Shown here: one piece after another, positions 1-33,951 of the stretch | How positions within the stretch are numbered: the first letter of the stretch is position 1 | Layout of the letters: the number at the start of each line of letters is the position of its first letter | Origin: Sphaerobacteraceae bacterium | GTDB taxonomy: Bacteria; Chloroflexota; Chloroflexia; Thermomicrobiales; Thermomicrobiaceae | DNA: 33,951 bases | Assembly: GCA_007695115.1 (NCBI GenBank) | Contig: REEK01000069.1 | Coordinates: 1 to 33,951, forward strand | Direction of reading: 5' to 3' | The notes under the pieces: model-generated | Database searches by the model: none | What the model saw: only the letters and a program-made list of their open reading frames with translations | Told to the model about the DNA's origin: nothing | Position numbers and translations under genes: made by a program

Positions 1-71
1 GACTGCGGTTCGCGATTCGTGAAGGTGGCCGAACCGTTGGTGCCGGTGTCGTGACTAAGATTATCGAGTAG
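1..71 (+). CDS. tuf: Elongation factor Tu, C-terminal end (partial)
   Basis: The frame from base 3 to the TAG at 69-71 encodes the EF-Tu carboxy terminus, including [17 protein letters not shown], the conserved end of the domain III beta-barrel. EF-Tu delivers aminoacyl-tRNA to the ribosome as a GTP complex. Only the last 22 or so codons are present; the gene begins outside the window. rpsJ starts 16 bases downstream with no terminator between, so the str and S10 operons are probably joined here. Confidence 0.93.
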
Positions 72-87
72 ACGGGAATCTGAGGAA

Positions 88-408
88 ATGTCTGCACGGC
101 GACCAACACAGAAGATTCGCATCCGGCTGAAGGCCTATGATCACAGAATTCTGGATCAGTCAGCAGCCAAGATCGTCGAGACCGCAGAGAGCACCGGGGC
201 CAAAGTTTCTGGCCCGGTGCCGCTGCCGACTCGGATCGAGAAGTTCGCAGTTGTGCGATCTCCGTTTGTCCATAAGGACTCACAGGAGCACTTCGAAATT
301 CGCACACACAAGCGCTTGATCGACGTACTCGAGCCGAGCCATGGGACAATTCGCGCGCTGATGCGCCTGAACCTCCCGGCCGGTGTCGACATCGAAATCA
401 AGCTGTAG
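88..408 (+). CDS. rpsJ: 30S ribosomal protein S10 (NusE)
   Basis: The 106-residue product has the normal S10 length. It shows the conserved N-terminal strand [14 protein letters not shown] (10-23), the GPVPLPT turn (42-48) and the [19 protein letters not shown] segment (58-76) of the family. S10 sits in the 30S head; as NusE it also joins transcription antitermination complexes with NusB and NusG, which is established for the family and not visible here. The ATG follows a purine-rich GAGGA almost directly, and a GGGAA lies about ten bases upstream. It is the first gene of the S10 cluster but is separated from rplC by an unusually long 116-base structured spacer. Confidence 0.97.
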
Positions 409-420
409 AGAAACCGTAGC

Positions 421-511
421 GAGAACAACCAGTGTTGTTCTCAGGATGAACCAGGTAGATCACGCTCTGTGAGCGATAGCGGGATAGAGATGCCTTCTAT
501 CGCGTCCTGGT
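421..511 (+). promoter_or_regulatory. Structured RNA leader between rpsJ and rplC
   Basis: The 116-base gap contains four inverted repeats. First is a perfect 8-bp hairpin, GAGAACAA (421-428) with TTGTTCTC (435-442). Then comes a three-way junction: outer stem ACCAGG (450-455) with CCTGGT (506-511), arm CGCTC (463-467) with GAGCG (471-475), and arm GATAGA (483-488) with TCTATC (496-501). The outer stem ends one base before the rplC Shine-Dalgarno AGGAGAG (513-519). In E. coli, L4 represses its own operon through a leader upstream of rpsJ; here rpsJ abuts tuf, so this gap is a natural place for an equivalent element. The structure is seen; regulation is inferred. Confidence 0.6.
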
Positions 512-524
512 CAGGAGAGAGCCA

Positions 525-1178
525 ATGATTGAAGGCCTTTGGGGCAAAAAACTTGGCATGACCCAGATCTTCGATGAGTCCGGCGGGGCGATTCCCGTCA
601 CGGTCCTCGAAGTCGGGCCCTGTGTCATTACGCAAGTGAAGACGAATGAACGCGATGGTTATGAAGCGCTTCAGCTGGGAATTGGCCAGAAGAAGCGATT
701 GACAAAGCCGGAGCGCGGACATCGTCGGAAGTCTGGCGCCAGTGCACGAGCACTTCGAGAGGTGCAGGCTGATGGCGTCGAAGAATATGAACCCGGACAG
801 GTGCTCAAGTGCGATCTGTTCGAAGCCGGCGAGAAGGTCGATATCACTGGAACCAGTAAAGGTAAAGGCTTTGCCGGCACGGTGAAGCGACACGGCTTTG
901 CTGGCGGTCCGAAAACCCATGGTCAGTCAGACCGGCACCGTGCCCCTGGCGCAATTGGTGGTGCGGCATCACCGGGTCGTGTCTTCAAAGGCATGAAGAT
1001 GTCTGGACGAATGGGTAACGATCGCAAGACGGTGCAGAACCTTGAAGTTGTACGTGTGGATCCGGAACGCAACCTGCTTCTCATCAGAGGCTCGGTTCCG
1101 GGCGCTAATGGTGGACTGGTGCTCGTGCGCCACGCGGTGAAGCCGCGTGAACGAGCAGCGGCTGCTGCGGCGTCATAG
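525..1178 (+). CDS. rplC: 50S ribosomal protein L3
   Basis: The 217-residue product begins [18 protein letters not shown], the canonical L3 start, and carries the family signature in residues 111-161 ([15 protein letters not shown], then [18 protein letters not shown] and [14 protein letters not shown]). This is the loop that reaches toward the peptidyl transferase centre. L3 is an early assembly protein of the 50S subunit. The last residues form an alanine-rich tail ([10 protein letters not shown]) outside the conserved core. The ATG at 525 has AGGAGAG six bases upstream, right behind the folded spacer described separately. Confidence 0.97.
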
Positions 1179-1195
1179 TCTAGGAGGAACCAGCA

Positions 1196-1825
1196 GTGGA
1201 AGCTAAGGTTTACGACATTAAAGGGAACGAGACCGGGACTGTTGAGCTGGATGACTATGTGTTCGGTATCGAACCACATGGCCCGGTGATGCACCAGGCG
1301 CTCGTTCGACAGCGTGCGAACGCCCGACAGGGTACACATAGCACGAAGACGCGTGCCGAGGTTCGCGGTGGTGGCCGCAAGCCGTGGCGTCAGAAGGGAA
1401 CCGGCCGCGCCCGTCAGGGTAGCATCCGTTCCCCACAGTGGCGTGGCGGTGGAATTGTGTTCGGCCCCAAGCCACGCAAGTACACCAAGGATATGCCGAA
1501 GAAGATGCGCCGGCTCGCGATTCGTTCCGTGCTGTCGGCCAAGCAGCAGGATGACCAGCTGGTGGTTGTCGATGGGCTGCACGAAATTGAGCCGAAGACG
1601 CGCGCAATGCGCGAAGCACTGGCCGGGCTGCCAAATGGCGAAGCTCGATCAACGCTGATTCTGGTTGGCGCGTCAAAAGATAACGTGTACCGCGGTGCCA
1701 GCAACCTGGAGAACGCAAAGGTTCTCCCGGCGGAATACGTCAATATGCAGGACATGCTGTCGCATAAGCGAGTCATTGTGACCCGTGAAGCGCTGGATGT
1801 GATTCACCGGCTCTGGGCGCAGTAG
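1196..1825 (+). CDS. rplD: 50S ribosomal protein L4
   Basis: The 209-residue product is full-length L4. The basic extended loop that lines the polypeptide exit tunnel is clear at about residues 44-91 (RQGTHSTKTRAEVRGGG, KPWRQKGTGRARQGS, WRGGGIVFGP). In E. coli L4 is also the autogenous repressor of the S10 operon; whether that holds here is unknown, but a candidate target lies upstream of rplC. Translation starts at GTG (1196), with a consensus AGGAGG at 1182-1187 eight bases upstream; no in-frame ATG suits better. Confidence 0.96.
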   Translation: MEAKVYDIKGNETGTVELDDYVFGIEPHGPVMHQALVRQRANARQGTHSTKTRAEVRGGGRKPWRQKGTGRARQGSIRSPQWRGGGIVFGPKPRKYTKDMPKKMRRLAIRSVLSAKQQDDQLVVVDGLHEIEPKTRAMREALAGLPNGEARSTLILVGASKDNVYRGASNLENAKVLPAEYVNMQDMLSHKRVIVTREALDVIHRLWAQ

Positions 1826-1845
1826 GCAGGAAAGAGGCAAGCATA

Positions 1846-2151
1846 ATGCAACACCAGGATGTGCTGCGGCGCCCCGTGATCACGGAGAAGAACACCCGCT
1901 TGATGGAGCAGGGTCAGTACATGTTCGAAGTGGCGCGGGACGCAAACAAGATTCAGATCAAGGACGCTATCGAGCGCACGTTCGATGTCTCTGTCCGCAA
2001 GGTCAATGTCATCAATGTTCGTGGCAAGCAGCGGCGCCGGGCACGGCGCCAGGGACGAACGGCCAGCACCGGCTGGACGCCGTCCTGGAAGAAGGCAATT
2101 GTCAGCCTGCAAGAAGGCGACACGATCGACCTGTTCGGCGATTTCTACTAG
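1846..2151 (+). CDS. rplW: 50S ribosomal protein L23
   Basis: The 101-residue product matches L23: the N-terminal DVLRRPVITEKNTRLME motif, a central KVNVINVRGK strand, a basic loop (RRRARRQGR) and the C-terminal KKAIVSLQEGDTIDLFGDF segment. L23 lies at the exit of the nascent-chain tunnel and is the docking site for trigger factor and SRP in characterised bacteria. It follows rplD after 20 bases, with AGGAAAGAGG ahead of the ATG. Confidence 0.95.
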   Translation: MQHQDVLRRPVITEKNTRLMEQGQYMFEVARDANKIQIKDAIERTFDVSVRKVNVINVRGKQRRRARRQGRTASTGWTPSWKKAIVSLQEGDTIDLFGDFY

Positions 2152-2183
2152 GCCGGGTACGTTCGGCTGCATAGGAGGAAACC

Positions 2184-3014
2184 ATGCCAGTACGAAAATA
2201 CAGGCCGACATCGCCCGGACGCCGGAATATGTCGGTCTCGACGTTCGACGAGATTACGAAGAAGAAGCCTGAGAAGAGCCTGATCGAGCCACTGAAGAAG
2301 CACAGTGGTCGAAACAATCAGGGTCGACTCACCGTTCGCCATCGTGGCGGCGGCGCGAAGCGGTTCTATCGAAAGATCGACTTCAAGCGGAACAAGACCG
2401 GTGTGCCGGCTCGCGTTGCCGCAATTGAGTACGATCCGAACCGCTCCGCCAACATTGCACTGCTTCATTACAAAGACGGTGAGAAGCGGTACATTCTTGC
2501 ACCGCTGGGCCTGAAGGTTAACGACGAGGTTGTTTCCGGGCCTGACGCACCGATCCGGGTGGGCAATGCCCTTCCGCTGGACAACATGCCGATGGGTACT
2601 GAAGTCCACAACATCGAGCTGTACGCCGGACGTGGCGGCCAGTTCGTGCGTTCTGCCGGAACTACGGCTCAGTTGATGGCGAAGTACAACAACTACGCAC
2701 AGCTGCGAATGCCATCCGGTGAGTTCCGCCTGGTTCGTGTGGAGTGCATGGCGACGATCGGACAGGTCGGCAATGTCGATCACGAGAACGTCCGAATCGG
2801 TAAGGCTGGACGTTCCCGTCACATGGGACGTCGCCCAACCGTCCGTGGTTCGGTCATGAACCCGAACGATCACCCGCATGGTGGTGGTGAGGGTCGTGCT
2901 CCGATCGGTGGACAGCCGAAGACGCCATGGGGTAAGCCGACACTCGGCTACCGGACCCGGAAGAACAAGGATACGACCAAGTACATCGTTCGACGCCGTC
3001 GCAAGGGGCGATAG
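2184..3014 (+). CDS. rplB: 50S ribosomal protein L2
   Basis: The 276-residue product is full-length L2. Residues 51-57 (VRHRGGG) and the [18 protein letters not shown] segment (226-243) are hallmark sequences. His230 corresponds to the conserved histidine (E. coli His229) implicated in peptidyl transferase centre function. The C-terminus [13 protein letters not shown] is canonical. A consensus AGGAGG stands just upstream of the ATG. L2 is one of the most conserved 50S proteins and is needed for subunit association. Confidence 0.98.
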
Positions 3015-3034
3015 CCTGAAGATGGAGGAGCAAA

Positions 3035-3322
3035 TTGGGTAGGTCATCCAAAAAAGGCCCGTATATCGATACGAAGCTGCGAGCCAAGATCGAAAACATG
3101 AATCGCAGTGGATCCGGTCGCCAGGTCATCCGGACCTGGGCGCGGGCGTCAACCATCTTCCCGGACATGATCGGTCACACGATCGCGGTCCATGACGGGC
3201 GTCGCCACGTTCCGGTGTTCATTTCGGAGCAGATGGTCGGACATAAACTCGGAGAGTTCGCACCGACGCGAACCTATCGTGGTCATGGTCGAGACGCGGA
3301 ACGGGCCTCGCGGCGCCGTTAG
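3035..3322 (+). CDS. rpsS: 30S ribosomal protein S19
   Basis: The 95-residue product begins [14 protein letters not shown] after the initiator and ends with the hallmark [16 protein letters not shown], both diagnostic of S19, which forms a complex with S13 in the 30S head. The start is TTG at 3035, behind GGAGGAG; the conserved N-terminus begins directly after this codon and no ATG is available. It lies 20 bases downstream of rplB. Confidence 0.96.
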
Positions 3323-3365
3323 GCGATTAGCGGGCCTTACCGGTCCAGGGAAGACGAGAGCGAGC

Positions 3366-3710
3366 ATGGAAGTAATCGCGAAAGCAAAAGGAATCCCGGT
3401 TTCGGCTCGCAAGGCACGATTGGTTGTCGACGCCGTGCGAGGAAAGAAACTGGAAGAGGCGCTGGCAACGTTGAAGTTTCTGCCGCAGAAGTCAGCCGCC
3501 GATGTGTACAAGGTCGTGAAATCCGCGGCATCGAATGCCGAACAGAACTTCGATCTGGATTCTGACGATCTGTACGTCAAGACGATCTACGCCGACGATG
3601 GTCCGACGTTCCGTCGGTTCCGGGCCCGGGCTCGGGGACGCGTTGCCAGCCGAATGAAGCGGTCAACGCACATCACGGTGATCCTGGATGAAATCGAGGG
3701 GGGAGCTTAA
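3366..3710 (+). CDS. rplV: 50S ribosomal protein L22
   Basis: The open frame extends upstream to 3192, but that part overlaps rpsS and does not resemble L22. Starting at the ATG at 3366 gives 115 residues, the usual family length, beginning [20 protein letters not shown]. The long beta-hairpin that reaches into the exit tunnel is seen as [18 protein letters not shown] (about 80-97), followed by [10 protein letters not shown]. The Shine-Dalgarno is weak (purine-rich GAGAGCGAG). The stop at 3708-3710 is one base before the rpsC start. Confidence 0.94.
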
Positions 3711-3711
3711 T

Positions 3712-4386
3712 TTGGGACGTAAAGTACAACCGATCGGTTTCCGCCTCGGGATCGTCCATGACTGGGAATCCAAGTGGTACGCCGAGCGGAACTACACCGA
3801 ACAGCTGCACGAAGATATTGCTATCCGGGCGCTGATCAGCGGAGAACTGGTACGTGCCGGTATCTCCAAGATCGAGATCGAACGGGCAGCGAACCGAATC
3901 GAAGTAACCGTTCACACTTCGAAGCCCGGTATCGTCATCGGCAAGCAGGGCTCGAACGTCGAGCGCCTCCGCCAGATGATCGAAGGCAAGGTGGGCAAGA
4001 AGATCCACCTGAAGATCGAAGAGATCAAGGAAGCCGAGCTGGACGCGCACCTGGTTGCGGAGAGCATCGCCGAGCAGATTACGCGGCGTGTTTCCTACCG
4101 ACGTGCGATGAAGTACGCGGCATCTCAGACCATGCGTCGTGGTGCAAAAGGCATCAAGATCAAGGTCAGTGGCCGTCTCGGTGGCGCTGAGATGTCCCGG
4201 TCCGTGACCGAGATGACCGGACGCGTCCCGCTTCACACGCTGCGGGCAGACATTGACTACTCGATCGTTCATGCGCACACGACGTATGGTCGGATCGGTG
4301 TCAAGGTCTGGATCTATCGTGGCGATGTATTGCCGGAAGTCGCCAGTGCTGGCGATGTTGCTGACCTGCTTACGGCAGCCGAGTAA
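3712..4386 (+). CDS. rpsC: 30S ribosomal protein S3
   Basis: The chosen start is TTG at 3712, giving [12 protein letters not shown] after the initiator, which aligns with the universal S3 N-terminus; a strong GGGGGGAG precedes it. The longer ATG frame from 3688 would run into rplV. The 224-residue product contains a type II KH domain with [15 protein letters not shown] (73-87; GKQG 77-80) and the C-terminal domain with [10 protein letters not shown] (155-163) and [11 protein letters not shown] (192-202). S3 lines the mRNA entry channel with S4 and S5 and takes part in mRNA unwinding in characterised bacteria. Confidence 0.96.
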
Positions 4387-4419
4387 CGCGTCTGTACCAG
4401 GGAGATTGGACAGTCAAAC

Positions 4420-4842
4420 ATGCTAATGCCAAAGCGAGTCAAGCACCGTAAGGTTTTCCGTGGTCGGATGCGCGGCAACGCGCCAGGCGGCACCGAAGTG
4501 GCGTTCGGAGATTACGCGATTCAGGCACTCGAGCCAGCGTGGATTACATCGCGCCAGATCGAAGCCGGCCGTCGAGCAATCACCAACCGGGTACGCCGTG
4601 GCGGTAAAGTCTGGATCCGGATTTTCCCGGACAAGCCGGTCACCCAGAAGCCCGCTGAGACCCGAATGGGTAAGGGCAAGGGTAACCCGGAGTACTGGGT
4701 AGCCGTAGTCAAGCCGGGCCGCATCATCTATGAACTGAGCGGTGTGCGTGGAGATCTGGCCGAAGAGGCCCTGACTCGCGCGATTCACAAGATGCCGGTC
4801 AAGTGCCGCATCGTCAAGCGAGATGGTGTCGACGCCTCCTAG
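4420..4842 (+). CDS. rplP: 50S ribosomal protein L16
   Basis: The 140-residue product begins [17 protein letters not shown] and contains [14 protein letters not shown] and the [22 protein letters not shown] region typical of L16, which helps position A-site tRNA in the 50S subunit. The ATG at 4420 matches the family N-terminus; an ATG two codons later (4426) is possible. GGGAG lies about 16 bases upstream, so the ribosome-binding site is weak. Confidence 0.96.
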
Positions 4843-4887
4843 GTGTTGATACGCATCGCAGGCAAAGAACACTGGAGAAGTTGAGCA

Positions 4888-5106
4888 ATGGATGCTGCGG
4901 AACTGAGAGCTCTGACCGACGAAGAGCTCGTCGAACGAATCGAAGAGGTCAAGACTGAATGGCGTGATCTGCGGTTCGACGAAGCAGTTGGCCGTTTGAC
5001 GAATTCCATGCGGATTCGTGAGATCAAGCGGGAGATTGCCCGGATCAAGACGATCCAGACCGAGCGGCAGATGGCCAAAGAGATCGAGAAGCAGATCGCA
5101 ACCTGA
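4888..5106 (+). CDS. rpmC: 50S ribosomal protein L29
   Basis: The 72-residue helical protein has the L29 pattern: N-terminal LRALTDEELVERIEEVKTEW, then RFDEAVGRLTNSMRIREIKR and a conserved REIARIKTI helix. L29 sits beside L23 at the exit tunnel. It lies 45 bases after rplP; GGAGAAG precedes the ATG. The usual L16-L29-S17 order is kept. Confidence 0.95.
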   Translation: MDAAELRALTDEELVERIEEVKTEWRDLRFDEAVGRLTNSMRIREIKREIARIKTIQTERQMAKEIEKQIAT

Positions 5107-5160
5107 TAAATCAGGCTTGAGCTGCACGCTCGGGATCATAGGGAATAGGCGACGGATACG

Positions 5161-5442
5161 ATGGAAGCATCAGCAAGCGAGAAGACAAAAGACACCAGGA
5201 TGATCAAGGTCGGCCGTGTTGTCTCGGACAAGATGGACAAGACCGTGGTCGTTGCCGTCGACTATCGTCGACAGCACCCAATTTACCGTAAGGCGTTGCG
5301 GCGCACGAGTCGCTTCAAGGCGCATGATGAGCAGAACCAGTACCAGGTTGGCGACATCGTGCGGATTGAAGAGGTTCGCCCACTGAGTCGAACGAAGAAG
5401 TGGATCGTCCGCGAGCTCATCGAGCGCCCGACTCGGGTATAG
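5161..5442 (+). CDS. rpsQ: 30S ribosomal protein S17
   Basis: The 93-residue product has an OB fold typical of S17: [39 protein letters not shown] and a final [19 protein letters not shown]. The first 13 or so residues ([13 protein letters not shown]) extend beyond the compact family start, so the internal ATG at 5200 is an alternative. The spacer before it is 54 bases. S17 is a primary 16S rRNA-binding protein. Confidence 0.94.
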
Positions 5443-5461
5443 CTGTTCAGGGAGGTTCGCG

Positions 5462-5833
5462 ATGATTCAGCAGGAAAGTCGACTTAAGGTCGCTGATAAC
5501 TCCGGAGCCCGTCAGTTGCTCTGTATTCGGGTACTTGGTGGCTCTGGCCGCAAGTATGCCGGTGTGGGCGACGTGATCGTGGCCACCGTCAAGCAAGCCC
5601 AGCCGAACTCTGGCGTCCGCAAGGGTGAAGTGGTCCGCGCGGTCGTGGTTCGTACCGCTCACGGGTATACCCGTTCCGACGGGACGAACATCAAGTTCGA
5701 CGACAACGCAGCGGTTCTGATCAACCCGGCGAACAATATGCCGCGGGGGACTCGAATTTTTGGCCCGATCGCACGGGAACTTCGAGATCACCAGTTTATG
5801 CGTATTGTCTCCCTGGCGCCGGAAGTACTGTAG
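5462..5833 (+). CDS. rplN: 50S ribosomal protein L14
   Basis: The 123-residue product begins [19 protein letters not shown] and continues with the conserved [17 protein letters not shown] and [15 protein letters not shown] segments. L14 is a subunit-interface protein. GGGAGG lies upstream of the ATG. It is the first spc-cluster gene, 19 bases after rpsQ with no terminator, so transcription appears continuous from the S10 cluster. Confidence 0.97.
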
Positions 5834-5857
5834 AGAGACTCAGGGAGGTACTGATCA

Positions 5858-6184
5858 ATGTCAGAGAAGATCGTAACAGGCGACCAGGTCCTCGTAATCC
5901 GCGGGAAAGATCGCGGAGCACGGGCAACGATTCGGCAGAACATGCCGAGCCAGGACCGGGTGATCGCCGAGGGCGTCAACGTCGCTAAGAAGCATCAGCG
6001 TGCGATTCCGCGAGTGCGGCAGGCTGGAATCATCGACATGGAGATGCCGATGCACGTCTCCAAGGTGATGCTGGTATGCCCGTCGTGTGATCAGCCGACT
6101 CGCGTCGGGTTCCGTGCTGATGGTGACAAAAAGGTCCGGTATTGCAAGAAGTGCGATGCCGTGATCGGCCGCCCGTCGGCCTGA
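5858..6184 (+). CDS. rplX: 50S ribosomal protein L24 with C-terminal CxxC pairs
   Basis: The 108-residue product contains the KOW motif (VTGDQVLVIRGKDRG, 6-20) and NVAKKHQRA (41-49), standard for L24, which starts 50S assembly. The C-terminal half carries two CxxC pairs, Cys74/Cys77 (CPSC) and Cys96/Cys99 (CKKC), predicting a zinc knuckle. Many L24 proteins keep these cysteines, so this is a family variant, not an anomaly. GGGAGG precedes the ATG. Confidence 0.96.
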   Translation: MSEKIVTGDQVLVIRGKDRGARATIRQNMPSQDRVIAEGVNVAKKHQRAIPRVRQAGIIDMEMPMHVSKVMLVCPSCDQPTRVGFRADGDKKVRYCKKCDAVIGRPSA

Positions 6185-6215
6185 TCTCGCGTCAACTAAA
6201 GGGTGAGTGAGTAGT

Positions 6216-6761
6216 ATGCAAGCACGAATGCTGACAACGTACCGCGAAGAGGTGGTGCCGCAGCTGCAGGAGGAATTCCAGTTCCGGAATCCCTACGAGG
6301 TGCCGCGTCTGGAAAAGATCGTGGTGAACATCGGTCTCGGTGAGGCGATCGCGAACGCGCGAGCGCTGGATGCCGCAATCGATGACCTGGCCACCATTAC
6401 GGGCCAGAAGCCGATCGTAACGCGGGCCAAGAAGTCGGTCGCCGGATTCCGTCTTCGTGAGGGAATGCCGATCGGCACCAAGGTCACACTGCGCGGCGCC
6501 CGAATGTATGAGTTCCTTGATCGTCTGATCGGAACGGCATTGCCGCGAATTCGTGACTTCCGAGGGCTGTCGCCGACATCGTTCGATGGCCGGGGCAATT
6601 ACACCCTGGGATTGAGCGAGCAGATCGTATTCCCGGAGATCGATTACGACAGCATCGATCGCACACGGGGTATGGAGATCACGATTGTCACGACAGCAAG
6701 CACAGATGAGGAAGGCCGCCGGCTGCTGACGCTGCTGGGTATGCCTTTCTATTCATCCTGA
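6216..6761 (+). CDS. rplE: 50S ribosomal protein L5
   Basis: The 181-residue product carries the L5 signatures [43 protein letters not shown], and [20 protein letters not shown]5 binds 5S rRNA in the central protuberance. The ATG at 6216 is chosen, with GGTGAG about eight bases upstream; a GTG three codons earlier (6207) is possible but falls within that site. Confidence 0.95.
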
Positions 6762-6781
6762 TATAGCAAGCAGGAGGGCGA

Positions 6782-6967
6782 GTGGCGAAGAAGTCTCAGA
6801 TCGCAAAGTCGAAGCGGCCCGCAAAGTACGCAGTTCGCAACAAGAACCGGTGCCGGCTGTGCGGACGCCCACGGGCATTTATCCGCAAGTTCGGAGTCTG
6901 CCGGATCTGTTTCCGCGAGCTCGCGAACGATGGGAAACTGCCCGGCGTAACGAAGTCGAGTTGGTAA
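6782..6967 (+). CDS. rpsN: 30S ribosomal protein S14, zinc-binding type (type Z)
   Basis: The short 61-residue S14 has two CxxC pairs, Cys24/Cys27 and Cys40/Cys43, defining the zinc-containing form, and ends with the conserved LPGVTKSSW. The conserved core ([22 protein letters not shown]) is intact. Translation starts at GTG with AGGAGGG just upstream. The position between rplE and rpsH is the standard one. In other bacteria the type Z form is sometimes paired with a zinc-free paralogue elsewhere; none is visible here. Confidence 0.97.
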
Positions 6968-7001
6968 GTCCAGGGCTCGCTGAGTGGAGTGACGAACAGA
7001 A

Positions 7002-7400
7002 ATGACAGTTAACGATCCAATTGCCGATATGCTGACGCGGATCCGCAACGCCGGAATGGCGCGAAATCCGCAGACGACGATGCCATCGTCGAAACTGCTG
7101 ACCAACATTGCGGAGATCCTCAAGCAGGAGGGCTATATCCGGGATTACCGGGTTGAAGAACGCAAGCCTGCGCCAATTCTCACGGTCGACCTGAAGTACG
7201 GTCGAGACCGGAAGCATTCGATTCGTGAGCTGAAGCGCATCTCACGCCCGGGGCTCCGGGTTTACGCAGGCAAAGATGAACTGCCGCGAGTAAAGAACGG
7301 TCTGGGTACTGCGATTGTCAGCACCCCGCAGGGCGTTCTGTCTGGTCAGGAAGCACGTCGCCGCGGTATTGGTGGCGAGGTACTCTGCACGGTCTGGTAA
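7002..7400 (+). CDS. rpsH: 30S ribosomal protein S8
   Basis: The 132-residue product starts with the canonical DPIADMLTRIRNA and ends with GVLSGQEARRRGIGGEVLCTVW, diagnostic of S8. S8 binds the central domain of 16S rRNA and in E. coli represses the spc operon at the rplE message. The Shine-Dalgarno before the ATG is weak. It is followed by a 65-base spacer unusually rich in small palindromes. Confidence 0.97.
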   Translation: MTVNDPIADMLTRIRNAGMARNPQTTMPSSKLLTNIAEILKQEGYIRDYRVEERKPAPILTVDLKYGRDRKHSIRELKRISRPGLRVYAGKDELPRVKNGLGTAIVSTPQGVLSGQEARRRGIGGEVLCTVW

Positions 7401-7404
7401 CGCA

Positions 7405-7448
7405 GGGCGAAAGCCTGGATCCAGATTCTGGCAGGGCCCAGTGCACTG
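7405..7448 (+). other. Cluster of short hairpins between rpsH and rplF
   Basis: Three small symmetric elements follow each other: GGGC-GAAA-GCCT with a GNRA tetraloop (7405-7416, one G-U pair), the 10-bp palindrome CTGGATCCAG (7415-7424) and the 10-bp palindrome CAGTGCACTG (7439-7448). The first two overlap and would compete. The rplF Shine-Dalgarno GGAGGA follows. This may be a processing or translational-coupling spacer; no function can be assigned. Confidence 0.35.
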
Positions 7449-7465
7449 ATTGACGGAGGAATGAT

Positions 7466-8011
7466 ATGTCTCGAATAGGTTTCAAGCCAATTCCGGTCCC
7501 TGATGGCGTCGAAGTCACCATTGAGCCTGGCAACGTACACGTCAAAGGCCCAAAAGGTGAGCTGAACCAGATCATCAACCGGGAGATGGAAGTTAGTCGT
7601 GACAACGGCACACTGGAGGTCAAGCGACCATCCGAAAAGCGGAAATTCCAGCAGCTGCACGGACTGACCCGCACCCTGATCGCTAACATGATCGATGGAG
7701 TGACACAGGGGTTCAAGAAAGATCTGGAGATTCAGGGTGTTGGCTATCGCGCCGCACTCGACGGAAAGACACTGGTCCTCAGCGTTGGCTACTCGCACCC
7801 GGTGCGTGTCGAGCCAGAGCCAGGGATCCAGTTCTCACTGGAATCTCCCACCCGACTAACAGTTTCGGGAATTGATAAGCAGCTCGTTGGCGAGCAGGCT
7901 GCTCGCATTCGTCGAATTCGGCCGCCGGAACCATACAAGGGCAAGGGCATTCGCTATCTGGGCGAACACGTCCGTCGCAAGGCTGGTAAGGCTGGCAAAG
8001 TCGGCGCATAG
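7466..8011 (+). CDS. rplF: 50S ribosomal protein L6
   Basis: The 181-residue protein begins MSRIGFKPIPVPDGVEV and contains the two repeated L6 domains. The second includes LEIQGVGYRA (127-136) and the C-terminal PPEPYKGKGIRYLGEHVRRK, the family signature near the sarcin-ricin loop. GGAGGA lies upstream of the ATG. A 117-base spacer separates it from rplR. Confidence 0.97.
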   Translation: MSRIGFKPIPVPDGVEVTIEPGNVHVKGPKGELNQIINREMEVSRDNGTLEVKRPSEKRKFQQLHGLTRTLIANMIDGVTQGFKKDLEIQGVGYRAALDGKTLVLSVGYSHPVRVEPEPGIQFSLESPTRLTVSGIDKQLVGEQAARIRRIRPPEPYKGKGIRYLGEHVRRKAGKAGKVGA

Positions 8012-8128
8012 CGCACATTGATTTCCGTCAACATCGCTCGCACGGTGCGGCAGTGACTGCACTTCCGGTCAAGCGGATCGGCGAAGAGGCCGGGCGAGTC
8101 GTTGCGAGAGAAAGGGCGAATCGCAGGT

Positions 8129-8515
8129 ATGCGATATCAGTACAAGAAATCATTGTCCCCTCGAAAGCGGCGCCACCTCCGTGTGCGCGCTCGTATCAGC
8201 GGGACCGCGGAACGACCACGATTGAACGTGTTCCGCAGTAACCAGCACATCTATGCTCAGGTGATTGACGACAAGGCCGGTCACACGATCGCAGCTGCGT
8301 CTACGCTCGAGCCGGCCATTCGTGAAGCGTTCTCAACTACTGAGGAAAACGGTCACCGCCGTGTGCATGAGGCAGAGGTGGTTGGCCGGATCGTAGCCGA
8401 GCGGGCCAGGGAAAAAGGCATCAGCACTGTTGTCTTCGACCGTGGAGGTTATAAGTACCACGGCCGGGTCAAGGCTGTGGCTGAAGCCGCCCGTGAAGCT
8501 GGACTCGAATTCTAA
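8129..8515 (+). CDS. rplR: 50S ribosomal protein L18
   Basis: From the ATG at 8129 the product is 128 residues, beginning [20 protein letters not shown], with [20 protein letters not shown] and the C-terminal [20 protein letters not shown], which identify L18, a 5S rRNA-binding protein. An in-frame TTG at 8102 would add nine residues not seen in the family, and AAAGGG at 8111-8116 fits the ATG better. The spacer upstream holds small hairpins, such as CGCA-CGG-TGCG at 8039-8049 and GCAG-TGA-CTGC at 8050-8060. Confidence 0.94.
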
Positions 8516-8560
8516 ATCACGCGGACCGAGCGAGAGTACGGAAAGGCAGACGTAATAGCT

Positions 8561-9100
8561 ATGGCTACAGATACTCGCGATCGCCGGCCGCGGTCAGATG
8601 ATGGCGGCGACCTGCAGGAGCACGTTGTACAGATCAATCGCGTTGCCAAGGTAATCCAGGGTGGCCGACGGTTCAATTTCAGCACCATGGTTGTCGTTGG
8701 TGACGGTAAGGGACGCGTTGGCGCCGGACTCGGCAAGGCCAACGAAGTGCCGGATTCCATTCGCAAGGGTGTGGATGCGGCCAAGAAGAACATGATTCAA
8801 GTTCCGCTCGAAGGCCGGACGATCCCGCATGAGATCGAGGTCAAGTACGGTGGTGCCCGGGTGATGATGCGCCCGGCCGCGCCAGGTACTGGTCTGGTCG
8901 CTGGTGGTGGTGTTCGGGCAGTTGTTGAAGCGGCTGGTATTCAGGACATTCTCGCCAAGTCGCTGGGCAGCGCAAACCCGGTGAACGTCACCAAGGCAGC
9001 AATCAAGGCGCTGAGCGAGCTGGAGTCCGCGGATTCGGTAGCACGCCGCCGAGGCGTCTCCGTAGATAAGCTGCGGCCGAAGCGGAGAGAGGATTCCTGA
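8561..9100 (+). CDS. rpsE: 30S ribosomal protein S5
   Basis: The 179-residue product has the S5 double-stranded-RNA-binding domain ([20 protein letters not shown], then [20 protein letters not shown]) and the C-terminal domain with [21 protein letters not shown]5 helps maintain decoding accuracy with S4. Upstream of the ATG is GGAAAGG. The downstream rpmD start is two bases after the stop, implying translational coupling. Confidence 0.97.
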
Positions 9101-9102
9101 TA

Positions 9103-9330
9103 ATGGCGAACACATTGACACTGACGTACTACCGCAGCGTGATCGGGCGGAGCCAGGATCAGAAAGACACGATCCACTCTCTCGGTTTTCGCCGGCTGAA
9201 CCAGACGGTGACCAAGCCAGATAACCCGTCAGTGCGCGGCATGGTGTACAAGGTTCGACACCTTGTCCGGGTCGAGAACGCAGATGTCGCGGACGACGGA
9301 GTTGATCGCGACGAGGACGCCCAGGGATAG
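9103..9330 (+). CDS. rpmD: 50S ribosomal protein L30
   Basis: The 75-residue product contains the L30 core: LTLTYYRSVIGRSQDQKDTI, LGFRRLNQTVTKPDNPSVRGM, and VRHLVRVEN. An acidic tail (DVADDGVDRDEDAQG) extends past the usual 60-residue core. Located between rpsE and rplO as in most spc operons. Confidence 0.95.
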   Translation: MANTLTLTYYRSVIGRSQDQKDTIHSLGFRRLNQTVTKPDNPSVRGMVYKVRHLVRVENADVADDGVDRDEDAQG

Positions 9331-9378
9331 CAGTCTGAACGGGCTGAATCCGGATAGCGTCACAGGGAGAAGTAACTC

Positions 9379-9819
9379 ATGGAACTACATGATCTGAAGC
9401 CGTCCCCCGGCTCGCGAAAAGCGCGGAAGCGCGTTGGTCGCGGAATCGCTGGGGGCCAGGGCAAAACTGCCGGTCGCGGAACCAAGGGGCAGCTGGCCCG
9501 GAGTAAAGTCCGGGTTGGTTTCGAAGGTGGACAGAACCCGATCTTCAAGCGGATGCCGTTCCGCCGAGGGTTCACCAACATCTTCAAAGTCCAGTACGAA
9601 GTCATCAACGTTCAGCGGTTGGCGGCGATTGAGTCCGACGGGCCGATCACGCCTGAACTACTGGTCGAGCTGGGCATTACCCGCGGACCAGAGTACCCGG
9701 TCAAGATCCTCGGCGTGGGTGAGATTGACAAGGCCATCACCGTTCACGCGCACAAGTTCTCCGAGAGCGCACGATCCAAGATCGAGGCTGCCGGAGGTAC
9801 GGTGGAGGTTATCGACTAA
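9379..9819 (+). CDS. rplO: 50S ribosomal protein L15
   Basis: The 146-residue product shows L15 hallmarks: N-terminal [20 protein letters not shown] with the glycine-rich [14 protein letters not shown] region, [18 protein letters not shown], and the C-terminal [16 protein letters not shown]. Its TAA stop overlaps the ATG of secY (TAATG at 9817-9821), predicting translational coupling. Confidence 0.97.
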
Positions 9820-11117
9820 TGCTGCAGGCGGCGGTCAACGCATTCAAGATTCCGGACCTGCGTGCGAAGATCCTGTTTACACTCGGCATCTTGTTGCTGT
9901 TCCGTTTTGTGGCAACAATCCCGGTCCCAGGTGTGGACCGGGAGATCCTTGCGCAGCTTTTGCAAGACAATCAGCTGCTGGGGATGCTGAACCTGTTTTC
10001 AGGCAGTACGCTAACGAACTTCTCAGTTGTGGCAATGGGCGTGTACCCGTACATTACGGCGTCCATTATCATGCAGTTGATGACACCGATTATCCCGCGC
10101 TTGACCGAGCTCTCGCGTGAGGGTAACCAGGGCCGCCAACAGATCAATAAGTACACCAATTATCTGACGGTGCCGCTGGCGTTCCTGCAGAGTTTCGGCC
10201 AGGCCGCGATCATGTCGCAGGCCGGCGTACTCGCAAACTTCGGTCTCTTCAACTCAGACACGGCACTCCGCAGTATCGCAATTCTCGTCACGCTGACGGC
10301 CGGAACGGTGTTCCTGGTCTGGCTCGGACAGCTGATTACTGAGAGTGGTATCGGCAACGGTATCTCGATCATCATCTTTGGCGGTATCGTCTCTGGATTG
10401 CCTGGTGCAATCGGAACGCTTGCCGGGGGTGACTCATTGCAACAGAACCTGATCGGAACCGTGGCGTTCATTGCAATCGGGCTGATCACGATCATCGGTA
10501 TCGTGATGTTGAACGAAGGCCAGCGCCGGATTCCGGTGCAGCACGCCAAGCGGGTTCGACGTGGCCGTGTCTATGGCGGCGGGAGTACCTACGTTCCACT
10601 CAAGGTGAATTCGGCAGGTATGATCCCGCTCATCTTCGCGGTCAGTATCATGGTGTTCCCGGGGATGGTTGCGGAGTTCCTGCAAACCTCGGAGACCGGC
10701 TGGGTGGTCGACATCGCAAGCTCGATGTCCACCGTGTTCGATCCGCAGAACCCGATCTATCAGGTGATCTACTTCCTTATGGTAGTTGGCTTCACCTACT
10801 TCTACACGATGGTGTTGTTCCAGCAGCAGCACATCGCTGACAACCTTCAGCGGCAGGGCGCGTTCATTCCGGGTGTTCGACCCGGGCGAAACACAGACGC
10901 GTACCTTACTCGAGTGCTGATGCGGATCACGCTGGTCGGTGCGCTTGCGCTGGGAACGGTGGCAATCCTTCCGTTCATCGTGGCAGAGATCACTGGCGTA
11001 ACAGCACTATTCCTCGGCGGGACATCGCTCCTGATTGTGGTGGGTGTGGCCGTTGATACGATGCGACAGCTCGAGGCGCAGCTGATGATGCGTAATTATG
11101 AAGGCTTTATCCGGTAA
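9819..11117 (+). CDS. secY: Preprotein translocase subunit SecY
   Basis: The 432-residue polytopic membrane protein has the ten hydrophobic segments expected of SecY, the core of the SecYEG channel that exports unfolded proteins or inserts membrane proteins. Visible signatures include the start FKIPDLRAKILFTLGILLLF, the plug-region IPVPGVD, MGVYPYITASIIMQL (helix 2), RRIPVQHAKRVRRGR in a cytoplasmic loop, and NSAGMIPLIFAVSIM (helix 7). Cytoplasmic loop 5 contains GAFIPGVRPG. Placement at the end of the spc cluster, followed by adk, is classical. Confidence 0.98.
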   Translation: MLQAAVNAFKIPDLRAKILFTLGILLLFRFVATIPVPGVDREILAQLLQDNQLLGMLNLFSGSTLTNFSVVAMGVYPYITASIIMQLMTPIIPRLTELSREGNQGRQQINKYTNYLTVPLAFLQSFGQAAIMSQAGVLANFGLFNSDTALRSIAILVTLTAGTVFLVWLGQLITESGIGNGISIIIFGGIVSGLPGAIGTLAGGDSLQQNLIGTVAFIAIGLITIIGIVMLNEGQRRIPVQHAKRVRRGRVYGGGSTYVPLKVNSAGMIPLIFAVSIMVFPGMVAEFLQTSETGWVVDIASSMSTVFDPQNPIYQVIYFLMVVGFTYFYTMVLFQQQHIADNLQRQGAFIPGVRPGRNTDAYLTRVLMRITLVGALALGTVAILPFIVAEITGVTALFLGGTSLLIVVGVAVDTMRQLEAQLMMRNYEGFIR

Positions 11118-11131
11118 GAAGGAGCAGGCTT

Positions 11132-11818
11132 GTGACGGATCAGACCGTCAACTACTTGATAATCGTTGGTCCGCAGGGTGCCGGCAAAGGCACCCAGGCG
11201 GCGGCGGTTGCTCCCGAACTCAGTCTGGAACATGTCGCCACTGGCGACCTGTTCCGGACGATCCTGAAGTCCGAATCCGAACTGGGCGACGAGGTGCGGA
11301 AATATTACGACCAGGGAGCGCTGGTTCCAGACGAACTGACGATCCGCGTTCTCTTTTCGCACATCGAACGTCTGCAGGAAGAGAAGCCATCGCTCTCCGG
11401 CGTTCTTCTGGATGGTTTCCCGCGGAATGCTGCTCAGGCGGCATCTCTTGACGAGGCGCTGGCCGAGCGAGGCGAATCCATCTCGGCGGTAGTTCTGATC
11501 GATGTTCCCAAGGATGAGCTGATGAAGCGGCTGACTGGCCGTCTTGTCTGCTCGTCATGCGGAGCAACGTTCCATCGAGAGTTCAATGCTCCGAATAAGG
11601 AAGGCATCTGCGACAAGTGTGGCGGAGAGCTCTTTCAGCGGAGTGACGACACGCCAGAAGCCGTTGAGAAGCGACTCGGTATTTACTACGAACAGACCGA
11701 ACCGATTCTCGATCACTATCGTGAGCAGGGTGTTCTCGTGGCAATCGACGGAAATCGAGATATCGACACCGTGGCGCAGGATATCCTGTCGTCGTTGAAG
11801 GAACGAGTTTCCAACTGA
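11132..11818 (+). CDS. adk: Adenylate kinase with zinc-type lid
   Basis: Adenylate kinase interconverts ATP + AMP and 2 ADP in the cytoplasm. The 228-residue product has the P-loop GPQGAGKGT (13-21), the AMP-binding ATGDLFR (36-42) and LLDGFPRN (92-99) motifs. The lid carries four cysteines, Cys140/Cys143 and Cys160/Cys163, forming the structural zinc site of the Gram-positive type. It starts at GTG with GGAGCAGG upstream, 14 bases after secY. Its TGA overlaps the map start. Two tight junctions suggest co-translation with secretion and maturation factors. Confidence 0.97.
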   Translation: MTDQTVNYLIIVGPQGAGKGTQAAAVAPELSLEHVATGDLFRTILKSESELGDEVRKYYDQGALVPDELTIRVLFSHIERLQEEKPSLSGVLLDGFPRNAAQAASLDEALAERGESISAVVLIDVPKDELMKRLTGRLVCSSCGATFHREFNAPNKEGICDKCGGELFQRSDDTPEAVEKRLGIYYEQTEPILDHYREQGVLVAIDGNRDIDTVAQDILSSLKERVSN

Positions 11819-12582
11819 TGTCCGTGACGTTGAAATCGACCCGGGAGATTGGGCGAATGCGAGCTGCGGGTCAGATTGTGGCGGAAGTCCACGAACTGAT
11901 GCGATCGCATACCCAGCCAGGGGTAACCACTGGCGAGCTCAATCGGATCGCGCACGAGTACATCATCAAGAGTGACGGCACCCCATCGTTTCTGGGATAC
12001 CACGGTTTCCCCGGGAGCATCTGCACATCGGTCAATGAACAGATCGTGCATGGGATCCCTGGAGATCGGGTACTCAACGAAGGAGACATCGTCTCGATCG
12101 ATGTTGGCGTGATCTACGGCGGTTATCACGGAGATGCGGCACGAACTCTTCCGGTTGGTGAGGTCTCGGCTGAGGCACGCGACCTTATCCGTGTAACCGA
12201 GGAATCCTTCTGGGCGGGTGTTTTGCTGGCGCGAGAGAGCTACCGAATGGGTGACATCGGGTCAGCAATTCAGACCTTCGCCGAGTCCAACGGCTTTCAC
12301 GTTGTCCGTGACTATGTGGGTCATGGGATCGGGCGTGAGATGCACGAGGCCCCGCAGGTGCCGAACTTCGGTGAGCCGGGAACTGGTCGCCGTTTGCGGC
12401 GGGGAATGACCCTGGCCATTGAGCCGATGCTGAATATCGGTTCGCCCGGAACCATAGAACTTGAAGATGGCTGGACGGTAATCACCGAGAGTGGTGGTTA
12501 TTCAGCGCACTACGAGAACACAGTGCTGATCACTGATGACGAGCCAGATGTACTCACCCTGCTGGCGAGTGGTGTGGTATAG
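11818..12582 (+). CDS. map: Methionine aminopeptidase, type I
   Basis: This 254-residue enzyme removes the initiator methionine from nascent proteins. The five metal ligands of the pita-bread fold are visible at Asp95, Asp106, His169, Glu202 and Glu233, with His79 (NEQIVHGIP) also conserved. The motifs IDVGVIYGGYHGDAART and YVGHGIGREMHEAPQVPN are diagnostic. The ATG at 11818 overlaps the adk stop (TGATG). In many bacteria infA follows immediately; here a 167-base spacer without infA leads to rpmJ. Confidence 0.97.
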   Translation: MSVTLKSTREIGRMRAAGQIVAEVHELMRSHTQPGVTTGELNRIAHEYIIKSDGTPSFLGYHGFPGSICTSVNEQIVHGIPGDRVLNEGDIVSIDVGVIYGGYHGDAARTLPVGEVSAEARDLIRVTEESFWAGVLLARESYRMGDIGSAIQTFAESNGFHVVRDYVGHGIGREMHEAPQVPNFGEPGTGRRLRRGMTLAIEPMLNIGSPGTIELEDGWTVITESGGYSAHYENTVLITDDEPDVLTLLASGVV

Positions 12583-12622
12583 TTATCGTTTGTGGCGTAT
12601 GGCTTTCCCTGCGCCGATTTTG

Positions 12623-12669
12623 CGTGTTCCGTGCATCAACGCAACGCTTTCAGGCGAAGATGGAACACG
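12623..12669 (+). promoter_or_regulatory. Stem-loop in the map-rpmJ spacer
   Basis: A perfect 8-bp inverted repeat, CGTGTTCC (12623-12630) with GGAACACG (12662-12669), encloses a 31-base loop. It lies in the 167-base spacer where infA is expected and 80 bases before rpmJ. The rest of the spacer encodes no recognisable protein. In E. coli, S4 represses the alpha operon at an RNA fold upstream of rpsM; this stem is in a comparable place, but similarity in sequence is not claimed. Function inferred only from position. Confidence 0.4.
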
Positions 12670-12749
12670 ATACACGTCAGAAATGTATTCGCGAGAGCCC
12701 GCATACCGACTGAGCGTGCTGGGCGATCTGGAACAACGGGGAGAAGACA

Positions 12750-12863
12750 ATGAAGGTTTCAGCTTCCGTCAAACGGCGGTGTGACAGCTGTCAGATCGTC
12801 AAGCGCAAAGGTGTCGTGCGGGTGATCTGTTCGAATCCGAAACATAAGCAGCGGCAAGGCTAG
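12750..12863 (+). CDS. rpmJ: 50S ribosomal protein L36
   Basis: A 37-residue frame starts [20 protein letters not shown] and ends NPKHKQRQG. The zinc-binding pattern Cys11, Cys14, Cys27 and His32 is the zinc-containing L36 form. GGGGAGAAG precedes the ATG. It lies 13 bases before rpsM, the standard start of the alpha cluster. Confidence 0.96.
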
Positions 12864-12876
12864 AAAGGCGGGCTCA

Positions 12877-13251
12877 ATGGCACGTATTGCAGGTGTTGAT
12901 CTTCCGCGCGACAAGCGGGTGCTGATTGGCCTGACCTATATCTATGGCGTCGGCAACACCACCAGCAAGCAGCTGATGGAGCGCACGGGAATCAGCGAAT
13001 CAACACGCGTTCGTGATCTCACGGATGATGAGATCGCGCGTTTGCGTGAGATTCTCGAGCGCGAGATGATGGTCGAAGGTGACCTTCGCCGTGAAGTAAA
13101 CATGAGCATCAAGCGTCTGATGGATATCGGATGCTATCGTGGTCTGCGGCACCGTCGGGGACTCCCGGTCCGGGGCCAGAAGACCAAGACCAACGCGCGA
13201 ACCCGCAAGGGTCCGAAGCAGGGTATTGGTTCCAAGAAGAAGACTCGATAG
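12877..13251 (+). CDS. rpsM: 30S ribosomal protein S13
   Basis: The 124-residue product begins [20 protein letters not shown] and includes the helix-two-turns-helix region, the [20 protein letters not shown] motif and the basic tail [18 protein letters not shown]13 is in the 30S head, forming inter-subunit bridges and touching P-site tRNA. GAAAGG lies upstream of the ATG. Confidence 0.97.
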
Positions 13252-13255
13252 AGAT

Positions 13256-13272
13256 TCCGTCGTTCAGACGGA
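13256..13272 (+). other. Hairpin between rpsM and rpsK
   Basis: TCCGTC (13256-13261) and GACGGA (13267-13272) form a perfect 6-bp stem with a GTTCA loop, five bases after the rpsM stop. There is no U-run, so it is not a classical terminator. It may stabilise or punctuate the message. Confidence 0.35.
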
Positions 13273-13322
13273 CTCGACATTTGCAGATCTGGTAGCAGGT
13301 ATCGGCTGGAGAGGCAGAAAGC

Positions 13323-13733
13323 ATGGCGGATCGACAACGACGAGGTCAGCGACAGCGCGGGCGCGTACGGCGTAAAGATAAGAAGAATATTCCTCGAGGG
13401 CGTGCCTATATTCAGGCCACATTCAATAACACGATCATTACGCTGTCTGATCAGGCTGGAAACGTTGTTGCCTGGTCGAGCGCAGGAGCCAGTGGCTTCA
13501 AGGGATCCCGGAAGAGCACTCCGTACGCCGCACAGGTTGCGGCCGAAGGAGCAGCGCGTAAGGCGATGGAGCACGGTATGCGCTCGGTCGAGGTGCTGGT
13601 AAAGGGACCTGGCTCAGGTCGGGAGATGGCGATTCGTGCGCTCCAATCCGCGGGTCTGCAGGTTTCATCGATCAGCGACGTTACGCCGATTCCTCACAAC
13701 GGATGCCGGCCACCGAAGCGTCGTCGCGTCTAG
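13323..13733 (+). CDS. rpsK: 30S ribosomal protein S11
   Basis: The 136-residue product contains [21 protein letters not shown], the [20 protein letters not shown] segment, and the C-terminal [16 protein letters not shown] followed by [18 protein letters not shown], all diagnostic of S11, a platform protein contacting the E-site mRNA. GGAGAGG precedes the ATG. rpsD, which often follows, is absent; a 159-base spacer lies before rpoA. Confidence 0.97.
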
Positions 13734-13801
13734 GTTCTCGACGTGGCTTACTGCTGATCACGATGTTTGCAGAACAGTCCTGAAAAGCAGACGACGTAGT
13801 G

Positions 13802-13866
13802 GCGCCAGGTCTGAATTCCTCGCGCGTGCGAGCGATTCACATCCCGAACGACGGTTGACCTGGTGC
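13802..13866 (+). promoter_or_regulatory. Structured RNA element upstream of rpoA
   Basis: The closing stem pairs GCGCCAGGTC (13802-13811) with GACCTGGTGC (13857-13866): ten pairs, one of them G-U. Inside, TGAAT (13812-13816) pairs with ATTCA (13835-13839) and continues through a short internal mismatch to CTCGC (13819-13823) with GCGAG (13828-13832) and a GCGT loop. A third small arm, CCG-AACGA-CGG, lies at 13844-13854. The result is a three-way junction ending 10 bases before the rpoA Shine-Dalgarno (13877-13883). Its layout and CCAGG/CCTGG closing stem resemble the rplC leader. Regulation is inferred. Confidence 0.6.
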
Positions 13867-13892
13867 GAACAGGACAGAGGAGGCGGATTCGT

Positions 13893-14876
13893 TTGTTGGA
13901 AATAGCTCAACCAAAAGTACAGGAAACCGATACCGGATACAACTATGGCCGGTTCGTCATTGAACCACTGGAGCCGGGCTACGGGATCACGATCGGGAAT
14001 GCGTTGCGGCGTATTCTGCTGCGATCACTCCCGGGTGCATCGATCACTCGCGTTCGCATCGCGGACGTCTGGCACGAGTTCTCTTCTGTTGAAGGGGTTC
14101 GTGAAGATGTTACCGAGATCGTGCTCAACCTCAAGCGCGTCCGTCTCCGAATCGAGTCAGACACGTTCCAGGAAGCACGAGCGAGCCTGTTTTTCCAGGG
14201 TAGCGGTGTTGTAACTGCCGGAGATGTCGACTGGCCAGGCGAGCTGGAGGCCGTCAATCCGGATCAGGTTATCGCAAATCTGGATGTCGATTCTTCACGG
14301 CTCGAGATGGACCTTGTTGTGTCCCGTGGCCGTGGCTACCAGCCAGCTGAGGCTCAGGAGATCTTCACCATTGGTGAGATCCCGGTCGATGCGATCTTCA
14401 CACCGATCGAGAAGGTCAATTACGTGGTGGAGCACACCCGTGTTGGTCAGATGACTGACTATGACCGCTTGATTCTGGAGATCATTACCGACGGCACGAT
14501 CGAGCCAGCAGAAGCGTTGGCCCAATCAGCACAGATTCTGGTTGATCACGGAAAACTGATTGCCAATTTCAACCGTGATGTGATCGATGTCGAAGAAGAA
14601 GCGGTGGGCGCTGTGCCGGAGGTCGATAATCGACCGCTCTCCGAGCTTGGCCTTTCACCACGAGTTCTCAACGCGCTGCGAAGCCGACAGATCGAACGTG
14701 TCGGTCAGGTGATGGCGATGGAGCCGGATCAATTGCTCTCGATCCGGAACTTTGGCCCACGCTCGCTTCAGGAACTGCGGGATCAGCTCGCCGAGCATGG
14801 ATATTCGTTTGAGGCACTGGACTCAGTTGTTGGCGGGGCGAGCCCCAAGTCATCGACTGACGGGGATGAGGAGTAG
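13893..14876 (+). CDS. rpoA: DNA-directed RNA polymerase subunit alpha
   Basis: The 327-residue product has the alpha N-terminal assembly domain (YGRFVIEPLEPGYGITIGNA and LRRILLRSLPGA) and a C-terminal domain at about 247-302 (LSELGLSPRVLNALRS, then IRNFGPRSLQELRDQL) that in studied bacteria binds UP elements and activators. An acidic tail follows. The start is TTG at 13893, nine bases after a strong GAGGAGG (13877-13883), giving MLEIAQPKV after alignment with the family; a GTG at 13863 is in frame but lies inside the upstream RNA stem and before the Shine-Dalgarno. Confidence 0.96.
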   Translation: MLEIAQPKVQETDTGYNYGRFVIEPLEPGYGITIGNALRRILLRSLPGASITRVRIADVWHEFSSVEGVREDVTEIVLNLKRVRLRIESDTFQEARASLFFQGSGVVTAGDVDWPGELEAVNPDQVIANLDVDSSRLEMDLVVSRGRGYQPAEAQEIFTIGEIPVDAIFTPIEKVNYVVEHTRVGQMTDYDRLILEIITDGTIEPAEALAQSAQILVDHGKLIANFNRDVIDVEEEAVGAVPEVDNRPLSELGLSPRVLNALRSRQIERVGQVMAMEPDQLLSIRNFGPRSLQELRDQLAEHGYSFEALDSVVGGASPKSSTDGDEE

Positions 14877-14882
14877 CGCGCG

Positions 14883-15236
14883 ATGAGGCATCGAGTACGA
14901 GGTCGAAAGCTTGGCCGCAACGCGGCGCAGCGCAAGGCGCTCATGCGCAACCTGGCAATCTCGCTGATTCTGCATGAGCGGATCACGACAACCGAGGCCA
15001 AAGCCAAAGAGCTGCGGCCGTATGTCGAGAAGATGGTGACGATGTCGCGAGAAGACACTCGACATCATCGGAATACGATCATGTCGCGTCTGTCTGATGA
15101 TCGCGCCGTTGAGAAGCTGTTCGATGTAATCGGACCGCGGTTCGAGGATCAGCCAGGTGGCTATACACGCATCTACAAGCTCGGCAACCGTCGCGGAGAC
15201 AACGCCGAGATGTCGCTGATTGAGTTCATTGCCTGA
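14883..15236 (+). CDS. rplQ: 50S ribosomal protein L17
   Basis: The 117-residue product begins [20 protein letters not shown], followed by [10 protein letters not shown]-like residues ([21 protein letters not shown]), and ends with the usual [19 protein letters not shown] segment. L17 lies near the tunnel exit. It starts six bases after rpoA, the typical rpoA-rplQ junction. Confidence 0.96.
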
Positions 15237-15249
15237 TTCTGCGCCACCA

Positions 15250-16044
15250 ATGGTGAGGCAGGACGGTCGACACGTCCGTATTGATCTCGGGTACAACGGA
15301 CGCGCGTTCTACGGTTCGCAACGACAGGCACAGGTACGCACGGTACAGCAGGAACTCGAAGCAGTATTACGACAGGTTACCCGGGATAGCGACGCACGAC
15401 TGGCCTTCGCTGGACGAACCGATAGAGGCGTTCATGCGGTGGGCCAGGTTGCATCAGGAACCGTTCGATGGCCGGGCGAACTGGAGCGATTGCGGTTCGC
15501 ACTCGACAGATTGACAGAGCAGGATCTGACAGTCTATCGCGTTACTGATGTCGATCCGGCGTTTCACGCAAGGTTTAGCGCACGGAGTCGAGAGTATCGA
15601 TATCGGATCTTTGTCAGCAATCATGCCCCGGTGTTGCTGCAGGGTCTGGTCTGGTGGATACGTCCACCGCTCGACATCGATCGATTGCAGGATGCAGGCA
15701 GTCGATTGATCGGGGATCGAGACTTCCGGTCATTTGCTGGCGCTGGTGCCGGGTCGGGTTCTTCGGAACTGACGACTCGGAGGCATCTCGATATTGCCGA
15801 ATGGTCCAGCTGGGCAGCGACACTCGAAGGTTCGGGCGATGTGTATGAGTTTCGGGTCCGGGCAAATGCATTTTTGCCACATATGGTCCGGAACCTCGTC
15901 GGAGCCCAGATCGAAGTTGGCACGGGTCGACAGTCTCCAGCCTTTGTGGATGATCTGATGTCGGCAAGAGATCGGCGCCAGGCGCCAAAAGCGGCCCCGC
16001 CCGATGGGTTGACACTCTGGGCCGTTGAGTACGACGAGACGTAA
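15250..16044 (+). CDS. truA: tRNA pseudouridine(38-40) synthase TruA
   Basis: TruA converts uridines 38-40 of the tRNA anticodon arm to pseudouridine. The catalytic aspartate is Asp58 in FAGRTDRGVHA (53-63), counting from the ATG at 15250; FHARFSARSREYRYRI and the C-terminal NAFLPHMVRNLVG are also diagnostic. The frame extends to a TTG at 15220 overlapping rplQ; the ATG is preferred because the conserved domain starts soon after, although no clear Shine-Dalgarno is seen, so coupling to rplQ is possible. The rplQ-truA-rplM-rpsI order is common in Gram-positive-like genomes. Confidence 0.93.
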   Translation: MVRQDGRHVRIDLGYNGRAFYGSQRQAQVRTVQQELEAVLRQVTRDSDARLAFAGRTDRGVHAVGQVASGTVRWPGELERLRFALDRLTEQDLTVYRVTDVDPAFHARFSARSREYRYRIFVSNHAPVLLQGLVWWIRPPLDIDRLQDAGSRLIGDRDFRSFAGAGAGSGSSELTTRRHLDIAEWSSWAATLEGSGDVYEFRVRANAFLPHMVRNLVGAQIEVGTGRQSPAFVDDLMSARDRRQAPKAAPPDGLTLWAVEYDET

Positions 16045-16103
16045 TCGATAACGATATGAACAAGCCGGGACGATTCGCCGGTCAGGAGCAGGAGTAACCG
16101 AGC

Positions 16104-16562
16104 ATGAGTACGAAAACGTATTCACCAAAGCCGACAGACATTCAGCGCGACTGGTATATCGTTGACGCTGAGGGTCAGACCCTGGGCCGGCTGGCAACGG
16201 AAGTCGCCCGGGTTCTTCGTGGCAAGCACAAGCCAACCTTTGCGCCGAATATGGACATGGGTGACTGTGTCATCGTTATCAACGCCGAGAAGGTCCACGT
16301 AACGGGAAACAAGGAACGGGACAAGCTGTACTACCGGCACTCCCAGTATCCAGGTGGACTGCGCTCGCTCAACTTCGATCAGTTGAAGGCCAAGCACCCG
16401 ACTCGTCCGGTCGAAAAGGCCGTTCGCGGTATGCTGCCGAAGAACATTCTTGGCACACAGGTGTTCAAGAAGCTTCGTGTCTACGCCGGACCGGATCATC
16501 CGCACACTGCCCAGCAGCCGAAGCCGCTGCACATCCGGGGCATCAAGGGCAAGGAGAGCTAA
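16104..16562 (+). CDS. rplM: 50S ribosomal protein L13
   Basis: The 152-residue product contains the L13 signature: [39 protein letters not shown], and [12 protein letters not shown] followed by [14 protein letters not shown]13 is an early 50S assembly protein and in E. coli controls the rplM-rpsI operon. CAGGAGCAGGAG lies upstream of the ATG. The 59-base spacer after truA carries no obvious promoter. Confidence 0.97.
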
Positions 16563-16565
16563 CAG

Positions 16566-17006
16566 GTGGAAGCAGGAACGGCAACCCAGGAAAAGACCAC
16601 GGCCAAGAACAGTGAGAACAGGTACTTCTACGGCGTCGGCCGCCGGAAGTCCAGTGTCGCTCGTGTTCGACTGTTTCCTGGCGAGGGAAACATCACCGTG
16701 AACAACCGGGCCTCGCTCGATTACTTCGGAGCGCGCGGTATCTATCAGACCATTATTTTTGAGCCGCTGCGGCTGATGAATCTTGCTGACCGGTTCAATC
16801 TGCAGGTCCGCGTCACTGGTGGCGGGCTGACCGGACAGGCCGAAGCGATTCGCCACGCGATCGCTCGTGCGTTGACCGAGTTCGATTCAGAGCTTCGCCC
16901 CGCGTTGAAGCAGGCTGGCCTGCTGACACGTGACGCCCGGGTCAAGGAGCGTAAGAAGGTCGGACTCAAGCGCGCGCGTAAGGCACCGCAGTACACCAAG
17001 CGCTAG
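16566..17006 (+). CDS. rpsI: 30S ribosomal protein S9
   Basis: The 146-residue product has a 17-residue non-conserved N-terminal extension, then [20 protein letters not shown], the [19 protein letters not shown] motif, and the conserved tail [17 protein letters not shown], whose last residues reach P-site tRNA. Translation starts at GTG, three bases after rplM. The TAG stop lies in a CTAG shared with the convergent gene's stop. It appears to be the last gene of the ribosomal operon. Confidence 0.96.
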
Positions 17007-17881
17007 CGATCGATTCGCGATCGCAAGCCTTTCCGGCCGATGTTCGTGGTGAAATCACTTCGAGCATCCCCGGTTGCGGACCGGCAATAGCCGATCATTT
17101 TCCGGAGCGCTCTTTGCGCGGCAGGAAGCCAGTACCACGGAATTCTCAACGGGCTGATCTCTAGCGTGATCAGCCCGTTGTATTGTGTCTGGGCCAGTCT
17201 GGCGAGGAATCGCTCGAGTTGAAGATCGCCCTCTCCCGGCGGACGGTGATCGTGCAGCAGGGCGTTGAGAAATGAGGAGCGGAACTGCCGGCCGCCAACA
17301 TCACTGAGATGGATATTGTTGAGCGCGCTGTGGGGTGCCTCGGCGTAGCCTAACAGGTCCCACCCGCTGGCTGCCGCGTGCGCAGTATCGAAGGTTGCGC
17401 CAAAGCCGAACTCCTGGCTCAGAATCCGCCATCGGGTCATGCTCAGCCATTCGTCCATCGATCCGGCGGACGGTTCTGGAGCGAGGTTCTCAATGCTGAC
17501 CACCGCACGGCTGTTGGCGAGAATTTCGTTTGCGGTCTGAACCGTCTCCAGCCATCGACCAGTGAACGCACTGCTTGTTGTGTTGGGAAGATGTACCACC
17601 ATAGCGTCACAGAAATCGAGCTTCTTCACCAGTTGGGCCGAATCCAGAATATCCTGCAGCCACTGCTCCCGTGAAGGTTGACGCAGCCGCATCACCGAGT
17701 GGACCGATGCTATCGGCAGGTTCTGTTCTTCTTCGAGGAAACGCAATCTGGTGGAGCCCTGTGCCGCCATGCGTGGCGACAGCATGATCTCGATGGCATC
17801 GGCGCCCGCGGCATTTCCCATGTCGAAAATGGCCGGCAGCGAGTAGGTCGGAAGTGATCCACTGGAGAAACTGAATCGCAC
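17003..17881 (-). CDS. Sugar phosphate isomerase/epimerase-like TIM-barrel protein
   Basis: The 292-residue product fits the xylose isomerase-like TIM barrel (AP endonuclease 2) superfamily: alternating strands and helices with [45 protein letters not shown] and LITLEISPL, in which His, Glu, Asp and His residues at strand ends are likely metal ligands. The substrate cannot be told; many relatives act on sugars or inositol derivatives. The start is GTG with GGGGAA upstream. It is separated by 129 bases from the S58 peptidase gene, so it may have its own promoter. The stop overlaps that of rpsI. Confidence 0.75.
17006..17024. terminator. Hairpin at the end of the ribosomal operon
   Basis: GCGATCG (17006-17012) and CGATCGC (17018-17024) form a perfect 7-bp stem with an ATTCG loop, beginning on the last base of the rpsI stop. 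The downstream bases (AAGCCTTTCC) are only weakly U-rich, so it is a poor intrinsic terminator on the + strand. It lies inside the last codons of the convergent gene. Either termination is factor-dependent or this hairpin protects the 3' end. Confidence 0.4.
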
Positions 17882-18010
17882 CGGTTCCCCGTTCCATTCA
17901 GCCGCTAGATCTCATGAATGATTGCTGATGTCAGGCTCAATGGCGTCTGTTGACCTCAGTTTACCATCGGTCTGGAACCAGCGGAACTGACACGGTGCCG
18001 GTATTTCGGC

Positions 18011-18904
18011 TCAATCGGTGTCGTGGATGCTGTTGAGAATAGCCTGGCTGGCAGCTTGCTGGGCTCCGATTGACAATTGGAATACCTCTGCGGGGCTGCC
18101 GGTCGCATCACCTGTCGAAAGTGCAAACACGGTATCTCCATCGAACAGCGTGTGCGCCGGGCGAATTGTCTGAGCGACGCCTGCCTGTGCGCTGGCTGCG
18201 ATGCGATGGAGTGCGTTTGCGTCGAGTGGTCTGTGGACCAGAACCACCCCGATAACGGTGTTCTCTCCGGATCCACTTGATGTGGAAGATGACATGGCGA
18301 TGCTCTGACTCGACGCCCCGTTATTGCCCGGTGTGGTGAGGAAGGTGCCTGAGTCGGGATCGAACACATCGCCGAACGCATTATTGACGAAGATCGCCGT
18401 CACGGTCCCGGAAGGGGTCTCGACCTGTGCCAGCCCAATCCCGGACTTCATCGCTTGCTCCCGACCGGCGATTTTACTGACCGATGCGCCACAACCGGCA
18501 CCAACTACGCCACCCACGAACTGCTGTTCAGCGCTCGATGCGGCAGCATAGCCGTGCTGTCCTTCGGGCCAGACCGCATTGCCGGGGAGCAGATCGAAAA
18601 TGACGGCACCTGCGACAATTGGCACAGGGATTGCCGCCGTTGGAAAGCCTCGCCCCTGTTCCTTCAGCCAGCGCATGACGCCATCCGCCGCTCCCAGACC
18701 GAATGCGCTTCCACCGGTAAGCAGAACTGCGTCAAGGCGCCGCAGCATCCGTCCTGGTCCAAGCAGGTCGGTTTCACGGGTACCTGGTGCGCCACCTCGC
18801 ACGTCCACTGCGGCCGGAACGAGATCCGGTGCAAGGAGTACCGTGCAACCGGTGGTCTTTTCAGGATGAGACCAGTGGCCGAGTTTGAAGTCGGTGACAT
18901 TCAT
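18011..18904 (-). CDS. P1 family peptidase (S58, DmpA-like aminopeptidase)
   Basis: The 297-residue product resembles self-processing aminopeptidases of the DmpA/BapA family (Ntn hydrolase-like). Visible are GCTVLLAPD near the N-terminus, LDAVLLTGGSAFGLGAADGV (58-77), a glycine-rich GGVVGAGCGASVSK (131-144) and, after a serine-rich linker (197-213), ENTVIGVVLVHRPLDA. By analogy, cleavage before Thr216 would free the nucleophile and give alpha and beta chains. The linker MSSSTSSGSG next to the cleavage point is unusually low-complexity. Substrates in the family are N-terminal D- or beta-amino acids; the native role is uncertain. Its ATG overlaps the upstream stop by one base. Confidence 0.82.
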   Translation of the reverse strand: MNVTDFKLGHWSHPEKTTGCTVLLAPDLVPAAVDVRGGAPGTRETDLLGPGRMLRRLDAVLLTGGSAFGLGAADGVMRWLKEQGRGFPTAAIPVPIVAGAVIFDLLPGNAVWPEGQHGYAAASSAEQQFVGGVVGAGCGASVSKIAGREQAMKSGIGLAQVETPSGTVTAIFVNNAFGDVFDPDSGTFLTTPGNNGASSQSIAMSSSTSSGSGENTVIGVVLVHRPLDANALHRIAASAQAGVAQTIRPAHTLFDGDTVFALSTGDATGSPAEVFQLSIGAQQAASQAILNSIHDTD

Positions 18905-19716
18905 CAGGATGTTTCCCTGGTTGTCTTGTCTCGAATGGACTGATCAACTGCTACTCGCAGGCCCGGCTGTGCAATCAATGCTGGACTGCCAAATCCTGCA
19001 GCTGCCTGAGTCAGATAGCGGTCCAGACCTGCGGTCGCCCAGAGATGGGTGAGAATGAGCATCCCGGCGCTGGCATCACGGGCGATCGCGCCGGCTTCGA
19101 AGGCGGAGAGGTGCGGTCTGTCGTCGCTCATGCCAGCGTCGAGTTCCGGGTACGTGCCTTCGCAGATGAGGATGTCGGCATCTCGCGCAAATTCGATCAG
19201 ACTCTCATGTGGGCCGGTATCGGCGAGGTACACCAGCGTGCCCGCTGAGGACTCGAGACGCATAGCCCAGCACGGTACCGGATGATTGGTGCGCAGAAAG
19301 CGAATCTGGACATCTCGCAGCGAGAGAATCTCTTCCGGCTGGTATTCCGAAACCTCGAATGTCGAACTCCAGAAATCGTCGGCAGTCTCAAGGCCCATTG
19401 AGTAGGCCGTGGCGACCCGTTGCAGGAAGTCGTTACCGGTTGGCGGCATGTGGAGCTGAGGTCGGCTCTGGTCGAGTCCGGGTGCGTACTTCAACCCGTA
19501 TCGAAACGGAACCAGGTCCAGTGTGTGATCAGCATGAACGTGTGACACCACCACATGATCGATCTGATCCAGTTCGACGTGTTTCCGTAACTCCTGAAGC
19601 GTATTCGGGCCGCAATCGAGCAATATGTTTTCGCTGTCGGTCTTCACCAGATAGCTTGATGATCCCTGGCCCGGATTCGGGCAGGCAGCAGCACCTCCCA
19701 ATACAACCAGTTCCAT
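18904..19716 (-). CDS. Metallo-beta-lactamase fold hydrolase, YhfI/RNase Z-like
   Basis: The 270-residue protein carries the binuclear zinc motif SHVHADHTLD (His59, His61, Asp63, His64), with further likely ligands His145 (NHPVP), Asp166 (LADTGPH), His202 (HLSAFEAG) and His224 (ILTHLW). This pattern matches the RNase Z/arylsulfatase-like branch that includes B. subtilis YhfI, a probable phosphodiesterase. The exosite arm of true tRNase Z is not seen, so tRNA processing is not claimed. ATG 19716 is used; a GTG one codon before is also possible. It lies nine bases after the phosphatase gene. Confidence 0.85.
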   Translation of the reverse strand: MELVVLGGAAACPNPGQGSSSYLVKTDSENILLDCGPNTLQELRKHVELDQIDHVVVSHVHADHTLDLVPFRYGLKYAPGLDQSRPQLHMPPTGNDFLQRVATAYSMGLETADDFWSSTFEVSEYQPEEILSLRDVQIRFLRTNHPVPCWAMRLESSAGTLVYLADTGPHESLIEFARDADILICEGTYPELDAGMSDDRPHLSAFEAGAIARDASAGMLILTHLWATAGLDRYLTQAAAGFGSPALIAQPGLRVAVDQSIRDKTTRETS

Positions 19717-19725
19717 CACCCTAGC

Positions 19726-20358
19726 CTAGGCCCTTTCGGTATCTTTGAGATGATCTACGTCATTGAGCTCGATCAGTTCAGCAGGACTCTTCCCATTGAG
19801 CCGGAGACGAGTGACCGAGCAGTTTTCCACCAGGTAATTGATGGCATCGTCCGGGTTATCGCTGGTAAGCCGGGCCACGGCAGAGGCGATGACGATCAGG
19901 TGTGCCACGACGATGACGCGCCCGCTTCCGCTGGCGGAAGTAATGCGGTCGAGCGACTGCGAGACACGCTCATAGATTGACCGACGCGACTCACCGTTCG
20001 GGAAGGGATGATCGAATCCATCTGGATCGAACAAGCTCGAGTACACCGCTGGGAAACGAACCTGTAGATCTTCGAACGTCACGCCTTCCAGGTCGCCAAA
20101 GTCGAACTCCCGCAGGTCCGGGTCGATCATTGGAGTCAGGCCCGTCTGGCTAGCAATCAGCTCCGCAGTGGTTCTGGCACGGACGAGCGGGCTGGAATAG
20201 ACGGCATGAACGTCTTCGAGGCGCGCTAGCCGACTGGCAACCAGCGATGCCTGTTCGATCCCTTTGCTCGCCAGGGGAGTATCAGTCCGTCCATGGAGTA
20301 GACCACGATTGTTGCTATCGGTCGTTCCGTGTCGTATCAGTACTATTTCCGCGTTCAC
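19726..20358 (-). CDS. Histidine phosphatase family protein
   Basis: The 210-residue product has the phosphoglycerate mutase-like fold: catalytic LIRHGTTDSN (His10), GRTDTPL, YSSPLVRARTTAE, and acid/base Glu84 in LREFDFGDLEG. The second histidine is His153 in VIVVAHLIVIAS, where the usual HGG is HLI, a small departure. Such enzymes dephosphorylate varied small molecules (alpha-ribazole phosphate, sugar phosphates); the substrate is not identifiable. The start is GTG, four bases after nth, indicating an operon. Confidence 0.88.
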   Translation of the reverse strand: MNAEIVLIRHGTTDSNNRGLLHGRTDTPLASKGIEQASLVASRLARLEDVHAVYSSPLVRARTTAELIASQTGLTPMIDPDLREFDFGDLEGVTFEDLQVRFPAVYSSLFDPDGFDHPFPNGESRRSIYERVSQSLDRITSASGSGRVIVVAHLIVIASAVARLTSDNPDDAINYLVENCSVTRLRLNGKSPAELIELNDVDHLKDTERA

Positions 20359-20362
20359 TGAA

Positions 20363-21121
20363 TCAACTGGCCCTCTCGCCTTGCGACTGCTTTGCCGACA
20401 ACTCTGTCGCAGTCTCGACTCTTCGATAGTCGCACACGCCGGACAGGACGCACGTGTTACATGAGGGTACTCGAGATCTGCAGGTTCGGCGCCCGTGGTG
20501 AATCAGGTGCATGTGAAATCGATAGGAATCCTCGTCTGGGACGATATCGAGCAAGTCCTCGTGAGCACGTTCAGCTGACACCCTGGGACCGATCAACCCG
20601 ATTCGCCTGGCAACGCGATGAACGTGGGTGTCAACCGGCACAACCGGCTGACCAACGCCGAACAACAGCACACAGGCTGCGGTTTTCGGTCCGATCCCGT
20701 TGAAGCTGCTCAACCAGTTCATCGCCTCAGAGGGAGACATGCGCTCCAGCCTGGCCAGCAGTGTCGCGTTGGGATCCGAATCGCCCTCGTCGACTACCTC
20801 CCGAAGCACCGCCTGAATGCGGGGTGCTTTCTGGTTTGCTAGCCCTCCTGATCGAATCGTCTCGATGACATCCCCGGTGTTGGCCTGAATGACTGACTGC
20901 CAGTCAGGGTAGGCAGACTTGAGTGATGTGAATGCCCGGTGGGTGTTGGTATCCGACGTGTTCTGCGACAGGATGGTTCCCACAAGCTCATCCACTGGTT
21001 GCTTGCTTGGGTTCCACTCGGACGGCTGCCATTCCTGATCGAGGAGCAAGAGAATCTCCGCCACCAGTGATCGGAGGGAGCTCGCGTCTGCAACTGAATT
21101 CAGCTTCTGTTGCTCAGTCAT
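20363..21121 (-). CDS. nth: Endonuclease III family DNA glycosylase (iron-sulfur)
   Basis: The 252-residue protein has the helix-hairpin-helix FNGIGPKTAACVLLF with the catalytic lysine Lys146, the VPVDTHVHRV motif with Asp164, and a C-terminal 4Fe-4S motif C-x6-C-x2-C-x5-C (Cys214, 221, 224, 230). Lys and Asp together predict a bifunctional glycosylase/AP lyase for oxidised pyrimidines. It is 40 or so residues longer than E. coli Nth at the N-terminus. ATG 21121 is preferred; a GTG lies six codons upstream. A TACAAT six bases before the ATG could give a leaderless transcript. Divergent from malQ. Confidence 0.88.
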   Translation of the reverse strand: MTEQQKLNSVADASSLRSLVAEILLLLDQEWQPSEWNPSKQPVDELVGTILSQNTSDTNTHRAFTSLKSAYPDWQSVIQANTGDVIETIRSGGLANQKAPRIQAVLREVVDEGDSDPNATLLARLERMSPSEAMNWLSSFNGIGPKTAACVLLFGVGQPVVPVDTHVHRVARRIGLIGPRVSAERAHEDLLDIVPDEDSYRFHMHLIHHGRRTCRSRVPSCNTCVLSGVCDYRRVETATELSAKQSQGERAS

Positions 21122-21234
21122 GCGATGATTGTACTGCACTGCGAGTCACCTGCTCGGTGGCACATCCATTGGTCAGAGGATTGCGAAGCATCGTCTGCGA
21201 GATTCGACTTTATATCGGGAAAGTACCTGTAACC

Positions 21235-22752
21235 ATGTATCAACGAAGCAGTGGATTGCTCTGCCACATTACATCATTGCCTGGCCCGCACGGGATTGGA
21301 GACCTTGGCCCGTCTGCATTCCAGTTCGTGGACTTACTGGCGTCCGCGGGTCAGCACATCTGGCAGGTGTTGCCACTCGGACCAGCCGGTGCTGGCGATT
21401 CCCCGTATGACTCTCGATCCTCGTTTGCTGGCAATCCGATGCTGATCTCGATGATCGGACTGGTGGACGACGGTCTGCTCGGATCCAGCGATATCGCCTC
21501 GGTTCCCGATTTCCGAACGGATCTGGTCGAATTTCGCAAGGTAGAGAAATGGAAAGGCCTGCGTCTCCGCAAAGCGTTCGAGGCGTTCGCTGCGGGCGAT
21601 TTCCCGGAACTTCAGTCCAGTATGGAAGCATTCCAGCAGAAGTCCACAGACTGGCTCGATGATTTCGCACTCTATCAGGCGATTCGTGAGCACTTCGACG
21701 GCGAACCGTGGTTCAAGTGGCCGCGGGATCTCCGTATGCGCGAACCTGCAGCACTCGAGCGGGCGGCGAAAACGTCTGCCGATCAAGTCGCGTTTCACAG
21801 GTTCGTGCAGTTCCTGTTCGAGAGACAGTGGCAGGAGCTCAAGCAGTATGCGAACCGGAATGAGATCGCGATCATGGGTGACATCCCGATTTACGTTGCG
21901 CTGGACAGCGCAGACGTCTGGGCGAACCAGTCGCAGTTTCTGCTCGATGAGGCCGGCCAACCCACGAAACAGGCAGGTGTTCCGCCAGATCTCTTTGCCG
22001 AAGATGGACAGCTCTGGGGGAATCCAGTCTACGACTGGGAGAAGATGCGGAAGGACGACTATGCATGGTGGACCGAGCGGATGCGCCGGGTTTGTGAGCT
22101 AACCGATCTGGTTCGCGTTGATCACTTTCGAGGATTTGCGGCTGGCTGGCAGGTACCAGCAGGAGAAGAGACGGCCAGAAATGGAACCTGGGTTCAGGGA
22201 CCGGGACTGGCGTTTTTCGACTCACTCCGTGAGCAGTTAGGGAATCTGCCGATCGTGGTTGAGGATCTTGGCGTGATTACTCCCGATGTCGAAGAGCTGC
22301 GGGACTCCCTCGGGTATCCAGGCATGAAGGTGATCCAGTTTGCTTTTGGCAATGGAGCGGACAACCCATACCTGCCGCACAACCATCGAACGAACTCGAT
22401 GGTCTACTCGGGAACACACGATAATGAGACGACGTTCGGCTGGTATCAGTCCGCGAATCGGGCTACGCAGCGACACATTCGCCAGTATCTGCAGACCCGT
22501 AAAAACAGGGTTGCTCGCGACGTAGTCCGGACTACCTGGGCCAGCGTTGGCGTAATTGCCTGTGCACCGGTTCAGGACATTCTGGGGCTCGGCAACGAGG
22601 CTCGCATGAACGTTCCGGGGCTACCGACGGGAAACTGGGGCTGGAGACTTTCGCGTCTGGATCTTCTTGCCGAACACGCTCAGTGGCTAAACGAGCTCTC
22701 CACGCTATATGGCCGGACGAGTCCGCCGGTCAGCGTGGAATCGTCGACATGA
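21235..22752 (+). CDS. malQ: 4-alpha-glucanotransferase (amylomaltase, GH77)
   Basis: MalQ moves alpha-1,4-glucan segments between maltodextrins. The 505-residue product has the family length and catalytic residues: nucleophile Asp296 (VRVDHFRGF), acid/base Glu343 (VVEDLGVITPDVEELR) and Asp396 (YSGTHDNETT). The N-terminus SSGLLCHITSLPGPHGIGDLG is canonical. The open frame continues upstream to 20932 but that part overlaps nth antisense and is not homologous; ATG 21235 is used, without a strong Shine-Dalgarno. Its TGA abuts the sortase stop in a TGATCA palindrome. Confidence 0.95.
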   Translation: MYQRSSGLLCHITSLPGPHGIGDLGPSAFQFVDLLASAGQHIWQVLPLGPAGAGDSPYDSRSSFAGNPMLISMIGLVDDGLLGSSDIASVPDFRTDLVEFRKVEKWKGLRLRKAFEAFAAGDFPELQSSMEAFQQKSTDWLDDFALYQAIREHFDGEPWFKWPRDLRMREPAALERAAKTSADQVAFHRFVQFLFERQWQELKQYANRNEIAIMGDIPIYVALDSADVWANQSQFLLDEAGQPTKQAGVPPDLFAEDGQLWGNPVYDWEKMRKDDYAWWTERMRRVCELTDLVRVDHFRGFAAGWQVPAGEETARNGTWVQGPGLAFFDSLREQLGNLPIVVEDLGVITPDVEELRDSLGYPGMKVIQFAFGNGADNPYLPHNHRTNSMVYSGTHDNETTFGWYQSANRATQRHIRQYLQTRKNRVARDVVRTTWASVGVIACAPVQDILGLGNEARMNVPGLPTGNWGWRLSRLDLLAEHAQWLNELSTLYGRTSPPVSVESST

Positions 22753-23643
22753 TCAACTCACGAGGGCGGCGTAGACTACCATCGTCTCGGTGTATCGACC
22801 AGCAGAGCTATCCCATGTGCCTGCACAGGTGATCAGCGCCAGTTGCGGGTCGCCTTCACGGGAGAAGATCGACTTCGGGAGATTGGTAGCGTCGTAGGAG
22901 ACTTTCGCAGTCACCTGCCATGTCTGGACAGATCCATCGTCCATGGTGATCATAATCTCGTCGAGGATGTCGACAAACTGAAGATCGTAAAAGACTGAAC
23001 GTCCCTGGGCATCGTCCAGATGGCCGGCGAAGACCGATGAACCGTCCTGTCCCGGTCGAGGCCCGTACCGATACCAGCCGACGGTGTTGAAGTCGTCGGG
23101 TACCTGCATCGAACGGTCTGCGTCGATCCCTACGTCTGTGACGTCCGCGGAGATCGAAAGTGAGGGCACTTCGAGCTTCGCAGGATCCGGGGTGGTGGAG
23201 CTCTCCATCGTGCTGACGGAAGCAGACTTCCAGCTTACGACACTCCGGTTCTCGTCGCTGGTAGTCCCGTTTGCTGCAGCCTGTTCGCCGTTCGAAGTCA
23301 CGTCATCTGCATCGTCCGAGTCTGCTGATTCCAACGATTCATCTTCGTCTGACTCTACGAGCGACCCGTGGGAAGCCAGCCAGTTGCAGAATCGGGATAT
23401 CCGCTTGCAGTCTTCCCGAGTGCGTTCGGGTGGTGGAGCCGGGAATTCGTACTCGAGTGATGAGGAGGCTGGCTGAGCGTACTCACCAACGAACTCACTG
23501 CTCAGGTTCAGTCCAGTTGATCGGGCCCAGTCACCCCCGGATGACTCTCGTTCGTATGCCTGTGTACTCCCGATCGAAATCGGAGTCATGAGTGCGATGA
23601 GAGCGGAGCAGAGGATTGCAAGCTGAATGTTCCGACGATTCAT
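22753..23643 (-). CDS. Class F sortase
   Basis: Sortases are membrane-anchored transpeptidases joining surface proteins to the cell wall or to pilins. The 296-residue product has an N-terminal hydrophobic anchor (about residues 5-27), a long acidic and serine-rich linker (about 60-155, including ESDEDESLESADSDDADD), then the sortase domain with VGWYRYGPRPGQDGSSVFAGH (catalytic His208), LALITC (Cys273) and GRYTETMVVYA (Arg283). The pattern matches class F, common in Actinobacteria and Chloroflexota. ATG 23643 is chosen; a GTG three codons earlier is possible. Upstream is a likely substrate gene in the same orientation. Confidence 0.85.
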   Translation of the reverse strand: MNRRNIQLAILCSALIALMTPISIGSTQAYERESSGGDWARSTGLNLSSEFVGEYAQPASSSLEYEFPAPPPERTREDCKRISRFCNWLASHGSLVESDEDESLESADSDDADDVTSNGEQAAANGTTSDENRSVVSWKSASVSTMESSTTPDPAKLEVPSLSISADVTDVGIDADRSMQVPDDFNTVGWYRYGPRPGQDGSSVFAGHLDDAQGRSVFYDLQFVDILDEIMITMDDGSVQTWQVTAKVSYDATNLPKSIFSREGDPQLALITCAGTWDSSAGRYTETMVVYAALVS

Positions 23644-23688
23644 GAACCTCACCAGTTAGTTACCAATTGATCCAATTCGGACAGCGAC

Positions 23689-23719
23689 GTAGGCGTTGCG
23701 AGTATATCGCAACGCCTAC
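23689..23719. repeat. Perfect 13-bp inverted repeat between sortase and DUF4397 genes
   Basis: GTAGGCGTTGCGA (23689-23701) and TCGCAACGCCTAC (23707-23719) are exact reverse complements around a GTATA loop. It lies 22 bases downstream of the DUF4397 stop and about 45 bases before the sortase start. No U-run follows on either strand, so it is not a canonical intrinsic terminator; it could act as a 3'-end stabiliser or attenuator lowering sortase relative to its substrate, or as a protein-binding operator. Confidence 0.8.
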
Positions 23720-23741
23720 ATCTAGAGTCGTGCCAATTCGA

Positions 23742-24545
23742 TTAGTTGAACTGTCGTCGCAGGGCGATTGCCGAGCCGGACAGAACGAACACACCCAGGC
23801 CAGCAGCCAGCAGGAGCGTCAAGGAGATGCCCTGCTCAGCGGTCGAGCCTGTGCCAGCTGGAACAGACGTTGGTGCATCGTGCAGTCCCGGAATCGTCTG
23901 GACGAGCAGATCGAGCGAACCGTCCTCGAGAGAACCGATCGCGTAGACGATGTAGCTGGTGCCCTCGGCCAGGTCGAAGTCGGCCGGGCCAAGCACTGGT
24001 GCATCATCGCCAGCGGCGCTCACGGCTACGTTGTAGCTCGTGGCCGGAACGTCGAGAGTTGCCTCTTCGCCGTTCACGAAGTTGTCGATCGCAACGTCGC
24101 CATCGACCCAGACATCAACGGCCGGGGCGGCAGCGGCGTGGCGGACGGTCAGACGGGTCTCACCAGCTTCAATGGTGGTGACATCGTTCATGAAGACGGC
24201 GAGCGACGGCGTGCCATCTTCGGTCAGGTGCGCGACGATGGAGGCATTGATGCCTGCCAGGACGTCGGCCGATCCAGCGATTGCTGGTTCGCTATCGGCT
24301 GGTTCGCCAGCGGCGCGAATCTCGATGTCGTAGGTGCCTTCATCGAGTTCCAGCGGATCGGTCACTGAACCTGGCTCGAAGCTCTCGAGAGTCAGATCGC
24401 CATTGACGTAGACATCGACCGTCAGTCCCGGAACGCCGTGAACAACGGTGACGGTGCCGGTATGCGACGATGCGCTGGCGACGCCGGCGACACCAAGGGT
24501 AAGGATCAGGCCCAGGGCCGTGATCAGTCGAATCATACGACTCAT
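23742..24545 (-). CDS. Secreted DUF4397 two-repeat surface protein with sorting-signal-like tail
   Basis: The 267-residue product starts at ATG 24545 behind a consensus GGAGG. Residues 1-26 form a signal peptide (basic MSRMIR, hydrophobic core, VASA cleavage site). Two DUF4397 beta-domain repeats follow at about 31-118 and 132-216, visibly duplicated (DVYVNGD / DVWVDGD; TYDIEIRAAGEP / SYNVAVSAAGDD). The C-terminus has VPAGTGS (228-234), a hydrophobic helix (240-262) and a basic RRQFN end, the layout of a cell-wall sorting signal with a non-canonical motif. The adjacent sortase makes it a probable substrate; otherwise the helix is simply a membrane anchor. Function unknown. Confidence 0.85.
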   Translation of the reverse strand: MSRMIRLITALGLILTLGVAGVASASSHTGTVTVVHGVPGLTVDVYVNGDLTLESFEPGSVTDPLELDEGTYDIEIRAAGEPADSEPAIAGSADVLAGINASIVAHLTEDGTPSLAVFMNDVTTIEAGETRLTVRHAAAAPAVDVWVDGDVAIDNFVNGEEATLDVPATSYNVAVSAAGDDAPVLGPADFDLAEGTSYIVYAIGSLEDGSLDLLVQTIPGLHDAPTSVPAGTGSTAEQGISLTLLLAAGLGVFVLSGSAIALRRQFN

Positions 24546-24939
24546 GCAGATTCCTCCATGCATATATCGGACGAAACGCCGAATACATTCCGGCTGAAAT
24601 TTCGTCGCGACGATCAGAACGTCAGGCGACCTCTCTCTGGTCACCCTGGAGACGGAACCGCTCCGTCTCTCATTGGGCCGCGCAAGATATCCGGTAGGCT
24701 ACTTGCTTTGTCCTCGTCCTAGTCCTTTGGTAAAGCGATTGGTTCGGGCCCGAACCTTGTCGATCTCCTGCCTACCAAATTCTTCTTAGGCTAAAGCAAA
24801 AGCCGTGCCACCACTCTGGTGAAAGTCCACTTTTGCGGACCATCTGAAGAATTGTCGCTCGGGGTCCCAGTGGCATGGGAGGATTAGAGCGGTTGACTGG
24901 AAATCAGCTTATCGTATTGTACATGAGAAGGAGGTCCTG
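24546..24939. other. 394-base spacer rich in inverted repeats
   Basis: No coding frame is convincing. Perfect symmetric elements are TCGTCGCGACGA (24602-24613), an 8-bp stem GAGACGGA/TCCGTCTC (24649-24656 and 24662-24669), and the 16-bp palindrome GGTTCGGGCCCGAACC (24741-24756), flanked by TTTGGTA (24726-24732) and TACCAAA (24773-24779). Four small hairpins follow (GGCT/AGCC 24789-24804, CACC/GGTG 24809-24821, GTCC/GGAC 24825-24840, TCCC/GGGA 24865-24880). The rhodanese promoter is at the right end; the promoter of the DUF4397 gene must lie here too, but was not located. Confidence 0.6.
24893..24920 (+). promoter_or_regulatory. Sigma-70-type promoter of the rhodanese gene
   Basis: TTGACT (24893-24898; five of six to consensus) and TATTGT (24915-24920; four of six) are separated by 16 bases. 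They are followed by a consensus Shine-Dalgarno AAGGAGGTC and the ATG at 24940, giving a very short leader. Confidence 0.5.
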
Positions 24940-25275
24940 ATGTTCGACCAATCCATCACTCCAGAAGTGGAGCCGCACGAAGCGCATCGTCGCATGAACG
25001 ACGGTGCCGTGATTCTCGATGTTCGAGAGCAGGATGAACTGGCGCAGGCATCGATTTCCGGTGCGCTCCACATCCCGCTCGGGGAACTTCACAACCGTGT
25101 CGCAGAAGTTCCACAGGACCAGGAGGTGTTCGTTCTTTGCCATGTCGGCCAGCGTTCGGCGATGGCGACCGACTTCCTCCGGCAGCTAGGCCATCAGTCG
25201 GTCTGGAACATACGCGGAGGCATTATCGCGTGGTATCGAGCGCGATTGCCAGTTGATCTTCCCGAACGCGACTAA
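24940..25275 (+). CDS. Single-domain rhodanese-like sulfurtransferase
   Basis: The 111-residue protein is one rhodanese domain: VILDVREQDEL (24-34), ISGALHIPLGEL (39-50), the active-site loop CHVGQRS with Cys67, and GHQSVWNIRGGIIAW. It should carry a persulfide on Cys67 and pass sulfur to an unknown acceptor. No signal peptide, so it is cytoplasmic. It has its own promoter and the strongest Shine-Dalgarno in this part of the window. The stop overlaps the convergent permease stop. Confidence 0.92.
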   Translation: MFDQSITPEVEPHEAHRRMNDGAVILDVREQDELAQASISGALHIPLGELHNRVAEVPQDQEVFVLCHVGQRSAMATDFLRQLGHQSVWNIRGGIIAWYRARLPVDLPERD

Positions 25276-26015
25276 TCGAGATCCATCTGCTGAAGGCGCA
25301 ACCAGCTGAACACGATCGTTATGATCACGAGGGTTGCGAGGACGATCAATGATGTGGAAACGGCTGATTGCTGCGACACGCCGATAGAGGCATCGTCCAG
25401 GATCTGAGCGTAGACCGACTGGACATAATGCCGAACGCTCAACAGTCTCAATCCTGGAATGAACCTGGCCAGGAGTGTTTCCCAGATCAGAACGTAGAGC
25501 AGGCCTGCCATGAGGACCCGGGTGATGAGCAGACTGAGGAGCGTGAACGCCGCGCTATAGGCCAGTATCGCCAGGAAAGACGCCACCACGATCCCGACAA
25601 TGAGCTCACCGTCGAAGTTTCCAGAAACGATTGCCAGGATGATCCAGGCCAGAAATCCGAGTGAAATCGAAATCAGCGAGCCGATCACCACGGAAGCGAG
25701 AACCTTTTCGTTGATGAATCGGAACCGGCTCCTCGGTTTGAGCACCAGATAGAGCAGCGTACGATCGGAGATCTCGTTGCCGATCGCTGACGACGCGAGA
25801 ATCAGCGCGATCAGGGGCAACAGGGTTGGGATGGTCAGTTCGATGAACGATTGGCCGAGAATGCCCCGCATCTGGAGGTCGGTACCCGCAGCAATGATTT
25901 CGATGAATCCGAGTAGCAATGGAACCGCTGCGAGTACGGCCACAACCCGGATACTTCGGCCTTCCAGGAACTGCCGGGCGGTGAGCCAGAATACCGGAGC
26001 GCTATCGCTGTTCAT
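25272..26015 (-). CDS. ABC-2 type transporter permease
   Basis: The 247-residue protein has about six hydrophobic segments and the family hallmark of a cytoplasmic SSAIGNEISDRTLLYLVLKPRSR-type stretch after helix 2 (residues about 75-96), typical of ABC-2 permeases. It is the last gene of a four-gene operon; its start overlaps the preceding ATPase stop by four bases, so the two likely form one transporter. The substrate is unknown. Confidence 0.88.
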   Translation of the reverse strand: MNSDSAPVFWLTARQFLEGRSIRVVAVLAAVPLLLGFIEIIAAGTDLQMRGILGQSFIELTIPTLLPLIALILASSAIGNEISDRTLLYLVLKPRSRFRFINEKVLASVVIGSLISISLGFLAWIILAIVSGNFDGELIVGIVVASFLAILAYSAAFTLLSLLITRVLMAGLLYVLIWETLLARFIPGLRLLSVRHYVQSVYAQILDDASIGVSQQSAVSTSLIVLATLVIITIVFSWLRLQQMDLD

Positions 26016-27007
26016 CGCACCGCCTCCGTTACGTACGAGAAGACTGATGCGAGCGAATCGTCAAGGCTTCTGACTTCGAATACCCGGACATCCAGCGTCT
26101 GAGCTACCCGAGGGATCGATTTGTACAGTTCCCGTACATCGTTGCTCTCAACCACAATCGCGTGGTCACGTGTCGGATCGATTCTGACCGAGATCGCAAG
26201 GTCGAGCTCCAGCAGACTGGCTCCCATGCGGCGGGGTGATGTGCAGGAGATCAGCGTCTGCCGTGCGTGTTCGTCGATCTTCTCGCGGATTGCCCGGAAA
26301 CTTCCGGACGCGGCGAGGTGGCCGTTGACAATCACCAGTACCTGCTCCGCAAAGCGCTGTACCTCGTGCAGCAGATGCGACGAAACGATGACCACTCTCC
26401 CCTGATTCCCCAGTTCACGGATCAGCTCGATAGTCCGGACACGTTGACGGGGATCGAGCCCGGAGAGCGGTTCATCCATAAAGATGACCTGTGGATCATG
26501 CACCAGCGCGGCGGCCATCTTGATTCGCTGGCGCATTCCTTTGGAGTATTCACCGACCCGGCGGTTGGCAGCATCTCGCATCTCGACAAGATCGATCGCT
26601 CGAATGATCGACGGCTCGAGTTCGGCGCAATTCTGCATGACGGCGTTGAGTCGCACGAATTCATAACCGGTCAGGAAGGGGTAGACCGCTTCCTGTTCCG
26701 GCACCATGCCGATGGACTTGTAGATGTCCGAGTGCATTCGCACAACTGTGTCGTTGATCGTGATCGTGCCGGTCGATGGCCCGGTCAGACCGGCCATCAT
26801 CTTGAGCATCGTCGTCTTTCCGGACCCGTTCGGTCCCAGCAGCGCCGTTACCCCGGGTCCGACCCCGAAGCTGACCTGAGAAACCGCCACCACATCTCCG
26901 AACCATTTGGAGACGTTGTTGACCTGCACGCTTGCTCCGCGACCAGGGGTCTGGACAGCTGCGGGCTGCTGATCCTTGATCTGAGCAGGCTCAGTCACCG
27001 TTTTCAC
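26012..27007 (-). CDS. ABC transporter ATP-binding protein
   Basis: The 331-residue ATPase has Walker A GPNGSGKTT (58-66), signature SKGMRQR (155-161), Walker B VIFMDEP (174-180) and the switch histidine in SSHLLHE. The Q-loop position reads GMVPEQEAVYP, with Glu104 where Gln is usual, frequent among ABC-2 exporters. About 30 non-conserved residues precede the domain, and a C-terminal ligand-type domain of roughly 100 residues follows. It pairs with the downstream permease. Confidence 0.93.
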   Translation of the reverse strand: MKTVTEPAQIKDQQPAAVQTPGRGASVQVNNVSKWFGDVVAVSQVSFGVGPGVTALLGPNGSGKTTMLKMMAGLTGPSTGTITINDTVVRMHSDIYKSIGMVPEQEAVYPFLTGYEFVRLNAVMQNCAELEPSIIRAIDLVEMRDAANRRVGEYSKGMRQRIKMAAALVHDPQVIFMDEPLSGLDPRQRVRTIELIRELGNQGRVVIVSSHLLHEVQRFAEQVLVIVNGHLAASGSFRAIREKIDEHARQTLISCTSPRRMGASLLELDLAISVRIDPTRDHAIVVESNDVRELYKSIPRVAQTLDVRVFEVRSLDDSLASVFSYVTEAVR

Positions 27008-27010
27008 AGA

Positions 27011-27925
27011 TCAGTCCTCCCTCAGATAGCGGCGATAGAGCAGTAGTGCTGACAGGACGACGAAGCCGGCAATCGATGCCAGGAACCAGATCGGCTCGAT
27101 ACCGGAGCGCACGGCCAGCGATCCGGACACGTTCTCACCGAAGATCAGTTGCACGAGCCCTTCTGGAATCTCCCCGGGAGCCATGAGCACGAACACCTGG
27201 CTCCAGTCGGAATCGATCGCCTGGTAGAGACCCTCGGCAATGCCGGTTCCCGCCAGAAAAATGCCGATCAGGATGGCGGATGCGATGCCTTTGCGCTCGG
27301 TCATTGACGCGACTGCCAGGCCGATCGCCGCGTAGAAGATCGACAGCAGCAGCGCCGTGGCGAGAATCTTCGGGAACTGATCCAGATTGGAACCGAGATA
27401 GCTGAATGGCTGATCCTGCAGAAACGTATTCCCGAGAAAGAGCAGCAACGCCGGAAGCAGGGACACCGAGAGCATGATGCTCCCGAGGGCGATCAGTTTG
27501 GCGGCAAGATAGTCCCAGCGAGTCATTCCACGGGAGTAATAGAGTGGAAGTACGTTCTCTCGACGATCGTCGCAGAGCATCTCTGGCGACGCCGCAGCTG
27601 CAAATACGAGCAGGATCAGCGAGAGTGACGAGAACAGGCCATACGGCTCAAACTCGAACCCGTCGACGCCGATGATTGCTGGAACGGCAATGAATCCGAT
27701 GACCGGTACGAACGCCGCAACATAGAGAAAGATCGGCAGAATCTTGGAGGTCCACTTTCGGCGTATTCCCAGCGCCCGTCGCCAGGAGTGGAAAATCACC
27801 GCGCCGTAACTTCTGGCTCTACCCTGTCTGCTACCGGCGTAGCGATTATATTTCCTGCGATAGACCTGGCCTTCTCCAGTTGACTGGACGTTGTCTTCCT
27901 GATGCTCTGCGGTAGAACCTGTCAC
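27011..27925 (-). CDS. ABC-2 type transporter permease
   Basis: The 304-residue protein has a hydrophilic, basic N-terminal 60 residues and then about six membrane segments. The hallmark SPEMLCDDRRENVLPLYYSR (113-132) resembles the conserved cytoplasmic loop of ABC-2 permeases. Its start overlaps the first ATPase stop by four bases, and the second ATPase begins three bases after its stop, so the operon holds two ATPase-permease pairs. Substrate unknown. Confidence 0.85.
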   Translation of the reverse strand: MTGSTAEHQEDNVQSTGEGQVYRRKYNRYAGSRQGRARSYGAVIFHSWRRALGIRRKWTSKILPIFLYVAAFVPVIGFIAVPAIIGVDGFEFEPYGLFSSLSLILLVFAAAASPEMLCDDRRENVLPLYYSRGMTRWDYLAAKLIALGSIMLSVSLLPALLLFLGNTFLQDQPFSYLGSNLDQFPKILATALLLSIFYAAIGLAVASMTERKGIASAILIGIFLAGTGIAEGLYQAIDSDWSQVFVLMAPGEIPEGLVQLIFGENVSGSLAVRSGIEPIWFLASIAGFVVLSALLLYRRYLRED

Positions 27926-28896
27926 ACCGGCTCCTGATCAGCCTGATGCTGTTCGACAACATCGATATAGAACTCCTCGAGACTGGTGCGTCGGGTGACG
28001 AGTGTGCGCATCGCAACGCCGGAGTCGACAGCTGCGTCTCGAATTGCATCGAAGACCGCGTCGTCCTGATACACAACAGCAAGCATTCCATTTTTGCCCG
28101 ACACCTCGAAGCCCCGCCTGCGAACACCTTCTGAGAATGATTCGACGTCGCCGTCGAGCTCAAGCGTAATTTCCTGACGCGTGTCCATCAGGTCGCTGAG
28201 ATACCCCGCGCCGACTAATCGACCACTGTCGATCATCATCACGTAGTCGCAGACGCGCTCGATATCCTCAAGGACGTGAGAGCTCAGGACCACGGCAATA
28301 CCAAGCTCGTCATGAATCCGCCGAATGAGCGTTAGCATTTCATCGTGTCCAGATGGATCGAGGCCGTTGGTGGGCTCATCGAGGAAGACCAGATCCGGGT
28401 CATGAACGAGGGCCTGCGCGAGCTTGACACGCTGTTTCATACCGGTGGAGAATTCGCGGATCATGCGGTATCGCTCTTCGTCAAGGCCACAGAGATAGAG
28501 CATATCTGCGGCGCGGAGACGAGCATCATTCGACGGAAGGCCACTGACCTCACCCATGTGTCGAACGAAGTCGAACGCGGTGGTATCCATAGCGAGGCAG
28601 TCGGACTCCGGCATATAGCCGATCCTGCGCCGGATCTCCATCGGGTTCTCTTGCACATCGCGACCGAAAACCATCAGATCGCCGGATGTCTGCGCGCTGA
28701 GTCCGAGCATGAGTTTGAGGAACGTTGACTTCCCGGCGCCGTTCGGCCCGAGAAGGCCGATAGAGGCGTGCGGCAACTCCACGCTGATCTGATCGAGCGC
28801 TACAGTCTTCCCGTAATGCTTTGACAGGGAGGTGGCGTTGATGAGCGTCGGGTTATCTGATTGCGTCAGGGTTGCCGAATCGGCGGTAGCCGTCAC
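27922..28896 (-). CDS. ABC transporter ATP-binding protein
   Basis: The first gene of the operon encodes 324 residues with Walker A GPNGAGKST (50-58), signature STGMKQR (150-156), Walker B LVFLDEP (169-175) and the H-loop SSHVLED. The Q-loop is GYMPESD, with Glu97 replacing Gln. The C-terminal 100 residues are a typical extension of the CcmA/YadG-type exporters. The start is GTG with a weak AGG upstream. It is clearly paralogous to the second ATPase gene in the operon but diverged. Confidence 0.93.
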   Translation of the reverse strand: MTATADSATLTQSDNPTLINATSLSKHYGKTVALDQISVELPHASIGLLGPNGAGKSTFLKLMLGLSAQTSGDLMVFGRDVQENPMEIRRRIGYMPESDCLAMDTTAFDFVRHMGEVSGLPSNDARLRAADMLYLCGLDEERYRMIREFSTGMKQRVKLAQALVHDPDLVFLDEPTNGLDPSGHDEMLTLIRRIHDELGIAVVLSSHVLEDIERVCDYVMMIDSGRLVGAGYLSDLMDTRQEITLELDGDVESFSEGVRRRGFEVSGKNGMLAVVYQDDAVFDAIRDAAVDSGVAMRTLVTRRTSLEEFYIDVVEQHQADQEPV

Positions 28897-28973
28897 TCTG
28901 GTGCCTGTCTTGAGTCACTATCGTCGTTCGTGGGAAACATCTCTGATCAATCGATTTCGTTGCGCCAGTGTAC

Positions 28974-29001
28974 ATGATACCGTCCAGATTCGTCTTGCCA
29001 C
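28974..29001 (-). promoter_or_regulatory. Candidate promoter of the ABC operon
   Basis: Read on the - strand, GTGGCA (29001-28996; four of six) and TATCAT (28979-28974; five of six) are separated by 16 bases, about 78 bases before the GTG of the first ATPase. It lies back to back with the htpX promoter candidate. Confidence 0.4.
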
Positions 29002-29008
29002 ATTTGCG

Positions 29009-29037
29009 CTGTAATGGCCTGTTCGCAACGTTATACT
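29009..29037 (+). promoter_or_regulatory. Candidate promoter of htpX-pspAB
   Basis: TATACT (29032-29037; five of six) stands 17 bases after CTGTAA (29009-29014; three of six). The start codon is 38 bases downstream. The weak -35 may mean an alternative or activator-dependent promoter, fitting a stress module, but this is speculative. Confidence 0.35.
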
Positions 29038-29075
29038 TGAAACAGCGGCAGCATAAGCGTGTGAAAGGCAAATGA

Positions 29076-29990
29076 GTGTCCCGTGGTGTATCCCGAACTT
29101 CAGAATGGGGCCGAGACAACGGACTGACGTTCCGGATGTTCGGCGTAATGTTTCTGCTGATCGCCCTCTATCTTGGATTTATGGCGGTGCTCGTTGTCAG
29201 TGGAACCGAGTTCACCTTCATCGCGATTATCGCGATCGGGATTCTCGGCGTTCAGTATTTTTTCTCTGACAAGCTGGCGCTGTGGAGTGTCGGCGCCAAG
29301 GAAGTGACGCCGGAGCAGGCGCCGGAACTCCATGCGATGGTAGAACGTCTGGCCCAGATCGCCGACTTGCCGAAGCCGAAGGTCGCCGTAGCCGATACTA
29401 ATGTCCCCAATGCCTTCGCGACGGGTCGTAATCCGAATAACGCCGCGGTGGCGGTGACCCGGGGGCTGATGTCCCGGCTGAATCGGGAAGAGCTCGAAGG
29501 CGTGATTGCTCACGAGCTGGCGCATATTCGGAACCGCGACGTCATGGTGATGACGCTGGCCAGCTTCTTCGCAGTGGTGGCACAGATGATCATGCGCATG
29601 ATGTTCTTTACCGGGGCCGGTCGCCAGCGCGGAGGCGGCAACAACGGAGCCGGAGCGATCATGCTGGTCTGGCTGGCTTCCCTGCTGGTCTGGGTCATCA
29701 GCTACTTCCTGATTCGAGCACTCTCCCGGTACCGGGAGTTCGCGGCGGATCGCGGGGCGGCATTGATCACTGGGTCACCACAAGCGCTAATTTCGGCGTT
29801 GATGAAGATTAGTGGAGTGATGGACCGGGTTCCGCAACAGGACCTGCGAGAAGTGAGCGACATGAACGCGTTCTTCATCATCCCGGCGGCGTCTGGAGGG
29901 GGATTTTCGGAGATCTTCTCCACTCATCCAGCTCTGGAACGTCGGATCGAAAGTTTGCGTGAGCTGCAGCGCCAGATGGAGGGCATGTGA
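29076..29990 (+). CDS. htpX: HtpX-like membrane zinc metalloprotease (M48)
   Basis: HtpX is a membrane-bound protease that degrades damaged membrane proteins. The 304-residue product has HELAH (146-150) as the zinc motif, with the third ligand probably Glu221 in YREFAADRGA, two N-terminal membrane segments (about 21-40 and 46-62) and two after the motif (about 157-178 and 193-213). NVPNAFATGRNPNNAAVAVT is diagnostic. The start is GTG 29076 with GAAAGG seven bases upstream; an ATG four bases earlier is out of frame. Its stop overlaps pspAB by four bases. Confidence 0.94.
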   Translation: MSRGVSRTSEWGRDNGLTFRMFGVMFLLIALYLGFMAVLVVSGTEFTFIAIIAIGILGVQYFFSDKLALWSVGAKEVTPEQAPELHAMVERLAQIADLPKPKVAVADTNVPNAFATGRNPNNAAVAVTRGLMSRLNREELEGVIAHELAHIRNRDVMVMTLASFFAVVAQMIMRMMFFTGAGRQRGGGNNGAGAIMLVWLASLLVWVISYFLIRALSRYREFAADRGAALITGSPQALISALMKISGVMDRVPQQDLREVSDMNAFFIIPAASGGGFSEIFSTHPALERRIESLRELQRQMEGM

Positions 29991-30559
29991 GGCGATTCAT
30001 CGATTCCCTTCTGGGCAGAACCAGGACCGAACCGCCAAAGGGTGAGCGGCTCTTTGCCATGGCGACGGCGCATGTGACGCTTCAGACCTCCCTCGGCCTG
30101 GAGCCGGACCGGATGGCAGGCATCACGTTCCGGCCCGTCTCTTCCGGCTATTTCGAGCAGGCTGCAGAAGAACTCAACCAGCTGCTCGAAATCAGCACGC
30201 AGCAGTCCTCGGCGACGTTCCGGACGACGACTGACAACTTCGGTTTCGACTGGATTATTCTCGATGACGGTGACTTCGAGGACATGGTGGCGACAATCCA
30301 CGTTGTCTCGACAACGCTGATGGAGCATCAGTTCGGTGATCGAATCCTCGCGGCGGTCTTCCGGTTCAAGGATCGTAATGGGCGATCGGTCTACTGGTTC
30401 TACAACTTCCGGCAAGGTACGTATTACCCGTTTATCCCGACTGGCAAGCAACAGCGGGACAATGCGGAGGAAATGCGCCTCGCCAATCTGATGGGGCGAG
30501 AGTTGCCGGTTGAGAAAGAGCTTGAGCGCTGGTACCCGATGTGGGAGATCCCGTTCTAG
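29987..30559 (+). CDS. pspAB: PspA-associated protein PspAB
   Basis: The 190-residue soluble protein matches PspAB, a family of unknown activity found beside pspA and htpX: features include FIDSLLGRTRTEPPKGERLF, FRPVSSGYFEQAAEELNQLL, a FGFDWIILDDGDFEDMV region, and a C-terminal EKELERWYPMWEIPF. It starts at GTG overlapping the htpX stop (GTGA), so the two are co-translated. The role is probably as a partner of PspA or HtpX in envelope stress, an inference from repeated co-occurrence. Confidence 0.85.
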   Translation: MRRFIDSLLGRTRTEPPKGERLFAMATAHVTLQTSLGLEPDRMAGITFRPVSSGYFEQAAEELNQLLEISTQQSSATFRTTTDNFGFDWIILDDGDFEDMVATIHVVSTTLMEHQFGDRILAAVFRFKDRNGRSVYWFYNFRQGTYYPFIPTGKQQRDNAEEMRLANLMGRELPVEKELERWYPMWEIPF

Positions 30560-30585
30560 ACCAGAGTTCGCTAACGCCGTCGGTA

Positions 30586-30703
30586 GCTCGGCACTGGAGC
30601 CTGTACCGAGCCTGCCGAACATGTCTGCCGCGGTTCCACCGTAACGGTCGCCACGCAGTCGATTGCTGTTCGGGGCCACACGGAGGTGGCCGACTACCGG
30701 CCA
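30586..30703 (+). other. Structured region between pspAB and its terminator
   Basis: GCTCGG (30586-30591) pairs with CCGAGC (30606-30611). Further on, GGCCAC (30674-30679) pairs with GTGGCC (30686-30691), while the overlapping TGGCCG (30687-30692) pairs with CGGCCA (30698-30703), so the last two hairpins exclude each other. No protein frame is convincing. The 190-odd bases before the terminator could be a long 3' UTR or a 3'-derived small RNA. Confidence 0.35.
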
Positions 30704-30753
30704 TCATCTCCAAATGAGATCTGCTCCAGGATGTGGCAATCCAATAGACATTG

Positions 30754-30789
30754 AGAAAGCCCGGTCGAAATAGTCCGACCGGGCTTTCT
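30754..30789. terminator. Bidirectional intrinsic terminator between pspAB and pspAA
   Basis: AGAAAGCCCGGTCG (30754-30767) and CGACCGGGCTTTCT (30776-30789) are exact reverse complements (14 bp) around an eight-base loop. The stem has a GC-rich heart and A/T-rich ends that provide short U-runs on both strands, suited to terminating both convergent transcripts. It ends 19 bases before the pspAA stop. Confidence 0.85.
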
Positions 30790-30808
30790 GGTAATCTGGT
30801 CTGGCGGC

Positions 30809-31096
30809 TTACAGCAAGTCTGGCGGAATGACTCCGTCACCCACGAAGAGCTTTCGCGCTTCGGCGAATGTCGTGTCGGGTGGCGGAAGCACGACGATTG
30901 ATTCGACCAGTTCATCTGGTTCGAGCGGTTCGCCCTCATTGCGAACCATTTCGATCATCTGGTTGAAGAGCGTCTGATACTCGTCTTGTTTCTCGTTCGC
31001 GACGGCCTCGATGATTTTTTCGTCGAGATCTGCGAGCGTGTCGAGCATCGCGCTCTTGACCCGAAACTGACCTTCTGTTGAGATCCGAATGATCAT
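30809..31096 (-). CDS. pspAA: PspA-associated protein PspAA
   Basis: The 95-residue protein matches PspAA: MIIRISTEGQFRV at the start, a helical LDTLADLDEKIIEAVANEKQ, and a proline-rich VVLPPPDTTFAEARKLFVGDG end. Its ATG overlaps the pspA stop by four bases (ATGA), implying coupled translation and probably a complex. Biochemical activity is not established for the family. Confidence 0.85.
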   Translation of the reverse strand: MIIRISTEGQFRVKSAMLDTLADLDEKIIEAVANEKQDEYQTLFNQMIEMVRNEGEPLEPDELVESIVVLPPPDTTFAEARKLFVGDGVIPPDLL

Positions 31097-31833
31097 CCGT
31101 TTTTCCCTTCACCCAGCTGCTTCTTCTTGTCGCCTTCTCCAAGCTCCATTCGCAGTGCTTCGAGTTCTGCGTCGACATTGCTCTGCATCGAGATCTGGCC
31201 GAGCTCGCGCTCGATCGGATCCTGTCCGCGCTGAGTGAAGTCCTCGAGGGCACCGGAATCGATCAACTCGTCGATCGCGCCGGCACGTGCCTGCATATCC
31301 GTGGTCTTCTCCTCGGCACGATCGATTGCCAGTCCAACGTCGGCCATCTCTTCAGAAATACCGCTGACTGCTTCACCGATGCGAACCTGAGCTTCGGCAG
31401 CGGAGTACTGGGCCTTTACCGTTTCCTTGCGGCTTCGGAACGATTCCAGCTTGGTGCGGAGTTTCTGCTCGGACTGCTCCAGCTTGGCCTGGTCCTGTTC
31501 CAGCGCCAGAATCTGTCCATCCAGGGTTTCGATCTGCCCCTGAAGCTGGCCACGGCGTTCGAGTGCCTGCCGGGCGAGGTCTTCACGCCCATGTCCCATC
31601 GCCTGGCGAGCCTGATCTCCGAGTTTGTCCGAGCTCTCCTGAAGCTTATTTCGCTGCAGTTCGAGTCGTCGCTTCGACGTCGTCACATCGACGATGCCCC
31701 TTTTGACATTCTGCAGCATCTCCAGCTGCTTCTCGTATGAATAGTCGAGCATCTCGCGCGGGTCCTCGGCCGCGCCGAGCAACGAGTTCACCTTCACCTT
31801 GATCAGGGTCGTCATTCGAGAGAGTACGCCCAT
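31093..31833 (-). CDS. pspA: Phage shock protein A / IM30 family protein
   Basis: PspA is an ESCRT-III-like membrane-remodelling protein. The 246-residue product has the N-terminal amphipathic helix (GVLSRMTTLIKVKVNSLLG), the AEDPREMLDYSYEKQLEML motif and a long coiled coil from about 30 to 180, and ends in a lysine-rich tail (GEGDKKKQLGEGKNG). Oligomers coat damaged membranes in characterised bacteria. GGTGGA lies about 12 bases upstream of the ATG. It is transcribed away from the glycosyltransferase gene, from a shared -10 region. Confidence 0.95.
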   Translation of the reverse strand: MGVLSRMTTLIKVKVNSLLGAAEDPREMLDYSYEKQLEMLQNVKRGIVDVTTSKRRLELQRNKLQESSDKLGDQARQAMGHGREDLARQALERRGQLQGQIETLDGQILALEQDQAKLEQSEQKLRTKLESFRSRKETVKAQYSAAEAQVRIGEAVSGISEEMADVGLAIDRAEEKTTDMQARAGAIDELIDSGALEDFTQRGQDPIERELGQISMQSNVDAELEALRMELGEGDKKKQLGEGKNG

Positions 31834-31899
31834 GATGAGTCCAATCCACCGGAAACCGGTTGCCGTTTTCGAAACGTCGGTCAGCGTATCAGTCTCCCC

Positions 31900-31907
31900 A
31901 TTATAAT
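31900..31907. promoter_or_regulatory. Symmetrical -10 element shared by pspA and the divergent gene
   Basis: ATTATAAT is its own reverse complement. On the + strand it contains TATAAT at 31902-31907, with a weak CGGTCA (31878-31883) 18 bases upstream; on the - strand TATAAT is at 31905-31900, without a clear -35. The predicted leaders are about 40 bases for the glycosyltransferase and 60 for pspA. The pspA leader would contain two small hairpins (ACCGG-AAA-CCGGT at 31848-31860 and CGTTT-TCG-AAACG at 31864-31876). Confidence 0.6.
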
Positions 31908-31954
31908 GGGCTAATGCGAGAGATAGAAGTACCTGGAGATTCGGAGCAATCTAC

Positions 31955-32734
31955 ATGACGTCGCAAGACGCGTCACCTCAGGGTTCGACGGACATTCTCG
32001 GTGTGCGAATAAGCGCCCTGAACATGGACCTCGCTGTGGACACGATAGAAGGATGGATACAGGACGGCCAGCGCCACTATGTCTGTATCTGCACGGTACA
32101 CACGATTATGGAATGCCAGCGTAGCTCGACATTGAAAGCGACGGTCAACGCAGCCGGGATACGAACCCCGGACGGTATGCCGCTGGTCTGGTTGTCCCGA
32201 TATTCTGGCCACCAGCATGTTCGACGAGTCTACGGTCCTGATTTGATGCTGGAACTCTGCCGGCGATCTGGAACGGCCGGTCACAGACATTTCTTCTACG
32301 GTGGCGGGCCAGGCGTCGTCGAGACGCTGGTTGATCGCCTGACCCAGCAGTTCCCGGACATGGACGTTGCCGGCGTCCACACCCCCGGAATGCTTGCCAG
32401 CGGGGAGATCGAATCACAGGAGACGATCACCAAGATCAATGACAGCGGTGCCGATGTTGTCTGGGTGGGGCTGGGGGCGCCAAAGCAGGACTGGTGGGTG
32501 GCCAATCATCGATCACTGCTGAATGCTCCGGTGCTGATAGCGGTTGGGGCGGCGTTTGATTTCCACAGCGGTTCGGTAGCTCAGGCACCGGCCTGGATGC
32601 AGCGGAATGGACTTGAGTGGCTCTTCAGACTCACGCAGGATCCAAAGCGGCTCTGGAGACGCTACATTCTGGACAACAGTCGTTTCGTGCTCCGTCTCGG
32701 ATTTTCGGCGATCAGAGGCCGATTCCCAGCCTAA
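31955..32734 (+). CDS. WecG/TagA/CpsF family glycosyltransferase
   Basis: This family (GT26) transfers N-acetylmannosamine or related sugars to polyprenyl-diphosphate-linked acceptors in wall teichoic acid, common antigen or capsule synthesis. The 259-residue product has the catalytic-type motif IRTPDGMPLVWL (Asp73), RVYGPDLM (91-98), FFYGGGPGVV and VWVGLGAPKQDWW, and a C-terminal basic helix region (GLEWLFRLTQDPKRLWRRY) likely to touch the membrane. GGAG lies eight bases before the ATG. It is adjacent to an envelope-stress gene; the exact donor sugar cannot be told. Confidence 0.9.
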   Translation: MTSQDASPQGSTDILGVRISALNMDLAVDTIEGWIQDGQRHYVCICTVHTIMECQRSSTLKATVNAAGIRTPDGMPLVWLSRYSGHQHVRRVYGPDLMLELCRRSGTAGHRHFFYGGGPGVVETLVDRLTQQFPDMDVAGVHTPGMLASGEIESQETITKINDSGADVVWVGLGAPKQDWWVANHRSLLNAPVLIAVGAAFDFHSGSVAQAPAWMQRNGLEWLFRLTQDPKRLWRRYILDNSRFVLRLGFSAIRGRFPA

Positions 32735-32750
32735 CAGGCGATTTATTGAT

Positions 32751-33659
32751 TCAGGTGCGCCGGTATTCCTCGAAGCTTCGACCGGTCAATCCAACCAGAA
32801 CGCCCGCGCCACGGGCGAGCCGGGAGAGCCCTCCACGCCAGTGATCGTTTCGTCGCACCAGGCTGGCTCCGGCCACCATCAATCCGATTGGGAACTGGAC
32901 GATGCCCCGAATGGCCCGTGTCACCAATCGACGATAGCTGGGAGCGAGGCGACGGTCGCTGAGACCCAGCGTCACCCCGTGACGATATGACCTGGTGAGG
33001 ATCCACTTCAGGCTGAGGCGAGATTCGGGAACTGATTCGTAGACCAGCCCGGCTGGTTCCCAGATAATCGACCCACCTCGTTGTCGCAGCGACCGATACA
33101 GAAACGTATCCGAGCCTCCGGTGAACTGCAGCGATCGATCGAACGGCTCCTGTATTCCGGCAACCGCTTCGAGCCGGAGGAGCGAGTTTGCCGTTGAAGC
33201 GAACTCGAGCTTTGCGCCATCTGGAAACGTCGTCCGATGGTACAACCTCGTCGTGTGAACCCATTCCGGGTGATTCGATGGGAAGATCGGCTCGACCGGC
33301 CCACTGATGGCTGAAGCACCTGTGGTTTCAATGCGAGCGACCATTGTGGAGAGCCAGTAGGGTGATGCGAACTCATCGTCGTCGATGAAGGCGACGAAGG
33401 CGACACCCTCCCGGCGTGCGATCGCAATGGACCGGTTCCGGGCTGCGGGGATGCCGGGTTCTGGCTCGACTTCGTAGCGGATAGCCACCTTCTCGCGAAC
33501 GAATTCTTTGACCACTTCGTTCGCTGAGCCCGCAGGATCGTTGTCCACCACGACAATCAGGAACTGCTCATCCATCCCCCGCTGGTCGATCAGGCTCCTC
33601 AGGAGCGTTCGAAGACCGTCGGGCCGCTGGAAGGTCGCAACGCACACCGCCGTTCGCAT
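32751..33659 (-). CDS. Glycosyltransferase family 2
   Basis: The 302-residue product begins VCVATFQRPDGLRTLLRSL, a GT-A fold start, and has IVVVDNDPAGSA (35-46), EPGIPAARNRSI (68-79) and the metal-binding FIDDDEFASPYWL (DDD 93-95). The acid/base-containing region is around GGSDTFLYRSLRQRGG. A hydrophobic segment near IVQFPIGLMVAGASLV may bind the membrane. It probably adds sugars to a surface polysaccharide; the acceptor is unknown. Its ATG overlaps the otsB stop by one base. Confidence 0.88.
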   Translation of the reverse strand: MRTAVCVATFQRPDGLRTLLRSLIDQRGMDEQFLIVVVDNDPAGSANEVVKEFVREKVAIRYEVEPEPGIPAARNRSIAIARREGVAFVAFIDDDEFASPYWLSTMVARIETTGASAISGPVEPIFPSNHPEWVHTTRLYHRTTFPDGAKLEFASTANSLLRLEAVAGIQEPFDRSLQFTGGSDTFLYRSLRQRGGSIIWEPAGLVYESVPESRLSLKWILTRSYRHGVTLGLSDRRLAPSYRRLVTRAIRGIVQFPIGLMVAGASLVRRNDHWRGGLSRLARGAGVLVGLTGRSFEEYRRT

Positions 33660-33951
33660 CAGGATTCCTTCCGATCAAGTTGCTGAAGCGCCTGTTGAAG
33701 CAGCTCGATCACGCCTTGAACACCATCGACCATCGCATCGGCATAGTCGATGACTTCCTGTGGAGTCGGATCATTGCGCACGCCCACGCTGTGGAATTCA
33801 AGACCCTGCTCGGTCCGGATCCTCGCGAGTGCCCGGAAGGCGTCGACGTCGGTCACGTCGTCGCCGAGATAGATCAGGCCGTCTAGTTCGTACTCGGCTG
33901 CCAGTTCTGCCACCGATGTTCCTTTGGACAACTCGACCGGCGGACGGACCT
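33659..33951 (-). CDS. otsB: Trehalose-6-phosphate phosphatase, C-terminal end (partial)
   Basis: The visible 97 codons run off the right edge of the window. They show VRPPVELSKGTSVAELA and the haloacid dehalogenase motif YLGDDVTDVDAFRAL, the pattern of OtsB-type phosphatases that make trehalose from trehalose-6-phosphate. TTG at 33931 is an internal codon, not the start. The downstream glycosyltransferase overlaps its stop (TGATG). Identification rests on the C-terminal motif only; the catalytic Asp motif is outside. Confidence 0.8.
   Translation of the reverse strand, partial: VRPPVELSKGTSVAELAAEYELDGLIYLGDDVTDVDAFRALARIRTEQGLEFHSVGVRNDPTPQEVIDYADAMVDGVQGVIELLQQALQQLDRKES

Follow-up and report, generated by a model that had tools for sequence, protein, structure and literature searches.

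The rpoA gene of this Thermomicrobiaceae bacterium is preceded by a stem-loop whose closing stem is, on comparative sequence evidence, a real and selected RNA element, and which we tentatively read as an intercistronic element that uncouples the mRNA stability and/or translation of rpoA from those of the ribosomal-protein cistrons. The proposal of the first-pass annotation that a structured RNA element lies in the rpoA leader is thereby upheld: the arms of the stem are conserved around a saturated interior, and across the order Thermomicrobiales this position repeatedly carries a stem-loop.

The window (the whole stretch of 33,951 nucleotides that was analysed, corresponding to contig C15 of genome G000) carries a ribosomal-protein gene cluster that runs from rplC through to infA-rpsM-rpsK-rpoA-rplQ-truA-rplM-rpsI. 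The genus of the organism (g1) belongs to the Thermomicrobiaceae and is sister to Sphaerobacter (g2); the CSSed16 sample codes of the closest named Thermomicrobiaceae MAGs presumably denote soda-lake sediment. The gap between rpsK and rpoA is the longest of the operon, at about 160 nt, most others being shorter than 60 nt. Its features are the following:

13323–13733, + strand: rpsK (S11), the upstream cistron, taken from the list of open reading frames, its translation matching the rpsK-rpoA loci of relatives.
13734–13801, + strand: variable stretch of the rpsK-rpoA gap, probably left behind when rpsD was lost, unalignable among the three genus members except for short islands.
13802–13811, + strand: 5' arm of the closing stem, GCGCCAGGTC, the first 7 nt of which are invariant across the genus.
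13812–13839, + strand: inner hairpin, TGAATTCCTCGCGCGTGCGAGCGATTCA, with one internal mismatch; its sequence varies, and each relative folds an inner hairpin of its own.
13844–13854, + strand: small third arm of 3 pairs, not conserved.
13857–13866, + strand: 3' arm of the closing stem, GACCTGGTGC; 6 of the last 7 nt are invariant in the genus, and the seventh alternates between a G-U and a G-C pair.
13879–13883, + strand: rpoA Shine-Dalgarno (SD) sequence GGAGG, 12 nt 3' of the foot of the stem, with identical spacing in 3/3 genus members.
13881–13894, + strand: small hairpin between SD and start, AGGCG-GATT-CGTTT, weak here and stronger in relatives.
13893–14876, + strand: rpoA, with a TTG start 9 nt past GGAGG and a second in-frame TTG at 13896.

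Positions 13802–13866 fold with a minimum free energy of −34.1 kcal/mol (z = −2.85; 1 of 200 shuffles was equally good), and by z the fold ranks in the lowest 2.7% of 848 82-nt windows of the same DNA; the energy alone is notable, not exceptional. The 10-pair closing stem drawn in the first-pass annotation is recovered, with one G-U pair, between 13802–13811 and 13857–13866, as is its inner hairpin with one mismatch. The three-way junction that it described holds only in part: the third arm does fold in the window, but neither of the two informative relatives shows it. The strongest structure z of the window (about −5.8) belongs to 82-nt windows at 23641–23760 and 30721–30802, far from the ribosomal operon.

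Conservation was assessed in five genomes of the genus, four of which have a readable gap, together giving only three distinct gap sequences; G003 lacks rpsK and has only the 3' part of rpoA, and a scan of the genome collection for further genus members returned the same MAG set. The gap of G002 differs from that of the window by a single base, which falls within the inner hairpin, at its unpaired internal mismatch. Across the three distinct sequences the total gap amounts to 162, 162 and 262 nt, and in all of them a closing stem, GCGCCAG/CTGGYGC, encloses 51, 52 and 50 nt, stands at the same distance from the SD, and has closing pairs with an ensemble probability of about 0.99 or more; 7–8 of the 10 closing pairs of the window are common to the genus. 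The arms are invariant in 13 of 14 columns, as against 7 of 52 in the interior (Fisher p = 4.7 × 10−8, an optimistic value, as the arms were picked after being seen), and the pairwise identity of the interior is only 24–47%. Each interior folds as a different hairpin and, therefore, on these sequences the three-way junction is not conserved in the genus; the inner hairpin is conserved as a presence, not as a sequence. Covariation, to which the first-pass annotation had looked for a verdict on the stems, has little to say in either direction: among only three distinct sequences, the closing stem displays no two-sided and one one-sided change, with 6 of 8 pairs invariant.

Beyond the genus, a stem-loop before the rpoA SD recurs across the Thermomicrobiales, whether or not rpsD lies upstream. 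Gaps before rpoA of at least 50 nt, taken up to the SD, have a mean z of −1.22 (n = 42); for whole gaps the mean is −0.89 (n = 48) versus −0.33 in 53 comparison gaps drawn mostly from unrelated lineages, mainly Clostridia (p = 0.0035, which is rough, as are all the order-wide p values, since the sequences are related by descent). Relative to the SD, pairing is raised at −20 to −11 and −50 to −46, and lowered at −5 to −1. The remaining junctions of the alpha operon, with a mean z of −0.45, are only mildly less structured. The three Sphaerobacter genomes carry two stems between rpsD and the rpoA SD, one of 9 bp that is GC-rich and has one G-C to A-U exchange among the three, and one of 5 bp; a 9-bp stem occupies the corresponding place in genus g5. 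In all, the position of the hairpin is kept in the three genus members, Sphaerobacter, g5, g7 and part of family f3. Three genera of the same family (g3, g4 and g6) have short gaps that harbour no strong hairpin, so the feature is evidently not universal.

A neutral origin, in which the gap would be what remained once rpsD was gone and the fold a chance product of GC-rich DNA and young divergence, would accommodate an energy no more extreme than the top 2.7% of windows, an interior that is not conserved, and the lack of compensatory changes among only three independent sequences. We nevertheless regard it as unlikely, given that the arms are kept in 3/3 sequences while the interior is saturated (p rounded to 5 × 10−8), that both arms lie at a fixed spacing from the SD, and that there is an order-wide excess of structure before rpoA.

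Some operons have intergenic stem-loops, mostly devoid of U-tracts, that set the ratios of their transcripts (PMC4423207, PMC10311766), and it is because a GC-rich stem-loop between unequally needed cistrons has the anatomy of such ratio-setting elements that we favour a role in message stability or in translational decoupling. The conserved closing stem of 7–10 bp, with its freely evolving inner hairpin, would stand 12 nt before the rpoA SD in a polycistronic alpha-operon mRNA, at the edge of or outside the footprint of the initiating ribosome, and would mark the border between an abundant ribosomal-protein message and a less needed rpoA-rplQ message. Endonucleolytic cleavage may occur within the gap, after which the stem would protect the ribosomal-protein segment at its 3' end and/or the rpoA segment at its 5' end against exonucleases; it may also prevent ribosomes that have finished rpsK from starting again at rpoA. 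As a consequence, the output of rpoA could plausibly be tuned relative to that of the ribosomal proteins. The retention of the arm sequence, with the interior free to change, is not needed for a purely protective hairpin, and fits a recognised stem equally well.

The cip-cel operon of Clostridium/Ruminiclostridium cellulolyticum offers a parallel (PMC4423207, PMC10311766): here too, a GC-rich stem-loop that lacks a U-tract lies between unequally needed cistrons, and its position is kept in relatives. Unlike the cip-cel stem-loops, the present element resides in a ribosomal alpha operon and its arms are sequence-conserved within the genus. By position, stem and lack of a U-tract, it would be grouped with the intercistronic stem-loops, with the processing step being putative.

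The absence of rpsD from the gap has a history of its own. The gene is missing between rpsK and rpoA, as it is from the same spot in several lineages of the Thermomicrobiales, and the only S4 gene of genus g1 is of the zinc-free type and is located elsewhere (G000:C48). Sphaerobacter genomes have two S4 genes, a four-cysteine type in the alpha operon and a zinc-free type elsewhere (L211 of G005; L155), and the latter is 73–74% identical to the S4 of g1. As Sphaerobacter still has both types, g1 most likely lost its operonic rpsD when a second, zinc-free S4 copy already existed elsewhere and could take over; within the genus, the rpsK-rpoA gap gives no significant protein or DNA match to a relic of rpsD. 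The resulting arrangement resembles the Bacillus-type separation of rpsD, in which rpsK is followed directly by rpoA and rpsD lies elsewhere with its own leader (PMC10931766). Unlike in the Bacillus type, the displacement here is recent and can be followed: Sphaerobacter, the sister genus, keeps an operonic zinc-type S4 together with a zinc-free one.

The first-pass annotation had the hairpin standing exactly where rpsD would normally be. The gene is indeed absent there, but the description is misleading, in that a comparable hairpin lies between rpsD and rpoA in Sphaerobacter and other relatives. Moreover, structure before rpoA is as frequent with rpsD present as with it absent (whole-gap mean z of −0.84 versus −1.01, respectively; p = 0.70), and the hairpin survives the loss of rpsD in genus g7, where one species has the gene between rpsK and rpoA and its sister does not (L165 and L166): the last 59 nt before rpoA, including the hairpin, are 91.5% identical between the two, and the rpsK-rpoA gap of the species that lacks rpsD measures 408 nt. 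Because the hairpin outlasts rpsD in g7 and occurs in Sphaerobacter with rpsD in place, it is most likely a part of the rpoA leader and no substitute for rpsD. The suggested connection with the missing gene, and with S4, is thus not supported; the hairpin matches no known ribosomal-protein leader, and the genus makes its S4 at another locus, with a leader of its own. A hairpin that is independent of rpsD suggests that the output of rpoA is set by its own leader, not by an upstream S4 gene. How the alpha operon is regulated when rpsD lies outside it is described as unknown for Bacilli (PMC10931766); the Thermomicrobiales, which have both gene orders, even within one genus, provide a natural comparison for alpha-operon regulation without rpsD. 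The two g7 species form a natural pair for studying rpsD displacement.

That a ribosomal protein (S4, S11, L17 or another) binds this leader and represses translation of rpoA-rplQ, making it a new autogenous control site, is distinctly unlikely on the available sequences. The conserved arms at a fixed spacing from the SD do resemble a recognised element, such leaders tend to be confined to few lineages, and S4 leaders have been published that precede rpsD-rpoA-rplQ (PMC7247131). However, no Rfam ribosomal-protein leader reaches the gathering score in the window, none is found at E values up to 10 for 13734–13920, and the rpoA gaps of those relatives that were scanned contain no Rfam leader; the interior and loops, the usual place of binding determinants, are not conserved; no 8-mer is common to the rpoA hairpin and the rpsD leader of the genus (the longest common word being 7 nt); rpoA of Escherichia coli is regulated independently of S4 (PMC10931766); and the structure before rpoA is unrelated to the presence of rpsD. 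The S4 leaders of Bacteroidia, Flavobacteria, Clostridia and Fusobacteriales likewise precede parts of rpsM-rpsK-rpsD-rpoA-rplQ, but they stand before the first regulated gene, rpsM or rpsD (PMC7247131), and the present element has no Rfam match. As for Alpha_RBS (RF00140), the S4 pseudoknot, it too is found in the alpha operon and the element would likewise concern the balance between ribosomal proteins and the alpha subunit; RF00140, however, is a pseudoknot overlapping the start of rpsM, whereas the element described here precedes rpoA and is unmatched, and it is not a member of Alpha_RBS. A match to that family at 12814–12909 (19.4 bits versus a cut-off of 38) reflects coding similarity in rpsM codons, several helix positions being mispaired, and in a further weak match, in L011, the helix region is mostly missing.

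We think it improbable that a genus-specific element of the rpoA leader, recognised through the invariant GCGCCAG/CTGGYGC stem by a ribosomal protein or an RNase, took over control of the alpha level after S4 had left the operon. Also improbable is a pause or partial termination induced by the hairpin, which would lower transcription of rpoA-rplQ relative to the upstream genes. A strong stem between genes of presumably high and lower expression is what such a device would call for, and termination at hairpin clusters has been claimed (PMC8355165); yet there is no U-tract after the stem (the 3' flank reads GAACAGGACAGAGGAGG), the + strand scan finds no intrinsic terminator, and a stem so close to the SD, with an open 3' flank, is more in keeping with an RNA leader. 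Lastly, it is very improbable that the arms are a DNA element (an operator or part of a dispersed repeat) and not an RNA stem: the inverted repeat is conserved in sequence, but the arms lie about 50 bp apart, the interior folds in each species, the + strand presents no promoter-like site (no sigma-70-type match for an internal promoter), and a related inverted-repeat pattern with 20–50 nt spacing shows no clear excess over a reversed control in the five genomes of the genus.

Two further leader sequences came to light. The displaced zinc-free rpsD (L030, G000:C48, upstream of 28977 on the − strand; also L149, L150 and L151) has a strongly conserved leader, in which an invariant GATCATGCGCGGCTGCATGCCCG is followed by a terminator-like CCCGCC/GGCGGG stem and, in most members, a U-run; it stands shortly after a −10-like AATAAT. 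This leader is absent from the Sphaerobacter homologue and has no Rfam match, and it is a candidate S4 leader or attenuator.

The second concerns the translational start of rpoA, which is most likely the TTG at 13893, with the 9-nt SD spacing seen in most of the order; UUG is the start codon of most rpoA genes in the order. Much of the order has a conserved spacer between SD and start (GGAGGCGAGTCCGCTTG, GGAGGCGGATTCGCTTG and similar), which folds as a mini-hairpin, in which the end of the SD pairs with the first bases of the UUG start.
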